In this document: piece after piece, positions 1 to 64,000 of the stretch | Position numbering within the stretch: position 1 is the first letter of the stretch | How the letters are laid out: the number at the start of each line of letters is the position of its first letter | Assembly: GCF_027625475.1 (NCBI RefSeq) | Contig: NZ_CP115174.1 | Span: 3,752,501 to 3,816,500 of the forward strand | DNA from: Sphingomonas abietis | GTDB taxonomy: Bacteria > Pseudomonadota > Alphaproteobacteria > Sphingomonadales > Sphingomonadaceae | Direction: 5' to 3' | Length of the DNA stretch: 64,000 nt | Program-made: the position numbers and the translations under genes | The notes under the pieces: generated by a model | What the model was told of the DNA's origin: nothing | Database searches by the model: none | What the model saw: only the letters and a program-made list of their open reading frames with translations

Positions 1-194
1 ACCCCCTTGAGCGGCACGCCATAGCGCGGGGTTCCCGCCACCACCGGCAGCGCGGCGACGTCCGCGGCCAGCGCTGCGGCCAAAGTCTCCGGCGTGAGAT
101 CCGTGATCACCGACGACAGATCCCGGATCGCACCGTCGGCATCGACGATGCCGGGCTTTTCCTGGCCGGCAGGGCCATAACGGCAAAGCTTCAT
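1..194 (-). CDS. FAH-family hydrolase, N-terminal part (probable 2,4-diketo-3-deoxy-L-rhamnonate hydrolase)
   Basis: Only the first 64 or so residues are inside the window; the gene runs off the left edge. The protein opens MKLCRYGPAGQEKPGIVD, the usual start of fumarylacetoacetate-hydrolase-family enzymes that act on sugar-acid breakdown products. It begins 13 bases after the stop of the L-rhamnonate dehydratase gene on the same strand, so the two probably form an operon. In the Sphingomonas L-rhamnose pathway an enzyme of this family (LRA6) splits 2,4-diketo-3-deoxy-L-rhamnonate into pyruvate and L-lactate. That role is inferred from the neighbours, since the catalytic half is not visible. 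Confidence 0.8.
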   Translation of the reverse strand, partial: MKLCRYGPAGQEKPGIVDADGAIRDLSSVITDLTPETLAAALAADVAALPVVAGTPRYGVPLKG

Positions 195-207
195 GATATG
201 GCCTTCT

Positions 208-1395
208 TCAATGAGTGTAGGGGCGATGCAGGGGAATGTCGGGGTTCAGCTCGACCCCGAAGCCCGGCTTATCGAGCGCGCTCGCGCGGATCCGGCCGTT
301 GACCGGCACCGGCTCGCCGAGCAGCTGCGGCGCGAACATCGGCACCACCTCGCTCGGCCCCGGATGCATCATCAGGAATTCGGCGAAGGGCGAATTATGC
401 CGCGTGATGACGAAGTGGTAGGAATAGACGGAGGAGCCGTGGGGCACCATCATCACGCCCTTGCTGTCGGCATAGTTGGCGATCTTGATGAGCTCGGTGA
501 CGCCACCGCACCATCCGACATCCGGCTGGATGATGTCGCAGCATTCCATGTCCATCAGCATGCGGAAACCCCAGCGGGTCGCCTCATGCTCGCCGGTGGT
601 GACGAGAAGGCCGCGCGGCACATTCTTCTTGAGCGCCGCATAGCCCCAATAATCGTCTGGGCTGAGCGCCTCCTCGATCCATTTCAGGCCGGCTTCTTCC
701 CACGCGCGATGCGCCAGGCGAGTCGCATAATCGAGATCGAGCGACATCCAGCAGTCGAGCATCAGCCAGAAATCGTCGCCGACACGCGACCGCATCTCGG
801 TCAGCGCGGCGATATTCTTGTGCAGGCCTTCCAGGCCTTCGGCCGGACCATGGTGGAGCGGTAGCTTGCCACCGATGAAACCCATCTCCTTGGCCAGATC
901 GGGTCGCGCGCCGGTAGCGTAGAATTGGAGCTCCTCGCGGACATTGCCGCCGAGCAGCTTGTAGACCGGCTCCTGCCTCAGCTTGCCGAGCAGATCCCAC
1001 AGCGCGAGATCGACACCCGAAATCGCGTTGATCACCAGACCCTTGCGACCATAATATTGGGTCGAGAAATACATCTGGTCCCAGATCTTCTCATAGTCGG
1101 CCGGATCGCGGCCTTCCAGAAAGCGGGCGAGATGCTTTTCGACGATGAAGCAGGCGGGCTCGCCGCCGGTCGTCACCGCAAAACCAATCGTGCCGTCGGC
1201 GGCTTCGATCTCGACTACCAGCGTACCCAAGATGTTGATGCCGAAGCTCTGTCGGGACTGGCGGTATTCCGGATATCGCGACATCGGCGTTGCGATATGA
1301 TCATCGATCCAGTGGCCTTCGCCCTGATCGTGATAATCGGCGCCGCCGCCACGCACCACGAAGGCACGCACATGGCGGATCAATGGTAAGGGCAA
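208..1395 (-). CDS. rhmD: L-rhamnonate dehydratase
   Basis: Enolase-superfamily enzyme of 395 residues that dehydrates L-rhamnonate to 2-keto-3-deoxy-L-rhamnonate in the cytoplasm. It is recognisable almost end to end as RhmD: the N-terminal [10 protein letters not shown] loop (about 28-37) and [11 protein letters not shown], probable Mg ligands Asp214, Glu241 and Glu269 (in TTGEHE), and the catalytic His319 in VPHGSSVYS. The C-terminus VPVNGRI...[10 protein letters not shown] is typical of the family. The start is a TTG preceded by GGGAGGA. It is preferred because the known E. coli protein begins at the equivalent place and no in-frame ATG lies nearby. It is divergent from the IclR gene and probably cotranscribed with the downstream hydrolase. 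Confidence 0.95.
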
Positions 1396-1487
1396 GCTAT
1401 CCTCCCGCTTTCATACCAAACCGCCGACCGGCCTTTGCCTAGGACGGCGGACGACCTACCCTGTGGTTAGCCGTTGCACTCTTTATA

Positions 1488-1520
1488 TTCCCATTTTATG
1501 GAAGCGAAAGCTATTTTATG
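1488..1520. promoter_or_regulatory. Tandem operator-like motif, probable IclR-type regulator site (copy 1)
   Basis: TTCCCATTTTATGGAA lies at 1488-1503, an interrupted palindrome centred at 1496. A second box, TATTTTATG, is centred exactly 20 bases further on at 1516, just before the iclR start codon. The same layout occurs at 4273-4305. It lies in the 150-bp divergent region between rhmD and the IclR gene, so it could control both. The spacing of two helical turns fits binding of two dimers on one DNA face, as IclR-family proteins often do. The binding protein is inferred from position. Confidence 0.6.
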
Positions 1521-1547
1521 AGACAAAAGCGATCCCTTGGAGAGGAC

Positions 1548-2354
1548 ATGGCCGAAATCGACGCGGCAGAACCCGTCCGCCCCTCGGGCAGCCAGACGCT
1601 TTTCCGGGGTCTGGATGTGTTGGAGGCGGTCGCGGATGGAGTCGGCGGATTGCAGGAACTCGCCGACCATCTCGAGCTCACACGCAGCACCACCTATCGA
1701 TTGGCCGCGGCGTTGGTAGAGCGCCGCTATCTCGCCTCGACGCCCCGGGGAGGCTTTCGCCTCGGCTCGAAACTGCTCGAATTGGGGTCGGCCGCCCATC
1801 GCGACATCGATCTGGTCCAGCTCGCGCGCCCTCTGATCGAGGATCTGTCCGCGACGACGATGGACACGGTGCATCTGGGCATCATGGAGGGTGACCGCGC
1901 GCTCTACCTGGACAAGATCGCCGGGCGACGGCGGATCACGATCAGCTCGCGGGTGGGCGAGCAGCAGCCATTGAGCCGAACCGGTCTCGGCAAAGCCTTG
2001 CTGCTCGACGACAGCCCGGAGCGCTGGCGCGAAATCTATCGTTCGGAGGCCCACGACGCCGACGATGAAACAGTTTCCGCCTTTGTGAGCCGGATGACCG
2101 GCTATGCGAGCGCGGGCCACGCCTTCGATCTGGAAGAGAATGACGATCGCGTCCGGTGCGTGGCAGCACCCATTCGCGATTCGTCCGACAAGATTGTCGC
2201 CGCCATCAGCGTGTCGAGTGCCGTCCAATATATGGACCCCGAGCGCATGACGGAGATCAGTGCAGACGTTCGCGCGACGGCCGCGGCGATCAGCGAACTC
2301 TTCGGATGGACCGGGCCTCAGGGACTGCGGCCCACGCCATCTCGGCACAAATAA
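1548..2354 (+). CDS. IclR-family transcriptional regulator of the rhamnonate cluster
   Basis: A 268-residue regulator with an N-terminal winged helix (about residues 10-75: SGSQTLFRGLDVLEAVADGVGGLQ) and a C-terminal IclR effector domain containing VGEQQPLSRTGLGKALL. The ATG at 1548 is chosen over one 30 bases upstream because GGAGAGGAC stands just before it, and because the upstream ATG overlaps the operator-like box. Its stop is 10 bases before the SDR gene, so it heads an operon with that gene and lldD. By position it senses a rhamnose-pathway intermediate and acts on the divergent promoter. The effector is unknown. Confidence 0.88.
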   Translation: MAEIDAAEPVRPSGSQTLFRGLDVLEAVADGVGGLQELADHLELTRSTTYRLAAALVERRYLASTPRGGFRLGSKLLELGSAAHRDIDLVQLARPLIEDLSATTMDTVHLGIMEGDRALYLDKIAGRRRITISSRVGEQQPLSRTGLGKALLLDDSPERWREIYRSEAHDADDETVSAFVSRMTGYASAGHAFDLEENDDRVRCVAAPIRDSSDKIVAAISVSSAVQYMDPERMTEISADVRATAAAISELFGWTGPQGLRPTPSRHK

Positions 2355-2364
2355 AGGATCATCC

Positions 2365-3126
2365 ATGCTGCTTGCAGACAAGACCCTCTTCATCACCGGC
2401 GGCTCGGCCGGCATCGGTCGCGCGACGGCGCTGGCGGCCGCCCGGCAGGGTGCGGACATCGCGATCCATTATCTGGGGCACGACGAGGGCGCGCACAGCG
2501 CGGTGGCGGAGATCGAGCAGATCGGTCGCAGAGCCATCGCGATCGAGGGCGATGTCTCGGATCCGGCCAGCGCGCGCCGCTTCGTCGAGGAAGGCACGGC
2601 GGCCCTCGGCGCGCTCGACATCTTCGTGAACAATGCCGGCATCTGCCCGTTCCACGCCTTTCTCGATATGCCGGGCGAGGTCTTCGAGCGGACGATGAAC
2701 GTCAATCTACACGGCGCTTTCTACATGGTGCAGGCGGCAGCCAACCAGATGGTGAGGCAGGGCAAGGGTGGCGCGATCGTCGCGGTATCGTCGATTTCCG
2801 CGCTGGTCGGCGGCGAATATCAGAGCCACTACACGCCGACCAAGGCAGGTGTGCATTCGTTGATGCAGTCCGCCGCCATCGCGCTCGGCAGGCATGGCAT
2901 ACGCTGCAACTCGGTGATGCCTGGCACGATCCTGACGGATATCAACAAGGAAGACCTCGCAGACGCCGCCAAGCGCCAATATATGGAGGGTCGCATTCCG
3001 CTCGGCCGACTGGGCGAGCCCGACGATCTGGCGGGGCCGATCATCTTCCTTGCATCGGATCTCGCGCGCTATGTAACCGGAGCGTCGCTTCTGGTCGACG
3101 GCGGCATGTTCGTGAATCTGCAGTGA
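2365..3126 (+). CDS. SDR dehydrogenase, probable 2-keto-3-deoxy-L-rhamnonate 4-dehydrogenase
   Basis: Classical short-chain dehydrogenase of 253 residues. It shows the nucleotide-binding [10 protein letters not shown] at 11-20, NNAG, and the catalytic Tyr156-x3-Lys160 (YTPTK), and ends [15 protein letters not shown]. In the Sphingomonas diketo-hydrolase version of the L-rhamnose pathway an SDR (LRA5) oxidises 2-keto-3-deoxy-L-rhamnonate at C4 with NAD+. Its place between the IclR regulator and lldD, opposite rhmD and the FAH hydrolase, supports that assignment. The SDR fold alone would not identify the substrate; L-rhamnose 1-dehydrogenase is the main alternative. Its stop overlaps the lldD start as TGATG. 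Confidence 0.78.
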
Positions 3127-4265
3127 TGAAGGCCGCCTCAGCACTCGACTATCGCGAACTCGCGCGTCGGCGCCTGCCCAAATTCCTGTTCGAATATATC
3201 GATGGCGGCTCCTATGCGGAGGTGACGCTGAAGCGCAACATCGCCGACCTGGAAAACATAGCCTTGCGGCAACGGGTGTTGACCGATGTCTCGACACTCG
3301 ATCTTACGACCGAGCTGTTCGGTCAAAAGCTCGCGCTTCCGCTGGCATTGGCACCGATCGGGCTGGCGGGGATGAACGCCCGGCGTGGCGAAGTTCAAGC
3401 CGCGCGTGCCGCCGAGGCGGCCGGCATCCCCTTCTGCCTCTCCACGGTGTCGGCCTGCCCGCTTGACGAAGTCGCATCCGCGGTCACCAGGCCATTTTGG
3501 TTTCAACTCTACATGATCCGCGATCGCGCGTTCATGCGGACGTTGATGCAGTCGGCGAAACGGCTCGGCTGCTCGGCGCTCGTCTTCACGGTCGATATGC
3601 CGGTGCCGGGATCGCGCTACCGAGATTATCATTCCGGTCTCGCCGGCGCGTCGGGGGTTGCCGGGGATCTGAGACGCATGCTTCAGGCGATCACCCACCC
3701 GCATTGGGCGTGGGACGTCGGCATTCGCGGACGCCCCCATCAATTGGGCAACGTCGCGCCGGTGCTGGGCAAGAGCACGGGACTTGAAGATTTCTTCGCC
3801 TGGATGAGGAATAATTTTGATCCGACCGTGAGTTGGAAGGATCTCGATTTCATCCGATCCGAATGGGACGGCCCCCTGATCATCAAGGGCATCCTCGATG
3901 CCGAAGATGCAAAGATTGCAGCGGAGATCGGCGCTGACGGGCTGGTCGTTTCCAATCATGGCGGACGTCAGCTTGATGGCGTCCCGTCGAGTGCCGCTGC
4001 CTTGCCGGCCATCGCCGAGGCGGTAGGCGACCGAATCGCCGTCCTTGCAGACGGGGGGGTCCGTTCGGGCCTGGACGTGGTGCGCATGCTGGCCCTGGGT
4101 GCAAAAGGCGTCCTGCTCGGCCGGGCCTGGGTCTACGCACTGGCAGGCGGTGGCCAGGCCGGAGTGGCCCATCTGCTGCGTCTCATCGAGGCGGAAATGC
4201 GCGTGGCCATGGCTTTGACCAGCAGCACGACCATTGCCTCGATTAATAGAAGTACATTGGTCTAA
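3126..4265 (+). CDS. lldD: FMN-dependent L-lactate dehydrogenase
   Basis: Alpha-hydroxy-acid dehydrogenase of 379 residues that oxidises L-lactate to pyruvate and passes electrons to the respiratory chain. It follows E. coli LldD closely through the sequence: [60 protein letters not shown] and [10 protein letters not shown], with His278 as the catalytic base. The ATG overlaps the SDR stop by one base (TGATG), implying translational coupling; a GTG three bases upstream is an alternative start. Next to a hydrolase expected to release L-lactate, it would complete conversion of the rhamnose skeleton to two pyruvates. Confidence 0.93.
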
Positions 4266-4272
4266 TCTGCAA

Positions 4273-4305
4273 TTCCCATATCATGGAACCATCAATCATT
4301 TGATG
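4273..4305. promoter_or_regulatory. Tandem operator-like motif (copy 2) upstream of the TonB receptor
   Basis: TTCCCATATCATGGAA at 4273-4288 matches the copy at 1488-1503 in 13 of 16 positions and differs only in the three central bases; the preceding A is also shared. A second box, CATTTGATG, is centred 20 bases downstream at 4301, the same spacing as in copy 1. It lies just after lldD and about 270 bases before the receptor start. A separate perfect inverted repeat (CGATCGC, 6-base loop, GCGATCG) at 4455-4474 lies nearer the gene. Confidence 0.55.
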
Positions 4306-4560
4306 AAATATCCTTGCGGGTCATCCTCTTTTCGGTTAGGCCTCCAATCTAGAAGCGGAATCAATCCGCTCGCCAGCGGCGCCAGAAGCGTAACGTGGCA
4401 GACAGGGAGAGTATGATGACCGAGGTTCTCCAGTAGACATTGACTACGGCGACACGATCGCGCGGATGCGATCGTTCTATGACCACAAAATAATAACAGC
4501 ACGACGCAACATGATTGCGCCGTCGAGGGCCATGTTCGCACCATGGCTAAGGGGATGCAC

Positions 4561-7263
4561 ATGAAGACCACCAATCTCATAATCATGTTGATGAGCGGCA
4601 CCGCCTTGAGCTTTTGCGCCCCCGCATTCGCTCAGGCGACCGATGCGGCCGGTGCCGCCGGACCACAAACGTCCGCGACGCCGGCAGCGCCGGCAGCGTT
4701 GGCAGCGCCGGCAATCGACACGCACGCAGCCGCCCCCGCCGGTTCGGGCGATTCCGCGATCCAGGAGATCGTCGTGACGGGCTCCAGCATCCGCGGCGTC
4801 GCACCGACCGGATCCGCCCTGACCAGCGTAACCCATGCCGACATCGTCGCAACGGGCGCTTCAACCACCACGGAATTGCTGCGTTCGGTGCCCCAGCTCG
4901 GCAGCTTCGGCGCGACGGGGAACAACACCGGCGGCAACTCGGCGAACATCGTGGATCAGCCCGCGATCCACGGTATCGGCGTGGGCAATGGCGGCGGCGG
5001 CCTCACGCTTGTCCTCGTCGATGGTCTGCGCCTGCCGGGTGCCGGCATCAACCAGACCGCGCCGGACCCAAGCGCCATCCCGCCATCGGCGATCGAACGG
5101 ATCGAGGTCGTGGCGGATGGCGCGTCTTCGATTTACGGGTCTGACGCCGTCGCCGGCGTCGTCAACTTCATCCTGCGCAAGAATGTGAATGGCATCGAGG
5201 CGAACGGACGGGTCGGCTTCGGAGACGGATATCGGACCTATAATGGCAGCGTCCTTGCCGGCAAGACATGGAGCAGCGGCTCCATCATGTTCGACTATGA
5301 ATATTCGGAGAATTCCGAACTCAATGGGCAGGAACGCCGCTACTATCACATGCAGACGCCATCGACGCTCTGCAACCCGGCCAATGTCACCGTCGGCGGC
5401 GTCAATTACGCCCTGTCGGGTACGGGCGCGATGGCTGGCGGCACCAACACGTGCGACGTCAACAAGGCGAATGACCTGTTTCCAGCCCAACATCGCCATC
5501 AAGGCCTGATCTCCTTGCGTCAGAAGATTGGCGACAGCATCACGTTTCGGGCCCGCAGCATCTATTCCCGCCGGTCGGTGGACTCGCGGCAGGCTATTTC
5601 CGGCAGCAACGTCGCCAGCGGCGGTTTGAGCGTGACCGAGACCGGAGGGCCGTTCTACGATTATGTCGTCGGCCTTGGCGTCCCCGCCGGCCCCCAGGCG
5701 GTGACCTATAACCCTTCGGGCGACCTCGGCCAGACCGTCACCAACCGGATCCGAACCGAGACATGGTCGTCGAATATCGGGCTCGACGCGGATCTGTTCA
5801 GCGACTGGAAGGGGTCGATCGACTTTAATTATGGCCGCGAGCGCGACCGCATCTGGCAACCCGGCATCAACCAGACGCTGCTGCTTTCGCTGATCGCCAG
5901 CGGTCAATATAACCCTTACGGCGTGGGGCCGGCCAATACGGCCGACCTCGTCTCGCAGGTCGGCAACTACCGCACCCATTATTATGGTCAGCAGACCGTG
6001 CTGGAGGGCCTCGCCAAGGTCGACGGCACGCTGTTCCAGCTGCCTGGCGGCGCGGTGAAGGCGGCGCTCGGCACCGATCTGCGCCGTGAGCGCTTCGGCG
6101 CCACCGTATCGGTCGGCCCGGACGGCACGCCGACCCAGACCACATCGGTGGGGACACGCAAGAGCTATTCCTTCTACGGGGAATTGTTCGTCCCGATCTT
6201 CGGCACCGACAATGCGATGCCGGGCTTCCAGAAACTCGATCTGTCCGTCTCCGGCCGGTACGATCATTATGACGATGTCGGCGGCACCACCAATCCCAAG
6301 GTGGGCTTAAATTGGAGCCCCATCGACAGCCTGACATTGCATGGCAGCTTCGGCAAATCCTTCCACGCACCAAGCCTCGCCGATGCGGGCACCGCGATCG
6401 ACACGCGCGTGATCCGCTTTGCCGACTTCACCGGCGCCGGATCGAGCGCCTATTCGATCATCCTCGCCGGCGGCAATAAACTGCAACCGGAAAAGGCGAC
6501 GACCTGGTCGCTTGGCGGCGATTTGAAGCCCGTCTTCCTGCCCGGCTTCAAGATCAGCGCGTCATACTTCAACATCGACTATAAGAATGTCATCACCTTC
6601 CCGGGGTTCAACGTCGTCACCGAGCCCAACAACCCGATCTATGACCGTTATCGGGTCTATGCGCCGACCGCGGCCGAGATATTGGAAGCGACCGCCGGGA
6701 TGCGCCACGATGGCCTGTCCTATCCCGACGTGACCCAGCTTCCGACCGCGATCTACGATCTGCGTCGCCAGAATTTCGCGCGGCAGAAGATCGACGGCAT
6801 CGATTTCGACATATCCTATGCCTTCACCAGGGCCTATGGCTCGTTCAACATCGGCGCGGCCGGAACCTGGTTGTGGAAGTTCGACCAGAAGATCAACGGC
6901 GACACGGTCACGACCAGCCGCCTCAACACCAATTATGCCGTCAACTTCAAGGCGCGCGCGCATCTCGGCTGGGCGCAGGGGCCGTTCGACGCGACGGCCT
7001 TCGTCAACTACATCAACCATTATCGCAATCCGATCGACGACAGCCGGGTCAAGGCTTTCACGACTGTCGATTTCCATGGTGGTTGGAAGCTTCCGCTCGC
7101 GGGATTCGCCCGAGATACGCAACTGACCGTGGACGTGAACAATCTCTTCGACAAAAATCCGCCCTATTTCTACGACGCGGGCAACGGCGCTTATGGTTAT
7201 GATCCGACGACGGCGTCGGCGCTCGGCCGGGTGGTGTCGGTGGGTATCCGCAAAAAATTCTGA
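4561..7263 (+). CDS. TonB-dependent outer-membrane receptor
   Basis: A 900-residue receptor. It has a signal peptide (MKTTNLIIMLMSGTALSFCAPAFAQA), an Ala/Pro-rich stretch, a TonB-box-like IQEIVVTGSSIRG, a plug domain (about 75-200, with ELLRSVPQLG and VLVDGLRLPG...IERIEVVADGASSIYGSDAVAGVVNFILRK), and a long beta-barrel ending in RKKF with the terminal Phe expected of outer-membrane barrels. The ATG at 4561 is preferred over one 18 bases upstream because AAGGGG is correctly spaced before it. It sits between the lldD operon and a secreted GH3 enzyme and shares the operator-like motif of the rhamnonate genes. A sugar or glycoside ligand is therefore likelier than iron, but this is inference. Confidence 0.92.
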   Translation: MKTTNLIIMLMSGTALSFCAPAFAQATDAAGAAGPQTSATPAAPAALAAPAIDTHAAAPAGSGDSAIQEIVVTGSSIRGVAPTGSALTSVTHADIVATGASTTTELLRSVPQLGSFGATGNNTGGNSANIVDQPAIHGIGVGNGGGGLTLVLVDGLRLPGAGINQTAPDPSAIPPSAIERIEVVADGASSIYGSDAVAGVVNFILRKNVNGIEANGRVGFGDGYRTYNGSVLAGKTWSSGSIMFDYEYSENSELNGQERRYYHMQTPSTLCNPANVTVGGVNYALSGTGAMAGGTNTCDVNKANDLFPAQHRHQGLISLRQKIGDSITFRARSIYSRRSVDSRQAISGSNVASGGLSVTETGGPFYDYVVGLGVPAGPQAVTYNPSGDLGQTVTNRIRTETWSSNIGLDADLFSDWKGSIDFNYGRERDRIWQPGINQTLLLSLIASGQYNPYGVGPANTADLVSQVGNYRTHYYGQQTVLEGLAKVDGTLFQLPGGAVKAALGTDLRRERFGATVSVGPDGTPTQTTSVGTRKSYSFYGELFVPIFGTDNAMPGFQKLDLSVSGRYDHYDDVGGTTNPKVGLNWSPIDSLTLHGSFGKSFHAPSLADAGTAIDTRVIRFADFTGAGSSAYSIILAGGNKLQPEKATTWSLGGDLKPVFLPGFKISASYFNIDYKNVITFPGFNVVTEPNNPIYDRYRVYAPTAAEILEATAGMRHDGLSYPDVTQLPTAIYDLRRQNFARQKIDGIDFDISYAFTRAYGSFNIGAAGTWLWKFDQKINGDTVTTSRLNTNYAVNFKARAHLGWAQGPFDATAFVNYINHYRNPIDDSRVKAFTTVDFHGGWKLPLAGFARDTQLTVDVNNLFDKNPPYFYDAGNGAYGYDPTTASALGRVVSVGIRKKF

Positions 7264-7279
7264 CGTCCCTTCTGCCCAA

Positions 7280-7309
7280 GGGCGGCGGCCACAAGCCGCC
7301 GCCCTTTTT
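7280..7309 (+). terminator. Rho-independent terminator after the TonB receptor
   Basis: A perfect 10-bp stem (GGGCGGCGGC at 7280-7289, loop CACAA, GCCGCCGCCC at 7295-7304) is followed by five T. It sits 17 bases after the receptor stop and just before the GH3 gene. It would end or attenuate transcription entering the glucosidase gene. Confidence 0.88.
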
Positions 7310-7343
7310 GTCGATCGCGCCGGGCGGGATCATACGCAAAGGA

Positions 7344-9647
7344 ATGACCGTGAAGACCAGCCTGATACAGGCCTCGCTCAAGCCCGGCATCGGCCTGGCG
7401 CTGTTGCTCTCCTCGACGATGCTCGCCGCGCAGGCGCCCGCGCGTTCCGGCACCGCGCTCGCCGAGCGGGTGGATGCGCTCATCGGCAAGATGACGTTGG
7501 ACGAGAAGATCGCGATGGTGAACGGCACCTTCGGCAGCGCGCTGCTCAAGACCAAGCCGGACGAGAAGCGTAACGGTGCCGGCCATGTCCCGGGCGTGGC
7601 GCGGCTCGGTATCCCCGACCTGTTCGAGAGCGACGCCAGCCTCGGCGTCGCCAACGGTGGCGAGATGCGCAAGGGCGACGTCGCGACCGCGCTGCCCTCC
7701 AGCCTCGCCACCGCGGCGAGCTTTGAACCGCAGATCGCCTATGTCGGCGGCGCGATGATCGGCGCAGAGGCCCGTGCCAAAGGCTTCAATGTCCTGTTGT
7801 CCGGCGGCGCCAACCTCACCCGCGATCCATGGAACGGTCGCAACTTCGAATATCTGGGCGAGGATGTCTGGCTCACGGGCGTCATGGCCGGCGCGAGCAT
7901 CCAGGGTGTCCAGTCGAACGACATCGTCTCGACGATGAAGCATTTCGCGCTCAACGCGCAGGAGAGCGGCCGCAACGTCCTCGACGCGCGCATGGCCGAA
8001 GCGCCGATGCGCGAGAGCGACCTGCTCGCATTCGAGATCGCCAACGAGCGGGGCCAGCCCGGCTCCGTGATGTGCGGCTACAATCACGTCAACGGCGACT
8101 ATGATTGTGAGAATGCCTTCCTGCTGAACGACGTGCTGAAGCGCGACTGGGGCTTCAAGGGCTGGGTGATGTCGGACTGGGGCGCGGTCCATTCGACGGT
8201 GAAGGCCGTCAACGCGGGGCTCGACCAGGAATCCGGGCAGGAGCTCGACACCCAGCCTTTCTTCGCTGCGCCGCTCAAGGCGGCGGTGATGGCGGGCAGC
8301 GTGCCGCAGGCGCGGCTCGATGACATGGTGCGCCGCATTCTCCGCACGATGATCGCACACGGTCTCGTCGACCACCCGACGCCGACCACACCACAGGCGA
8401 TCGACTATGACGCCCATGCCGAGATCGCCCAGCGCGCGGCAGAAGCGGGCATCGTCCTGCTCCGCAACGACGGCCTGCTGCCGCTCGCGGCGACCGCCCG
8501 GCACATCCTCGTCATCGGCTCCCATGCCGACAAGGGCGTGCTGTCCGGCGGCGGCTCGTCGCAGGTCCGTTCGGTCGGAGGGTTGGCATCTGAAGAGCCG
8601 ATGCCCGGTGGCGGGCCGCTCAGCAGCTTCATCAAGGTGAGCTACCACGCCTCCTCCCCGCTCGATGCGATCCGCAAGCGGGCGCCGGGGGCGGAGGTCC
8701 GCTATCTCGATGGCGAAGATGCCGAAGCGGCAGCCGCCGCGGCGCGATCGGCGGACATCGTGCTCGTCTTTGCGCACCAATGGCGTACCGAGGCCGTCGA
8801 TGTCGACACTCTGGCGCTGCCCGATGGGCAAGACGCGCTAATCGATGCCGTCGCGTCCGCCAATCCGAAGACGGTCGTGATCCTCGAGACCGGCGGCGCG
8901 GTGCTGATGCCCTGGCGCGACAAGGTCGGCGCGGTGCTCGAAGCCTGGTATCCCGGCCAGCGCGGCGGCCCCGCGATCGCCCGCGTCCTGTTCGGCGAGG
9001 TCAATCCCGGCGGGCGGCTGCCGCTCACCTTCCCGGCGAGCGAGGCCCAGGCGCCCCGTCCGCAAATCCCGGGCCTGGCGTCGGTCAAGGCAGCGGCGGC
9101 GAGGAATGCCGGCAAACCCGCGATGCTCGATCTGTCGACGGTGGATCTGACAGGTGGCGTCGCCGAATTCACCGTCGACTATCCCGAAGGCGCCGACGTC
9201 GGCTATCGGTGGTATGCAGGCCAGGGCACCAAACCGCTGTATCCGTTCGGCTTCGGGCTTTCCTATAGCCAGTTCGCCTATAGCCGGCTGACGCTGGCGG
9301 GGGGGCGGACGCCGACGATCAGCTTCCGCGTCACCAATACCGGCAAACGAGCCGGCGCGGACGTGCCGCAGGTCTATGCGAACGTGGCTCTCGGCAAGGG
9401 TGCCGCGCTGCCCCGGCTGGTGGGATTCGAACGGGTGGTGCTGAAGCCCGGTGAGACGCGCACCGTCTCCGTCACCATCGATCCACGCCTGATCGCGCGT
9501 TACGATGGGACGGCAAGGGCGTGGAAAGTGGCGGCTGGCTCGCTGCCGATCATGGTCGGCACCGATGTGCAGACGCCGGTGTTGAGCGGCACCGTAGCCG
9601 TCCCCGCCCTGAGCCTCCCCGCCGAGGCCTCGAACATCTCGAAATGA
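7344..9647 (+). CDS. Secreted GH3 beta-glucosidase-type glycoside hydrolase
   Basis: A 767-residue family 3 glycoside hydrolase. It has a signal peptide (about 1-35, ending MLAAQAPA), the N-terminal TIM-barrel with KGFNVLLSGGANLTRDPWNGR and KHFALN, the nucleophile Asp278 in GWVMSDWGAV, the alpha/beta sandwich domain, and a C-terminal fibronectin-III-like domain (VTNTGKRAGADVPQVY). It would remove glucose or a related sugar from glycosides in the periplasm or outside the cell. The start is ATG 7344; a GTG six bases later has better spacing from AAAGGA and is an alternative. It follows the TonB receptor across a terminator and is related to the GH3 enzyme at 14220. The exact substrate cannot be read from the sequence. 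Confidence 0.92.
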   Translation: MTVKTSLIQASLKPGIGLALLLSSTMLAAQAPARSGTALAERVDALIGKMTLDEKIAMVNGTFGSALLKTKPDEKRNGAGHVPGVARLGIPDLFESDASLGVANGGEMRKGDVATALPSSLATAASFEPQIAYVGGAMIGAEARAKGFNVLLSGGANLTRDPWNGRNFEYLGEDVWLTGVMAGASIQGVQSNDIVSTMKHFALNAQESGRNVLDARMAEAPMRESDLLAFEIANERGQPGSVMCGYNHVNGDYDCENAFLLNDVLKRDWGFKGWVMSDWGAVHSTVKAVNAGLDQESGQELDTQPFFAAPLKAAVMAGSVPQARLDDMVRRILRTMIAHGLVDHPTPTTPQAIDYDAHAEIAQRAAEAGIVLLRNDGLLPLAATARHILVIGSHADKGVLSGGGSSQVRSVGGLASEEPMPGGGPLSSFIKVSYHASSPLDAIRKRAPGAEVRYLDGEDAEAAAAAARSADIVLVFAHQWRTEAVDVDTLALPDGQDALIDAVASANPKTVVILETGGAVLMPWRDKVGAVLEAWYPGQRGGPAIARVLFGEVNPGGRLPLTFPASEAQAPRPQIPGLASVKAAAARNAGKPAMLDLSTVDLTGGVAEFTVDYPEGADVGYRWYAGQGTKPLYPFGFGLSYSQFAYSRLTLAGGRTPTISFRVTNTGKRAGADVPQVYANVALGKGAALPRLVGFERVVLKPGETRTVSVTIDPRLIARYDGTARAWKVAAGSLPIMVGTDVQTPVLSGTVAVPALSLPAEASNISK

Positions 9648-9939
9648 AAGGTGCCCGGCCCTGATGCGCAGGCGCGCGAGCATGGCGGGTCTCGTCGGCG
9701 GATCGGGCAATGCCTGCGATCATTCTCACCACTTTGCCGACGATATCGCACTCCCGCCCGTCCTCGGGTCGAACGGCTGGAGGAGAGACGGGAGGCTGTG
9801 TCGGCCATGGTTTTCCAGTCGGTACGCAGCCGGTCTGGCGGGCTTCAGAGCGACGACCCACTGATCCCGCCGTGCAGATTCTCCGGCCCGCCCCTGATCA
9901 TGCCGACGGCGATCTGCCGCGCGGAACCTCGCGACGCGC

Positions 9940-11181
9940 TCACACCAGATCACGAAGCGCAACCGTTGGATTGGCAAGGCCAGCGGCATCGGCCCTGGCA
10001 CCCGTCACGACGAGTGCCTTGCCCTGGGCATAATCCTTGACGGCGTTGACGGCGTCGATGGCCACAACCCGGCCCTGCCTAAGGTAGATGATCGCGAATG
10101 AACGCGTCGCAGGATCGCCGCGCACGATCGCCTGGTCATGCCCTGTCGATAGGCCGACGGTCTGCAACTTCAGATCATATTGGTTGGACCAGAACCACGG
10201 CACGCTCTCATAGGGCTCGGGACCACCGGTGATCGTGCGCGCGACCGTCATCGCCATGTCATGGGCGTTCTGCACCGATTCGAGCCGGATCGGCATGCCA
10301 TCGGCATAGGAATTGGCGTGCATCGCGCAGTCGCCGAGCGCGAAGATGTCGGGCAGCGTGGTGCGGCCATGCTGGTCGATCGCGACGCCGTTGCCGCCGC
10401 GCGCACCCGCGGCCAGCAGCGGCTCGACCGCGGGGACGATGCCGATCCCGACGATCACCATCTCGCAGGCCAGGATTTCGCCGCCCGCGAGCCTGACCCC
10501 GCTGGCGCGGCCGTCCTGCTCCTCGATGCACTCGACCATGGTGTTGAGCCGCACGTCGACGCCGTGCGCGCGATGCTCGGCTTCGTAGAAGCGCGACAGC
10601 GACTCGCCCGCGACGCGCGCGAGCACGCGGTCGAGCGCCTCGAGCACGGTGACCCGCTTGCCGAGCTTGGTCAGCACCGCCGCCGCCTCGAGCCCGATAT
10701 AGCCGCCGCCGATCACGCAGACCCGCGTCGTCGTCGCGAGTTCGTCCCTCATCCGGTCGACATCGGCGCGGCTGCGCACCGAATGGACGCCGGCCAGATG
10801 ATGGCCGCTGCAGGTCAGCCGCCGCGCATGGCCGCCTGCCGCCCAGATCAGCGTGCCATAGCCGATCGTGCCGCCGTCCTCGGTCGTGACGACATGCGCA
10901 GCCGGATCGACCGCAACGACGCGCCGCCCCGTCAGCATCGCCACCTCGCGCTCCTCCCAGAAGGCGGCGGGGCGGATCAGGATGCGCTCGAACGGCTTGT
11001 CGCCGGCCAGATAGTCCTTCGACAGCGGCGGGCGCTCATAGGGGGTTTCGGGCTCCTCGCCGACGATCGCGATGCTGCCCGTAAATTTGCGCTGTCGCAG
11101 CGCGATCGCCGCTTGCGCACCGCCATGTCCTGCGCCCACGATTAGCACGTCTGCGTGCGCCACAGTGCCTTCCAATGTCAT
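9940..11181 (-). CDS. FAD-dependent ferredoxin (rubredoxin) NAD(P)H reductase
   Basis: A 413-residue flavoprotein of the ferredoxin-reductase type that supplies electrons to Rieske oxygenases or cytochromes P450. It has an N-terminal FAD site (GAGHGG at 16-21), TPYERPPLSKDYL, a second dinucleotide fold for NAD(P)H (GGGYIG at 158-163), and IFALGDCA near the end of the FAD domain. The C-terminal domain starts around VPWFWSNQYDLKLQ, a motif typical of this group. No ferredoxin gene adjoins it. A Rieske oxygenase 14 kb away (24612-25832) is the only candidate partner in the window. It may be in an operon with the transporter gene upstream, 15 bases away. Confidence 0.9.
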   Translation of the reverse strand: MTLEGTVAHADVLIVGAGHGGAQAAIALRQRKFTGSIAIVGEEPETPYERPPLSKDYLAGDKPFERILIRPAAFWEEREVAMLTGRRVVAVDPAAHVVTTEDGGTIGYGTLIWAAGGHARRLTCSGHHLAGVHSVRSRADVDRMRDELATTTRVCVIGGGYIGLEAAAVLTKLGKRVTVLEALDRVLARVAGESLSRFYEAEHRAHGVDVRLNTMVECIEEQDGRASGVRLAGGEILACEMVIVGIGIVPAVEPLLAAGARGGNGVAIDQHGRTTLPDIFALGDCAMHANSYADGMPIRLESVQNAHDMAMTVARTITGGPEPYESVPWFWSNQYDLKLQTVGLSTGHDQAIVRGDPATRSFAIIYLRQGRVVAIDAVNAVKDYAQGKALVVTGARADAAGLANPTVALRDLV

Positions 11182-11196
11182 GTGTACACCATCCTT

Positions 11197-12186
11197 CTAA
11201 GCGCTTGCCGGCCGTGCCGCGGCCACCATCTCGATCGGATCGGCGGCGTAGCGTCTCGCGATGAAGGCACAGGCGAACAGCTGGATCTGGTGGAAGAGCA
11301 TCAATGGCAGGATCGCCACCCCGACCTGCGCAGGGGCGAAGAGGACGCCCGCCATCGGCACGCCCGACGCCAGGCTTTTCTTCGACCCGCAGAATATCAG
11401 CACGATCGCGTCTTCGCGGGTGAAGCCGAGGATGCGGCCGGCAACCAGGGTCAACAGCAGAACGACGGCGAGAATGGCGACGCAGCAGACCGCGATCAGT
11501 CCGAGCGAAGCCGGCGAAAGGCGGTGCCAGAGGCCTTCGACCACGGCCGCACCGAACGCCGAATAGACGACGAGCAGGATCGAGCCGCGATCGACGATCG
11601 TCAGCACCGATTTATGCCGACCGACGAATCCGCCCACCAACGGGCGCAAGGCGTGACCGGCGCCGAACGGCAGCAGCAGCTGAAGCATGATCGTCTCCAC
11701 GCTGTGCCAGGACAATGCGGCGGCCCCGCCGCCCATCAGCAGCGCGACCAGCAGCGGCGTCACGAAGACGCCGACGAGGTTCGAAAAGGAGGCGCTGCAC
11801 ACGGCGGCGGCGACATTGCCCCGCGCGATCGCGGTGAACGCGATCGAGGATTGCACGGTCGACGGCAGCAATGTGAGGAACAGCAGGCCCGAGGCGACGG
11901 GAGGCGCCAGGAACGGCAAGCTCGACACCCCGAAGCCGATCGCGGGAAACACCAGGAAGGTGGTGACGAACACCGCCGCGTGGAGGCGCCAGTTGCTCGC
12001 GCCCGCGACGATCGCCGCACGCGAGAGCTTGGCGCCGTGCAGGAAGAACAGCAGCACGATCGCGGCGTCCGCCAGCCCGCTGAAGAAGGGCGCGAACATC
12101 CCCCGCGCCGGCAGGATCGACGCGAGCAACACCGTCCCGAGCAGAGCCAGGATGAAGGGATCGACTAGGGTACGGAGGCGGTTCAT
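11197..12186 (-). CDS. SBF-like (bile acid:sodium symporter family) membrane transporter
   Basis: Inner-membrane protein of about 329 residues with roughly ten hydrophobic segments. The characteristic stretches are FFLHGAKLSRAAI, LLPSTVQSSIAFTAIARGNVAAAVCSASFSNLVGVFVTPLL and FCGSKKSLASGVPMA, which mark the SBF-like (YfeH-type) group of sodium-coupled organic-anion carriers. The start is uncertain. MNRLRTLVDPF gives a normal N-terminus; an ATG 21 bases upstream and a longer frame to 12279 are also open. It lies 15 bases upstream of the flavoprotein reductase and downstream of a secreted carboxylesterase on the same strand, so it may import an ester-hydrolysis product. That link is inference. 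Confidence 0.85.
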   Translation of the reverse strand: MNRLRTLVDPFILALLGTVLLASILPARGMFAPFFSGLADAAIVLLFFLHGAKLSRAAIVAGASNWRLHAAVFVTTFLVFPAIGFGVSSLPFLAPPVASGLLFLTLLPSTVQSSIAFTAIARGNVAAAVCSASFSNLVGVFVTPLLVALLMGGGAAALSWHSVETIMLQLLLPFGAGHALRPLVGGFVGRHKSVLTIVDRGSILLVVYSAFGAAVVEGLWHRLSPASLGLIAVCCVAILAVVLLLTLVAGRILGFTREDAIVLIFCGSKKSLASGVPMAGVLFAPAQVGVAILPLMLFHQIQLFACAFIARRYAADPIEMVAAARPASA

Positions 12187-12291
12187 GCTTTGCTCGTTGA
12201 CAGCCATGCTGCCGGACAGGCCGGGCGGCACGCGAGGGAGGGAAGCCGGGACGGCGGCGACACGGCGGGAGCGCCGCATGGGCGCACCGGC

Positions 12292-13839
12292 TTATTGCAG
12301 CGACAGGCTCTCGATCATATCGAGCCTCTGCTTGCCGAAATCATCGATCACGATCGGGCCGCTCGCCGAAAATTCCATGATCTTGTCGCTCTTTGCGGAG
12401 AAGGCCGGCCAGGGCAACGCATGAGGCGGGTTGGGATCGCTGCGCTTCGCGAACGCCACCCAATAGCCGCTGACGATATCGGCCATCTTCTGGTCGTCCG
12501 CCGTCCAGCCGGGGCGCGCCGCCGGCGAGGGCACCGCGAAAACCATCTGCATCTCGTTGTCGTGCCCCGCTCCCGGGACCGTGCTGCGCAACGCCTCGGG
12601 CACGTAGCTGAACCGATAGAGCCAGACCGGCAGCCCCCTTGCGCCCTGCTGCTTGGCCCGGCGGCGCGCCGGCTCGACCATCGCCTGTTCGCCCCACAGA
12701 CGCCCGATCGCCTGTTCGCGCGTCACGCCCGGCGCCTGATATTGCGCGAGCAGCGGTGCCGCCCGATCGCCCAACCTGGCCAGCATCGCGTCCCCTGCCC
12801 CCGGCAGCCAGCGCATCAGGCTCTGCTCATAATCATTGGCGCCGACTAGATAGGGAACGGGCGCGGCCTCGCCGAGCCGGAACGCATCGGTGGTATCATG
12901 CACGATCAGCTTGCCGTCGCGCACCGGAAAGGCCGGAGCCCGTACCGGCGCATCGAGTATGGTCGCGGCGGGCAAGGCGCGGAGCGCGTTCACGTCGCCG
13001 TCGGCCACGCCCTTGCTGCGTGCCCACTGCAGGCCGGCCGCCTCCGCCGAGACCGGCGAGCCGGTCAATGGCTGGAGATGCTCGCTGCTGCCGCCGCTTT
13101 CCGAGATCGCCTTGGCGAACAGGCCGCGCGCGAGCGGCGACGTCATCAGGAAATTGACTGACGACGCGCCCGCCGATTCCCCGAAAATCGTGACATTGTC
13201 GGGATCGCCGCCCAGCGATGCGGCATTGGCCCTGATCCAGCGGAGCGCGGCGATCTGGTCCATCATGCCGTAATTGGCGAGCGTTCCACCCCGCTGTTCG
13301 GCACTCAGGCTCGGATTGGCATAGGTGCCGAAGCGACCGAGGCGATAGTTGATGGTGACGATGACGACACCCTGCCGGGCCAGGGCCCGCCCATCATAGA
13401 TGGGGAGCGACCCCGAGCCCATGATGAAGGCGCCGCCATGGATCCACATCATCACCGGCAGCCGCTTGTGCGTGCCATGCGGGCGCCAGACGTTGAGATA
13501 GAGGCAATCTTCCAATTCCGGATTGGCATAACCGGGCGGCAACGGATTGTGCGCGCTGTCCTGCAGGCAGTCATTGCCGAACGCCTGTGCCGACCGGACG
13601 CCACGCCACGCCACGACCGGCTGCGGCGATCTCCAGCGCAACGCTCCGACCGGCGGCGCCGCATAGGGCAGGCCGAGAAAGGCATCGACGTCGTTCTCGC
13701 GCACGCCCGCGACGGCACCGCTGGCCAGGTGTGCGACAGGCGGAGCCATATCGGGCGCCGCGGCAGTCGCAACCGAAGCCGGCGCCGCCGCGAGCGGCAA
13801 TCCGAGGATCGCCCATGTCAGTCCCATGGCCACATTCAT
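12292..13839 (-). CDS. Secreted type-B carboxylesterase
   Basis: A 515-residue alpha/beta-hydrolase of the carboxylesterase/lipase type-B family. It has a signal peptide (about 1-27), FLGLPYAAPPVG and EDCLYLNVWRP, an oxyanion loop in WIHGGAFIMGSG, and the nucleophile Ser222 in GESAGASSVN. The catalytic His is probably that of GAGHDNEMQMVF near the C-terminus. Enzymes of this family cleave carboxylic esters of many plant and aromatic compounds, and this one would act in the periplasm or outside. It is followed on the same strand by the SBF-like transporter and lies back-to-back with a GH3 enzyme, so de-esterifying a glycoside is a reasonable guess. Confidence 0.9.
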   Translation of the reverse strand: MNVAMGLTWAILGLPLAAAPASVATAAAPDMAPPVAHLASGAVAGVRENDVDAFLGLPYAAPPVGALRWRSPQPVVAWRGVRSAQAFGNDCLQDSAHNPLPPGYANPELEDCLYLNVWRPHGTHKRLPVMMWIHGGAFIMGSGSLPIYDGRALARQGVVIVTINYRLGRFGTYANPSLSAEQRGGTLANYGMMDQIAALRWIRANAASLGGDPDNVTIFGESAGASSVNFLMTSPLARGLFAKAISESGGSSEHLQPLTGSPVSAEAAGLQWARSKGVADGDVNALRALPAATILDAPVRAPAFPVRDGKLIVHDTTDAFRLGEAAPVPYLVGANDYEQSLMRWLPGAGDAMLARLGDRAAPLLAQYQAPGVTREQAIGRLWGEQAMVEPARRRAKQQGARGLPVWLYRFSYVPEALRSTVPGAGHDNEMQMVFAVPSPAARPGWTADDQKMADIVSGYWVAFAKRSDPNPPHALPWPAFSAKSDKIMEFSASGPIVIDDFGKQRLDMIESLSLQ

Positions 13840-13868
13840 CCCGCGCTCCCGCCCCTATTGCTATTGTC

Positions 13869-14066
13869 CGGTCTGGCGGATTGTCGGGGTGCGATCTTGC
13901 CGAGATGCGTCACTTTTGTTGACGACGTACCGTGCCCCACCGCCCTCGGGATCCCGTGGCCACGGCGCCCGCGCGGCGCGAAGCGCGAGTTCAGGCCCGT
14001 GCCATAGCCTGGCGCCGTATCGAACAGCGCGATGCCGGCCTTGGGCGCCGGCTTCGGCGTATCGCG
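13869..14066 (-). pseudogene. Remnant of an aldo/keto reductase gene
   Basis: The stretch between the esterase and the second GH3 gene holds an open reading stretch with a clear aldo/keto-reductase core. AGIALFDTAPGYGTGL matches the family signature that carries the catalytic Asp and Tyr. About 35 residues later STKV supplies the catalytic Lys. The rest is missing: no N-terminal strand precedes it, sequence beyond STKV is degraded, and the frame runs into the esterase promoter. It is most like the L-fucose / D-threo-aldose dehydrogenase subgroup. It is judged a decayed fragment, not a working gene. Confidence 0.6.
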
Positions 14067-14219
14067 CGCGTCGGCCTGGCCGAACGCCGCAGGTCGATGG
14101 GATCGCGGATCGATGGGATCGCGGGTGGTGACGATCAACTGTTTCGTCCGCAGGCCTCAAGACTATGACGGCGCTGTCACAGAGCATGATAGGACGTGTC
14201 CAGCCACCAAGGATCGTTC

Positions 14220-16403
14220 ATGCGCAAGTTAACCCTGCTCGGCCTCCTGCTTTCCGGTGCGGCGCATGCCGCGCCCGTCTGGCAGGATCGAGCCAAGTCA
14301 CCGGCCGTCCGGGCCGCCGCGCTCGAGCAGGCGCTGACCACCGACGAGAAGTTGTCGCTCGTCCACGGCATATGGCCGGTTCCGTGGACGCGCGCGCCCG
14401 GCGAGGCGCTTCCGGCGGGCGCCGTCCCCGGAGCCGGCTATGTCCCCGGCGTTCCCCGCCTGGGCATTCCGGCATTGACCGAAACCGACGCGTCGCTCGG
14501 CGTCTCGAATCCCTCCAACGTCCGCGCCGGCGATTTCGCGACGGCGCTTCCGTCCGGCCTCGCGATGGCGTCCACCTTCGATCCGGACAGCGCCTATCGC
14601 GCCGACGCGATGATCGCGGGCGAGGCGCGGGCGAAAGGCTTCAACGTGCTGCTCACCGGCGGGGTCAATCTGGCGCGCGATCCGCGCAACGGCCGGAATT
14701 TCGAATATTATGGCGAGGATCCGCTGCTTTCCGGGCTGATGGGCGGCGCCGCGATCCGCGGCGCACAGAGCCAGCATGTGATCGCCACGGTCAAGCATTT
14801 CGCGCTCAACGACAGCGAGACCAACCGCAATTTCTCGAACAGCGTGATCGCCGAGGCACCGATGCGCGAAAGCGACCTGCTCGCCTTCGAGATCGCGATC
14901 GAACAGGGGCACCCCGCCTCGGTGATGTGCGGCTACAACCTCGTCAACGGTGCGTATGATTGCGGCAATGCGCCGCTGCTCGACGGCGTGCTCAAGGGCG
15001 ACTGGCAGTATCCCGGCTTCGTGATGTCCGACTGGGGCGCGGTGAAGGCCACCGATTTCGCGCTCGACGGGCTCGATCAGCAATCCGCCGAGGAGACCGA
15101 CAAGCAACGATGGTTCGGCGCCCCGCTCGCCGAAGCGGTGCGGACCGGGCATGTCCCCGACGCCCGCCTGTCCGACATGGTGCGGCGCATCCTCTATGGC
15201 CAGATCGCGAGCGGCGCCTTCGACGCGCCCGTCGCTCCGGGCGGCACGATCGATTATGCGGCGGACGCCGCCGTGTCGCGACAGGTCGCGACCGCGGGGA
15301 TGGTGCTGCTCAAGAATGATCATGCGATCCTGCCGCTGGCGAGATCGGCGCGCACCATCCTGGTGATCGGCGACTATGTCGAAAAGGGCGTCATGTCGGG
15401 CGGCGGCTCCTCCAACGTGATCGGCAAGCCGGATCAGCCGGCCGCGCCGATGAGCGGCGAGACGCTGTTCGCCCAATATGTGAAGGAGCAATATCACCCC
15501 TCGCCCCCGCTCGCCGCGATCCGCGCGCGTGCGCCGCAAGCGCATGTGCTCTTCGACAATGGCCGCAACGCCGCGGAGGCGGCGCGCAAGGCGAAGCTCG
15601 CCGATCTCGTCATCGTCTTCGGCAACCAGTGGATGACCGAGGACAGCGATGCGCCCAATATCGATCTGCCGCGCGGGCAGGATGCGATGATCGCGGGTGT
15701 CGCCGCCGCCAATCCCCACACCGTCGTCGTGCTGCAGACCGGCGGCCCGGTCGCGATGCCATGGCTCGATCACGTGCCGGCGGTGCTCGAGGCCTGGTAT
15801 TCGGGGCAGCAGGGCGGCGAGGCGATCGCCGACATCCTGTTCGGCGACGCCAATCCCTCGGGCCGCCTGCCGATCACCTTTCCCCGGAGCATCGCACAGA
15901 CGCCGCGCCCGCCCGTACTCGACGGCGCCGATCTGCCGGACGGAGTCCAGTTCGACGTGCGCTATCCCGAGGGTGCCGACATCGGCTATCGCTGGTTCGC
16001 CAAGACCGGCCAGACGCCGCTCTTCGCCTTCGGCCATGGCCTCAGCTACACCCGCTTCCGCTACGCCGATCTGGTGGTGCGCGGCGGCAAGACGCCCACC
16101 GCCTCCTTCACCGTCACCAATGTCGGCGATCGTGCCGGCGCCGACGTGCCGCAGCTCTATCTCACCCGCGCCCCCGGCGGCCCGGCCCGGCGCCTGCTCG
16201 GCTTCCGGCGGGTGATGCTCGCACCGGGCGCCAGCCAGCGCGTGCAACTGCCCCTCGACGCCCGGCTGCTCAGCCGGTTCGATCCCGCTGCGCACGCCTG
16301 GTCGCTGGACGGGGGCACATACCGGATCAGCCTTTCGCAGGCATCGGACGCCGATCAGATCGACGCCGACGTGCGCCTCGCCGCCCGACGGCAGGCGCCA
16401 TGA
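14220..16403 (+). CDS. Secreted GH3 beta-glucosidase-type glycoside hydrolase (second copy)
   Basis: A 727-residue GH3 enzyme with a signal peptide (MRKLTLLGLLLSGAAHAAP), KGFNVLLTGGVNLARDPRNGR, the KHFALN motif, the probable nucleophile Asp271 in GFVMSDWGAV, and a C-terminal fibronectin-III-like domain (VTNVGDRAGADVPQLY). The start ATG 14220 is preceded by AAGGA; the frame is open 24 bases further to a GTG without a good site. It is a diverged paralogue of the enzyme at 7344-9647, with long shared blocks in the barrel. It is divergent from the carboxylesterase. Cleavage of beta-glucosides, possibly with a different aglycone or linkage preference from the first copy, is the likely role. Confidence 0.92.
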   Translation: MRKLTLLGLLLSGAAHAAPVWQDRAKSPAVRAAALEQALTTDEKLSLVHGIWPVPWTRAPGEALPAGAVPGAGYVPGVPRLGIPALTETDASLGVSNPSNVRAGDFATALPSGLAMASTFDPDSAYRADAMIAGEARAKGFNVLLTGGVNLARDPRNGRNFEYYGEDPLLSGLMGGAAIRGAQSQHVIATVKHFALNDSETNRNFSNSVIAEAPMRESDLLAFEIAIEQGHPASVMCGYNLVNGAYDCGNAPLLDGVLKGDWQYPGFVMSDWGAVKATDFALDGLDQQSAEETDKQRWFGAPLAEAVRTGHVPDARLSDMVRRILYGQIASGAFDAPVAPGGTIDYAADAAVSRQVATAGMVLLKNDHAILPLARSARTILVIGDYVEKGVMSGGGSSNVIGKPDQPAAPMSGETLFAQYVKEQYHPSPPLAAIRARAPQAHVLFDNGRNAAEAARKAKLADLVIVFGNQWMTEDSDAPNIDLPRGQDAMIAGVAAANPHTVVVLQTGGPVAMPWLDHVPAVLEAWYSGQQGGEAIADILFGDANPSGRLPITFPRSIAQTPRPPVLDGADLPDGVQFDVRYPEGADIGYRWFAKTGQTPLFAFGHGLSYTRFRYADLVVRGGKTPTASFTVTNVGDRAGADVPQLYLTRAPGGPARRLLGFRRVMLAPGASQRVQLPLDARLLSRFDPAAHAWSLDGGTYRISLSQASDADQIDADVRLAARRQAP

Positions 16404-16511
16404 TCGAAGCGCGACAGGCAAATCCTCGGGCCTTGGCAGACAAGACTTGTACGCAGCGACCTTTATGATGCCCCTCACACTCCGCTTCTCCAGTCACGGG
16501 ACGATGGCAGC

Positions 16512-17357
16512 ATGACGACGACGCTTACCCGCTTGCGCACCACGCCACTGCGCGCCGACACGCAATTCGGCGCCGAAATCCACGACATCGATCTGCGCAC
16601 CGCAGACCAGGCGACCAAGCAGGCCGTCGTCGACGAGTTCCAGCGCTCCGGCGCGATCCTGATCCGCGGGCAGGACATGCGCCCCGAGGATCTCGTCGCC
16701 TTCGTCGAGATGTTCGGCGTGCCCGAGGATCACACCAACAAGGCCTTCGTGATGGAGGGCCATGAAAAGGTCTACATCCTGTCGAACCGGATCGGCAGCC
16801 ATCGCGACGGCGTGGGCTGGCACACCGACTACAGCTACAAGGAAGAGCCGGTGATGAGCACGATGCTCTATGCCGTCGAGGTTCCCGAAGTCGGCGGCGA
16901 GACCTATCTCGCCGACATGGTCTCCGCCTACAATGCGCTGCCGCCCGAGCGTCAGGAGGAACTGCAAACGCTGCGCCTTCATCACAGCTGGGAATATTTC
17001 ATGACGAACCGGGAGGATGCCCGGATGGAGATCACCCCCGAACTGCTCGCCGAGAATCCCGACGTCGTGCATCCGCTGATCCGCACCCACCCGGCGGACG
17101 GCCGCAAGGCGCTCTGGGTTTCGACCGGCACCGTGAAGGCGGTCATCGGGCAGGAGGATCCGAGCGATCTCGCGGTCCTCGACGAGCTCGTCGATTTCGG
17201 GACGCAGGAGCGCTTCGTGTTCAAGCACAAGTGGCAGGTCGGCGACATTCTGATGTGGGATAATCGCTGCACGCTCCACACCGGCTCGGGCTTCGACGAC
17301 CAGAAATATATCCGCACGATGCACCGCCTCTGGGTGCGCGGCGACAAGCCCTATTGA
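16512..17357 (+). CDS. TauD/TfdA-family 2-oxoglutarate-dependent dioxygenase
   Basis: A 281-residue non-haem iron dioxygenase. The iron ligands are His104 and Asp106 in WHTDYSY and His256 in RCTLHTG, and Arg268 or Arg272 in YIRTMHRLWVRG should bind 2-oxoglutarate. The spacing follows taurine dioxygenase. Such enzymes hydroxylate carbon next to sulfonate, ether or similar groups, releasing sulfite or an aldehyde. The substrate is not evident, since no sulfonate transporter is nearby. It is followed by a terminator and a convergent AraC-family gene. Overlap with the L-fucose/rhamnose theme to the left is not supported by sequence. Confidence 0.88.
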   Translation: MTTTLTRLRTTPLRADTQFGAEIHDIDLRTADQATKQAVVDEFQRSGAILIRGQDMRPEDLVAFVEMFGVPEDHTNKAFVMEGHEKVYILSNRIGSHRDGVGWHTDYSYKEEPVMSTMLYAVEVPEVGGETYLADMVSAYNALPPERQEELQTLRLHHSWEYFMTNREDARMEITPELLAENPDVVHPLIRTHPADGRKALWVSTGTVKAVIGQEDPSDLAVLDELVDFGTQERFVFKHKWQVGDILMWDNRCTLHTGSGFDDQKYIRTMHRLWVRGDKPY

Positions 17358-17373
17358 GGGAGATCCGTCGAGC

Positions 17374-17401
17374 GGCCGCCCGGTAGGACTATCGGGCGGC
17401 C
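17374..17401 (+). terminator. Hairpin terminator between convergent dioxygenase and AraC genes
   Basis: Perfect 9-bp arms GGCCGCCCG (17374-17382) and CGGGCGGCC (17393-17401) can be lengthened by three inner pairs including one G-T. TCTTCTATTT follows on the plus strand. It sits 16 bases after the dioxygenase stop and 4 bases before the AraC stop. Confidence 0.75.
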
Positions 17402-17405
17402 TCTT

Positions 17406-18359
17406 CTATTTCACGACGTCCCGCCGATATTCGCGTGCGGAAATGCCGTAGCGCTCGCGAAACGAACGGCTGAAATGCGCCGCATCGTTGAACCCCCAGC
17501 GGAAGGCGATCGCCGAAATCCCCAGTTGCGCGTGGAGCGGGCTGGTCAGGTCGGCGTGACAGCGTTCGAGCCGCCGGGCCTTCAGCGTCGCCGCAAAATT
17601 CATCTCTTCCGCCGCGAACAGCCGCCTGAGATAGCGTGGCGATATGCCGACATCGGCGGCAAGCGATCCGATGCCGAGCTCCGGATCGCCCAGCATCGTT
17701 TCCATGCGCTGGAGAATGCGGTGGAGCAGCGCCGCGCGTGCGCCTTCGGCCCCGCCGCGCGTGCGCGCGCCACCATCGGCCGCCAGAATGGCGACGAGAA
17801 ATTCGATCACCGCGATCTCGACCGGCCTGAGATGATCCGCTCCCAGCGTAGCGAGTTCGAGCGCGGTGGCCTCGAGCAGCCGGGCGAAGACGGCGGGCAT
17901 CCCCCGCGAGGCATCGAGCACGACGACGCTCGCCTGCAGATGCGCCAGCAAGCGCGGCGCGATCGCCGGATGCGGCAGCCGGACGAACAACTGGCGATGG
18001 CGCCGGCCCAGCGTGAGGGTCGACGCGCTGCGCGTGATCCCGCACAGGATCATCCCGGGATGGAAGGGCGTCTCGAACTCGGGCGCGCGCATGACGCCCT
18101 GCCCGTCGATCAGCATGCTGAGCCACAGGCCCTCAATCTGTTCGTCGGAGCGGCCCGCAATCTCCTGCGCATCGGCCGTCACCAGCGCGAACTGAATGCC
18201 CATCGGCGATACCGCAACCGTGACCGAGCCGTTCATCGGTTCGGGGCCGAGCGGCGTGACCTGCGGCAGCCGCAGCCGCCTCATCGCATCGGCCCACGCC
18301 GCGTTGCGCGTGTCCGGCGGCAGATCGGCGGTCGAGAAAATCCAGGCTGGCGGGTCCAT
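17406..18359 (-). CDS. AraC-family transcriptional regulator
   Basis: A 317-residue regulator with an N-terminal AraC-binding-like (FeaR-type) domain and a C-terminal double helix-turn-helix (about 210-315). The DNA-binding part reads LGIGSLAADVGISPRYLRRLF followed by ISAIAFRWGFNDAAHFSRSFRERYGISAREYR, the standard second HTH. It closely resembles the AraC half of the fusion protein at 22195-24543. It lies 93 bases upstream of nothing else on its strand and reads toward the dioxygenase, with the TonB receptor gene ending just behind its start. Control of the receptor or the dioxygenase is plausible, and the effector is unknown. Confidence 0.9.
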   Translation of the reverse strand: MDPPAWIFSTADLPPDTRNAAWADAMRRLRLPQVTPLGPEPMNGSVTVAVSPMGIQFALVTADAQEIAGRSDEQIEGLWLSMLIDGQGVMRAPEFETPFHPGMILCGITRSASTLTLGRRHRQLFVRLPHPAIAPRLLAHLQASVVVLDASRGMPAVFARLLEATALELATLGADHLRPVEIAVIEFLVAILAADGGARTRGGAEGARAALLHRILQRMETMLGDPELGIGSLAADVGISPRYLRRLFAAEEMNFAATLKARRLERCHADLTSPLHAQLGISAIAFRWGFNDAAHFSRSFRERYGISAREYRRDVVK

Positions 18360-18452
18360 TCTCAGCCTCGGGGATAGATGGTGATGATGGTTCCCGCGTT
18401 CCGGATTGCGGGCTGCGGAGGCCGGTCGCCCGGCCCCCGCGCTCCCTTCGCT

Positions 18453-20918
18453 TTAGAAGGAGAAGGTCGCTTTGACATGGAAGGTGCGGCCGATGCCCGG
18501 CAACACGTTGGCGTTGGCGTCGGTGTCGCTGTTGGCCATGAAGTAGAGCTTGTTCGCCAGGTTATCGACGTTCAGATCCACCCGAACCGGCCCGCGGACG
18601 ATATAGGCGCCGATCTTGAACAGCGCGTAGCTCGGCAGGCGGATCGCGCCCGGCAAGAAGCCGCCGGTGTGGCTGGCGTAGGTGCCGCCGCCGGTCACGC
18701 CCCAGCCGCCCTTGAAGTCATAGGTGGCGAACAGGCTTCCGCTCAAATCGGGCGAACTGTGGATATAATAGCCATTGGTGAGGCCGACATAGTTGGTCAG
18801 CGTGTAGAGATAGCCGCCATAGCCGCCGGTACAGCCCGCATTGGTGAGGCAGGAGGGAAGGGTGATGAACGTCCCCGAGCCGCCGTTCGAGCCGAGCTGC
18901 CTGGTCCGCTGATAGGCGCCGTTCGCGGTGATACCGAACCGCCGCGTGACGAGCCAGCGCAGTTCGGCCTCGACACCCCGCGTCCGGATCGCCGAAACGC
19001 TCGCCACGCCCGTCGCCGGCGTCGACAGATAGGAGCGCTTCTGATCATAGGCATCGAGCGCGATATAGAGGCGGCCGCCATTCTGCGAGCTCTTGACGCC
19101 GATCTCTCGGAGGCTCGATCCGCCCAGATAGGCCCCTGTCGGGATCAGCGTCGGATCGATGGAACCGCCCTGCGTCAACTGGAGCGACTTGCCCTTGGCA
19201 TAGGTGCCGTAGAAGGTCGCCCAGTTGAACTTGTAGCTCAGGCTCGCATTATAGTTGAACGGCGTGTTCTTGGCGGATTCCTCCGTATAGACGCCGCCGA
19301 CCTCCGTACCCCGGTTGATCGAGTGGACATCATAGCCATCGACCCGACCACCGAGCGTCAGCGACACGGGGCCGAGCGTCGCATCGGTCACGAAGAAGCC
19401 GGCGGCATCGTTGATCTTGCTGTAGATCGAGGTGGCCCACTGATAATTCGAGCCGCTCAGGAAGGGATCGTTGAAACGATCGTCGGCGGTCGCGCCGACC
19501 GAGATGTCGCGCCGATCCTCGGAGAGGACGAAATCGTCGAGACTGCCGAGATCGTGCGAGCTGGAATGACGGTAGCTGCCGCCCACCACGGTCTGGATCT
19601 TGACCGGGCCGAGGTCGAACTTGAACTTGTAGGTCAGCCGCTGCTCGGTGACGGTCGCGTTGAACACGCTGGCGAAGCCGTAGCTCTGATAGTTGCGACT
19701 GCTCAGCGTGTTGATGAAGCTCTCGAACTTGAGCTGGCTGTCATTGTCGAACTTGTAGGTGAGCCCGCCATAGCCGGTGTTCGCATAGGCCTCGTTGATG
19801 TCCAGCGCCGGATCGAGATCGGTGTCGCGCGGCGAAAGCTTGACGAGCTTGACCGTCCCCGGATCGAGTTCGGTATAGCCATTGGGCGTCGCGGTGGCCC
19901 CGATCGAGGGTGCGTAGAATTGCACCGTGCTGCCCCCGGTCGCCGCATAATATTGGCTCTTGGTGATGAAGGCCGCGCCCGGCGCGACGATCTTCTCGAG
20001 CGGACTGCCGGAAATATATTCCTGATTGTCGATCAGATTCTGGGTGACGCGGTTCCAGCCGATATTCTTCAGATAACCGTTGGAATGAAGATATTGATAG
20101 GTGCCGCTGAACGACAGATGATCGCCCAGGTCGGTCGAATAGGTTCCCTGCGCGATCTGCGACACAGGATGGTTGCCGCGATAGAAACTGTGGGAATCTT
20201 CGATTTTTCCGTACAGCGAAATGCCGCCGTCATTTTCGCCCAGCTTGACCGGAATGGCGAGATCGGCGGTCGCTTCCTTCTGGCGATAGCTGCCGAGCGT
20301 GACGGACGCGTCGCCGGTGACTTGCTGAATATATTTGGTCTTGTCGCCGCGCGCGCTCTTGGGGATGAAGTTGAGGAAGCCGCCGACCTGCCCCGAACCA
20401 TAGATTGGCGACGGTGGCCCGCGCACGATTTCGATGTCCGAGCTGGCGTCTACCGGTGTCGGAAAATTCGCGAAGTTGGAGATGCCCTGGAAGCCGTTGA
20501 AATAATTGTCCGCGACGCTGCCGCGGATGGCGATCGCACCGGGAACGCCGAAAAAGCTCCCGGTATAGGTGCCGGCTGCGACGGCGGTGAAGTCGTAGAC
20601 GCTCTTGATGTTATAGCGCGACAGCAGCTTGTCGGAAATATCGGTGATCGAGCGCGGTGTATCGACCAGCGGCTTGTCCAGCCCGAACAGCGTCGAGCTC
20701 TTGTCCTTTTCCATGACGCCCGAAATGTCGTGCGCGCCGGTGACGACAATCGCGGCATGATCATCCTGCTTCGACGCGGATGGCGCGGTGCTCGTGCTGG
20801 CATCGCCGGCCGGCGTCACGGATGCGGCCATATCCTGCGCCACTGCCGGCGTCGCGCCGGTCAGCGCTATCGATCCTACGCCACACAGAAAAGTGCTCGC
20901 CAAATACCAAGTTTTCAT
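18453..20918 (-). CDS. TonB-dependent siderophore-type receptor
   Basis: An 821-residue outer-membrane receptor. It has a signal peptide ending TPAVAQ, a TonB-box-like HAAIVVTGAHD, and a plug domain with VDTPRSITDISDKLLSRYNIKSVYDF, IRGSVADNYFNGF and DIEIVRGPPSPIYGSGQVGGFLNFIPKSAR. The phrasing VDTPRSIT...IEIVRGP is characteristic of the ferric-siderophore receptor branch. The barrel ends GIGRTFHVKATFSF with a terminal Phe. The ATG 20918 is chosen because AGGGGCGGGCG precedes it and MKTWYLAST begins a normal signal peptide. Xenosiderophore or another iron chelate is the probable ligand, though related receptors in sphingomonads also take up organic compounds. Confidence 0.9.
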   Translation of the reverse strand: MKTWYLASTFLCGVGSIALTGATPAVAQDMAASVTPAGDASTSTAPSASKQDDHAAIVVTGAHDISGVMEKDKSSTLFGLDKPLVDTPRSITDISDKLLSRYNIKSVYDFTAVAAGTYTGSFFGVPGAIAIRGSVADNYFNGFQGISNFANFPTPVDASSDIEIVRGPPSPIYGSGQVGGFLNFIPKSARGDKTKYIQQVTGDASVTLGSYRQKEATADLAIPVKLGENDGGISLYGKIEDSHSFYRGNHPVSQIAQGTYSTDLGDHLSFSGTYQYLHSNGYLKNIGWNRVTQNLIDNQEYISGSPLEKIVAPGAAFITKSQYYAATGGSTVQFYAPSIGATATPNGYTELDPGTVKLVKLSPRDTDLDPALDINEAYANTGYGGLTYKFDNDSQLKFESFINTLSSRNYQSYGFASVFNATVTEQRLTYKFKFDLGPVKIQTVVGGSYRHSSSHDLGSLDDFVLSEDRRDISVGATADDRFNDPFLSGSNYQWATSIYSKINDAAGFFVTDATLGPVSLTLGGRVDGYDVHSINRGTEVGGVYTEESAKNTPFNYNASLSYKFNWATFYGTYAKGKSLQLTQGGSIDPTLIPTGAYLGGSSLREIGVKSSQNGGRLYIALDAYDQKRSYLSTPATGVASVSAIRTRGVEAELRWLVTRRFGITANGAYQRTRQLGSNGGSGTFITLPSCLTNAGCTGGYGGYLYTLTNYVGLTNGYYIHSSPDLSGSLFATYDFKGGWGVTGGGTYASHTGGFLPGAIRLPSYALFKIGAYIVRGPVRVDLNVDNLANKLYFMANSDTDANANVLPGIGRTFHVKATFSF

Positions 20919-21349
20919 CGCCCGCCCCTTTTTTCTCAAATCCGGGCCTTCCGATTATCCTCATCCCCGCCGCCTCCTGACCGGAGCCGCCGTCACACGC
21001 TTGCGGACAGTGTCTGCGAACCTTCGTTGGCGCCGTGTTGTCATCGTTCCGCAACCATCAAGCTACAGGAGTAGCGTTGCTATTCTTGTTGGATAGCGCC
21101 CTCCATGTTGCGGCAAATGCCGACCTGCGGACGCCTTTGTTCGCCCCATGAAATCGAATCGCGGCCCTTGCGGAGACGCAACCGCCGCTCCCCGCCCCCC
21201 GGCAGGAGCCGAATCCGCCCATCCGGCACATCGCCCGGCGGATAGTGCCAAGAAACCAGACGCTGCGCGCCAAGAATGCCGCCGCCTGCCAGTCTAGCCA
21301 GCGTGCGCTCGCAGGCATGACGGATGCCGACGGCATGGAGGGCGGCGGT
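20919..21349. other. Divergent intergenic region, no gene seen
   Basis: These 431 bases separate the TonB receptor and SDR start codons. No conserved protein is visible in any frame. It must hold both promoters, but no box could be assigned with confidence. Confidence 0.5.
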
Positions 21350-22192
21350 ATGGCGAACTGGTTCATCACGGGCGTTTCGACGGGGCTCGGACGCGCCTTG
21401 GCGCAGGCGGTGATCGCGAAGGGCGACACGGTCGTCGGCACGGTTCGTTCGCGAGCAGATGTCGAGGCCTTCGAGGCGCTGGAACCGGGTCTGGCGCATG
21501 GCGCGCTGATGGACGTGACCGACGAGGCATCGGTGGCTGCCGCGGTCGAGGCGGCGGAGATCCTGACCGGCGGCCTGGACGTGGTGGTCAACAACGCCGG
21601 CCGGGGGTTGACCGGCGCGATCGAGGAGACCGGCCTCGACCAGGCGCGCGCATTGTTCGAGGTCAACGTCCTCGGCCCGATCGCGGTGATGCGTGCCGTG
21701 CTCCCTTATATGCGGGCGCGAAAGGCCGGGCACATCGTCAATATCACGTCGGTGAGTGGGCTCGCCGCCTGGGCCGGCACGGGTCTGTATGGCGCGAGCA
21801 AGTTCGCGCTCGAATGCATCGGCCGCACGCTCGCGCAGGAGGTGAAGCCGCTCGGCATCCGCGTGACCAACGTCGCGCCGGGCGGACTGCGCACGGAATT
21901 CGCGGGCGCGGCGCTCGCCGATGCCGAGGATCATATCGCGGACTATGCCGACACCGCCCATCAGGCCCGTGCGATCCTGATCGGGCATCGTGGCGAGGAA
22001 CCGAGCGATCCCGTGCTCGCGGCACAGGCGATCATCGCGGCGGTGTCGGCGGCCGAACCGCCGCTGCTGTTGCTGCTTGGCGCGGACGCCCTCAAATATG
22101 CCGAATATGAGTTTGCGGCGCTCGCGGCGGATATGGCCCGGTGGCGACCGCTCACCCTCTCAACGGCTTTCGAGGAGGAAGCCCTTCCCTAA
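21350..22192 (+). CDS. SDR-family oxidoreductase
   Basis: A 280-residue short-chain dehydrogenase. It has TGVSTGLGRALAQ at the N-terminus, NNAGRGLTGAIEE, and the catalytic Tyr147-x3-Lys151 (YGASK), with the catalytic Ser in ITSVSG. The pattern VSTGLGRALAQAV...GTVRSRADVEAFEAL matches the subgroup often annotated as oxidoreductase or short-chain dehydrogenase near aromatic catabolism genes. The ATG 21350 follows GGAGGGCGGT; longer in-frame starts lack such a site. It is convergent with the AraC-amidase fusion gene, leaving only two bases between their stops. The substrate is unknown. Confidence 0.85.
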   Translation: MANWFITGVSTGLGRALAQAVIAKGDTVVGTVRSRADVEAFEALEPGLAHGALMDVTDEASVAAAVEAAEILTGGLDVVVNNAGRGLTGAIEETGLDQARALFEVNVLGPIAVMRAVLPYMRARKAGHIVNITSVSGLAAWAGTGLYGASKFALECIGRTLAQEVKPLGIRVTNVAPGGLRTEFAGAALADAEDHIADYADTAHQARAILIGHRGEEPSDPVLAAQAIIAAVSAAEPPLLLLLGADALKYAEYEFAALAADMARWRPLTLSTAFEEEALP

Positions 22193-22194
22193 GC

Positions 22195-24543
22195 TCATCC
22201 TGCGAAAAGCGCCTTGCGGATGATGGCGTGGACTCCCCAATTGCCGTTGGCTACCTGGCTGATGCCGAAGTCCACGCCCACCGACAGCAGCGAGATCGCC
22301 TCGTCCTCGCTCAGATTCCGGATCGTCATCAGGAAGCGGCGCGCCTTGCGGAAACAGTCGCGCATCGCGAGATCGATCGAGGATTTCTTGTAGACGTCGG
22401 TTTGCGCGCTGCTGCCCAGTTCCTTGAGATAGTCGGGGTGCGAGAAGCCCAGGATCACCCATTCGTCGCGCGTCTCGATCATCGGGTAATCGAGATCGCG
22501 GATATAGGGTTTGCTGGTCTTGGCGGGGTGGAGGATCACCTGGATCACCGCCGTCATCGAACATTCGATCGCGGTCCCGCATAATTCGGAATCGCCCTGG
22601 CTGGCGTGCGGATCGCCCAGCGAAAGCAGGCCACCCGCGACCGCCACCGGCAGGAACACGCTCGCCCCCGCACCCAGCCGCCAATTGTCGATATTGCCCC
22701 CGAAATTGGCGGGCGGCACCGAATCGACCAGCTCAGCATGCGCTGGTGCCAGTGCGATCACGCCGAAATGCGGGCGCACCGGAATCTCGATGTCGCGCAG
22801 CACCTCGAAATTCTTGACGATCGTCTCGGGATCGACCGGGATGCCCGGATAATCGATCCGCTCGTGAACGACCCCGGACGGATCGGTCTGCGGCGTCCAG
22901 CGATAATTATAGACGGCGTGCGCGCACGGAGCGCGACCGGGATCGCTCTCCACCTCGAAGATGGTGACCACCTCGCGCGGCTTCGGTTCGGTGAGGAGAT
23001 CGTTGTAATGGAAGCCCCAATAGGCGGCGGCATTGCTGCCGAAGGCGCGCCCGGCGAAACGCGGGTTGCGGCTGGGCCTGGCATGGAGGTCGAGAATGCG
23101 GACCTCCACCACATCGCCCGGCTTCGCGCCCTCTATCGCGATCGGGCCGGTGCAGATGTGGACGCCGAACCCCTCCCCCGGCCCGCGCCCCAGCGCCGAC
23201 GCGTCCAACGGCCCCGCGCCGCGCCGCTCGATCGTCTTGCCCTCCGCCGTCCAGCGGTACACGCTCTCGGCACCGGGATCGCCTTCGATCATCCGCTCGG
23301 CGTCGTCGTTGGCATGGTGGGTGAGCGTCTCGACGGTGACATAGTCGCCCGAACGGACTTCGATGACGGGCTTGAGCGATCGACTGAAATAGCCCCAATG
23401 CACCGTATCGGGCCGCACCGGCAGATGATGATGGCGAACCTCCGCCGAACCCGGCTGGGGCTCCACCGGCGCTTCCGTCGATCGCGCCGCTTCCAGCTGC
23501 TCCTCGAGCTTCACGTCGCGCGCGTTGGCCGGCCGTCCACGCTGCGGGGCTTCACCGCGCATGTCGCCGAGATCGGGAGACTTGCGATATTCGCGCGGGC
23601 TCATCCCATAACGCTCGCGGAATGCGCGGCTGAACGAGGCGCTGTCGTTGAAGCCCCACTGAAACAGGATCTCGGAGATCGAGCGCTGGGTATGCAGCGG
23701 ACTGCCGAGATCGAGGCGGCAGCGTTCGAGCCGGCGCAGCTTCAGGAACTGACCGAAGCTCTCGCCATAGGTTTCGAACAGCTTCTGCAGATAGCGCGCC
23801 GAGATGCCGTGCTCGGACGCGATCTGGTGGATGTTCAGATCGGGATCGGACAACCGCATCTCGATCGACTGGAACACCCGTTCGAGGATCGCCGCCCGGC
23901 CGCCCGCAGCCCCGCCCAGGGCCTTGCTGGGGGCCGAGCCGAGCAGCGTCGCCGAGATGAATTCGGGAAGCGCCAGCTCGACGGGCCGCATCTGATCCTC
24001 GCTGACATCGACGATCGTGTCGGCGACCGATCGCAATAGCCCGGAAAGCATCCGCCCCATCGCGGTATCGTTGAGCAGATTGCTGATTTCGGTCGGCAGG
24101 GGCGTGCGCGATTTGAGCGCGGGCAGGCCATGCGGCACCTTCACCGCCAGCAGGCGATGATCCGACGAAAGCTCGAGCGTCGTGCGGGCACCGCCGCCGC
24201 CATAGAGAATATCGCCTTCCGATATCTCCAGGCGCGTGGCGCCGTTGATGGCTGCCATCCGCCCTTCGAGCAGCAGCGCCAGCCAGAGGCACGGGCCTTC
24301 CTGGCTGAAATCGATGGCGATCGATTGTGGCGTGCCGGAAATCCGGGCGAACTGAATTTTCTGCCCGCTCGTGAAGCTGACGAGTTCGCCATAGACGTCC
24401 GGGTTGGCATCGACGAGATCAATCGACACACGCTGCAGTGCAAAACGCCAGGCGTCGCGGCGCTGTTCGCGCGGATAGGCATTGGTGGTGAAGCGTAAGC
24501 CGCTCAAAATGTTCGCCTCGTTACCGTGCCGCGCCGGTCGCAT
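22195..24543 (-). CDS. AraC regulator fused to acetamidase/formamidase
   Basis: One uninterrupted frame of 782 codons holds two complete modules. Residues 1-320 are an AraC-family regulator: an N-terminal sensor, then the double HTH LNIHQIASEHGISARYLQKLF and ISEILFQWGFNDSASFSRAFRERYGMSPREYR. Residues 321-369 form a charged, Pro-rich linker. Residues 370-782 are a full acetamidase/formamidase (FmdA/AmdA) domain, with DTVHWGYFSRSLKPVIEVRSGDYV, HICTGPIAIEGAKPGDVVEVRIL, FGGNIDNWRLGAGA and SLGDPHASQGDSELCGTAIEC. The amidase half is a paralogue of the stand-alone enzyme at 26613-27704, and the AraC half resembles the gene at 17406. An internal ATG at codon 328 lacks a ribosome-binding site. The product may couple amide sensing and hydrolysis; this is inference. 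Confidence 0.88.
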   Translation of the reverse strand: MRPARHGNEANILSGLRFTTNAYPREQRRDAWRFALQRVSIDLVDANPDVYGELVSFTSGQKIQFARISGTPQSIAIDFSQEGPCLWLALLLEGRMAAINGATRLEISEGDILYGGGGARTTLELSSDHRLLAVKVPHGLPALKSRTPLPTEISNLLNDTAMGRMLSGLLRSVADTIVDVSEDQMRPVELALPEFISATLLGSAPSKALGGAAGGRAAILERVFQSIEMRLSDPDLNIHQIASEHGISARYLQKLFETYGESFGQFLKLRRLERCRLDLGSPLHTQRSISEILFQWGFNDSASFSRAFRERYGMSPREYRKSPDLGDMRGEAPQRGRPANARDVKLEEQLEAARSTEAPVEPQPGSAEVRHHHLPVRPDTVHWGYFSRSLKPVIEVRSGDYVTVETLTHHANDDAERMIEGDPGAESVYRWTAEGKTIERRGAGPLDASALGRGPGEGFGVHICTGPIAIEGAKPGDVVEVRILDLHARPSRNPRFAGRAFGSNAAAYWGFHYNDLLTEPKPREVVTIFEVESDPGRAPCAHAVYNYRWTPQTDPSGVVHERIDYPGIPVDPETIVKNFEVLRDIEIPVRPHFGVIALAPAHAELVDSVPPANFGGNIDNWRLGAGASVFLPVAVAGGLLSLGDPHASQGDSELCGTAIECSMTAVIQVILHPAKTSKPYIRDLDYPMIETRDEWVILGFSHPDYLKELGSSAQTDVYKKSSIDLAMRDCFRKARRFLMTIRNLSEDEAISLLSVGVDFGISQVANGNWGVHAIIRKALFAG

Positions 24544-24611
24544 CCACTATCCCGTTAGAATACGGGCCGTTGGAACAATGGTAGGCTGCCGAGCGCGGCG
24601 CGGTCAACGGA

Positions 24612-25832
24612 TCAGGCGACGGCCTCCGCCGGCGCCGGCAACGTCACGACATCGCCGCCGGCGACCGGCACGCGCGCGGCCAGATAGCGATGGATCAGCC
24701 ACTTGTTGAACTGCCCCTGCGCGCCCTCCTGCCAGGAATAGCGGCCACGCGGCGCGTAGCGTGAGCGCAGACCGACCTGCACCATTTCGTCGACATGCAT
24801 ATCCTGCGCGATGATGTGCGCGGTGGCGCGCATGTTCATGTCGAGCTTATGCTCGAACGCCGGATCCTTCATCGCGCCCGGCGCGAACAGCAGGCCGGTG
24901 TCCATCTCGAGCGATTCCGGCCCGTTCGGCCGCAGGATCAGATAGATCACCATGTCGCTCATCATCACCAGCGACAGCGTGGGCGGCACATTGGCGAACG
25001 TCATGCGGTGGCGCGCCTCGTCGGACAGGCCCGGGAAGATCGGCAGCACCGCGCGCTGCGTGGCGTTGAAGCTCGCGTCCCTGTGGAGCGTACCGTTGAA
25101 CCGCAGGAAGCCCGCGTCCTCGGGCTGAGATTCGGGGAACTCCGCCTGCCCGGAAGGCACGAAGTCGTGCAGCGGCCCCTGGTGGAGACGGCTGGCGTGA
25201 TAACCGTCATTGTTATTCTCGAACATCACCTTCCAGTTCCACGGAAGCGTCGGCGCCGGATCGGGCCTGGGGCCTTCCGCACTGGCGAGGTCATAGCCCG
25301 CAATCGCTTCGGCGATGCCGGCGAGGCGCGGCGCGAGCGGCGCCGCGTCGCGATCGAAATTGATGAAGATGAAGCCGTTCCAGATCTCGACCGCGAACGG
25401 CGGGAGGCTGTGGCTCGCCTTGTCGAAATCGCAGGTGCGTCCCATCGCAGGCGCGCCGACCAGCGTGCCGTCGAGAGCGTAGCTCCAATGATGATAGGGG
25501 CAGACGAAGCCGCGCGCGTTGCCGTGCCCCTCGGCGACGAGCATCGCGCGATGCTGGCATACCGCGGACATCGCCTTCACCTGGCCCGCCATCGTCCGCG
25601 AGACGATGATCGGCTCGCCGATGATCTGCGTGGTGAAATAGTCGCCCGGCTTGGACACCATCGCCTCACGGCCGACGCACAGCCATTCGCGAGCGTAGAG
25701 CGCGTCCTTCTCGAATTCGTAGAAATCGGCGCCCGTGTAGCAGACCGGCGGCAACGTCATCGAATTTTCGAGTTCGCAAGCCGATGCGGCCAAGGAGTCG
25801 AAGAAGCTGTCTGGCATGAGGCTCTGGGACAT
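24612..25832 (-). CDS. Rieske non-haem iron oxygenase, large subunit
   Basis: A 406-residue ring-hydroxylating-type oxygenase. The Rieske 2Fe-2S motif is Cys92-x-His94 (CQHR) and Cys111-x2-His114 (CPYHHW). The mononuclear iron site is Asp209-x2-His212-x4-His217 (NNDGYHASRLH), with a later Asp in AQDMHVDEMVQVG. The start MSQSLMPDSFF is preceded by AGGA; the frame is open to 25910. No small subunit or ferredoxin is nearby, so it is probably of the homotrimeric type and needs a separate electron chain, for instance the reductase at 9940-11181. Its gene follows the VOC gene by 93 bases on the same strand. An aromatic or quaternary-amine substrate is possible. Confidence 0.92.
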   Translation of the reverse strand: MSQSLMPDSFFDSLAASACELENSMTLPPVCYTGADFYEFEKDALYAREWLCVGREAMVSKPGDYFTTQIIGEPIIVSRTMAGQVKAMSAVCQHRAMLVAEGHGNARGFVCPYHHWSYALDGTLVGAPAMGRTCDFDKASHSLPPFAVEIWNGFIFINFDRDAAPLAPRLAGIAEAIAGYDLASAEGPRPDPAPTLPWNWKVMFENNNDGYHASRLHQGPLHDFVPSGQAEFPESQPEDAGFLRFNGTLHRDASFNATQRAVLPIFPGLSDEARHRMTFANVPPTLSLVMMSDMVIYLILRPNGPESLEMDTGLLFAPGAMKDPAFEHKLDMNMRATAHIIAQDMHVDEMVQVGLRSRYAPRGRYSWQEGAQGQFNKWLIHRYLAARVPVAGGDVVTLPAPAEAVA

Positions 25833-25925
25833 GGTGTCGATCCTGGACGATGCTGCAAGATGGATGAACATTATCCTCTCGCGCCGCCCGCGTCTTGCGC
25901 GGTGCGGCACGAGAAGTTGAAAAGC

Positions 25926-26417
25926 CTACTCGCGGGTGAAGCTCGCGGGCACCGCCGGATCGGCCCCGGCCTTGCCCCACAACAGGATCTCGCTGCCCCA
26001 CGGATCGCGGAATGCGTGGTTGTAGCCTTTGAACGTCGACCAATAATGGTCGCGCCACAGGATCGTCGCGCCGCGCTCCTCGGCGGCCGAGAGAATCCGC
26101 TCGGGCGTGTCGTCGTCGCCGATCAGGATCCAGATGCGCGGCTTGCGGCCGTCCGTGCTCAGCGCGCGCGGCTCGACGCCGGCCGGCTCGGGATGCGGCC
26201 GCGCATTGGCGACATCGAAGATGCCGAGGTGGAGATTGCCGATCGCGCTGTCGGTGCCGTCAGGATTGGGGAACTGCCCGCCCGGCACCATGCGGTGATA
26301 GACGCCTTCGGGGCGGGCATCGTTCTGCCAGCCGAAAACCTCGGCATAGAAGCGGCCGGCCGCAGCGGGATCGTCGCTCGGCATATCGACGAAGATAAGA
26401 GTGTTGGGCGTGGCCAT
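25926..26417 (-). CDS. VOC (glyoxalase/bleomycin-resistance fold) family protein
   Basis: A small 163-residue vicinal-oxygen-chelate protein. It starts MATPNTLIFVDMPSDDPAAAGRFYAEVFGWQ and ends with HAFRDPWGSEILLWGK, the normal VOC strand-helix pattern. GGAGG stands five bases before the ATG. Members bind a metal or a small ligand and act as isomerases, dioxygenases or binding proteins; nothing here fixes which. It precedes the Rieske oxygenase on the same strand and is divergent from the stand-alone acetamidase, so these genes probably serve one pathway. Confidence 0.85.
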   Translation of the reverse strand: MATPNTLIFVDMPSDDPAAAGRFYAEVFGWQNDARPEGVYHRMVPGGQFPNPDGTDSAIGNLHLGIFDVANARPHPEPAGVEPRALSTDGRKPRIWILIGDDDTPERILSAAEERGATILWRDHYWSTFKGYNHAFRDPWGSEILLWGKAGADPAVPASFTRE

Positions 26418-26612
26418 GCGGTCCTCCATTGGAATGTCCCGGCTAGCCTTGGCCCGCCGGGTCGCATCCGGCTTGGCGGATTGCGTCCGCTTTCTTGATC
26501 GGGGCGACCCAATCGCCCCCCTTGCAACTCTTGGGGCGCACCCGCGCAAGACCGTTCCGCCGATCGCACCGAGAACCGGACCCACACTACATTCTAGTCG
26601 AGCGGGGTATAC

Positions 26613-27704
26613 ATGGCGCTGGTCTGCAAGCATGGCGAAACTCGGGCGGATACGAAGCCCAGGGCGATCCATCATCTGAAGGCGACACCGGAGACGGTGC
26701 ATTGGGGCTATTTTTCCCCCGACATCAAACCGGCGCTGATCGTCCAGAGCGGCGATCTGATCGAAGCCGAGGCGATCACGCATCATGCCGGCGACGCACC
26801 CGAACTGATGTTCGACGAGGGGATCGAGCGGCTGTTCACCGAGATCGATCCCTCGACCCGCTCGCCCGGCGTCCACATCATGACCGGGCCGATCTACGTC
26901 GAGGGCGCTGAACCCGGCGATATGCTGGAAGTGCGCTATTTCCAGATGACGCCGCGCAACAATTACGGCTCGAACCTCGCGGCCAATTGGGGCCATCTCT
27001 ATCAGGAGTTCGGCGAGAAGGAGCGGGTGACGATCTACCAGCTCGATCCCAACGCCAACACGGCGAGCGCGCTCTACGCCTACGATTTCCCGGGAAAATA
27101 TCTGGTGCCCGGGACCATCACCCACTGCCCGGTTTGCGACCGCGAGCCCGCATTGCCGGGGATCACCATCCCGGCGCGGCCGCATATCGGCACGGCAGGC
27201 GTCGCGCCTGCGGTCGACGCTCCGGTCAGCACGATCCCGCCCGGCCTTCATGGCGGCAACATCGACAATTGGCGGATCGGTGCCGGCTCGACGATGTATT
27301 ACAAGGTGCAGGTGAAGGGCGGCCTGTTCTCGATCGGCGATCCGCACGTCAGCCAGGGCGACGGCGAGATTTCGGGAACCGCGATCGAGGCCTCGCTCAA
27401 CTGCCTGTTCCAGATCATCCTGCGCAAAGATTTCAGCTTCCCGTCGCCGCTGCTCGAGACGCCCAACAACTGGATCGTCCATGGCTTCGGCGCGGATCTC
27501 GACGAGGCCATGAAGGGCGCCTCGATGGACATGCTGCACCTGCTCAACGAGCATCAGGGACTGAGCCGCAACGATGCCTATTCGCTGATGAGCGTGGCAG
27601 CGGATTTCGGGGTGACGCAGGTGGTCGACGGGACGCTGGGCATCCACGTCCGCATCGACCGCAATCTTTTCCCGCAGAAGGGCGTGACGAAAGATCCTAG
27701 CTGA
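26613..27704 (+). CDS. Acetamidase/formamidase family amidohydrolase
   Basis: A 363-residue cytoplasmic amidase that releases ammonia from a small amide. Family landmarks are ATPETVHWGYFSPDIKPALIVQSGD, GVHIMTGPIYVEGAEPGDMLEVRYF, HGGNIDNWRIGAGSTMYYKV and FSIGDPHVSQGDGEISGTAIEASL. It lacks any DNA-binding domain, unlike its paralogue fused to an AraC regulator at 22195-24543. The start has only a weak GCGGGG upstream. It is divergent from the VOC and Rieske genes, and its end overlaps the convergent ribokinase gene by eight bases. The true substrate may be a larger amide than acetamide or formamide. Confidence 0.9.
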   Translation: MALVCKHGETRADTKPRAIHHLKATPETVHWGYFSPDIKPALIVQSGDLIEAEAITHHAGDAPELMFDEGIERLFTEIDPSTRSPGVHIMTGPIYVEGAEPGDMLEVRYFQMTPRNNYGSNLAANWGHLYQEFGEKERVTIYQLDPNANTASALYAYDFPGKYLVPGTITHCPVCDREPALPGITIPARPHIGTAGVAPAVDAPVSTIPPGLHGGNIDNWRIGAGSTMYYKVQVKGGLFSIGDPHVSQGDGEISGTAIEASLNCLFQIILRKDFSFPSPLLETPNNWIVHGFGADLDEAMKGASMDMLHLLNEHQGLSRNDAYSLMSVAADFGVTQVVDGTLGIHVRIDRNLFPQKGVTKDPS

Positions 27705-28602
27705 CGAGGTCCATCGCCGCCTCGATCTCGGCACGGCCGGGCATCGAGGCGGCGGCGCCGATCCGCTGCACCGACAGCGCGGCGGCGGCGCAGGCGAAGC
27801 GGAGCGCCGATTCCATCTGCTGCCCCTCGGAGAGCGCCGCGGCCAGCACGCCGCAGAATGTGTCGCCCGCCCCCGTCGTATCGACGACGGAAACCTTCGG
27901 AGCCGGCACCGCAAGCGTCCGGTCGCCGCTCACCGCGACGATCCCGGCCGCGCCGAGCGTGACCACGATCCACTGGCCGTCCCGTCGCAGGAAATCGCGC
28001 GCAGCGACGATCGCCGCTTCGGGGTCGGCAGGAACCGCGTCGCCGCAATAGAAAGCAAGCTCGGTCTCGTTGACGACGAGGACGTCGACGTCCGCGAGCA
28101 GCAACGCTGCCTCCGCGAGCGCTGGTGCCGCATTGAGGATCGTAAGCGCCTGCGCGCGTCGTGCCTGCGCGAGCATCGCGCCGACGGCCGCGACGGGAAG
28201 CTCGAGCTGCGCGAGACAGATATCCCCCGCCCGGCCCGGCCAAGCCTCCGTCGCCGCGACCAGCGCGTTGGCTCCTGCGACGACGACGATCTGGTTCTCC
28301 CCATCGCTCGACACGCAGACGTGCGCCGTGCCCGTAGGCCCCGGCAGCCGCGCGATCGCGCTCGTATCGGCACCGGCGGCGGACAGCGCGGCGATCATCA
28401 TGCCGGCATGGCCATCGGAGCCAACCGCGCCGATCATCCGGGTCGCGACGCCGAACATCGCGCTGGCGGTCGCCTGATTGGCGCCCTTGCCGCCGGGCAG
28501 TTCGGCGACGGACAATGCCGAAACCGTCTCCCCCGCACGGGGAAGACGGTCGACACGCGTCACGAGATCGGCATTGATGCTCCCGAAGACGACGACGCTC
28601 AC
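27697..28602 (-). CDS. rbsK: Ribokinase (PfkB family)
   Basis: A 301-residue sugar kinase that phosphorylates ribose at O5 with ATP. It has the N-terminal FGSINADLVTRVDRLPRAGET, the substrate motif GGKGANQA at 37-44, and the ATP/catalytic signature DTTGAGDTFCGVLAAAL carrying the catalytic Asp. The GTG start overlaps the MFS gene stop as GTGA, indicating translational coupling. Together they look like a sugar uptake and phosphorylation pair. The nucleoside hydrolase at 31483 would supply ribose. Confidence 0.9.
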   Translation of the reverse strand: MSVVVFGSINADLVTRVDRLPRAGETVSALSVAELPGGKGANQATASAMFGVATRMIGAVGSDGHAGMMIAALSAAGADTSAIARLPGPTGTAHVCVSSDGENQIVVVAGANALVAATEAWPGRAGDICLAQLELPVAAVGAMLAQARRAQALTILNAAPALAEAALLLADVDVLVVNETELAFYCGDAVPADPEAAIVAARDFLRRDGQWIVVTLGAAGIVAVSGDRTLAVPAPKVSVVDTTGAGDTFCGVLAAALSEGQQMESALRFACAAAALSVQRIGAAASMPGRAEIEAAMDLVS

Positions 28603-29864
28603 GCGACCGCCCTGACGCCGCGCAACGCGGTTTCGCGAACCGTCAGCATCTCGAGCGGGGGCAAGAGCGACAGCAACGCGGCGCCGACGATGAGCGCGGC
28701 GCCGATCGCCAGAGTCGGCATCGCGTAGCTGCCCGTCGCACCGAAACCGACGTCCATCAGCCCGGGCGTGATGCCTTGGACGAAGATGACGACGGCATAG
28801 AGCGCGCCGGTGATCGATCCGTAGCAACGCAAACCGAAATAGCGCGAGATGAAATAAGGGAGCGCGCCATATTCCGCGCCGAGCCCGATCCCGAGCAGCA
28901 CGCCGGCCAGCACCAGCGTCGGCGTTCCGTGCCCGAATTCGAGCAGCGACAGGCCGACAATCGCCGACAGATACATCGGCATGACGACGCGCGGGGTCCG
29001 CAGTCGATCGAGCGTCCAGCCGGTGACGATCTGCCAGCCCGCCGCGACGAGCGCGAAGATCGCGATGATCATCGTCGCTTCGCCCACGCTGACGCCATGA
29101 TCGGTGAGCATCGGCACGACATGCGTGAACACCGCCGTCATGCCGCCGCCGCCCGCCGCGACCGCTGCCAGCATGATCCAAAACGGCCGTGTCCGTGCGG
29201 CTTGGGACAGGCTCATGCCCTCCAGCTGCACCGGATGGGCCACCGCCGGCCGCGGCGCGTCGCGAATGAGCAGGAACAATGTCGGGAAGCCCACCGCCAG
29301 CACGATCCCGCCGATCGCGACGAAGCTGCCTCGCCAGCCGACGACGCCGAGCAGCAGGCCGGCCACGATCGGCATGATCGTCGCTCCGACGCCATTGCCG
29401 ATCCCCGCGGTCACGCCGAGCATCAATCCGCGCGTCTCGTCGAACCAGTTCGACACGACCTTGCAGAACATCGCGGTCGACGGGATCGATCCGGCGAGCC
29501 CGACCAGGCCGAACAGCAGGTAAAACAGCAGGACATTCTGCGTCGACAGCGCGAGGAGTGCGATCGAGCCGGCCAGGAGCAGATTGCCGCCGATCAGCAG
29601 CTTGCGCGATCCGTACCGGTCCATGAGCCGCCCCACGATCGGATAGGTGATTGCGCTCACCAGGGCGATGAGCCCGAACACGCCCGATACGGTGGCCCGC
29701 GCCCAACCGAAATCGGTGGCGATCGGCACGAGGAACACACCGAAGGTGGCGCTGACGGCTGGCGTGATTCCCACCATATTGCCGATCGTCGCGGCGACCG
29801 CGACGCCGGCGGCGCCGCGCCTGGATGATGGCTGGTTCAACGGCTGGCCTCCCGGATAATGCAT
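28599..29864 (-). CDS. Major facilitator superfamily permease
   Basis: A 421-residue inner-membrane carrier with about 12 membrane segments. Loop motifs GRLMDRYGSRKLLIGG (after helix 2) and the equivalent GWTLDRLRTPRVVMP (after helix 8) are classic MFS signatures, and WFDETRGLMLGVTAGIGNGVGATIMPIVAG resembles the OFA/monocarboxylate-type branch. ATG 29864 is used; a GTG three bases upstream is also in frame. It is translationally coupled to ribokinase through a GTGA overlap, so ribose or a nucleoside-derived sugar is a candidate substrate despite the OFA-like sequence. Confidence 0.88.
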   Translation of the reverse strand: MHYPGGQPLNQPSSRRGAAGVAVAATIGNMVGITPAVSATFGVFLVPIATDFGWARATVSGVFGLIALVSAITYPIVGRLMDRYGSRKLLIGGNLLLAGSIALLALSTQNVLLFYLLFGLVGLAGSIPSTAMFCKVVSNWFDETRGLMLGVTAGIGNGVGATIMPIVAGLLLGVVGWRGSFVAIGGIVLAVGFPTLFLLIRDAPRPAVAHPVQLEGMSLSQAARTRPFWIMLAAVAAGGGGMTAVFTHVVPMLTDHGVSVGEATMIIAIFALVAAGWQIVTGWTLDRLRTPRVVMPMYLSAIVGLSLLEFGHGTPTLVLAGVLLGIGLGAEYGALPYFISRYFGLRCYGSITGALYAVVIFVQGITPGLMDVGFGATGSYAMPTLAIGAALIVGAALLSLLPPLEMLTVRETALRGVRAVA

Positions 29865-30055
29865 CACGTCATTAAACGGGAAGAAACCGCTGCCCGAAAG
29901 GGCTCTCCCGCCACTCGCAAAATTTCAGGCGCCCCGCGTCAACTCCCTTGCTGGGGCGAGATCGCTACGGACAAGTTTCGCGGCGCTCAGGTCCAAGACC
30001 GCCCGGCCGCAAACGACTAGACGTCGGGCCATACAAAGACGGAGACCGACAGCCC

Positions 30056-30880
30056 ATGACTGCCAGCGCACCCGCGGCCACCATGCCGACCCTCTTCATC
30101 CCGCACGGCGGCGGCCCGTGCTTCTTCATGGATTGGTCCTCGATGGGTGGTCCGGCGGATACCTGGGACAAGACCGGCACATGGCTGCGCAACCTGTTGT
30201 CGACGCTTCCCGAAAAGCCGAAGGGCATCGTCGTGATCTCCGGGCATTGGGAGGAACCGGCCTTCACCGCGTCGACCGCACCGCGGCCCGAGATGATCTT
30301 CGACTATTACGGCTTCCCCGCGCACACCTACCAGCTCAGCTATCCGGCCCCCGGGGCGCCGGCCCTGGCAGAGCGGGTCGTCTCGCTGCTCGAGGGCGCA
30401 GGCCTCCCCGCCGCGACCGACGCCACCCGAGGCTTCGACCACGGCGTGTTCGTTCCTTTCCTGCTGGTCGATCCGGAGGCGAGCATCCCGGTGGTCCCGC
30501 TCTCGCTCAAGCAGGATCTCGATCCCGCCGAGCATCTCGCGGCGGGCCGTGCGCTGGCCCCGCTCCGCGACGAGGGCATCCTGATCGTCGGATCGGGCAT
30601 GAGCTATCATAATATGCGCGGCTTCCGGACAGCCGCCGCCGTCCGGCCCTCCGCCATCTTCGACGCATGGCTCTCGCAGACCGTGGCAAGCGATCCCGAT
30701 GCCCGCCGGCAAGCCCTCGCCCAATGGTCGTCGGCACCGGCGGCACGCGAATCGCACCCCCGCGAAGAGCATCTGCTCCCGCTGATGATCGCAGCCGGCG
30801 CGGGCGAAGATTCCCCGGGCTCGAAGCCGTTCAGCGACCATGTCATGATGGCGGACATTTCCGCCTTCCGCTTCGGTTGA
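30056..30880 (+). CDS. DODA/LigB-type extradiol aromatic ring-cleavage dioxygenase
   Basis: A 274-residue class III extradiol dioxygenase of the 4,5-DOPA dioxygenase (YgiD) kind, which opens catechol rings with molecular oxygen. Conserved metal or catalytic histidines are visible: His17 in IPHGGGP, His64 in SGHWEE, His129 in FDHGVFVPF and His185 in GMSYHN. The ATG 30056 has GGAGACC upstream, and the first coding residues MTASAPAATMPTLFIPHG fit the family. It is divergent from the MFS-ribokinase operon. With the Rieske oxygenase nearby it could cleave a hydroxylated aromatic, though no hydrolase or aldolase for a meta pathway adjoins. Confidence 0.9.
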   Translation: MTASAPAATMPTLFIPHGGGPCFFMDWSSMGGPADTWDKTGTWLRNLLSTLPEKPKGIVVISGHWEEPAFTASTAPRPEMIFDYYGFPAHTYQLSYPAPGAPALAERVVSLLEGAGLPAATDATRGFDHGVFVPFLLVDPEASIPVVPLSLKQDLDPAEHLAAGRALAPLRDEGILIVGSGMSYHNMRGFRTAAAVRPSAIFDAWLSQTVASDPDARRQALAQWSSAPAARESHPREEHLLPLMIAAGAGEDSPGSKPFSDHVMMADISAFRFG

Positions 30881-31482
30881 GGCCCAAAGCCTGACGACAT
30901 CGGAGAACCCGCGATTATGCTCGCGCGGAGCCCGTCCGATCGCGTAATCCACCATGGCACGCCATCCGTCTGAACGCCTGCTCCAGACCAAGTCCCCGGG
31001 GTCCGCAAGCATGATGGAGAGAGGCAGAGAAGGGCTGGACATGCCGTCACGCCAGCAGAGCGTTTGGGCCGCCCTTCTCTCCACCGCTTCGCTTACATGC
31101 GGATAGGAGCGACGAATCCGCCGCATTGATCCCAACATATATTATGGCTGATATCGCAATATAAATCAGATAATGGATCGATAGTTAAATGGAGACACTC
31201 ATTTTCTATCGAAATTACTAGTATATTGTGCAATTAAAAATATCGTTACTGATCCTATCCAAGCATATGGAAAATGTCATCCGCTTGACATTCGGCCGAG
31301 ACGGCTCTCTTTTCTCGGACGATATCCGCCAAGCAGATTTCGATCTGGAAATTATTCACTTTCCGCGCCCTATCTTTTGACGGATCAGCGCGAAATTTTA
31401 TCGACCCGCGAGATCATATTGACCGGCCACGCCCCTGGCGTGTTAACCCACGCCTCAGATTGGAACGTGACGGGGACATCCG
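30881..31482. other. AT-rich intergenic tract
   Basis: About 600 bases without a supported gene. From roughly 31135 to 31380 the sequence is strikingly AT-rich against the GC-rich surroundings, with several short TATATT and ATATAA runs. Small open frames here show no family resemblance. It carries the promoter of the nucleoside hydrolase gene and may mark imported DNA. Confidence 0.55.
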
Positions 31483-32511
31483 GTGAAGAAACTGACGCGA
31501 CGAGACTTTACGGCATCCGGCCTTGGAGCGCTCGCCACACTTTCGGCATCTCCCGGCCTCGCCGCCCAGCTCCTGATCCAGCCTCGCATGCGGGTGATCA
31601 TCGATAATGATTTTTCCGGCGATCCGGACGATCTGTTCCAGCTGGCCCATCACCTGCTCTCTCCGTCCGTCGATATCCGGCTCATCGTCGGGTCTCACCT
31701 CGGTATTAAAGATCCCTTTGATCCCTCCACGACCCAGGCGGCCAATGCCGTTGCCAGGGCCAAGGAAATCCTCAGCCTGTTCCCGTCGAGACCGGCGACG
31801 AAAGTCGTCCAGGGCGCCGAGATGGCCATCCGCCCCGGAACGCCCTACCCCCCCAGCAAAGCCGTCGAGGCGATCATCGCCGAGGCGATGCACCATGATC
31901 AAAAGATGCCGCTCTATTATTGCGCCGGCGGCGGACTGACCGATCTGGCGATGGCGTGGAAGGCGGAACCCGCCATCAGTAAAAATATGATCCTCACCTG
32001 GATCGGAGGCCCCGAATATCCAGATCTCGTCGATCCAAGCAATATCATACCTGATATCGATTATAACCTCAATATAGACATAAAATCCGCGCAAATAATA
32101 TTCAATGAAAGCGATTTTCAGATTTGGCAGATTCCGAGAGATACTTATCGGAAGATGCTGATTAGCCATACTGAGATCACGGAGCGCATCCGCCCGGCGG
32201 GACGAGTGGGACGCTTTTTGGCCGACCATGTGGACAATGTCATCGAATTGGCCGGCCATTATGGTTTCAACCTCGGAGAGACATATGTGCTTGGCGACAG
32301 TCCGCTCGTCACCTTGACGGCTCTGCAGTCACCCTTTCAGCCGGACCCGGCATCGAGCAGATATGTCACACGCGCGGCACCTCGGATAAATGATGACGGT
32401 ACTTATGGACCGCCATCCACCAGCAAGAAGATTCGGGTTTACCGCGACATTGATCAGAGGCTCACGTTCGATGATCTTATGGAAAAACTCCTCATTTATG
32501 GAAGATCGTGA
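31483..32511 (+). CDS. Tat-exported nucleoside hydrolase (IUNH family)
   Basis: A 342-residue protein that should cleave ribonucleosides to free base and ribose. The N-terminus MKKLTRRDFTASGLGALATLSASPGLAA is a twin-arginine signal, so it acts in the periplasm. Mature residues begin with the calcium-binding Asp cluster of the family, VIIDNDFSGDPDDLFQL (Asp41 to Asp50), and a later ILTWIGGPEYPD stretch matches the conserved core. The GTG start has only a weak upstream site. Several internal stretches (for example 32040-32160) are AT-rich, unlike neighbouring genes, which suggests acquisition by transfer. A hairpin terminator follows directly. Confidence 0.85.
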   Translation: MKKLTRRDFTASGLGALATLSASPGLAAQLLIQPRMRVIIDNDFSGDPDDLFQLAHHLLSPSVDIRLIVGSHLGIKDPFDPSTTQAANAVARAKEILSLFPSRPATKVVQGAEMAIRPGTPYPPSKAVEAIIAEAMHHDQKMPLYYCAGGGLTDLAMAWKAEPAISKNMILTWIGGPEYPDLVDPSNIIPDIDYNLNIDIKSAQIIFNESDFQIWQIPRDTYRKMLISHTEITERIRPAGRVGRFLADHVDNVIELAGHYGFNLGETYVLGDSPLVTLTALQSPFQPDPASSRYVTRAAPRINDDGTYGPPSTSKKIRVYRDIDQRLTFDDLMEKLLIYGRS

Positions 32512-32516
32512 CATGG

Positions 32517-32542
32517 GATATCCCTGTTGGGGATATCATTTT
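32517..32542 (+). terminator. Hairpin terminator after the nucleoside hydrolase gene
   Basis: Perfect 8-bp arms GATATCCC (32517-32524) and GGGATATC (32530-32537) enclose a TGTTG loop and are followed by ATTTT. It starts six bases after the stop codon. Confidence 0.75.
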
Positions 32543-32652
32543 GACATTGCTGGATATGGAGTTTTGTCTGCCGCTAACGCATGGGGCGCGGCTTGCGGTG
32601 TAAAGCAGGCTCAGGCCTATTAAATCATCTGCCGGGGTGGCGATCGGTTCAT

Positions 32653-33384
32653 TCAACGGCGGAGCAGGGAGGCCGCGGATGCCGGCATCCCCAAACCGCC
32701 GAGCCGTCCGATGAACCCTGGATCCTTCTCGTCGCCGGCCAGACGCAGCAGCGCCCATGCGGACGCGGTGGTGGCGGTCACGACCGGCATCCCGGTCACG
32801 GCCTCGATCGTATCGACCACCGCATGCGACCGCATGTTCATGCAGGACAGGAATATCGCGTCCGCTTGCGGCATGTGCCCCACGCGATCGATCAAGGATT
32901 GCTCCGAAACGGCGGCCAATTCGAAACTGTTGGAGATGCCGAAGCTCGCACTGTCGACGATCTCGAAACCGGCATCTTCGAAGAAGCGATGCTCAAATGC
33001 ATCGACCTTCTCGTCATAGGGTGAGACGATCAGGATCCGGACTGCGCCCAGGGCCTGAAGAGCGCTGATCGACGCTCCTGCTGCCGTCTCGCAGGGAACA
33101 CCCGACAAGGCTGCCATTTCGCGAAGAAGGGCGCGATCATATCGAAGCCCCTGAAGGACACTCGAGGCCACGCAACCGTAAAGGAGGGCGTCGGGGCGGC
33201 AGCTCTTGAGCTGCTTGACCGCCCTCTGCCCATCGATCCGATCCATCTCGACGATGTTATCCGAAGTCAGCGCATCGGGAAGCAACATGCGGGCGATGTG
33301 GAGGCTGGCGGTAGCGGGCAGAGCGCGTGGAAGCCACGGCTCCACCACTGTGTTGACGCTCGGCAGCACGAGAGCCAGACGCAT
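32653..33384 (-). CDS. Asp/Glu racemase superfamily protein, maleate isomerase / arylmalonate decarboxylase-like
   Basis: A 243-residue protein of the maleate cis-trans isomerase/arylmalonate decarboxylase group. It keeps both active-site cysteines, Cys71 in LLYGCVASSV and Cys181 in IFLSCMNMRSH, which argues for an isomerase or racemase over a one-cysteine decarboxylase. MRLALVLPSVNTVVEPWL is the usual start, and GGAGG lies upstream of it; an in-frame ATG 18 bases earlier is less likely. It is the last gene of the nine-gene leftward cluster that begins at 41512, 24 bases after the LigI-like hydrolase. It probably isomerises an unsaturated dicarboxylate in that pathway. Confidence 0.82.
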   Translation of the reverse strand: MRLALVLPSVNTVVEPWLPRALPATASLHIARMLLPDALTSDNIVEMDRIDGQRAVKQLKSCRPDALLYGCVASSVLQGLRYDRALLREMAALSGVPCETAAGASISALQALGAVRILIVSPYDEKVDAFEHRFFEDAGFEIVDSASFGISNSFELAAVSEQSLIDRVGHMPQADAIFLSCMNMRSHAVVDTIEAVTGMPVVTATTASAWALLRLAGDEKDPGFIGRLGGLGMPASAASLLRR

Positions 33385-33408
33385 GGCCGCAACCTCCACC
33401 ATCGAATT

Positions 33409-34281
33409 CTAGAAGCCGTAAAGGCGCGCCGGATTGTCGACCAGCACGGCCTTGAACTGCTCAGGCGTACACCAGGATGCCAGCAGATCGAGAAGATCCC
33501 CGTCGTTCGGCATCGGCTTGCCTTCGAGGAAGGGATGCGGCCAGTCCGTCCCCCAGACGCATCGGTCGGCCGCGACGTCGAGGATGGCCGCGACGGGCGC
33601 TGCCAGATCGCTGTAGGGTGGCCCCGCAGAGACGCGATATCCGACCAATTTGGCCCAGACGCGCTGATCCTCGAGCAAGCGCAGCAGGGTCTGGAATGTG
33701 GGATGCTGAACGCCCTCCGGGATCGGCGCCTGGCCAAGATGATCGATCACGATCGGCACTGCGAGATCCGGAAGGACTTGCGCCACCTCGGCCAGTTGCT
33801 CGCCCTTCACCCACAATTGTACGTGCATCCCCAGCGGCGCGATGCGGGAGGCGATCGTCGGCAGCGCCGAAATCGGGGTTCGGCCTGTCATCACGTTGAT
33901 CCGCATCCCGCAGATCCCGCCGTCCCTGAGCGCCATCAGCGCTTCGTCGCTGATCTCCGGTTCGATGACGGCGACACCGCGCGCCTGGCCCGCGCCCAGC
34001 ACCGCGTCAAATGCCTTGATCGAGTCGAGGATGCAGCGATTGTCGGCGCCATAGGGGCTGCCGTTGACGACGACGACCCGCTCGATGCCCACAGTCCGTG
34101 CCATACGCATATATCGTTCGACCGACGCGTCGCCCGGATCGTACATCCGGTGCTCGCTCAAGGGATACACATCGGGCGAGAAAATATGGAAATGGCAGTC
34201 GGTCGTTCCCGCAGGCGCCTGAGTATGCGGCGTCACCGCCTCGAGCGGATCGGGATCTGTCGGACGCAATTCGCTGGTCAT
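33409..34281 (-). CDS. Amidohydrolase-superfamily lactonase, 2-pyrone-4,6-dicarboxylate hydrolase (LigI)-like
   Basis: A 290-residue TIM-barrel hydrolase of the LigI/sugar-lactonase (COG3618) group. It has HxH at His30 and His32 (TTDCHFHIF), a mid-barrel IDHLGQ, and the C-terminal Asp in WGTDWPHPF. These enzymes open lactones such as 2-pyrone-4,6-dicarboxylate or galactarolactone. It lies 47 bases after the GMC small-subunit gene and 24 bases before the isomerase-like gene, so it likely acts on a lactone made by the GMC dehydrogenase. The actual lactone is unknown. Confidence 0.85.
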   Translation of the reverse strand: MTSELRPTDPDPLEAVTPHTQAPAGTTDCHFHIFSPDVYPLSEHRMYDPGDASVERYMRMARTVGIERVVVVNGSPYGADNRCILDSIKAFDAVLGAGQARGVAVIEPEISDEALMALRDGGICGMRINVMTGRTPISALPTIASRIAPLGMHVQLWVKGEQLAEVAQVLPDLAVPIVIDHLGQAPIPEGVQHPTFQTLLRLLEDQRVWAKLVGYRVSAGPPYSDLAAPVAAILDVAADRCVWGTDWPHPFLEGKPMPNDGDLLDLLASWCTPEQFKAVLVDNPARLYGF

Positions 34282-34328
34282 ACAATCATCTCTCGAGATA
34301 TGTCGAAAATGAAACCGGCCTGCCGCGA

Positions 34329-34748
34329 TTATGGGGCCGGCTGATAGATGCTGCCGCGCGCGATCACCGGAGCGAGCAGGCCGTCGTCCAGATAATCGGT
34401 CGTCTTGTCGGGATCGAACGGACGGCTCGTCTGTCCGGGATAGCCGATCGCCTCGCGGACGATCGGAGACATGTAATAGCCGCCGGATGCCGCGAGCGCG
34501 ACCGCGTTGAAGGCCTCGGCATCGTCGTCGTTCAGGCGGTTCGCGGCCGCATCGCCGGCAAGGCCGGAGACCGCCCGAAGCCCCCGCACGAGCGCTTCGG
34601 TCAGATCGGGCCGGACGGCGAGGACTTTATCGAGGAGCGCATTTTGCACCTCGACCTGGGTCGCTGCCGGCATGCCCTCGCCTTCGGGGATGAGATAATC
34701 TGCGATCCGCGCGAAGGTCTCGCGATCGTCGGACGATAAAGCGCTCAT
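34329..34748 (-). CDS. Gluconate 2-dehydrogenase subunit 3-like small subunit
   Basis: A 139-residue protein of the small-subunit family that accompanies membrane or periplasmic GMC dehydrogenases (DRETFARIADYLIPEGEGMPAATQVEV is the family pattern). Its ATG overlaps the GMC stop as ATGA, so the two are coupled and form one complex. No twin-arginine or other signal peptide is visible, whereas classical gluconate dehydrogenase small subunits often carry one. No cytochrome c subunit is encoded nearby, which suggests a different electron acceptor. Confidence 0.82.
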   Translation of the reverse strand: MSALSSDDRETFARIADYLIPEGEGMPAATQVEVQNALLDKVLAVRPDLTEALVRGLRAVSGLAGDAAANRLNDDDAEAFNAVALAASGGYYMSPIVREAIGYPGQTSRPFDPDKTTDYLDDGLLAPVIARGSIYQPAP

Positions 34749-36376
34749 GCTGCGATCTCCTGTTCCCGCCGATGGGCGATCAGGTGCGACACCGCCCGGA
34801 AGGCGATGGCGGTGATGGTTGCGGTCGGGTTCGATGCGGACGATGTCACGAAGGTGCTGCCGTCCATCACATAGAGGTTGGGAACGTCGTGCGAACGGCA
34901 CCATTGATCGACGACGGAGGTTTCCGGATCATGGCCCATGCGCGCCGTGCCCATCAGATGCCATCCGCAGTCGCGCATCAACGATGTGCTGGTGATGTCC
35001 GTAGCGCCGGCCGCTCCCATGGCCTCACGCGCCCGCGCCACATGGAAGTCGAGCAACTTCCGGGTGTTGTCGGAATTCTTGTAGATGATTTTGGGAGACG
35101 GAATTCCGTCGGAATCGGTCAGCGCCTCGTCGAGCACGACCCGATTGGCGATGTCCGGCAGATCTTCCGCGGTGATGCCCCATTCGAAAGACCGGCCGAA
35201 AGTCTGTTTGGTGCTGCGATGGAGGTTGAGGCCCCAATGGTCCTCGATGGCCTTGCCGGTATAACCGGCACGAAGCCCGAGCGGACCGCCCGAGGGCATG
35301 ACCTGCCATTTACCGCCGCGCAGAAATCCGCGCGAGGGGTCGCTCTCCACAAATTCCAGGGAGTGGATCATCTGCCCCGAAGGCCCGATCCAGCTCTCGA
35401 GCGGCTCGTCGAACAGGCCGTTCACCGCAGCATAGGGATGCATCATCAGATGCGTTCCGACCAGACCGGAGGAGTTGGCAAGCGCGCTGTTCGAGCCTTT
35501 TCCGGAGAGCAGCAGAAGCCGGGCGGTTCCGACTGCATTGCCGCACACGATCACGACCGAGGCGCGCTGGCGCCGCTCCCGGCCGGCGCGATCGAAATAG
35601 ACCGCGCCGGTGGCGAGGCCGTTGCCATCGGTCTCGATCTGGCTGACCCGAGCCCCCGTGACGAGGCGAGCCCCCGCCTTCAGCGCGGCCGGCCAATGGG
35701 TCAGGTCGGTGGACCCCTTGGCGCCCTCGGGGCAGCCCGTCAGGCAGGTTCCACGGCGCACGCAGGGATTGCGACCATTATAGGCGCGAGAGGGGATATT
35801 GTTGGGGCTGGGCCACCAATGCCAGCCGAGCTTGTTCATTCCCTCGGCCGCCTTGCGGCCGGCCTTGTTGATCGGGAGCGGCGGGAGCGGCGGCGCCTTG
35901 CCGGGCGGATAGGCGGGATCGCCGCCGAGGCCCGAGACGCCCATCTCGATATCGAGCGCTTCGTAATAAGGCAGGAGATCGGCGTAGCTGAACGGCCAGT
36001 CTTCCGCGATGCCATCGAGAGTCTTGACGTGGAAGTCGGACGGCTTGAAGCGCTGCCAGTGCGCGGCGTACAAGATCGTACTGCCGCCGACGCCGTTGAA
36101 CATCAGCGGATTGACGTCGGAATCCGATGTCTCGATCGGATAGTCTTCTTCCAGATCCCGGACATTGGGATTGGGATGCCAGTCGCGCTGCGCGGTCAAT
36201 TCCCATTCCGGCTTGTCGCCGGTGAACTCGCCTGGATCTATTTTTCGGCCTTGCTCGAGACAGACGACCTTGAAGCCCGCCTCTGCCAGATGCTTGGCAG
36301 CGACCGATCCGGATGCGCCGGCACCGATGATGAGCACATCTGCGATCTCATCGCGGCTACGATCTTCTTTTGCCAT
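34745..36376 (-). CDS. GMC-family FAD-dependent dehydrogenase
   Basis: A 543-residue flavoprotein oxidising an alcohol or sugar hydroxyl. It has the FAD-binding GAGASG near 18-23, the GMC loop with GVGGSTILYAAHWQRFKPSDF, NPCVRRGTCLTGCPEGAKGS, and the catalytic region GWHLMGTARMG...NLYVMDGSTFVTSSASNPTATI. GGAGAGGATC precedes the ATG. It pairs with the coupled small subunit downstream. The upstream neighbours are EtfD, EtfA and EtfB, an unusual setting: most such dehydrogenases feed a cytochrome c subunit, and none is present here. It could pass electrons to ETF instead. Confidence 0.9.
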   Translation of the reverse strand: MAKEDRSRDEIADVLIIGAGASGSVAAKHLAEAGFKVVCLEQGRKIDPGEFTGDKPEWELTAQRDWHPNPNVRDLEEDYPIETSDSDVNPLMFNGVGGSTILYAAHWQRFKPSDFHVKTLDGIAEDWPFSYADLLPYYEALDIEMGVSGLGGDPAYPPGKAPPLPPLPINKAGRKAAEGMNKLGWHWWPSPNNIPSRAYNGRNPCVRRGTCLTGCPEGAKGSTDLTHWPAALKAGARLVTGARVSQIETDGNGLATGAVYFDRAGRERRQRASVVIVCGNAVGTARLLLLSGKGSNSALANSSGLVGTHLMMHPYAAVNGLFDEPLESWIGPSGQMIHSLEFVESDPSRGFLRGGKWQVMPSGGPLGLRAGYTGKAIEDHWGLNLHRSTKQTFGRSFEWGITAEDLPDIANRVVLDEALTDSDGIPSPKIIYKNSDNTRKLLDFHVARAREAMGAAGATDITSTSLMRDCGWHLMGTARMGHDPETSVVDQWCRSHDVPNLYVMDGSTFVTSSASNPTATITAIAFRAVSHLIAHRREQEIAA

Positions 36377-36471
36377 GATCCTCTCCTCCAATTCTGTGAG
36401 CTGAAAGCCAGAATGTACGGCACGGTTCAGGCGCTCGTTCGAGGCCCCCACCCGCTTCCGTCATTCGCACG

Positions 36472-38457
36472 TCACGCCGCCGCCGCTGCGGTCTGTTCTT
36501 CTTGCGGCGCCACAGCCTCTTCGATGACCAGCAGGTCAGCGATATCCTGGACCATGATCCGATCCTCGACGCCGAGCGCCTGAACCGCCGCGCGGTACAT
36601 GATCGTGTCCTTGGGACAGGACACGATGAAACCCGACACGCCGTCGAGAGCCAGAGCTTCCTTGATCCGGTTCTCGCTGGGCCGCTCGGTCATGGCGGAA
36701 TCGTCCATCCAGATCCGGCCGCCGCCCGCACCGCAGCAGAAGCTGTTCTCGCGCGAGCGATCCATGTCCTGGAGGGTGTAGCCAGCCCTGCGGATCAGCT
36801 CGCGAGGGGCGTCGAATTCGCCGCTATATCGTCCGAGGTAGCAGGGATCGTGATAGGTCACGACCTTGCCGCCGGCCTGGCGCAGACGAAGCTTGTCCGC
36901 GTCGATCAGCTCGACGAGCAGCTGCGTATAGTGCAACACCGTGTAGTGCGCGCCGAGGTTCGCATAGTCCGTGCGCAAGGCATTGAGCGTATGCGGATCG
37001 GTCGTCACGATCCGTTGGAAGCTGCACTGTGCCAGGGTGGCGATATTGGCGGTGGCGAGCGTCTCGAAGGCGCCCTCCTCGCCCACCCGGCGGACGTCAT
37101 TGCCGGAATTCTGCTCGCCTTCATAAAGAATGCCGAAGTCCACGCCCGCCGCGTCGAGCAGGAGCGCGACCTTCCGCGTGATCTCCTGCACCCGAGGATC
37201 GAACGAGGCATGGTCGCCGACGAACCAGAGCACGTCGACCGGCTCCTTGCGCGCATCCTTGAGCTTGAACGGCAGCCCTTGCGTCCATTTCGCCCGCTGC
37301 TTGGCGGGCTTGCCCTGCGAATTGCCGGTGCGCTGGAGATTGGCCAGCGCGTCCTGCAGCATCGGCTCGACCTCGCCCTCTTCGATCGCCGCGCGGCGCA
37401 TCTCGATCAGCTTGGTCATCGGCTCGATCCGAACCGGGCAGGCGTCCATGCACGCACGGCAGGTCGTGCAGGCGAAAAGCGTCTCGTCGGAAATGACCCC
37501 GTCGACGAGCTGGAGCCCCCCCTCGCATGTCCCGCCCGCGAACATATGGTCGCGCATGTCCATGACGATTTTTTTGGGGCTGAGCGGCAGTCCGGCGGCG
37601 TTCGCCGGACAGACCTCCTCGCAGCGACCGCATTCCGTACACGACACGAGATCGAGCTTATGCTTCCAGTCGAGCTGCTCGATCTTCGACACGCCGATCG
37701 GGCCGGCCTCCAGATCGATCGCGGGCAGCTCGTCCTTCTTGTCCAAGGCCCGAAAGTAGATGTTCGGGATGGCCGTGAACATATGCCGGTGCTTGGAGCC
37801 GGGAATATAGGCCAGGAAGGACAGCACCGCGACGACATGGACCCAATAAGCGACCGCCTGCGCCTGCAGCGCCGCCCCGGGCGACATTCCGCTGGTCTGC
37901 AGAAGCTTCGCGATCGACCCCGTAATCGGCCGCCAGGGGGACGGCGCCGAGGTCGCGACCTGATGGAAGATCGCTTCGCACAGGAGGCCGCCCACGACCG
38001 CGCCGATCAGACCATAGATCGTCCACGCGTCCTTCTGGTTCGAACTCTTGAACCGCGCGGGCTTGATGACCGCACGCTGATAGATCGCCATCCCGAGCGC
38101 GACGAAGACGAGCGCGGCGAAAATGTCCTGCAGCAGGCCAAGCCATGTCGCCTCGCCAAAAGGCGCAAAGGAGAAATGCGGGAAGAAGCCGCCGACGAAG
38201 CTCTCGATCGTCACCGTGAAGAGAATGATGAAACCGGAGAACATCAGCGCGTGGAGGGTTCCGGCATAGCGTTTCCGGCGCAGGCGCCGGTGAAGCGCGA
38301 CGTCGGTCCACAGCCCCTTCAGGCGATCGAGCGGCCGATCGAGGCGCGCGGCGCCCGACGCCTGGAACACGGGCTTCATCACCCGGAAAGAGCGCCACAG
38401 CGCGACGGCCAGGAAAATGGCGCTGACGAGTGCCAGGGCTACCGGTCGACCGAGCAT
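36472..38457 (-). CDS. Membrane-bound Fe-S oxidoreductase, EtfD/EMO-like ETF:quinone link
   Basis: A 661-residue fusion of a NarI-like haem b membrane domain (about 1-230, five or six helices) with a soluble iron-sulfur part. Two 4Fe-4S motifs are visible (Cys273/276/279/283 and Cys330/333/336/340), then two HdrD-type CCG domains (VTYHDPCYLGRY and NSFCCGAGGGRIWMDD). This architecture is that of the ETF:quinone oxidoreductases called EtfD or EMO, which oxidise reduced ETF at the membrane. It starts 3 bases after etfA ends, which supports that role. It would replace the usual ETF-QO of acyl-CoA and dimethylglycine oxidation. Confidence 0.88.
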   Translation of the reverse strand: MLGRPVALALVSAIFLAVALWRSFRVMKPVFQASGAARLDRPLDRLKGLWTDVALHRRLRRKRYAGTLHALMFSGFIILFTVTIESFVGGFFPHFSFAPFGEATWLGLLQDIFAALVFVALGMAIYQRAVIKPARFKSSNQKDAWTIYGLIGAVVGGLLCEAIFHQVATSAPSPWRPITGSIAKLLQTSGMSPGAALQAQAVAYWVHVVAVLSFLAYIPGSKHRHMFTAIPNIYFRALDKKDELPAIDLEAGPIGVSKIEQLDWKHKLDLVSCTECGRCEEVCPANAAGLPLSPKKIVMDMRDHMFAGGTCEGGLQLVDGVISDETLFACTTCRACMDACPVRIEPMTKLIEMRRAAIEEGEVEPMLQDALANLQRTGNSQGKPAKQRAKWTQGLPFKLKDARKEPVDVLWFVGDHASFDPRVQEITRKVALLLDAAGVDFGILYEGEQNSGNDVRRVGEEGAFETLATANIATLAQCSFQRIVTTDPHTLNALRTDYANLGAHYTVLHYTQLLVELIDADKLRLRQAGGKVVTYHDPCYLGRYSGEFDAPRELIRRAGYTLQDMDRSRENSFCCGAGGGRIWMDDSAMTERPSENRIKEALALDGVSGFIVSCPKDTIMYRAAVQALGVEDRIMVQDIADLLVIEEAVAPQEEQTAAAAA

Positions 38458-38460
38458 GAC

Positions 38461-39423
38461 CTATGCACCTCGCTTCTCGATCGCGCTCTGCAGGGCCGGA
38501 ACGAAATCGACGCAGTCCACGGTCGCACCATAATGCGCGAAGCGGAAAATCGGCGCATTGGCATCGGTGTTGATGGCGACGATCAGATCCGACTTGGCCA
38601 TGCCCTCCAGATGCTCCGGAGCGCCGGATACGCCGAGCGCGAGATAGACCCGCGGCTTGACCTTGCGCCCCGATTTGCCGACCTGCCGCTCCTTGGGAAG
38701 CCATCCGAGATCCACGATCGGCCGCGAGCCCACGACTTCGCCCTTGAGGATGGTCGCGAGCGCCCGCACCTCGTCGATATTCTCCTTGTCGCCGATTCCA
38801 CGACCGACGCATACCAGCCGCTCGGACTGGGTGATGTCGATCGCATCGGGGTCGACCGGTGTCTGGTCGACGAAGGTGATCGACGGCGTCGCGAGGGCGG
38901 CGGAGATGTCGAGCTCGACGACTTCCACATCGCGGCCGGCGAGCGCCTCTTCCTGAACCGAGCCCGGGGTGAGAGCGACCACGGCAGGCGTCTCGAGCGC
39001 GACCGTCGCGATGAGTTTGCCGCCGTAGATCTGACACCGGGCGGTCAAGCTGGCATCGACCATCTCCAGGTCGGTGCAGTAGGCGGCCGTCGAAAGATTC
39101 CTGCGCGCGGCAAGATAGGGCGCCTGGTCAAGACCGGCAGCCGTATATCCGAACAGAACCAGATCCGGATTTCGGCTGGACACGACGCTCTCGATAATCG
39201 CTGCGTGCGTCGAGGGAATATAGGCCTCCAGAGCCGGATCCACCGCCTGCAGCAGCACGTCTGCGCCCTTGATCTTCTCGGAGGAAAGGGCGGTGCTGCC
39301 GATCGAAAGGACTTCCACGACGCCCGACGTCGCGTCCGCCAGGCTTCGCGCTTTGGTCAGCAGTTCAAGGGATGATCCGCCGAGCTCTCCGCCAGCCTGT
39401 TCTATGTAAACGAGTATCCGCAT
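38461..39423 (-). CDS. etfA: Electron transfer flavoprotein alpha subunit
   Basis: A 320-residue ETF alpha subunit that carries FAD. The C-terminal FAD domain is unmistakable: GSRPIVDLGWLPKERQVGKSGRKVKPRVYLALGVSGAPEHLEGM, then INTDANAPIFRFAHYG. It forms a heterodimer with EtfB, encoded nine bases upstream, and donates electrons to the EtfD-type protein encoded three bases downstream. The N-terminal domain is shorter and more divergent than in ETFs of fatty-acid oxidation, which suits a dedicated catabolic ETF. Confidence 0.93.
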   Translation of the reverse strand: MRILVYIEQAGGELGGSSLELLTKARSLADATSGVVEVLSIGSTALSSEKIKGADVLLQAVDPALEAYIPSTHAAIIESVVSSRNPDLVLFGYTAAGLDQAPYLAARRNLSTAAYCTDLEMVDASLTARCQIYGGKLIATVALETPAVVALTPGSVQEEALAGRDVEVVELDISAALATPSITFVDQTPVDPDAIDITQSERLVCVGRGIGDKENIDEVRALATILKGEVVGSRPIVDLGWLPKERQVGKSGRKVKPRVYLALGVSGAPEHLEGMAKSDLIVAINTDANAPIFRFAHYGATVDCVDFVPALQSAIEKRGA

Positions 39424-39432
39424 CTCAAATCC

Positions 39433-40194
39433 TCAAACCAGGCTGCGCTCTGCCAGGATGTCCGCGATCGCCGAGGCGACCGCCTCGGCATCGCCGTCGA
39501 TCATATTGGCGTGATGAGCCCCTTCGGGCGCCGCCAGGGCCGTGATGGTGCCCGATCGGCCTGTCACGATCACGTCGATCGTCTTCGCCTCGATGGGCGT
39601 GCCCATCGCCTGACGGAGTTTGCTGCCCGGCACGTAGCGCGGCGGCTGCGAGGCCGATTGTACGCCGAGAACGGCGGGAAACGGCACGTCGAGACGGGAC
39701 GAGCGTCCGCCGGAATATTCCTGGCGAACGATGACACCCTTTCCACCCGCTTCGATCCCGCTCACCGCGTTGACCGTGGGCCATCCCAGGCAGCCGGCGA
39801 TAAAGGGCGCCCACTGGCCGAGAACGTCCTCCGTCGTCAGCACGCCGGTCAGAACAAGATCGGCACCGATCGACCTGATCGCCTCGGCGACGACCTTGGC
39901 CGCCTCTGCCGTGCTGGTCGGATTATCGAGCTCATAGTCGATGCGTATGCACTGGTCCGCGCCGCGTGCGGTTGCGGTCTGCAGCATGCGGTCCACGCCC
40001 TCGCCGGCGATGGCGATCGCGGTGACCTTCGCACCGGCGCGCTCCTTGAGAAGAATGGCTTCCTCGAGCGCGTGGTCATCGAATTCGCAGAGTTTAAGGT
40101 CGACCCATTCGCGGTCGATGTCGACGCCGGAGGCGTCGATTTCAACGTCTTCACTCGTGTCGGGCACAAGTCGCATTACGACCAGAACGTGCAT
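39433..40194 (-). CDS. etfB: Electron transfer flavoprotein beta subunit
   Basis: A 253-residue ETF beta subunit that binds AMP and docks with the dehydrogenase. It opens MHVLVVMRLVPDTSEDVEID, has the conserved FDDHALEEAILLKE, ADLVLTG and GQWAPFIAGCLGWP, and carries the recognition-loop region after it. It is the first of the etfB-etfA-etfD trio and is 60 bases after the GlcG/HbpS-like gene. Confidence 0.93.
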   Translation of the reverse strand: MHVLVVMRLVPDTSEDVEIDASGVDIDREWVDLKLCEFDDHALEEAILLKERAGAKVTAIAIAGEGVDRMLQTATARGADQCIRIDYELDNPTSTAEAAKVVAEAIRSIGADLVLTGVLTTEDVLGQWAPFIAGCLGWPTVNAVSGIEAGGKGVIVRQEYSGGRSSRLDVPFPAVLGVQSASQPPRYVPGSKLRQAMGTPIEAKTIDVIVTGRSGTITALAAPEGAHHANMIDGDAEAVASAIADILAERSLV

Positions 40195-40254
40195 GTCGTT
40201 TGCCTTTCAAGTCACTCTCCGCCGTGCCCGTCTTATGCAGGATCGGCATCATGA

Positions 40255-40656
40255 TTATACCAGCGCGGCAACCGCCGCAGACGCCACGGCCACATCATCG
40301 TCGATCGATCCGCCGGCGGCGCCCACAGCACCGACGAATTCGTCGCCCGTCTTCGCCACCACGCCGCCGCCGAAGATCACCATCGGGTGGCGATGTGACA
40401 CTTCCAGACCATAAAATGGCGCACCCGGCTGGACATATTCGGTCAGATCCGCGGTATTCATCTGCATGGAAGCGGCGGTGAACGCCTTGCCCTGAGAAAT
40501 CTCGATGCTCGCCAGGAGGGCGCCTTCCATCCGAATGAACCCGCGCAGGTTGCGCCCGCTGTCGAGAATGGTGATGCTCGAGGCGCAGCCGATCTCGGCG
40601 GCTTTTGCCAGACCAGCTTCGAGCGCAGCCTGGATTTTTGCATTCGTCAACGACAT
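40255..40656 (-). CDS. GlcG/HbpS family protein
   Basis: A 133-residue protein of the GlcG/HbpS family: LTNAKIQAALEAGLAKAAEIG, ITILDSGRNLRGFIRMEGAL, SIEISQGKAFTAAS, and GGGVVAKTGDEFVGAVGAAGGSIDDDVAVASAAV. The family includes a haem-binding protein (HbpS) and members encoded beside glycolate and other catabolic dehydrogenases, but its biochemical role is unsettled. Here it sits between an SDR and the ETF genes. It has no signal peptide, so it is cytoplasmic. Confidence 0.85.
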   Translation of the reverse strand: MSLTNAKIQAALEAGLAKAAEIGCASSITILDSGRNLRGFIRMEGALLASIEISQGKAFTAASMQMNTADLTEYVQPGAPFYGLEVSHRHPMVIFGGGVVAKTGDEFVGAVGAAGGSIDDDVAVASAAVAALV

Positions 40657-40762
40657 CTTGGGCTCCTTCGCGGCACCAGCCGCTCTGTTTTATCGTTTCG
40701 ATTTTCGAACTTGAACGGCGTGCGGGACATGCGGCGCCGTCAGCGCCTGCCTGTCCGGCCGC

Positions 40763-41512
40763 CTAATTCCACACACCTCCATCGATCGTGATCGACTGGG
40801 CCGTCATGAAGGACGACTCGTCCGATGCCAGATAGACGTAGAGAGGCGCCATTTCTGCGGGCACGGCCTGGCGCCCCAGCGGAACCATCGCGCTGATCGC
40901 CTGATTTTGGGCATCCGAACCGCCCATGAAACCGATGGCGGGATCGTTGAAGGGAGTATCGACCCAGCCGGGGCAGACCGCGTTCACCCGGATCTTGTCC
41001 TTCGCCAATTCCAGTGCCAGCGTGGTCGTGAAGGCGATCACAGCGCCTTTCGACGATGCATAGGCGACCATCCCGGGGCCGCCACGATAGCCCGCCAGCG
41101 ACGCCGTGTTGACGATCGCCGCACCCTGCGATTTCTTCAGATGGGGGATCGCATATTTGGCCAGGAGAAACGAACCGCGCGCGTTGACCGCGTAGATCCG
41201 GTCCCAAATCTTGACGTCGAAATCCTCGACCTCGCCGGCGTCCTGGATTGCGGCCGTGTTCACGAGCGTATCGAGACCGCCAAGCGACGCGACGGCTGCG
41301 GCAACCGCCTGCTCGACGCTGTTCTCATCGGAAATGTCGCACTGGACGAAGGGAACACCGAGCGCTTCGGCGGTCGATTTTCCGGCGGTCGGGTTGACGT
41401 CGAGAAGGACGAGCTTTGCGCCTTCGGCGACGAACGCCTCTGCCGTAGCACGACCAATACCCGTCGCCGCGCCCACGAAAATGACGCGCTTGTTGCTCAG
41501 CCGATCGCTCAT
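40763..41512 (-). CDS. SDR-family dehydrogenase, first gene of the ETF-GMC cluster
   Basis: A 249-residue classical SDR with GAATGIGRATAEAF, NTAAIQDAG, the catalytic YASSK (Tyr-x3-Lys) and the C-terminal SITIDGGVWN. It is the promoter-proximal gene of the leftward cluster and is divergent from the GntR regulator. Oxidation of an alcohol by NAD+ is likely; the substrate is unknown. The 106-base gap to the next gene is longer than others in the cluster and could hold an internal promoter. Confidence 0.88.
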   Translation of the reverse strand: MSDRLSNKRVIFVGAATGIGRATAEAFVAEGAKLVLLDVNPTAGKSTAEALGVPFVQCDISDENSVEQAVAAAVASLGGLDTLVNTAAIQDAGEVEDFDVKIWDRIYAVNARGSFLLAKYAIPHLKKSQGAAIVNTASLAGYRGGPGMVAYASSKGAVIAFTTTLALELAKDKIRVNAVCPGWVDTPFNDPAIGFMGGSDAQNQAISAMVPLGRQAVPAEMAPLYVYLASDESSFMTAQSITIDGGVWN

Positions 41513-41965
41513 GATTTCTCACTCTCCATCACGCACAATGTTCTACCATTGGGACTTAGATGCCGTCCAAACTCCCGTTGCGACCTTCGCCGAGCCACCG
41601 AACGGTATTGGCAACAATTCTGTTGCCGTCATTGTTTCCTATCTATCTCGCTGGTAATGTGGGCGTCAAGGCTTTCTGCGGGAGTGACGAGAGGAGTGAC
41701 AAGAGAGGTGCCGAAATACGCCAATTCACGGATCGTGATCGGGGTTGCAGAGCGTAGCGGCGGACCTTTTCGGGCTGCGCTTGGCATCGCGCCGAGCGCC
41801 GGAAAAGCGGCCGGCGTCTCGCCATCGGCAGTTGACCTTTTCGAAACCCACCGCCTAGGCGTAGACTATTTGTACGGGAGGTCTGTCCTCCCTGACTGAG
41901 GCATAGGAATTATACCGATTGGTACAATTGATATGTCGGATGGGCGATAAGGGAAGGAATGTTTC
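41513..41965. other. Divergent control region between the SDR and GntR genes
   Basis: These 453 bases separate the two arms of the cluster. No supported gene was found. A 22-bp palindrome near the GntR start (41908-41929) is the only strong element seen; the half-site TTTGTAC at about 41869-41875 may be related. Confidence 0.6.
41908..41929. promoter_or_regulatory. Palindromic operator-like site, probable GntR-family target
   Basis: Nine-base arms AATTATACC (41908-41916) and GGTACAATT (41921-41929) match in eight of nine positions around a GATT spacer. It lies 37 bases before the GntR start codon. Arms ending TACC/GGTA around a short spacer are typical of FCD-type GntR targets, so autoregulation is likely. 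Confidence 0.62.
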
Positions 41966-42652
41966 ATGGTCGGCATGGCGGCGCGCGCCGAGATTTCGGA
42001 GACGGTCGAAAAGAAAGAGACGACCGTCAACGAGGTGGCCAATGCGTTGATGGAAGACATCATCTTCGGACAATTCCGCCCGCGTGAACGTCTGGTCGAA
42101 GAGGAACTCGCCGATCGCTATGGGACGAGTCGCAGCTTGGCGCGAAAGGCGCTCGTCGAGCTCGACCGCACCGGATTGATCGAGCGTCGCCCCAACAAGG
42201 GCGTGATCGTCAGCGACTTCTCGATTGATGATCTGGAGAAGCTGTATGAAATGCGTCTCATCCTGCAATCCGAAGCAGCGCGTCGGATCACGCGGCCCGT
42301 CGCTCCCGCGCTCATTGCCGAGCTGCGCAATATCAACGCGGAGTATGCGGCCGCAATCGCTCAAGGCGATAAGAAGGAAGCCTATCGGATCAATACGCAG
42401 TTCCACGAAGTCTTCTATGGCGCATGTGGAAATCGGTATCTGTCCGATGCCATCAGCCAGTATTGGTTGCGGACGACGCCGATCCATTGGTATGTTCTTG
42501 GCGATCGGGCCTATCTTCGCAATTCCCATCAAGATCATGCCGACATGATTGACGGGCTCGAATCCGGCGACCTTGATAAGGTTGTGGAAATCGGCCGAGA
42601 CCATATCCTGCCCGCGCTCGAAGCTTATCGGCAGCTTCACGGACGCCGGTAG
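41966..42652 (+). CDS. GntR-family (FadR/FCD) transcriptional regulator
   Basis: A 228-residue regulator. The N-terminal winged helix (about 20-85) reads VNEVANALMEDIIFGQFRPRERLVEEELADRYGTSRSLARKALVELDRTGLIERRPNKGVIV. The C-terminal FCD effector domain follows, with YEMRLILQSEAARR, INTQFHEVFY and HQDHADMIDGLESGDLD supplying metal-binding His/Asp residues. GGAAGGA precedes the ATG. It lies between the leftward ETF-GMC arm and the rightward hydratase-aldolase-transport arm, so it likely controls both by responding to an organic acid. Confidence 0.9.
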   Translation: MVGMAARAEISETVEKKETTVNEVANALMEDIIFGQFRPRERLVEEELADRYGTSRSLARKALVELDRTGLIERRPNKGVIVSDFSIDDLEKLYEMRLILQSEAARRITRPVAPALIAELRNINAEYAAAIAQGDKKEAYRINTQFHEVFYGACGNRYLSDAISQYWLRTTPIHWYVLGDRAYLRNSHQDHADMIDGLESGDLDKVVEIGRDHILPALEAYRQLHGRR

Positions 42653-42715
42653 CCCCGCGACCTGGATGGCCTCGTCGCGGTGAAAAATCCCTTCCCACTG
42701 CGAGGTCACTGACAG

Positions 42716-43594
42716 ATGCAAGTCGAAGAGACATCAACCGCGTCGGCGCCGAGCGATTGGATCGGCAAATCGGAAGAGGCCACGGACGTCGTTTCGAAGA
42801 ATCCCATCACGGCGGCGGCGGCGACCCTGTTGTCGCGCTCCATCGAGCCGCGCGACGGCGACATCGCCCCCGAGCTCAGTCACTGGTTCAACTTCCTGCC
42901 CTATTGCCCGCTCGACCAGACGGGCTCCGACGGACATCCCGCGAAAGGCGGCTTTCTTCCACCGATCGAGCTGCCACGCCGGATGTGGGCGGGCAGCGAC
43001 ATGCAATTCCACCGCCCGCTTTGCGTCGGCCGCGACATTCGACGCGTCTCGACCATCCTCGATGTCACCGAAAAAGACGGCCGCAGCGGCAAGCTCGCCT
43101 TTGTTAAGGTGCAGCATCGTGTCAGCGACGCCGGTGGCGATCTTCTCACCGAGCGACAGGACATCGTCTATCGCGAGGCCGTCCAGGCGCCGACCGCGCC
43201 GCCCCCACCAAACCCCGCGCCTGCCTCGCCTGCCTGGTCGAGGAAGATCAAGCCTTCGCCGGTTCTTCTTTTCCGATTTTCCGCGATGACGTTCAACAGC
43301 CACCGGATTCATTATGATCGGCCCTATGCCGTCGAGACGGAATTCTACCCCGGCTTGGTCGTTCACGGGCCGCTTCTCGCGACCCTGCTGATGTACGAGT
43401 TCAAGGAGCGCTATCCGGAGGCGGATATCGAGGGCTACAAGTTCCGTGCCGTCCGTCCCGTCTTCGATCTGGCGCCCTTTTACGTCTGCGGGTCGATCGA
43501 CCCGACGGGTGATACCGCCCAGCTTCACATTGCCGATGCGGACAATAATCTTTGCATGCAGGCCTCGGTGAGCTGCCGGCAGCCGCTGGCTTAG
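42716..43594 (+). CDS. MaoC/HTD2-type hydratase, mesaconyl-CoA hydratase-like
   Basis: A 292-residue double-hot-dog protein resembling 3-methylfumaryl/mesaconyl-C4-CoA hydratases. The opening DWIGKSEEATDVV, the conserved HWFNFLPYCPLDQTGSDGHPAKGGFLPPIELPRRMWAGSDMQFHRPL and the C-terminal FNSHRIHYDRPYAVETEFYPGLVVHGPLLATLLM (the catalytic hydratase motif) are typical. It would add water to an unsaturated acid or its CoA thioester. It follows the GntR gene by 63 bases. No CoA-transferase or ligase is encoded here, so a free acid cannot be excluded. Confidence 0.82.
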   Translation: MQVEETSTASAPSDWIGKSEEATDVVSKNPITAAAATLLSRSIEPRDGDIAPELSHWFNFLPYCPLDQTGSDGHPAKGGFLPPIELPRRMWAGSDMQFHRPLCVGRDIRRVSTILDVTEKDGRSGKLAFVKVQHRVSDAGGDLLTERQDIVYREAVQAPTAPPPPNPAPASPAWSRKIKPSPVLLFRFSAMTFNSHRIHYDRPYAVETEFYPGLVVHGPLLATLLMYEFKERYPEADIEGYKFRAVRPVFDLAPFYVCGSIDPTGDTAQLHIADADNNLCMQASVSCRQPLA

Positions 43595-43600
43595 GCTGAA

Positions 43601-43624
43601 GCGCGCCCGGGAAACCGGGCTTCA
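43601..43624 (+). terminator. Hairpin after the MaoC-type gene
   Basis: GCCCGG (43605-43610), a GAAA tetraloop and CCGGGC (43615-43620) form a compact stem; flanking TGAA and TTCA extend it past a bulge. There is no clear T run, so it may be a weak terminator or an RNA-stabilising hairpin. Confidence 0.45.
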
Positions 43625-43817
43625 CCGCCCCCTCGCCGCGCGCTGAGCCGTCTTCGGCGAAACGGGCAGCCGCTCCTGGGACGCTTCCGGCATAAGCGGC
43701 CTCGCGCCATGCTGGGGCAGGCACTCGGTCGAGCGCGCACTGGCCTTCCCCCTCTCCCCGCCGGTCTCCTACGAGGCGACGCTCGCGGAAATTTTCCGGA
43801 TCAGACCGCGCACCCGG

Positions 43818-43868
43818 TTGACATAAAATGTTGCACCTTTAATGGTGACAACATAGTCACATAGTTGT
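43818..43868 (+). promoter_or_regulatory. Probable promoter with overlapping operator-like repeats
   Basis: TTGACA at 43818-43823 is followed after 17 bases by a weak -10 (AATGGT). Overlapping it downstream are two inverted repeats: GTGAC/GTCAC (43845-43860) and ACAAC/GTTGT (43848-43868). It precedes the broken hydrolase gene and the aldolase gene. Confidence 0.45.
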
Positions 43869-43889
43869 TGCCAATCTGAGAGGGTGGCC

Positions 43890-44364
43890 ATGACAAGCGG
43901 CGAGATGGACCCGGTGGTCGCGTCGATCGACGACATCCCGCTGGATGTCGCTCGCCTGCGCGGACATTATCGCAAGGTCTCGAGCAGCGTTCCCTTCGAC
44001 GACCACATCCGCCCCGGACCAGCCGCATGCGGTGGCAAGGGCGCGGGCGGTTCCGAGTGAGTCGGCCAGGATGACGGCCGAGCAATCCCTTGCCGGAGCG
44101 GACCCTCGCGATCCCCGAGCGTCGATGATTTGCGGCGATCCGAAGGCGCTGCCGGCCCTACTCATCGCGGCCGGCGAACGCGACGTCCTCGATGGTGACG
44201 CGATCAGGATGGCGGAGCGCCAGACGCAGGCGAACATCCGCAGCGAATTTCGATCGCCCCCTGATTCAAGACGCTCTTTTCCAGCACTCGCGAGTGCCAC
44301 CCCCGAAACCGTCGCAGCGATCGCGAGAATGGCGGACTGCATGAATGCAAAGGTCGATCAGTGA
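43890..44364 (+). pseudogene. Decayed alpha/beta-hydrolase (fold-3 esterase) gene
   Basis: An ATG with an upstream GAGAGGGTGG opens a frame encoding MTSGEMDPVVASIDDIPLDVARLRGHYRKVSSSVPFDDHIR, a normal start for this esterase family, but it stops at 44060 after 56 codons. The C-terminal part continues in another frame to 44364: SLAGADPRDPRAS, GDPKALPALLIAAGERDVLDGDAIRMAER. That carries the catalytic Asp region of the fold-3 family. The oxyanion HGGG motif and the nucleophile GxSxG segment are absent, so about half the protein was lost along with a frameshift. The last codons overlap the aldolase start (GTGA), indicating that it was once the upstream gene of that operon. Confidence 0.7.
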
Positions 44365-45011
44365 CAGACACTCTGGCCCGCGTCGATCCCGAGCAGGACA
44401 TGCTGATCCGCTTCCGGAAGATCAGCACCTCGACCTTGAGCGATGTCCTTGATGGACTGGGCAAGGCGTGTGTCGTCCAGGGCCTCTTCCGGCGCTCCGG
44501 CACTGGGCGGGTCGCGGGTTTCGCGCACACGATCGCATGCGAAGTGGGGCCCCTTGGCGCCTTCAGTCATGGCGACTTCAAGGTTTTCCCGGTTTTCGAA
44601 AGCAGCGCCGCGAATACGGTATTGGTGTTCGATCTCGGCGGCGCCGAGGTGTCGACATTTGGCGGCCTCGCAGCCTTGACCGTTCAAAACCGCGGTGGCG
44701 CTGCGGCGGTCATCGATGGCGCGTGTCGAGACCTGGACGAGCTCAGGGATGTCGGTCTCACGGTCGCCAGTCGCCATGTCACGCCGGTAACCGGACGTGG
44801 CCGCATGAAGATCGTTGGGCGCGACGTGCCGGTGCGGTGCGGTGGCATCACCATCAAGGGCGGCGATCTCATCGTCATCGACGATACGGGCATCGTTTCC
44901 ATCGAGCCTGCCGACATCCCGACCGTACTCGCAGCAGCGGAAAATATCGAAAAGCGCGACAATGATCTCGCAGCCACCATTTCCTCGAAACAGCCAGTCG
45001 ATGGAGTCTGA
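44361..45011 (+). CDS. RraA-family aldolase, 4-carboxy-4-hydroxy-2-oxoadipate aldolase (LigK)-like
   Basis: A 216-residue RraA-fold protein of the kind that includes class II pyruvate aldolases such as LigK/ProA (4-hydroxy-4-methyl-2-oxoglutarate aldolase). The signature is GGAAAVIDGACRDLDEL, with Arg123 and Asp124 in the places of the substrate- and metal-binding pair. The GTG start overlaps the stop of the broken hydrolase gene. In this cluster it would cleave a hydroxy-oxo-dicarboxylate to pyruvate and a second acid. RNase E inhibitor function is unlikely given the context. Confidence 0.8.
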   Translation: MTDTLARVDPEQDMLIRFRKISTSTLSDVLDGLGKACVVQGLFRRSGTGRVAGFAHTIACEVGPLGAFSHGDFKVFPVFESSAANTVLVFDLGGAEVSTFGGLAALTVQNRGGAAAVIDGACRDLDELRDVGLTVASRHVTPVTGRGRMKIVGRDVPVRCGGITIKGGDLIVIDDTGIVSIEPADIPTVLAAAENIEKRDNDLAATISSKQPVDGV

Positions 45012-45100
45012 CCCTTCGATATACAAAAACCCTATACGCATTTTTGTAACAGTATATAAATGAATAATGGAGGCGATTCGCCCCACAATAATTACATGTT

Positions 45101-45118
45101 GGATAGTTAAACTATACC
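45101..45118. promoter_or_regulatory. Short palindrome upstream of the outer-membrane protein gene
   Basis: ATAGTT-A-AACTAT at 45103-45115 is a perfect inverted repeat flanked by GG and CC, lying in AT-rich DNA about 55 bases before the start codon. Its right half (AACTATACC) resembles the AATTATACC arm of the GntR site at 41908, so it may be another target of that regulator. Confidence 0.4.
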
Positions 45119-45168
45119 AGCAGATCAATTTACGCTGATAAAATAAACATATACTTGGGGAGAATGCC

Positions 45169-46077
45169 ATGAAACGCAGTCGCACTTTGCGAGCCCTTTT
45201 CGCACGCCTCCTGAAGGTCTGTGCCCTACCAGCGCTGGCCCTGGCGGCGGTGCCGGCTCATGCAATCGAAATCGAACCCTATGAGTATGTCACGATCCCA
45301 AAGGATACGACGCTTCTCGTATTCTACGGATATTATGGAGAGCATACGGCCTATTCGTCCGCTCTTCCGGGCAGCGTGAAGCAGGCATCCGACTTTACCT
45401 CGACGACCGCGGCTCTGAAGCTCGCGCATTATTTCGATATCGGTGGCCATCGCGCGTTTCTCAGCGCGGTCCAACTTGGTGGCGGCTTCGAGGAGGCTCG
45501 GATCGGCAGCCAAAGGCTGAGCCGGAACAGCGGACGAGGCGACAATATTATCGGAAGCGGATTCTGGCTCAAAGAAGATTCGAAAAATGGATTCTACTGG
45601 GCCATCCACCATTATTAGTTTCTGCCGACCGGCGAATATGACAAGCGCGCAGCCGTCAACATCGGCAGTCATCGCTTTGTATTCAACCCCGGAACCTCGG
45701 TCCACAAGGATTTGACCAAGCAATTGTCGGTCGATCTGTCTGCCGACATCTATTTCTATGGGCATAATGATCACTCGAATGCCCTTGACCAACGTCTGAC
45801 CCAACATCCGACGACGGAATGGCAGACCTACCTCAACTACGCATGGAACAAGGGCTTCAACACGTCGATCGGCTACCAGGGCCATCGGGGCGGATCGCAA
45901 TATCTGGACGGCACTTTCAACGGCTCGATGACCGACTATGATGAAATTCGGTTTGCTGCAGCAAAGTCAGTGAGCCAGCATTTCCAGATTCTCGGCGAGC
46001 TGAACCATCAGTTCGCGGCAAATGGCGGATTCCGCCAGAACCTCGGCGCGAGCATCCGGCTCGTCTATATTTTTTGA
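45169..46077 (+). pseudogene. Outer-membrane channel (phenol-degradation MetA-type) interrupted by one in-frame TAG
   Basis: A signal peptide (about 1-32, ending PAHA) and a beta-barrel of the MetA/phenol-degradation transporter family run in one frame for 302 codons, ending in RLVYIF with the terminal aromatic residue expected of a barrel. The only defect is TAG at 45616-45618 (codon 150). The sequence before and after (HHY-stop-FLPTGEYDKR) reads straight through a conserved barrel motif in which Gln is plausible; CAG to TAG is a single transition. There is no frameshift or deletion. It may be a recent pseudogene, a sequencing error, or a case of amber suppression. The intact protein would admit the pathway substrate. 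Confidence 0.8.
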
Positions 46078-46175
46078 TATCAGAAATATATAAATATTGG
46101 CGCATCGCATTTCCTAGCGGACTTCCGCATCACTAGAAAATGTCGACGGCCCAATTAAAATATAAGGAGGGGACG

Positions 46176-47561
46176 ATGCAAATCACCGACAAGCCGCTTG
46201 GGCGGTCGACATCTAAGCCATATCGGATAGCCCCGGCCGAATCCTGGATCGCGCTGCTCTTGTTATGGGGCGCATATGCGATCGATGCCATTTCGCGTCA
46301 GATGATCTATTTCGTGTTGCCGTCCATCACGAAAGAATATGGGCTGACCGCCGCGCAGGCCGGCCTCTACACGACGATCATCACGATCTCGACGGCGGCT
46401 TTGGCTATTCCGGCGATGATGTGGGCGGACAAGGGCGGTCAAGGCTGGCGCCGCAAATATCGTCATCTGCCGATGGTGCTCGGCTATACCTTGTTCACCT
46501 TCCTGAGCGGGGTGAACGCGTTGTCGGGCACGATCGGCCTGCTTGTTCTCATGCAGGTGCTTTCCCACGTCTTCGGCGGCGTCGCCGAACCCATCGAAGT
46601 GGCGTCCGCCGCCGAGTGGTGGTCGAAAGGTCGCCGCGGCCTTGCGCTCGGCCTTCACCATACGGGATTTCCCTGGGGCGGCCTCATCGGCGGAATCGTC
46701 GTCAGCTATATTCTGAGCCGATATGGCTCGGAAAATTGGCGCTACGCCTTCCTTCTTTTCCCGATCCCCGTCATCGTGCTCTTTGCCGCCTATTGGGCCT
46801 ATGCGACACCCAAGCGCTACGATCGGCTGGTGTCGAAGGTCGTGTCCGCGGGCGAGGGGCACCCGCTGACCGAAGATCTGGCCGACGTCAGCGCGGTCAC
46901 CCAGGGGGGACTTGGCGAATGCGTCAGAAACCCGAACGTCGGCATCATGGCGGTCGTTTCGGTGATCGCCGTCGTCGGATATTACGGGATCAGCTTCTGG
47001 CTTCCCCAGTATCTCGCCTTTGTCGCCCATTACAATTTCGCGCAGGCGGCGGCCTATGGCGTGCTGTTCACGATCACGGGCGGCCTGGGCCAGATTTTCT
47101 GGGGATCGGTCTCCGATCGCATCGGCCGCAAACTGACCCTGATGATCGTCTTCGCATGGCTGGCCGTCGGCATGTGGCTGTTCAAATATGCCGGGATCAG
47201 TCTGACCGCCCTCATCGCCATTCAGTTGCTCGCCGGCTTTGCCATGAACGCACCTTACACCCTCGTCTATGCGATCGCCTTCGACTCGACGAAGGCGGGG
47301 ACGCTGGGGATCGCCGGTGCGCTCATCAGCGCGGGTATCTACATCGGCGGGGTCGGGCCCTATATCATCGGTGGCCTGATTTCTGCCGGAGGCGGCGTCG
47401 GCGCTGCGGCCGGATACGATACCGCGCTGTATTTCATGGCAGCGTTGATGATATTCGGCCTCCTCGTCACCGCGGCCTTTACCCGCGAGACGACCGGCTG
47501 GTTTCGCAGACATGATCGGGCGCTGGTCTCCAGGCGCGCCTGCAACCTGCCGGAACGCTGA
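46176..47561 (+). CDS. Major facilitator superfamily permease of the ETF-aldolase cluster
   Basis: A 461-residue inner-membrane transporter with about 12 segments. MMWADKGGQGWRRKYR follows helix 2 and GSVSDRIGRKLTLM follows helix 8, the paired MFS loop motifs; AAEWWSKGRRGLALGLHHTGFPWGGLIGG lies in helices 4 and 5. A strong AAGGAGGGGAC is found before ATG 46176, which is preferred over the longer frame. It comes after the outer-membrane channel gene, so the two would carry the substrate across both membranes. It probably imports an organic acid. Confidence 0.9.
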   Translation: MQITDKPLGRSTSKPYRIAPAESWIALLLLWGAYAIDAISRQMIYFVLPSITKEYGLTAAQAGLYTTIITISTAALAIPAMMWADKGGQGWRRKYRHLPMVLGYTLFTFLSGVNALSGTIGLLVLMQVLSHVFGGVAEPIEVASAAEWWSKGRRGLALGLHHTGFPWGGLIGGIVVSYILSRYGSENWRYAFLLFPIPVIVLFAAYWAYATPKRYDRLVSKVVSAGEGHPLTEDLADVSAVTQGGLGECVRNPNVGIMAVVSVIAVVGYYGISFWLPQYLAFVAHYNFAQAAAYGVLFTITGGLGQIFWGSVSDRIGRKLTLMIVFAWLAVGMWLFKYAGISLTALIAIQLLAGFAMNAPYTLVYAIAFDSTKAGTLGIAGALISAGIYIGGVGPYIIGGLISAGGGVGAAAGYDTALYFMAALMIFGLLVTAAFTRETTGWFRRHDRALVSRRACNLPER

Positions 47562-47605
47562 GAGCGGGCCGTCGGGTGGTTCCTCCGACGGTCGCCTCTT
47601 CGGCG

Positions 47606-47640
47606 CATGCCCGATCCGGCTGGAGGCCGGATCGGGCATG
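47606..47640. terminator. Large inverted repeat between convergent MFS and IclR genes
   Basis: Perfect 15-base arms (47606-47620 and 47626-47640, beginning CATGCCCGATCC) enclose a five-base loop. It lies 44 bases after the MFS stop and 20 bases before the IclR stop. There is no T run, but a stem this strong between two converging genes probably stops transcription from both sides. Confidence 0.65.
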
Positions 47641-47660
47641 GTCACATTCGTCGTCCCGCC

Positions 47661-48461
47661 TCACTGCGATCCCGAGGCGCGATCTTCGTCGATGGCCCGA
47701 CCGATATCGGACGCGGCGGCCCGTAATTTGGGCAGGATGGAAGCGAGCAGCTTCTGCCGCGCGCCCGCATTGCGCAGCACCAGGCTGCTGATCGCCGCAA
47801 CCGCCTGCCCGTCCCCCGTCACGATCGGGACCGCGACGGCCCAGATGAGCGACTGATAAATCGTGTCCAGATAGCCTTCGTCGGCGAAGGCATGGCCATC
47901 GAGCGATATCTTTCCCAGCTTCTCGGGCAGGCCGGCGAGAAGCCGGGCCTCGTTGCTCCAGCGATCTCCCGCCTTCGCCGCATGCCGCAGAGCATCCTCG
48001 CGATCGCCTTCGGACAGGCTGGCAAGCGTCACGAGGCCGACGCCGGTGGCCAGAAGCGGCAGCCTGGCCCCCAGGCGACCGGGGATCGACAGGCCCAATG
48101 CCGCCCGATTGGAATAGATGATCACCATGGCATCGCGATCGAACATGGCGAGGTTGGACGGCCACCCGATTTGAACGTGCAACCGGTCGATGATCGGCAT
48201 CGCGACCTCGAGCAATCTCGATTTCGAATCGAAGCCGGCGCTCAATGTCATGGTGCGGCCTGTGACCTTGTACACCGCGGTGCCGTTCTGGCGGTAGACA
48301 AACCCCTCATGGATGAGGGTTTCGAGCATGCGCACGACGGTCGGTTGCGCCATGCCGCACCGCTCGACGATCTCCCGGATCGAGAGCGGCCCGCTTTCGC
48401 TGATGACGCGGAGCACGGCCAAGCCGCGCTGGACGGCTCGTACCGGCGCGAAGGAGGTCAT
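47661..48461 (-). CDS. IclR-family transcriptional regulator
   Basis: A 266-residue regulator with the winged helix VRAVQRGLAVLRVISESGPLSIREIVERCGMAQPTVVRMLETLIHEGFVYR at the N-terminus and an IclR ligand domain (LGARLPLLATGVGLVTLASL; DGQAVAAISSLVLR) behind it. MTSFAPVRAVQR is taken as the start. It is convergent with the MFS gene and 81 bases downstream of the truncated 2-oxoglutarate dehydrogenase gene on the same strand. Its target genes cannot be fixed. It is not closely similar to the rhamnonate-cluster IclR at 1548. Confidence 0.88.
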   Translation of the reverse strand: MTSFAPVRAVQRGLAVLRVISESGPLSIREIVERCGMAQPTVVRMLETLIHEGFVYRQNGTAVYKVTGRTMTLSAGFDSKSRLLEVAMPIIDRLHVQIGWPSNLAMFDRDAMVIIYSNRAALGLSIPGRLGARLPLLATGVGLVTLASLSEGDREDALRHAAKAGDRWSNEARLLAGLPEKLGKISLDGHAFADEGYLDTIYQSLIWAVAVPIVTGDGQAVAAISSLVLRNAGARQKLLASILPKLRAAASDIGRAIDEDRASGSQ

Positions 48462-48542
48462 GGCTCGAATACCGCTGATATCATGGTTGCATGGTTTAGC
48501 CCGGCTCGGAAGCCGGGCCAAGCCGGGCCTCGGGCCAGACGC

Positions 48543-51183
48543 CTATTCGGCGGCGATGGCAGCCTTCTCCACGCCGTGAACGGCCGCCGACACGATGATC
48601 TCCTGCTCGCCATCGTGGCGGTCGATCGACCCACCAGCGGCGGCTGCCATCGCCGGACGCCCGACGAATCTGAACTTGGCGGCAGGGATTGCCTGGTGCA
48701 GCTGATCCGCGACGAAGGCGTAGGCGCCCTGGTTGCGCGGCTCTTCCTGACACCAGACAAGCTCTGCCTTTGCGTGGGCTTTCAGCAGCGCGACCACGGT
48801 GTCCTGCGGGAAAGGATAAAGCTGCTCGATCCGAACGAGCCCGATATCCGAAAGGCCATCGCGCTTCAGGGCATCGTCGAGCGCATAGAAGATCTTCCCG
48901 GAACACAGGATCAACCGCTTGAGCGATTTGCCGGGGATCCTGGGGATCACGGGCTGGAAGGACGTTCCCTCTTGCAGGTCCGCCAGCACCGACTGGCAGC
49001 GTTTGTCGCGCAGGAGCGATTTGGGCGCGATCAGGAACAGCGGCTTGGGTGCGGCGCCTCTTTGCTGGCGGCGCAGGAGATGGAAAAGATTAGCCGGAGT
49101 CGAAGGGTTGGCGACGATGATGTTCTGGCCAGCGCAGGATTGCAGCAGCCGCTCGATCTTTGCGGAGGAGTGGTCCGGCCCCTGCCCTTCCAGACCATGC
49201 GGCAGGGCGATCACGAGCGACGATTGCATGCGCCATTTGGCTTCGGCTGACACGATATATTGATCGACGGCGATCTGGGCGCCGTTGACGAAGTCGCCGA
49301 ACTGCGCCTCCCAGACGATCAGCTTGTCCGGATCCGCCAGGCTCATCCCATATTCGAACGCCAGAATGCCATATTCGGTCAGCGGTGAGTTGATCGCATC
49401 GAATGTCGCCGAAGCAGACGCCGTCTGTGCCAGGGGAATGCTGCTCGCACCGTTCCTGCGATCATGAATGGCAAGATGGCGCTGGGTGAATGTCCCGCGA
49501 ACGCAGTCCTGCCCGCTCAGCCGAACCGATGTGCCCTCGGCGAGAAGGCTGCCAAAGGCCAGCGCCTCTGCCGTCGCCATGTTGATGCCGGTATCGGCCT
49601 GGACGGATTCGAGCCGGTTCTTCAGGAAGGTCGCGACCTTCGGATCGGGTTCAAATCCGTCCGGCAGCGTCGTCATCCGTTGGGCCAATTCGATCAGCCG
49701 ATCGGCCGGAACCCCCGTTTGGCCGGACGGGTCGCCTCCCTCCCTGGCTGCGCGCGGAAAGGCCTGCATCTGGTCCGTCGCGGAGTTCGACCGCGTATGA
49801 CCATAATTCTCGAAGGCCTCCGCCATTTGCTTTGCGAACACGGCGCGACGCGCTTCGGCCGACGCGGCGGCCGCCGGCGCTATGCCGGCCACCGTCTCGG
49901 CATAGCGTTTGGGGAGGGTCGGATGGGCGTCGACCGCAGCCCAGATTCGCGGTTGGGTGAAACGCGGCTCGTCGAGCTCATTATGCCCGTGGCGTCGATA
50001 GCAGACCAGATTGATGAGCGCGTCGCGGCCCGTATGCTGGCGCCATGCGAACGCCAGCCGGGCGATCGCCGAGGCTGCCATCGGATCATCGCCGTTCACA
50101 TGGAAAACGGGCAGACCATAGGCCTTGCCGATATCGGTCGGGTACGGCGTTGAACGCCCCTCCCCCGGCAATGTCGTGAACCCGATCTGGTTGTTGACCA
50201 CGAGGTGGATGGCGCCGGCCCCCGTGTACCCCGCGAGGCCGCCAAGCTGGAGCAGCTCGCTGATAACGCCCTGCCCCGCAAAGGCGGCGTCCGTGTGCAT
50301 CAGGAGCGGCATCACGGCCTGCGGCTGCCCCTGGGCCTGGCGCATTTCCAGGCGCGCGCGCGCGGCGCCCAGCGCGATCGGCGCGACCACGGACAGGTGA
50401 GACGGATGAGGAAGGAGGCGGATATCGAGCGCGCCGTGGCGGGTGTCGATCGTCGATGCGAGACCGTTATGGTAGGGGACGTCGCCGGTAAAATCCGCCG
50501 ACCCGCCACCGACATCCACGCCCTTGATCTCGGCGATGAGCGTCGGGAGAGACTTGCCGAGCACGGTCGCAAGCGTCGCGAGACGGCCGCGGTGCATGCC
50601 ACCGATGACCACCTCCTTCAGGCCGGCGCCCGCCGCCTGCGCGAGCGCCTCGCGCAGGATGACCATAGAGGCCTCGGAGCCCTCGCTGCCGAACCGCTTC
50701 TTGGTCGGCCATTTGGTCTTGATGAAGCGCTCGAACTCGTCGGCGAGAAGGACCGCCTCCAGCGTTTCGCGGTAGAGCGTCTCGTCCGGCTCCGCGAGCA
50801 TTTCGCGCTCGAACTGCTCGTACAGCCACCGGCGATCGTCGCCATTGACGATATGATCGGCCTCCAGCGCCGCATTGCCACAATAGATTCGCCTGAGGAG
50901 GGCGATCGCCTCTGCACCGGGTCGTTCCTGCTTGCCGCCCGCGACATCGATTTCGATGGTCTCGCCTTCGCTGCGGCTTTCGGCCTGGGCGATCTCCAGC
51001 GAGGCCCCGCGAGCGACGAGATTGAGAGGATCGAGCGTCGCCTCCACATGGCCACGCGCGCGATAGGCCCGGACGAGGGCGTCGCCGAGAAGGCGGCCGT
51101 CGGGGGCGCCCTGTGCCGGTCGGCCTGTCTCGCTCAGCGCGAAATGGGCACGCCAGTCGCCGGGAACGGCAGCGGGATCACCT
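48543..51183 (-). pseudogene. sucA: 2-oxoglutarate dehydrogenase E1 component, 5'-truncated
   Basis: About 880 codons of a TCA-cycle E1 subunit (decarboxylase using thiamine diphosphate). Present are RAYRARGHVEATLDPL, IGGMHRGRLATLATVLGK, HNGLASTIDTR, the cofactor motif NNQIGFTT with FHVNGDDPMA, YGMSLADPDKLIVWEAQFGDF, and a complete C-terminus. The N-terminal piece begins within the conserved segment (GDPAAVPGDWRAHF, equivalent to about residue 30 of E. coli SucA), so roughly 30 codons and the start are lost. Upstream the frame runs on to a GTG at 51215 in phage DNA. No sucB follows. The missing segment normally helps bind the E2 core, so it is probably inactive in the complex. Confidence 0.85.
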
Positions 51184-51184
51184 A

Positions 51185-52010
51185 CACAATAGTTTCCGAG
51201 ACTGATGGAAAGCACGCCTTCGCTCTCGGTCAGACGGGCGTCGCGCCGCCCACCGCCAGCATCGCCTATGACCCAAGCGTCGACGCTCCGTCGGCGGACG
51301 CCTGGACGATCAACGGGACGACGCTGACGGCCGGCGGCGTGTCGGTCCCAGCGATCGAGGTGGATGGGGCTGTCGAAGAGCCGAGCGTTTCTTCAGTGCT
51401 GTTCGACATTCGGCTGCACGTTGCCGGCCAGGATGACGTTGATGGATGGGAATCCGTCAGCGTTGACGATCCGACGGTGACGCGAAAGGTCTTCAACACC
51501 GTTACGCAGAATACGGCCTATGACGTTGGCATCCGCTACATCCTGCGCGGCGTTCCCAGCGACCGCCTCATCCTTGGTCCGGCGACGGCGGGCGTTTTCC
51601 AGACCTCGGGCGATGTCGCGCAGCTGATCGTCAACTCGAAGCCGGACAGCAGCTTCGCGCCAACGGCCGTGATCGACAGCACCGGAGTTGCGTCGACCGT
51701 CTCGATCTCTGCTCATAACCGGATCTATCAGGATAAGACCGTGGCGGTGAACGCCGGATCTATCACCGGCCTCGCTCTCGGCACCTATTATGCCCTCTTC
51801 TACGACGACCCCGCGCGTGCCGGCGGCGCGGTCACCTATCTCGCCAGCACCGATCCCGACGACGCCCTTCCCGCGACCGCTGCGCACCCGGGGCGCCATT
51901 ACCTCGGCTACATCACGACCCCCGCGTCCGGGTCTACCGGCGGCTCAACGGGTGGCGGCGGTGGCGGCGGTGGCAACGTCGGCGGCGGCAAAAACGTGAA
52001 CTCGAAGTAA
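51185..52010 (+). CDS. Phage tail protein, C-terminal part (5'-truncated)
   Basis: About 275 residues of a large tail-tip or baseplate-type protein. Readable sequence begins ITYTIVSETDGKHAFALGQTGVAPPTASIAYDPSVDAPS, continues with fibronectin-like strands (FDIRLHVAGQDDVDGWESVSVDD) and ends in a Gly-rich tail (GGSTGGGGGGGGNVGGGKNVNSK). No start codon of its own exists; upstream is antisense sucA. It is therefore a truncated gene left by the deletion that made the junction, and it is probably not expressed. Confidence 0.7.
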
Positions 52011-52023
52011 TCGGAGACACCAC

Positions 52024-53181
52024 ATGATCGACGCTGTGTCGGTGCCCTTGAGCATCGACCGCGGGGCGCCTCGCGTCTTGCGCATCTCCATCACCGGTAT
52101 CGACCTTAGCCTGTCCGGTACGTCCTGGCACGCGCAGGTCCGTCTCTACCCCGACGCAGCGGGCGCCCCCGTGGTCGATCTGCCGCAGACGACTGACGGC
52201 ACCGTCTCGGGCGTCCGGTTGGCGGGCACCGATCTGACAGGCCTGCTGCCCGTATCCTTCCTCGACGTGCAGGTCGCGGGCTCGGTCAACTTCCCCCCGG
52301 CGTCGGAGGTCGGCGATAATGCGGATCTCGCCTGGGATCTGTTCGTCACCGTCCCCGGGCTGCCGTCGACGAAGTGGATCGCGGGCCCCGTGGCAGTCGT
52401 CGGCACTGTCACAAAGGAGGCCACCCCGGCCCCGCTCGTCGCCGTGCCGCTCAATGGCGGCTCCGATTACGCACTGCAATTCGTGGCCGCGACCGTCTCG
52501 ATTGGGATGGCAACCATCGACCAGTTGTCCGACCTGGTCGCACGTGCCAAGGCGGAAGCAGATCGCTCCGAGGCCGCGGTCAACTATGGCGGGCTGCGGA
52601 TCACCAGCATGTCAGTATCGCCTTCGCAAGCGGAGGCCGGCGCCACCGTCGCTACCGTCACGGTCGCGTACACGCTGACGCGCAATCCGACCGCGCAGAC
52701 CATCAATGGTGGTGCGGTCGCTAACCCGGTGACGGCGCGGTCTGTGTCTTATTCCAATATTGGAGGGACCACGAACTTCGCGCTGGTCGTCACGGATTCC
52801 GCAGCGCCCGGCGGTGCGGCGTCAGCAAGCCAGACGGCCTCGATCACATTCCTGAACAAAGGCCATGCCGGCACTATCACCACGTCGAACGGTGCAGCCG
52901 TCACCAGCGCCGCGGTGAATGGCATGTCGCAATCGTGGTTCGCCGATGTGGTGGGCCGCACGCTGTCCTTCGCGACGGCCGCAGACGGGTACATCTGGTA
53001 TTCACAGCCAGCCTCCCTGCCCGATCCGACGGCTTTCAAGCTCGGCGGCTTCGCGGTGACACCAGGAATTGCGACCAGATCGCACACGACCGCAACCGGC
53101 CAGACCGTCCTCTATCGTGATTTCTTGCTGTCCGATCTGGTCGCGGCCGGCACCAACGTCCTGCTCGAGGTGATCGCATGA
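52024..53181 (+). CDS. Phage tail-associated structural protein (unknown function)
   Basis: A 385-residue protein with no clear family. The N-terminal half (MIDAVSVPLSIDRGAPRVLRISITGIDL) and C-terminal half are rich in Thr, Ala and Gly with many short strands, as in tail or fibre-base proteins. It follows the truncated tail gene by 13 bases and overlaps the tail-fibre gene start as ATGA, so all three belong to one late transcript. A ligand-binding or fibre-attachment role is only inferred from position. Confidence 0.65.
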   Translation: MIDAVSVPLSIDRGAPRVLRISITGIDLSLSGTSWHAQVRLYPDAAGAPVVDLPQTTDGTVSGVRLAGTDLTGLLPVSFLDVQVAGSVNFPPASEVGDNADLAWDLFVTVPGLPSTKWIAGPVAVVGTVTKEATPAPLVAVPLNGGSDYALQFVAATVSIGMATIDQLSDLVARAKAEADRSEAAVNYGGLRITSMSVSPSQAEAGATVATVTVAYTLTRNPTAQTINGGAVANPVTARSVSYSNIGGTTNFALVVTDSAAPGGAASASQTASITFLNKGHAGTITTSNGAAVTSAAVNGMSQSWFADVVGRTLSFATAADGYIWYSQPASLPDPTAFKLGGFAVTPGIATRSHTTATGQTVLYRDFLLSDLVAAGTNVLLEVIA

Positions 53182-55232
53182 CGACCCCAATTTTTTCCAA
53201 GCTCAAGCCGGCTGGGGCGTTCGCGCTGGCGGACGCCAGTGACATCGCCGAGACGGCCAATGCCAAGATCATGACAGCCGCCGAGCGCGCGGGGATCTCC
53301 GCAGCTCTTCCCCAATCTGGCGGCACCATGACTGGTGTTCTTTCTCTTGGTGGTTTCCGGATTGCAGCAGTCGGCGCGGCAACTGCCGACGGCGATGCTG
53401 TAAACCTTGGAGTAATGAACACCGCGCTGTCGGGCAAGATCGACAAGTCTGGCGGCACCATGAGCGGGAATCTCAGCCTTGGCGGGTATCGGATCACGAG
53501 CGTTGCCGATCCTATGGCGAGCACCGATGGCGCGAACGCGCAGTGGGTCAGCTCAACGATAAACACCGCGATAACTCAATCCAAAAATGGAATATTGAGA
53601 GCCGGTACAAAAACGATCGTTTCCGGCACAGGATCGGCTGGCGGTATCAATCTCAACCTCCAGGCAGGAACGCTATCAATTTCTGCCTCGGGACTCTACG
53701 CGGTCGATGGATTGGGCTATACCGCAATCCCTACACAACAATACACAATACCAAACGCATTGAACCTTTTGACTGTCTATCTTGACACAACGACATATCT
53801 TTTTGGTGTCGTTTCAAGCAATACGAATGGCCAAATTCCTAGCGGCTGCGTTCCCATTGCCTATTATTTTGCCGGTCAATTCTGGACCGTAGCCGGTGGC
53901 GACGAGCCGAATATTTTCGTTGTCACGAATCAAGACGGCTCACCCGCAAGCACTAACGGGGCTTTCAAGGCGACGGCAGATGGCGGGCAATACCTGACCG
54001 GTTTGCGCGCAAGCGACGCAATCGAAGGCAATGCGGTGTCCACCTATAATCAGCTTATGGCCTCCACCGCCATGCGCGCCCCATTGCGTCACAGGGTCTC
54101 GCGCGCCGGGCAGACGCAGATTTCATTCGGCGACAGCATTACGCAAGGAATTGCGTCCTCTGCTCCGGCGAATGACTACGTCAGCCTAATCGCTGCAGCC
54201 GTTGGGGCGACACTAAATAATCAAGGCACGAGCGGCGACCGAGGCCCTGATATGATGTATAAGGTTTTCGGGGTAAATCTCGGCATCGCATCGAACGCCT
54301 ATTGCACGGTTCAGATTGGCACGAACCATATCTATCAGATATCGGGCTTCGCGCTTAGCGCTGGTGAACGCGCGCTATTCAATCAGGCGCAATTATCGGC
54401 TATCTATTGGCTCGGCACCCGCAAGGAAGATCGGGTCGATGGTGGAAGTATTTCGCGGCCAAGCGGATGGGCGGCCGACACGAAATATTCCGGCGTGACG
54501 GGGGCAAAGAGCAGCACAAGCGGCGCGGTGATAGACTATCCACTGACAACCTATGGGGGGCCCATCTACGTTTGGAGTCGCGTTGGCAATGCCAACGGAG
54601 GGGCCTTCCGGATCGATATCAAGAAGGGTAGTACGATCGTCGCGACGGCGAATGTTTCATGTGCACCGCCTGCTGCGATCAATACGAACAACGGAACGAC
54701 CACGAGCGTCAACACCACTCGCATCGAGGTTCCGGCCGGGAGCTATACGGTCGAAATCACTGTCACCAGCTCGACCGCCTCGGCCAATGATGTTGGCATC
54801 CTCTCGGTTGGGACGCCGAGCGATCATGTCTATTACACGAGTCCGAGCGTGCTGGTCGGTGGTTGTCTGCCTTTCCGGAACGATGACGCACAGTGGCAAA
54901 CCGCGACATTGACCGCGGATACGATCAAGAACGTGCTGGCGGCGCAATGTGATGGTCTCGACGTTCGCTATGTCGATAACCGATCGGCCATGCAGGACGG
55001 CTTGGCGTTGTTTTACAACGATGAGGTGCATCCGGTTGATGCGGGGCACGCGGCTCTCTCGGTTCCCTATATTGACGCCGCGCGCCGCGCGCCGGGCGAA
55101 TATGTGAAAAGAGGAACGCCGCTATCATCTGCCGGCCCAGGCACGCCTGGAGAAACTTGGTCGCGCGCGGGCTATTGCTATGGCGTGCAGGGAGATGGAA
55201 CCCTTCAACGGGTCGCGACGGCATCATGGTAA
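53178..55232 (+). CDS. Phage tail fibre with SGNH-hydrolase domain
   Basis: A 684-residue protein. The N-terminal part has two repeats of the fibre motif SGGTM-SGNLSLGGYRI (about 47-100), as in trimeric tail fibres. From about residue 310 it becomes an SGNH/GDSL hydrolase: block I FGDSITQG with Ser320, a conserved Asn383 in GTNH, and the C-terminal Asp615-x2-His618 (DEVH) that completes a triad. Between them lies a beta-rich insertion of about 200 residues that may bind carbohydrate. Such fibres deacetylate capsular or O-antigen sugars during adsorption. The ATG overlaps the preceding stop (ATGA). Confidence 0.8.
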   Translation: MTTPIFSKLKPAGAFALADASDIAETANAKIMTAAERAGISAALPQSGGTMTGVLSLGGFRIAAVGAATADGDAVNLGVMNTALSGKIDKSGGTMSGNLSLGGYRITSVADPMASTDGANAQWVSSTINTAITQSKNGILRAGTKTIVSGTGSAGGINLNLQAGTLSISASGLYAVDGLGYTAIPTQQYTIPNALNLLTVYLDTTTYLFGVVSSNTNGQIPSGCVPIAYYFAGQFWTVAGGDEPNIFVVTNQDGSPASTNGAFKATADGGQYLTGLRASDAIEGNAVSTYNQLMASTAMRAPLRHRVSRAGQTQISFGDSITQGIASSAPANDYVSLIAAAVGATLNNQGTSGDRGPDMMYKVFGVNLGIASNAYCTVQIGTNHIYQISGFALSAGERALFNQAQLSAIYWLGTRKEDRVDGGSISRPSGWAADTKYSGVTGAKSSTSGAVIDYPLTTYGGPIYVWSRVGNANGGAFRIDIKKGSTIVATANVSCAPPAAINTNNGTTTSVNTTRIEVPAGSYTVEITVTSSTASANDVGILSVGTPSDHVYYTSPSVLVGGCLPFRNDDAQWQTATLTADTIKNVLAAQCDGLDVRYVDNRSAMQDGLALFYNDEVHPVDAGHAALSVPYIDAARRAPGEYVKRGTPLSSAGPGTPGETWSRAGYCYGVQGDGTLQRVATASW

Positions 55233-55317
55233 GAGCACTGTTGCATCGCGCTTGACGCTCGAAGCTGCCCCTCAAAGAAGGACACCCCGCCATGACGACC
55301 CGAAAGGGGCGCCGCTC

Positions 55318-55875
55318 GTGAGCGTCGCCAACAGCATGGCCGCGTGCGCGCTCGCATCCGGCCCGCCCGCGCTGTCGCCGCCCAGCTTCGAGGGGCACGA
55401 CTGGCTCTATATCCTCAACCTCTTCGTCTTCCTCGCCGGTACGGGCGTCTGCGCCATGCTGTTCCTCAAGCTGGCGACCGACAGCGTTCGGTGCCTCCTC
55501 GCCCCGGAGAACAGCCCCGATCACGACGGATGGTCGTCGCCTATCCAGCTCTACCGGCGGATCGGCATGCTGTGGTCCTTCGCCTTCGCGTTGCGGTGTT
55601 TCGCCGAGATGCAGAGTCTGTGGCGATGGGGACCGCTGGACGCGCACGGCGATGGTCGCGGCATGGCGCTCAAACGGATGCTCGATCCAGTCAGCGCCGA
55701 CATCGGCTTCCTCGGCCTGGCGCTGCTATTCCTGAGCTTGCCAGGGATCACATACCAGCTCCGCAAAGAGCCGCACCCGATCAACATGTGGATCAGCTTG
55801 CCGCTGCTCAAACGACCTGGGGGACTGGTCCTATGCTATTTGGGTTGCGCCATCGCCGTGGTCGTTTTCCGGTGA
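55318..55875 (+). CDS. Phage membrane protein, possible lysis accessory
   Basis: A 185-residue protein with four likely membrane helices (WLYILNLFVFLAGTGVCAMLFLKLA, IGMLWSFAFALRC, IGFLGLALLFLSLPGITY, GLVLCYLGCAIAVVVF). No family was recognised. The GTG 55318 has GAAAGGGG upstream; the frame is open further left without a good site. Its stop overlaps the start of the next membrane gene as GTGA, so both are coupled. Placed just before an endolysin, they could be holin-type proteins. Confidence 0.6.
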   Translation: MSVANSMAACALASGPPALSPPSFEGHDWLYILNLFVFLAGTGVCAMLFLKLATDSVRCLLAPENSPDHDGWSSPIQLYRRIGMLWSFAFALRCFAEMQSLWRWGPLDAHGDGRGMALKRMLDPVSADIGFLGLALLFLSLPGITYQLRKEPHPINMWISLPLLKRPGGLVLCYLGCAIAVVVFR

Positions 55876-56276
55876 AGCTCGCGGCCGTCGGGCTCACGAT
55901 CGGAGCCAGCGCGGCGGTCGCCTCGGATCGCATCGCGCCTGTCCAGCCGATGACGGGCAGCGCACTCGGCTACGAGTTCGACTGGGGCCCGATGATCGCC
56001 GGCCTGCTGGCCTGCCTCGCGGTGCGCTTCTACGTCAGCAAAACAGAGCCGGAGCACCGCTGGACGGTCGACGCGCCGGTCACGCTGCTCACCCTGTTCT
56101 TCACCTTCGCGTTCATTCAGTCCTTGCGGCCGATTCCGCTTGTTGCGCTCGGCTACGGCACCGGCCTTGGCGCATTCGGTGTCGGCATCATCCGGGTGGC
56201 GCTCGCCTTCGTGCAGCGCAACCTCGGCCCGCTCGGCGACGATAGCGACGACGTACCGAAGCCGCCCAGCGCCTAA
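55872..56276 (+). CDS. Holin-like phage membrane protein
   Basis: A 134-residue protein with three or four predicted helices (AAVGLTIGASAAVA, GPMIAGLLACLAVRFYV, VTLLTLFFTFAFIQSL, LGAFGVGIIRVALAFVQ) and a charged C-terminal tail (DDSDDVPKPPSA). Size and topology fit a holin, and the endolysin gene lies 139 bases downstream. The GTG start overlaps the previous stop. No conserved holin motif was recognised, so the label rests on context. Confidence 0.6.
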   Translation: MKLAAVGLTIGASAAVASDRIAPVQPMTGSALGYEFDWGPMIAGLLACLAVRFYVSKTEPEHRWTVDAPVTLLTLFFTFAFIQSLRPIPLVALGYGTGLGAFGVGIIRVALAFVQRNLGPLGDDSDDVPKPPSA

Positions 56277-56283
56277 GAAAAAG

Positions 56284-56311
56284 GGCCCCGCGGCTTAGGG
56301 AACGCGGGGCT
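56284..56311 (+). terminator. Hairpin between holin-like and endolysin genes
   Basis: GCCCCGCG (56285-56292) and CGCGGGGC (56303-56310) pair perfectly around a 10-base loop and are followed by TCAGTTT. It lies eight bases after the holin-like stop and may reduce read-through into the endolysin. Confidence 0.55.
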
Positions 56312-56414
56312 CAGTTTACGGACGCACCGCACGGCACCCTCGAAGATGGGCCGCGCGACGGGTGGGGCGCCTTGCGTCTCGATCGCCACCGTACACGTTA
56401 TTCAGGAGATTTCC

Positions 56415-56933
56415 ATGACCCCACTCGCATGGGGGCGAAAAGTCTCGCCCGCATTCCGTGACCGCGTGCGCGCCATTGCCGACGGTCTCGGCTGCTCGGC
56501 CTCCGATCTCATGGCCTGCATGGCATGGGAGACTGGCCGCACCTTCTCCCCGTCCGTTCGCAATGGCGCGGGTTCAGGGGCTGTCGGCCTCATCCAGTTC
56601 ATGCCGCAAACGGCCGGGCAATTGCACACGACCACGGCCAAGCTCGCGGCGATGACGGCCGAGCAGCAGCTGGACTACGTCGACCTCTATTTCCGCCCCT
56701 ACCGGGGGCGACTGCACAACCTCGGCGACCTCTATTGCGCGATCCTCTGGCCGGCCGGCGTCGGCAAGCCGGACAGCACGGTGCTGTTCGGCAAGGGCGG
56801 CGACAATCCCAAGCTATACCTCCAGAATGCCGGGCTGGATCTCGACCACGATGGCGGCATCACGCGCGGCGAAGTGACCGCGAAGGTTCAAGCGTTGCTG
56901 GCTCAAGGCCTTCTGGCAGCGAACGCGGCATGA
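56415..56933 (+). CDS. Phage endolysin, lytic transglycosylase-like
   Basis: A 172-residue peptidoglycan-cleaving enzyme of the lysozyme-like fold. The catalytic Glu39 is in MAWETG and the family motif GAVGLIQFMPQTA follows at about 56-68; DYVDLYFRPY and LGDLYCAILWPAG match phage members. The ATG 56415 has GGAG upstream. Near the end DLDHDGGITRGE (142-153) looks like a calcium-binding EF-hand/dockerin loop, which is unusual in an endolysin of this size. It would act with the holin-like proteins to lyse the host. Confidence 0.85.
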   Translation: MTPLAWGRKVSPAFRDRVRAIADGLGCSASDLMACMAWETGRTFSPSVRNGAGSGAVGLIQFMPQTAGQLHTTTAKLAAMTAEQQLDYVDLYFRPYRGRLHNLGDLYCAILWPAGVGKPDSTVLFGKGGDNPKLYLQNAGLDLDHDGGITRGEVTAKVQALLAQGLLAANAA

Positions 56934-57103
56934 CCGCCCTTTGGCTTGCTGAATAGCACCACCAGCCCAAGGCGCGCCGCCTCCTGCGCAATGTCGGTCT
57001 GCCGACGATCCATATACCTCCCGATAGCAGCCAGGACCAATCCATCCATGACGAGGCCTCTGAGCAGGACTCGCTCATCATCGCTCCACGGGCGCCCTGG
57101 CAT
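56903..57103 (-). CDS. Small GcrA-like helix-turn-helix protein
   Basis: A 66-residue protein, MPGRPWSDDERVLLRGLVMDGLVLAAIGRYMDRRQTDIAQEAARLGL..., with the pattern of GcrA/SANT-type HTH domains (W-x2-ER-x-LL-x-LW-x-G-x4-IG). It runs opposite to the late genes and overlaps the endolysin 3' end by 31 bases. A GTG nine bases upstream is an alternative start. It could be a small phage regulator; GcrA-like proteins control transcription of methylated promoters in alphaproteobacteria. Confidence 0.45.
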   Translation of the reverse strand: MPGRPWSDDERVLLRGLVMDGLVLAAIGRYMDRRQTDIAQEAARLGLVVLFSKPKGGHAAFAARRP

Positions 57104-57138
57104 CTTTACCACTGATCACCCCCGGAAAGGAAAAAACC

Positions 57139-57579
57139 ATGTCCATTGCCTCGACCCTCAAGAAGGCCCTCGGCTTCATCGCCGGGATCCTGATTCCCGG
57201 CGCATCGGCATCAACGACCGATCTCACGCATGCGATCCAGCAGGAAATCGCCGATGCGTTCGGCACGGCCGCCACGGAACTCGCCCAGAAGCTGGCGCTC
57301 GACACGACCGGCATGACCGGATCGCAGAAGGTCTTCGCGATCGTCGACGCGCTGGTCGCGACGGCCGTGGCGCAGGGCATCAAGGCGGACGTCGCCATCA
57401 TCGAGGCGGTCGCGCTCGATGTCGCCCAGGCCGCTTATCGTGCCACGCTCAAGAACCTCGAGAGCGGGCTCGTCGCGCTCGCCGCATCGATCACCAGCGC
57501 CGGCGGTCTCAAGGTCGTCACCACGCTCGTAGTCGACGGGATCGAGGCACTTGCCGCGCCGGCGCTCGTCGCAGCGTAA
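57139..57579 (+). CDS. Hypothetical phage protein, 146 residues
   Basis: Ala-rich, helical protein (MSIASTLKKALGFIAGILIPGASASTTD...), with a hydrophobic N-terminal segment and heptad-like repeats through IEAVALDVAQAAYRATLKNLESGL. GGAAAGGAAAAAACC precedes the ATG, a strong site. It is in the late cluster after the endolysin. No family was recognised. A membrane-anchored or spanin-like role would fit the position but is not shown by motifs. Its stop overlaps the next start as TAATG. Confidence 0.65.
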   Translation: MSIASTLKKALGFIAGILIPGASASTTDLTHAIQQEIADAFGTAATELAQKLALDTTGMTGSQKVFAIVDALVATAVAQGIKADVAIIEAVALDVAQAAYRATLKNLESGLVALAASITSAGGLKVVTTLVVDGIEALAAPALVAA

Positions 57580-57821
57580 TGCGATCCGCCCGCGTCTTGC
57601 AGGCGGCGCCCGTGTCCAAGCCGGACACGGGCGAGCCCGTCATGCAGATCATCACGGATCTCATCGGCGACCCGGCGAACAGCGCCTTCTATATGGAGCG
57701 GATTTCACCGGCCCCAGCCGACCGCGATCCAATCCAGTGGGGCGATCGGCACGTCTGGTGGGGAGGCGCTCGCTATCACAAGATCGGCCTGAATTTCGAC
57801 CCGGCCGCGCCGCTGCATTAA
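57579..57821 (+). CDS. Small hypothetical phage protein, 80 residues
   Basis: The ATG shares a base with the preceding stop (TAATG), indicating coupled translation. The product ends DPIQWGDRHVWWGGARYHKIGLNFDPAAPLH, rich in Trp, Tyr and His. No family was recognised. It is the last gene on this strand before the convergent regulatory operon, with a four-base overlap at the 3' ends. Confidence 0.5.
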   Translation: MRSARVLQAAPVSKPDTGEPVMQIITDLIGDPANSAFYMERISPAPADRDPIQWGDRHVWWGGARYHKIGLNFDPAAPLH

Positions 57822-58192
57822 GGCCGCGGGCGGGCATCCTTCGCCGCCGCCGCCATGATCGCGGCAATCCTTTTCCCGATCAGCAGCCACCGCGCCTTGG
57901 CTTCGGGATCCTGCGAGGCTCGCCTGATTTCCGTCTCGACGTTTCCCCGCGCGCCGGCATGATGGCGTTGGATAATTTCCAGCGCCATCGCCCAGCACGC
58001 CATGTCGGCTGTCATCGCAGGGGCCTCGCCATCATCCTCGACGATCGCCACACCCGGCGACAGATAGACGAGCCCGGTAACCGGGTCGCGACTGCCCTCG
58101 TCCGCCTCAACCGCGCTCTGCGTCGCAAGCTCGCGATTCGCCTGCCATGGCGACAGCGGGTTGCCGAAGAGCAGAGCGCGGAAGCGGGGCAC
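57818..58192 (-). CDS. Hypothetical protein, 124 residues, in the HTH-nuclease-like operon
   Basis: The GTG start overlaps the stop of the HTH fusion gene by one base, so it is coupled to it. The sequence includes DPVTGLVYLSPGVAIVEDDGEAPAMTADMACWAMALEIIQRHHAG and a basic, Ala-rich C-terminus. No family was recognised. Being cotranscribed with a possible HTH-nuclease regulator, it may be a partner or target of that protein. Confidence 0.55.
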   Translation of the reverse strand: MPRFRALLFGNPLSPWQANRELATQSAVEADEGSRDPVTGLVYLSPGVAIVEDDGEAPAMTADMACWAMALEIIQRHHAGARGNVETEIRRASQDPEAKARWLLIGKRIAAIMAAAAKDARPRP

Positions 58193-58716
58193 TACAGCGC
58201 GTCCGTGTACAATTCACGTCGGGCACGATGAAGGCTCGACACTGATTGCTGCTGAGCCTCCGTTAGTGTCATGAGGACAAAATCCCCCGATCTAATCGCC
58301 TCGGCGAGAAATCTGACCGCAACCTCACCCTGTGCGAGGATAACGCTAGGAGCCCTGGCAATCTGTTCACCAGTTCGGACAGTGAAAAACCGCTTCACTT
58401 CGATCTCAATGCCATAATCGATTAGATGAAAGTCCAGCCGCGATTCTGTTTCACCGCCTTGGTCAGTCGTGAATCGAATGCCTGCATCAATTAACGCTTG
58501 CTCGATCAACCTCTCCATAGGGTCAGAAAGTGTCGGCTTGCGGTCGAGCGGGGCGGGTTTGAGAGCGCGGACGGCCGCTGCCGTGCGTGGCTCGATCGCA
58601 GCTTGGCCACGCTCCATCTGCCCGATCGAGTTCCGATGGAGACCTAGCGCATCGGCAAACTGCGTCTGGGTCAGCCTGAGGGCTTTTCGCCTAGCCCGCA
58701 GTTCGGCATCATCCAT
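58192..58716 (-). CDS. XRE-type HTH fused to a PD-(D/E)XK-like domain
   Basis: A 174-residue protein. Residues 5-50 are a Cro/CI-type HTH (RARRKALRLTQTQFADALGLHRNSIGQMERGQAAIEPRTAAAV). Residues 68-140 resemble a restriction-endonuclease fold: a helix with Glu72, then Asp95 in SRLDFHLIDYG and Glu106-x-Lys108 in IEIEVKRF, the D...ExK pattern of DUF559/Vsr-like nucleases, followed by a helix. AGGAGA precedes the ATG. It is the middle gene of a three-gene operon with a promoter carrying inverted repeats. It could be a repressor with a degenerate or active nuclease domain. The fold assignment is by pattern only. Confidence 0.65.
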   Translation of the reverse strand: MDDAELRARRKALRLTQTQFADALGLHRNSIGQMERGQAAIEPRTAAAVRALKPAPLDRKPTLSDPMERLIEQALIDAGIRFTTDQGGETESRLDFHLIDYGIEIEVKRFFTVRTGEQIARAPSVILAQGEVAVRFLAEAIRSGDFVLMTLTEAQQQSVSSLHRARRELYTDAL

Positions 58717-58724
58717 GTCATCTC

Positions 58725-58937
58725 CTATCGGATTGCGGGATTGGGCAGCACTGCAATTGCGCGCGTCAACGTCCCGACAGCATCTCGTAATCTCGCGCGA
58801 GCTGCACCGATCCTAGCTGACGCTGCGCCGCCCAAAGAACTCTCGATTCGATTCAAATCTAGCGCTTCTAGTTCCCTGATCTGGTCCCTGATCGTCACCA
58901 ATTGACGATGTTCGGCCGAGTTACCTCGCATATCCAT
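58725..58937 (-). CDS. Small hypothetical helical protein, first in the HTH operon
   Basis: A 70-residue protein, MDMRGNSAEHRQLVTIRDQIRELEALDLNRIESSLGG..., almost wholly helical with a coiled-coil-like first half. A strong GGGAGGA precedes the start. It ends eight bases before the HTH/PD-(D/E)XK gene. It could be an antitoxin- or adaptor-like partner, but no family was recognised. Confidence 0.55.
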   Translation of the reverse strand: MDMRGNSAEHRQLVTIRDQIRELEALDLNRIESSLGGAASARIGAARARLRDAVGTLTRAIAVLPNPAIR

Positions 58938-59137
58938 ATTCTATCCTCCCAGAGCGGCCGGCGCCGGGTTGGGGCGGGGTTTGGACCCCTCGCCCCGGTT
59001 ACTCATCCGATCCTGACTTCGATCTTGAGTGAGAGGTGGAACTTCACTCGTATCTTTTTCAGTTTTCGGATCAACCAGCCGAAGACTGACATCTTCGTCT
59101 CCCCGGTTGCCGGACCGGACCATCCGGCCCGGTGCAT

Positions 59138-59192
59138 CTTATATGCACACTGACAGTTCATATGTCAATGGCTTTTGCACATTCACTGTGCA
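59138..59192 (-). promoter_or_regulatory. Leftward phage promoter with nested inverted repeats
   Basis: On the minus strand TTGACA (59168-59163) and CATATA (59145-59140) are 17 bases apart. TGACA-N7-TGTCA (59151-59167) overlaps the -35 and spacer. ATATG/CATAT (59141-59163) overlaps both, and TGCACA-TTCAC-TGTGCA (59176-59192) lies just upstream. This is the expected layout for repressor control of the 58937-57818 operon, probably by its own HTH protein. Confidence 0.6.
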
Positions 59193-59208
59193 TTATTTGT
59201 GAATGCCT

Positions 59209-59742
59209 TCAATCGTCGGGCGGGATGTAGTCGGGATGAAACCCGTCGCCGTCGGCATCGGCGATCTCGTCTGGCCACCAGTCGCGCGACACCTGGATCA
59301 TCGGCGACTTCTCAAATGCCGGCGGCAGGGTCGGCTCGCGGTCGAAGCCAATACGCAGCCAAGCGCCCCACGGCGCGCGCTCCTGGAAGATCGCGAAGAC
59401 GTCCCGCGCTGCTGCCCATGCCTGCCGGATCAGGATCGTCCGGTCGGCACTGATATAGCCGATCTGGACGCCGGTCTTCGCATAGACCGCGATGGCGTTC
59501 GCATCAGCCGTGTTCTCAGGCTCCGCGCGCAGGGAGACGACGTCGCCCGGCTCGGTGAACATGATTTCCATCTCGCGATTGCCGGTCGGCTCGCCCTTGC
59601 GCTTCGGATTGGCGAAACGAGCACCGACGCAGGCGACCGTCAATTCCTCGACCGCCGGCGCAGACGATGCCGCCGCTTGGGCCCTCAGGCGCTCCAAGAG
59701 TCGGGCCTTGCCGGTCTCGATCAGCGGCCCCTTCCTCGGCAT
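59209..59742 (-). CDS. HIRAN-domain protein
   Basis: A 177-residue protein with a HIRAN domain at about 34-125: TVACVGARFANP, GDVVSLRAEPENTADANAIAVY, GVQIGYISADRTILIRQA. The domain binds 3' ends of single-stranded DNA in helicases and nucleases and occurs alone in phages. The C-terminus (WWPDEIADADGDGFHPDYIPPDD) is acidic. Its start overlaps the YozE-like stop as TGATG, so they are coupled. It probably serves phage DNA metabolism. Confidence 0.8.
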   Translation of the reverse strand: MPRKGPLIETGKARLLERLRAQAAASSAPAVEELTVACVGARFANPKRKGEPTGNREMEIMFTEPGDVVSLRAEPENTADANAIAVYAKTGVQIGYISADRTILIRQAWAAARDVFAIFQERAPWGAWLRIGFDREPTLPPAFEKSPMIQVSRDWWPDEIADADGDGFHPDYIPPDD

Positions 59743-59966
59743 CAGTAGCTTAGCCAGTCCGTCTCGGCTTCATCAACGGCCTCGAACAGATCGCCTTCCG
59801 CCTGCATCGCGGAGAGATGCTTGCGGATATCCTCCGGGCTGCCGTTGCGCGGGAAGCGCCGGTCGGCCTTGGCGCCGTCGACCAGCTGGCCGACGAGGCC
59901 ATCCCGATCACGCTGGGCGAGCAGCCACGCGCCGAATGTTTCGCCCTGGTCGTTCACCTGCACCAT
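59742..59966 (-). CDS. YozE/UPF0346-like SAM-fold protein
   Basis: A 74-residue protein matching the YozE SAM-like pattern: ETFGAWLLAQRDRDGLVGQLVDGAKADRRFPRNGSPEDIRKHL. Such domains may bind DNA or protein; function is not established. It is coupled to the HIRAN gene. Before the transposon inserted it was about 50 bases downstream of the integrase stop, so both probably shared a transcript. Confidence 0.7.
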   Translation of the reverse strand: MVQVNDQGETFGAWLLAQRDRDGLVGQLVDGAKADRRFPRNGSPEDIRKHLSAMQAEGDLFEAVDEAETDWLSY

Positions 59967-59987
59967 ATGTCCTCCGATTCGACCCGC

Positions 59988-59995
59988 AATATATC
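59988..59995. repeat. Target-site duplication, left copy
   Basis: AATATATC, identical to the copy at 63007-63014 on the other side of the transposon. Eight bases is the usual duplication length for IS1595-family elements. Confidence 0.92.
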
Positions 59996-60018
59996 GGGAC
60001 CTATATACCTAACTAGCC
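59996..60018 (+). repeat. Left terminal inverted repeat of the IS1595-type element
   Basis: Twenty-three bases starting GGGACCTATATACC and ending TAGCC. It matches the reverse complement of 62984-63006 except at position 5 (C here, A there). Confidence 0.9.
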
Positions 60019-60026
60019 GCGAGCCA

Positions 60027-60758
60027 TCAAAAGACTGCGCCTTCTGGCGGTTGTATCTGCCCCCAGCGCTCTGCGATCCCGGCGCAAGCCGCACGAACCT
60101 CGTTAAACCGATAGACTGCGTTCGTCGGGGCGGCGTGAACCTGCCCGGTCCACATATCGATGGCGACACACATTTCCTTTTCAGGATCTACGTCACCCAA
60201 GCCCTGCTTAACCTTCGTATCAAGATAGCCAAATGAGATAGCACCTTGCCAACACGCCACATCATCGCCGAGCGCCTTGTTCTTCCCATATCGAAAGAAC
60301 GCAACGCCGAGCTTAGGAACGTTGCGGATGTTGACCCGCTTAAGAAGGAGATCAGGGCTGAAAGAGAGTTGGAATCCATAAATGTCGAGGCCGGGCATTT
60401 TGCCCGCTTTCGTCACCTCTTGGACGCGCGCGGGCAGCGTCGGCTGCTTCTCGATAAACCGTTCGATGTAGTCAGCATTGTGCTCTGCTACCTCATTATC
60501 GAAATCCGACCCATGAAGGCCATTGCGCAGAATGTCCGCTTGGGTCTGTAGCCGCCCGCCCCCGAAGTCCCCGCTTGACAGGTGCTGCGCAATCGATTCT
60601 TTCGCCTCTTGATGCTGGATAACCCGCGCTCTTGGCATGTATTTGCAGCTTCTGAGAATGCTGCGCCGAGCCTGTTCGCTCGCTGCCATGTAATCTGCGA
60701 GCCGGTTGGTGGACATACCTGGCTGCTGGCGAACGTTGTGGGTTTTATCGTTGGTCAT
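60027..60758 (-). CDS. Transposon passenger gene, unknown function (243 residues)
   Basis: The protein (MTNDKTHNVRQQPGMSTNRLADYMAASEQARRSILRSCKYMPRARVIQHQEAKESI...) has a basic helical N-terminal region and a beta-rich C-terminal half (LDIYGFQLSFSPDLLLKRVNIRNVPKLGVAFFRYGKNKAL, CVAIDMWTGQVHAAPTNAVYRFNEV). No family was recognised. The codon use is less GC-rich than host genes. It ends close to the left transposon end and is divergent from the small plus-strand gene, with 22 bases between the two start codons. Being carried by a transposon next to a possible defence gene, a role in phage defence or maintenance is conceivable, without motif support. Confidence 0.65.
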   Translation of the reverse strand: MTNDKTHNVRQQPGMSTNRLADYMAASEQARRSILRSCKYMPRARVIQHQEAKESIAQHLSSGDFGGGRLQTQADILRNGLHGSDFDNEVAEHNADYIERFIEKQPTLPARVQEVTKAGKMPGLDIYGFQLSFSPDLLLKRVNIRNVPKLGVAFFRYGKNKALGDDVACWQGAISFGYLDTKVKQGLGDVDPEKEMCVAIDMWTGQVHAAPTNAVYRFNEVRAACAGIAERWGQIQPPEGAVF

Positions 60759-60780
60759 GCATCTCACCCGGAGAGAAACG

Positions 60781-60996
60781 ATGGCTAGCCTTTATCTTAG
60801 CGGGATTGGCGATTGTGGCAAAACGTTGTCGCTCAAGCCGCTTACAAAGCGCGCTGCACAGCACATCGACCCACCCCCCGGCGACATAAGTGGCTATTTC
60901 TTAGTCGAAGAGGGCAATGGGGAAACGGCCGTGCTTGCTCGCGTGGATGGCGAGGAAGCAGTGTTGCGGCTTGGGAAGCTACTCGGACTCGTATAG
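60781..60996 (+). CDS. Small transposon passenger gene, unknown function (71 residues)
   Basis: MASLYLSGIGDCGKTLSLKPLTKRAAQHIDPPPGDISGYFLVEEGNGETAVLARVDGEEAVLRLGKLLGLV. GGAGAGAAACG precedes the ATG, giving a good site. It is the only gene of the element on the plus strand, divergent from the 243-residue gene and ending three bases from the convergent BstA-like gene. No family was recognised. Its size fits a small regulator or antitoxin. Confidence 0.6.
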   Translation: MASLYLSGIGDCGKTLSLKPLTKRAAQHIDPPPGDISGYFLVEEGNGETAVLARVDGEEAVLRLGKLLGLV

Positions 60997-60999
60997 GCC

Positions 61000-62022
61000 T
61001 CAGCCTTCGATTGCCTTCGGCTGGTAAAGAGAGGCGAGCTTCTTTGCTTCATCATCACCTCCCGGAAGAGCATAGGCCTTTTTCAAGATGTATGCGGGAT
61101 ACTTAGTGGGCAAATAGACCTCTCGAAACCACCGCTGATATTCGGCCCAAGCCTCGTTCGGATATGCCCACGCTTCCTGCGGATTGCTAGCACTCTGAGG
61201 AAATTCTGAAGGGTAGTAATGGTTGTATTTGATCCGTGGACCGAAACGATGTTCTAGGTTTTGGGCCGTCCAATAGCGGCCCCAAGTACCCCCAACGCTG
61301 CCATCTGGAATTGTATGGTCATTTACAGTCAGGCCGGCGTTAATCAAATCGACCGTGAGCCCCGCGCTTTCTTTAAAAATGCTGAAATAGCCAACTGGCA
61401 CGCTATCGCGCAGCAGCGATACCCGCGCATTAAAGAACTTCCAAGGGTCTGCAGGCGCATAGTTTAGTGCCTGATAGATGAACTGCTGGATACCAAACCG
61501 GGCGAAGTGCCGGTAATTTGTTAAAGCTGTGTCGTTTACCTTCTGTGCTTCAAACGCAAAATACTCGACGAAAGCCATGCAAACCACATCGGGGTAAGCA
61601 TAGTAGGGTGAGCCGCTTTTAATGATCTCGATAAAGAGACGCGGGTCGTTATAGCCGTTTTTAGTCAGATAATCGTGAAAGTAGGCTATGCGGCTGCGAG
61701 GAGAAATAAGTCCGCTGGTCATCGCGGCTTCCCACTCTTGAGTGATCTCAAAAACGGTCGCTCTCGCAGCACCAGATACGTTCGCCAGGCCAGTCTGGGT
61801 GAGATATGGAATACCGTTCTGCAAAACGCCCATCTCTACCCCGCCAACGGTTCGCTCGACCTCAATGCCGAGGTCTAACGGTAGCTGCGCAGAGGGTGCC
61901 GGAGTTGCGCCGGGTTTAACCACTAACTGCCTGTTATTACTAGACAAAGGGGGTGCCGGAGTTACCATTTTTCGGGCTACATCGTCGAAGCTCGCGTCAA
62001 TCGGCTCAATATCCTTAGGCAT
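61000..62022 (-). CDS. Transposon passenger gene, possible BstA-like phage-defence protein
   Basis: A 340-residue protein. The N-terminal 55 residues are Pro-rich and probably disordered. From about 60 there is a KilA-N/ANT-like DNA-binding segment (VEMGVLQNGIPYLTQTGLANVSGAARATVFEITQEWE), then a long helical body and a C-terminal block SVGGTWGRYWTAQNLEHRFGPRIKYNHYYPSEFPQSASNPQEAWAYPNEAWAEYQRWF. The combination is reminiscent of BstA, a prophage protein that aborts infection by other phages. This is recalled from the family's general layout and is not certain. The start lies inside the transposase gene (8-base overlap), so the two are coupled. Confidence 0.6.
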   Translation of the reverse strand: MPKDIEPIDASFDDVARKMVTPAPPLSSNNRQLVVKPGATPAPSAQLPLDLGIEVERTVGGVEMGVLQNGIPYLTQTGLANVSGAARATVFEITQEWEAAMTSGLISPRSRIAYFHDYLTKNGYNDPRLFIEIIKSGSPYYAYPDVVCMAFVEYFAFEAQKVNDTALTNYRHFARFGIQQFIYQALNYAPADPWKFFNARVSLLRDSVPVGYFSIFKESAGLTVDLINAGLTVNDHTIPDGSVGGTWGRYWTAQNLEHRFGPRIKYNHYYPSEFPQSASNPQEAWAYPNEAWAEYQRWFREVYLPTKYPAYILKKAYALPGGDDEAKKLASLYQPKAIEG

Positions 62023-62941
62023 TGATCAGATCCTTGTAGGTGAGACGCTTGCCGAGCATTCGGCCGGCCGTGGCTTCAATAAAGGCCATTGTGCCGCCCT
62101 GAGCGGTGTTATGGCGGAACGAGAACTCGTTGACGTAGCGGTGCAGATGCTTTGCACTCATGTAGTGGAAGATACCGTAGTGGCCGCGCTTGAGAAGCGC
62201 CCAAAAGCTCTCGATACCATTAGTGTGGGCCATATCGCGGACATACTCGCCAACCGAGTGATTGACCCGAATATGCTTGTAGCCTGACGCCTCGATGCCG
62301 ACGTAGCTCGAATGGCTGTCAGTGACGACGGTAGCGCCGGCCGGGGCGTTATCGCGAATAAAGCCCTGTAGCGTTGCAGCCTTGGTATTGGCGATCGGCA
62401 TGGCTTTGACAGTCGCCGTGCCACGGATGCCGATAACAGCCACCTTGCCGACAGTCCCGCGACCGGCGTTGAGCTTCTTTCTGGCATGCTTATTCTTCTC
62501 GCTGCCGCCGACATAGGTTTCGTCGATTTGGACATGATCGCCCATGTCGCCGCCCTGCTCGCCCAGCCACGTCTCGCGGATGCGCTGGGCGAGAAACCAT
62601 GCCGACTTCTGCGTGATGCCCAACTCGCGGGCCATCTGCGTCGAGGGGATGCCCTTGCGCGCAGTCGTCATCATGTAGATGGCCATCAGCCACTTGTGCA
62701 GCGAGAGGCGGCTTTCGGCCAGCACCGTGCCGGTGCGGACGCTGAAATGCTGGCGGCAATCGCGGCAACGGTAGGGCATGGGCTTCATGCTCTTAACCGG
62801 CGAAACTGAGAGGCTACCACAATGAGGGCAGGAAACTTCGCCGGCCCAACGGTTGTGCTCGAAATACTCCCGCGCTGCCTCCTCGTTCGGGAACTGCTGG
62901 AAGAACTGATAGAGGCTGACGTTTTCGGGCTGGCTGCTCAT
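62015..62941 (-). CDS. IS1595-family (ISXO2-like) transposase
   Basis: A 308-residue DDE transposase. An N-terminal zinc ribbon has Cys38/41/59/62 (CPHCG...CRDC). The catalytic core has Asp140 in HVQIDETYVGG, Asp208 in VVTDSHSSY, and Asn241-x2-Glu244 in THTNGIESFWALLKRG, as in the ISXO2 group. It is complete and the element's ends are intact, so it may be active. The gene begins 65 bases from the right end and overlaps the BstA-like gene at its 3' end. Confidence 0.93.
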   Translation of the reverse strand: MSSQPENVSLYQFFQQFPNEEAAREYFEHNRWAGEVSCPHCGSLSVSPVKSMKPMPYRCRDCRQHFSVRTGTVLAESRLSLHKWLMAIYMMTTARKGIPSTQMARELGITQKSAWFLAQRIRETWLGEQGGDMGDHVQIDETYVGGSEKNKHARKKLNAGRGTVGKVAVIGIRGTATVKAMPIANTKAATLQGFIRDNAPAGATVVTDSHSSYVGIEASGYKHIRVNHSVGEYVRDMAHTNGIESFWALLKRGHYGIFHYMSAKHLHRYVNEFSFRHNTAQGGTMAFIEATAGRMLGKRLTYKDLINA

Positions 62942-62983
62942 GAAACCTAACTAGCCAGAATCGGCATTGCCGTCAAGCGGCTT

Positions 62984-63006
62984 GGCTAGTTAGGTATATA
63001 GTTCCC
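62984..63006 (-). repeat. Right terminal inverted repeat of the IS1595-type element
   Basis: Twenty-three bases ending GTTCCC, the reverse complement of the left end with one mismatch. Confidence 0.9.
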
Positions 63007-63014
63007 AATATATC
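63007..63014. repeat. Target-site duplication, right copy
   Basis: AATATATC, identical to 59988-59995. It covers two of the three bases of the integrase stop codon (63013-63015), so insertion occurred at the gene's very end and left the stop intact. Confidence 0.92.
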
Positions 63015-64000
63015 AGCGTCTCGGACCAGTGAGCAGCGTGGCCGCCGGTGCCATGCCGGCCATCAGCAGATCGGCCCATTCCTGCCCGAGTTCGCGACGG
63101 CGCTCCATATGTTCATGGCGGTCATAGGCGGCGGCCACCTTGTTCTCCGGCATATGGGCCAGCATTCGTTCGATGGTGTCCAGATCCTCGATGCGCCGTT
63201 GCTTTCGCGCCCGCGCCTTCATTGTCGTAGAGAAGGCCGCGCGCCAGCCATGGGGAACGTGCCGACCGTGGAAGCCGACCCGATTGTAGAGATAGCCGAT
63301 CGCGTTCTCACTGAGCGGATGGTGGCTGTGCCGCTGGCTGGGGAACACGTAGCGGGCTCGCTCCGTCAACCGGCGGATCGTGCGTAGGACATCGACTGCC
63401 TGCCATGGGAGCGGCACGAGATGCTCAAACGCCTCTTCGTCCTTCCTCTCGACGACGAGTTTCATGCGGGCCGCCGGCACGCGCCATAGCGGTTGCTGAG
63501 GCCCGATGAAGTCTCCGGTCCAGTCAATGCCCTCGAACTCACCCCAGCTCGCTCCGCGCACCACGCCCGGTCTAACGACAGTGAGCGCCAGTAGGCGCGA
63601 CGCCAACTTCGTCACCGGCGATGCCCCCGACGCTTCGGCCGCAACAAGGACCTCGCGCGCGTCGTCCGGATCGGTGAGCGAGGGCTGCTTGCCCTTCTTG
63701 GGGAGCGGCTTGAGCGCGTTCGTCACGACGGCCGCAGGATCGGCCGAGCCGACGCCTTCCGAGATCGCGAAGACGAATACGGCCGACATGCGTTGGCGCA
63801 GCCGCTTGGCCGTCTCGATCGCGCCTCGCTTCTCGACCTTGCGCAGCACCTCCAACACGCCAGGCGGATCGATCTCGCTGAGCGGCGTCGAGCCGATGTG
63901 CGGGAAGATGTCGCGTTCGAGGCTGTTGATCACGTCGGCGGCATGGACTGGAGCCCAGATCGGGGTTTGCTGCTCATGCCACTGCCGAGCCATCTTCTCG
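63013..64000 (-). CDS. int: Tyrosine-family phage integrase (P4-like), 5' end beyond window
   Basis: At least 328 codons; the frame is still open at the window edge, so the N-terminal arm-binding domain is cut off. The core-binding domain (HAADVINSLERDIFPHIGSTPLSEIDPPGVLEVLRKVEKRGAIETAKRLRQRMSAVFVFAI) is complete. The catalytic domain shows the first Arg in VVRPGVVRGASW, His-x2-Arg in HGWRAAFST and the nucleophilic Tyr in AAYDRHEHMERR. It would insert and excise the prophage. By P4-type convention the attachment site lies next to its 5' end, to the right of this window. A transposon abuts its stop codon. Confidence 0.93.
   Translation of the reverse strand, partial: EKMARQWHEQQTPIWAPVHAADVINSLERDIFPHIGSTPLSEIDPPGVLEVLRKVEKRGAIETAKRLRQRMSAVFVFAISEGVGSADPAAVVTNALKPLPKKGKQPSLTDPDDAREVLVAAEASGASPVTKLASRLLALTVVRPGVVRGASWGEFEGIDWTGDFIGPQQPLWRVPAARMKLVVERKDEEAFEHLVPLPWQAVDVLRTIRRLTERARYVFPSQRHSHHPLSENAIGYLYNRVGFHGRHVPHGWRAAFSTTMKARARKQRRIEDLDTIERMLAHMPENKVAAAYDRHEHMERRRELGQEWADLLMAGMAPAATLLTGPRR

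Follow-up and report, generated by a model that had tools for sequence, protein, structure and literature searches.

One of the closest described counterparts of the locus analysed here is the BstA-aba system of prophage BTP1. According to the accessible part of its description (Owen et al. 2021, PMC8585504), BstA mediates abortive infection by blocking phage DNA replication, the proteins assayed being those of BTP1, Kp and Ec. There, 79% of 72 homologues are located in prophages, and remote methods detect a KilA-N-like domain at the N-terminus. The same portion of that source presents the BTP1 aba as a proven self-immunity element whose repeats matter, as judged by mutation, and which has been resolved to single bases in one phage. 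For BstA genes in general, a position behind a prophage repressor is frequent but not defining. Among mobile elements, IS1595-type transposons with passenger genes have been described, such as MTnSag1/tISSag10 and tISCpe8, which, as far as the consulted part of PMC5704250 goes, are mobilisable or carry resistance (lincomycin in the case of tISCpe8, by the title of a cited work).

The window, i.e. the entire 64,000-nucleotide stretch of Sphingomonas abietis DNA analysed, contains an IS1595-type transposon that shares the transposase family and the presence of passenger genes with the latter elements and the BstA body, along its length, with the former. It differs from MTnSag1/tISSag10 and tISCpe8 in that the second gene of this type of transposon is a modular fusion of a peptide with BstA, KilA-N, P63C or methyltransferase bodies. 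We consider it likely (roughly 75%) that this transposon, in which BstA is fused to a group-typical peptide at the transposase stop, moves defence and self-immunity as a unit.

Structure and genomic setting of the transposon

The transposon comprises 3,011 bp, and its coordinates are exact (59996..63006). Terminal inverted repeats of 23 bp, read in the sequence, occupy positions 59996-60018 (left, plus strand, GGGACCTATATACCTAACTAGCC) and 62984-63006 (right, minus strand) with a single mismatch, and are flanked by two exact copies of the 8-bp duplication AATATATC (59988..59995 and 63007..63014). Target duplications of the IS1595 family are 8 bp long, and the inverted repeats together with the duplication match the structure of this family. 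The transposase gene (62015..62941, minus strand, 308 aa) is an unbroken frame whose product scores 190 bits against NCBIfam NF033547 (cut-off 75) and combines an ISXO2-like DDE domain (Pfam PF12762, E=4.6e-40) with an N-terminal zinc ribbon (PF12760, E=1.2e-10), the domain pair by which it belongs to IS1595. Residues D140, D208 and E244, which we take to be the catalytic triad, fall in columns invariant across 12 sequences. The cargo genes together account for ~2.0 kb out of 3.0 kb. Thus, an earlier note based on the letters alone, which had described an IS1595-type element with a seemingly complete transposase, ends of 23 bp that differ at one base, a perfect duplication of 8 bp and 2 kb of passengers in 3 kb, was accurate on its anatomy. 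Directly ahead of the transposase start, the inner half of the terminal repeat occurs once more in inverted orientation (62945..62956), a possible self-regulation site. Within the element, Rfam gave no match at gathering thresholds.

The transposon is present in a single copy, and the further copies that the note had suggested looking for did not turn up: across the whole 4.43-Mb genome, the end pattern with up to three mismatches occurs at these two ends only (the reversed pattern, used as a control at the same tolerance, had zero matches), and the transposase has zero further matches at E<=1e-3. This lone copy gives no sign of recent movement in the genome.

As to the surroundings, the note had proposed that the transposon delivers a possible defence gene into a prophage. 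We find the transposon part of this reading supported, while support for the phage-like island being a prophage is partial: an integrase (63013-64365) adjoins tRNA-Ser, and 5 of 11 island ORFs have PHROGs matches (integrase, baseplate-hub/lysin-like, repressor-like and two of unknown function), yet no capsid or terminase is among the PHROGs matches of these 11 ORFs. No empty site of the prophage was found in 10 genomes of the genus, its own included, and the integrases of the other genus genomes are 46-57% identical. A search of the window for the tRNA-Ser att repeat gave one unconvincing 14-base match at 9419, and the 401-bp left flank had no match to plasmids. An origin of the cargo in the prophage itself, the outcome that the note had named as refuting, with the transposase having only landed next to it, would accord with the 79% of BstA homologues residing in prophages. 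However, the entire cargo is enclosed by the inverted repeats and the duplication, its gene order and 8-nt overlap recur away from this prophage, and BstA lies within ends of the same type in other genomes and viral contigs. On these grounds we rejected this explanation as highly improbable.

A transposon-borne BstA body behind a constant peptide

The second gene (61000..62022, minus strand, 340 aa) consists of a bstA body joined to a constant N-terminal peptide, and its ATG sits in an 8-nt overlap with the transposase stop (ATGCCTAA, 62015-62022), an overlap length that the earlier note had already given. Its product matches PADLOC PDLC02356 over the full length (E=1.6e-110, profile positions 4-288 of 292) and PHROGs phrog_6287 (E=6.5e-102). 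Judged by these profiles, the first cargo gene is BstA, a family with abortive-infection activity shown elsewhere, which gives a family name to what the note had called possible phage-defence cargo. Compared with BTP1, whose BstA is 37% identical, the window bstA is carried by a transposon and placed behind the transposase inside the element rather than behind a phage repressor, and a peptide precedes its body. A Pfam scan of the window protein did not match KilA-N at E<=1. PDB sequence searches with the BstA alignment, and likewise with that of the 243-aa family described below, returned nothing below E=0.2. Besides, 115 of 120 BstA proteins contain a Q-hydrophobic-x-L-D-L-like motif (QLPLDL in the window), for which a sliding-clamp-binding reading was tried but not adopted.

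The peptide is encoded at 61963..62022 (minus strand, MPKDIEPIDASFDDVARKMV); its consensus IEPIxAxFDxV is conserved, and the bodies behind it are BstA, KilA-N, P63C or DNA methyltransferase. Among the best 120 of 701 BstA homologues, it is present in 84, namely in 84 of the 90 proteins of at least 325 aa and in none of the 30 shorter ones. A peptide profile made from eight BstA-bodied genes was run on 102 further candidates for second genes and recovered 13 of them, with bodies of the P63C, KilA-N, methyltransferase or undefined kind, although many of these 102 are chance frames, the picking script favoured some start offsets, and L115, which has the peptide by eye, was missed. The profile matched 0 of the 31 bstA loci counted as lacking an adjoining transposase, one of which (L032) begins at a contig edge, so that its label and its place among the 31 are uncertain. 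L024 and L065 were counted as non-transposon, with distant IS1595-like transposases (33-36%) lying 1-4 kb off in opposite orientation. By its sequence pattern, then, the second gene is modular, with a fixed short peptide and a variable body.

On another view, the second gene chiefly assists transposition: its peptide would dock on the transposase, or on the complex that this forms with DNA, while its body, a DNA-binding or DNA-modifying protein of phage type, would direct the element into phage DNA or DNA under replication, with defence secondary. One peptide is indeed shared by unrelated bodies, and related transposases are followed by stand-alone basic peptides of 45-55 aa. Body type changed 11 times on the transposase tree against a shuffled mean of 12.2, and since 114 of 500 shuffles were at or below this value, it is without phylogenetic signal there. 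The AU test (p=0.0585) did not reject the grouping of the five closest transposases with BstA bodies in one clade. (Of the decayed L034 and L202 transposases only pieces were read, and from the overlong L117 match only the best segment's open frame entered the trees; L048 and L097 were too short for the BstA tree, from which L050 was excluded.) Transposase relatives are also encoded on 508 viral-contig stretches, but these contigs were chosen for being viral, so their share is uninformative on targeting. Further points against an accessory role are that several bodies look defence-like in PADLOC (BstA, the PDC-S13 candidate, and type II and Druantia-like methyltransferases; the P63C body was unmatched), that BstA bodies retain an aba-like repeat, and that the surroundings of L005, L006 and L064 are, by eye, ordinary chromosomal genes. 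Together, we regard it as rather unlikely.

Alternatively, the overlap might express any captured gene, with the peptide a leftover leader and the cargo unlinked to transposition. Passengers in IS1595 elements are known (in the part of PMC5704250 consulted), and third-position genes vary among elements too (Panacea antitoxin, PemK-like or the 243-aa family). A leftover leader would, however, be expected to drift, and the profile nonetheless recovers the peptide across bodies. We regard simple capture as less likely than not.

A direct repeat as candidate aba

Within the bstA frame, near the start of the BstA body, two copies of a direct repeat (61948..61963 and 61891..61906, both minus strand) are spaced at a pitch of exactly 57 bp. 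This pitch is present in 19 of 35 bstA loci (7/7 transposon loci and 12/28 others) and below threshold or absent in the remaining 16, while every other pitch between 20 and 119 occurs in at most one of the 35; L032 and L050 offered too little sequence for the scan, and L045 is a duplicate. In 13 non-BstA bodies scanned, the 57-bp repeat was found in none. The aba of phage BTP1 has its repeats 56 bp apart, although in our scan that repeat (pitch 56, score 7) stays under the threshold and another pitch scores best. In contrast to BTP1, both copies lie within the frame here, and as the repeats are coding in the transposon copies, constraint at the protein level could add to the pitch-57 signal. 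Because the pitch recurs in bstA loci and resembles that of BTP1, the transposon probably carries bstA together with its own aba, a candidate assigned by its repeat.

Under our preferred reading of a combined defence and self-immunity unit, the second gene would be translated together with the transposase, and BstA would suppress DNA replication of incoming phages. If the repeat acts as aba, a transposon-carrying phage would be spared once its own copies multiply, and the defence gene and its self-immunity site would travel together between chromosome and phages. The 57-bp repeat could then serve as a sequence signature for aba, making the way in which aba DNA silences BstA testable in many pairs.

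A more far-reaching version, which we deem quite improbable, holds that the second gene has two parts: the peptide would bind the transposition complex, while a swappable phage-DNA-sensing body would guide the transposon into replicating phage genomes and exclude non-carrier phages, the aba repeat sparing carriers. Bodies of this sort would be BstA, KilA-N, P63C, methyltransferase and perhaps Bro-N. If true, the transposon would reward the phages that carry it and act as a self-spreading passport.

Relatives and accompanying genes

Of 87 loci searched, 25 have the two ends together with a perfect duplication of 8 bp. Among the locus labels, L058-L063 denote the same contigs as L113-L116, L118 and L121, and L120/L123, L128/L130, L135/L137 and L187/L192 are near duplicates. 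The same ends with exact duplications enclose a bstA body in the window, L005, L006 and L118, and other bodies in L028, L114, L116, L121 and L124; the note had suggested searching for these ends with the same or different cargo. An identical 8-nt overlap joins bstA to the transposase in L005, L006, L023 and L064, a target duplication being looked for but not seen at L023 and L064; complete ends were not found at L122. BstA-bodied elements with the same ends occur in other Alphaproteobacteria and in viral contigs, although viral contigs had no match to either bstA or the 243-aa gene when the query was a single protein. Across the order, BstA was detected in 8 of 396 genomes, with the transposase beside it only in the window's genome and in G514.

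BstA, described as mainly prophage-borne, has a widespread transposon branch here, with the peptide in 84 of the best 120 homologues. With the same ends, varied bodies and one peptide, such transposons offer a simple route that could shuffle defence-like genes between phages and chromosomes. A distant IS1595 relative (L203, transposase identity 42.5%) has as its second gene the PADLOC candidate PDC-S13, a Bro-N protein, with a 4-nt transposase overlap; it differs in its body and in having no clear type I peptide.

The third-position gene of the window (60027..60758, minus strand, 243 aa) belongs to an unnamed family with 212 homologues at E<=1e-3, of which distant ones recur within IS1595-type elements, beside a small divergent gene. 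In the window, this small gene (60781..60996, plus strand) encodes 71 aa; its tblastn matches adjoin the third gene in L034, L201 and L202, and weaker counterparts are seen in L005, L204 and L206.

An intact IS1595 element carrying BstA

The transposon (59996-63006; 3,011 bp) ends in 23-bp inverted repeats with one mismatch and is flanked on both sides by the target duplication AATATATC; the ends and exact 8-bp duplication claimed in the earlier note are thus present in the sequence. Its G+C content is 55.4%, compared with 62.3% for the 52-60 kb stretch and 63.4% for the window. The transposase (62015-62941, minus strand) was rightly considered complete, being a full IS1595 member. A check for multiple copies, as proposed in that note, showed no second one: in the genome, a single contig of 4.43 Mb, the end sequence (up to three mismatches) occurs at exactly two places, both belonging to this element, a backwards control of the end pattern gave zero matches genome-wide, and there is no second transposase match at E ≤ 1e-3. 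Besides, an inverted copy of the end's inner half lies near the transposase start with 0-3 mismatches in nine of the 12 elements read (counted without a shuffled control), at position 40 in L064, an element from the window's own family, and at 51-54 in the other eight; it may permit self-control. As a side observation, L028, a related locus, has a third, solitary terminal-repeat copy (6366-6388) 0.8 kb outside its complete element, which may be left over from another insertion.

The second gene (61000-62022, minus strand) shares the sequence ATGCCTAA between its start and the transposase stop, the 8-base overlap reported previously, is closely preceded by a purine-rich AAGGAT and would be translated after the transposase. 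By profile comparison, it is BstA (PADLOC PDLC02356, E=1.6e-110; phrog_6287, E=6.5e-102), which gives the suspected phage-defence cargo an identity. Its motif QLPLDL (61870-61887), similar to one in 115 of the best 120 of 701 homologues, resembles a sliding-clamp-binding motif.

The third gene (60027-60758, minus strand) has 212 homologues at E ≤ 1e-3, with no match in Pfam or PADLOC, none above cut-off in NCBIfam and only a weak one in PHROG. A small divergent gene (60781-60996, plus strand) lies beside it, as it does beside third-gene homologues in L034, L201 and L202 (tblastn, E ~1e-13 or better), with more doubtful cases in L005, L204 and L206. In L005 the gene order is also kept, with a small gene and a remote relative of the third gene (22% identical, E=4e-13; 99% probability by hhalign); this small gene does not align with the window's, yet aligns with that of L204 (E=2e-10). 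At comparable positions, other elements encode an antitoxin of the Panacea type or a PemK-like protein. Of note, the distant third-gene homologues in L204 and L206 sit by distant IS1595-type transposases, and that in L205 beside another type of transposase, which looks IS1-like by its sequence.

The surrounding island

The prophage setting proposed earlier holds in part. An integrase gene (63013-64365) adjoins a tRNA-Ser (64470-64559 in window coordinates, past the window's end), and five of 11 island ORFs match PHROGs (integrase, baseplate-hub/lysin-like, repressor-like and two of unknown function). With only five matches, and of these kinds, the island could represent a remnant or else a small element resembling a phage. 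Genes for a HIRAN-domain and a YozE-like protein (59209-59966) directly adjoin the insertion site.

bstA as transposon cargo in other genomes

A BstA protein scan of genome contigs led to two loci, in a Rhodospirillales MAG (L005) and in Pseudooceanicola onchidii (L006), where an IS1595 transposase overlaps bstA by the same 8 nt as in the window; the arrangement is repeated in two more genomes from the family to which the window's organism belongs (L023, L064). Ends of the same sequence surround all four elements, with exact 8-bp duplications at L005 and L006 and none seen at L023 and L064. The surroundings of L005, L006 and L064, judged by eye, are ordinary chromosomal genes; L034 and L062 come from viral contigs. 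The alternative, that the cargo is native to the prophage, is contradicted by this recurrence of bstA with the same ends and overlap: the BstA cargo belongs to the transposon.

Few genomes have BstA, and it does not always sit in a transposon. Matches were found in 5 of 385 genomes in a class search and in 8 of 396 in an order-wide search; of these eight, only the window's genome and G514 have this transposase adjoining. In the family search, the window's BstA matched in 7 of 397 genomes, three near full length at >60% identity (the window's own, G514 and G784), all transposon-borne; a fourth match above that identity, in G723, covers just 38 residues (68%). On a BstA tree, where the transposon label changes five times over 36 rows (with an uncertain label for L032), L047, a locus without an adjoining transposase, groups as sister to the transposon-borne L122; BstA has therefore probably entered or left such elements at least twice. 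Among the matches listed in a search of the open-access literature by title and abstract start, neither a BstA-carrying IS1595 element nor the 57-bp repeat discussed below was described.

A candidate aba

In the account of phage BTP1, a 63-bp DNA element at the start of bstA, aba, confers self-immunity and requires its terminal CCCGCC direct repeats (PMC8585504), which we find 56 bp apart. The window carries AACTCCGGCACCC twice, at a pitch of 57 bp, at the start of the BstA body (the part behind a constant N-terminal peptide), and we regard this repeat as a candidate aba. A pitch-57 repeat scoring at least 8 is present in 19 of 35 dereplicated bstA loci, including all seven transposon loci of this set, and absent at that threshold in 16; any other pitch from 20 to 119 occurs in at most one of the 35, and none of 13 second genes with other bodies has the repeat. 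In L122, an eighth transposon bstA locus, pitch 57 is tied with two other pitches, and BTP1 and Pseudomonas phage D14H have a 7-base repeat at pitch 56, under the threshold and not the best pitch in the scan. Four loci (L036, L041, L047, L049) lack an in-frame start upstream of the first copy, which is therefore non-coding there. The repeat sequence varies between many loci, with some close relatives sharing one; such differences are expected if every BstA has its own aba, as demonstrated in three systems (Owen et al., PMC8585504). BstA elsewhere is described as gathering at replicating phage DNA and blocking it (PMC8585504), and the element's BstA would, by analogy, be expected to collect there and block replication, while replication of a phage carrying the transposon would multiply the repeats and so silence BstA.

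Other cargo and a constant peptide

The search for the same ends with the same or different cargo, as proposed in the earlier note, yielded BstA, P63C and KilA-N second genes. Reading L028 and six viral-contig loci (L058-L063), whose transposases are 62-72% identical, we found P63C in L028, L058, L059 and L061 (in L058 labelled from likeness to the other P63C bodies), KilA-N in L060 and L063, and BstA in L062. A 12-transposase profile recovered 508 relatives in viral contigs; among the best 80 of these and seven other loci, the window included, 25 of 87 have both ends, mostly GGGnnnTATATA, and an exact 8-bp duplication, four of the 25 being two near-duplicate pairs, one with poorly matched ends. 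More distant relatives have a DNA methyltransferase by Pfam (L126, L128, L129, L140, L142, L152), a type I specificity-like gene (L119) or, in many cases, no recognisable second gene. L203 encodes a Bro-N protein matching PADLOC PDC-S13 (E=4.4e-118), and in L117 the BstA profile picks up the KilA-N body's C-terminal half (E=1.8e-12). We found no open-access paper on IS1595 with KilA-N; for papers naming three of BstA, KilA-N, P63C and transposon, the only open-access match was Owen et al. Separately, genome G026 holds four copies (L030, L068, L069, L070) of a distant IS1595 transposase (38%), each with the same KilA-N gene behind it, which lacks the constant peptide; this element has apparently been active recently.

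BstA-bodied second genes start with a peptide like MPKDIEPIDASFDDVARKMV. A profile built from eight such peptides (E<1e-4) detected it in 13 of 102 other second-gene candidates (a set that includes chance reading frames, the 13 including two near-duplicate pairs); the bodies there are P63C, KilA-N, methyltransferase or undefined. Of 31 bstA loci classed as having no such transposase beside them, none gave a match (best E 1.5). The peptide was recognised, by profile or by eye, in 21 loci; the overlap is exactly 8 nt in 14 of them and 4 to 35 nt in the rest. Among the best 120 of 701 BstA proteins, 84 carry it, all of at least 325 aa, as against none of the 30 shorter ones.

Three pairs with differing bodies are starred on the larger transposase tree, L005 (BstA) with L028 (P63C), L006 (BstA) with L117 (KilA-N) and L114 (P63C) with L121 (KilA-N), of which only the last stays starred on the smaller tree. 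Body labels change 11 times over 21 rows versus a shuffled mean of 12.2 (11 or fewer in 114 of 500 shuffles). The tree test does not reject monophyly of the five nearest transposases with a BstA body (p=0.0585), and this result counts against a clean swap.

Finally, other related transposases (L131, L132, L133, L139, L162, L167, L169) are followed, with a 4-nt overlap, by a stand-alone basic peptide of another type (45-55 aa), mostly of the rough form LDxIADxVLxYRPKPK; in L140, L142, L150 and L155 a similar start runs into a methyltransferase-type gene.
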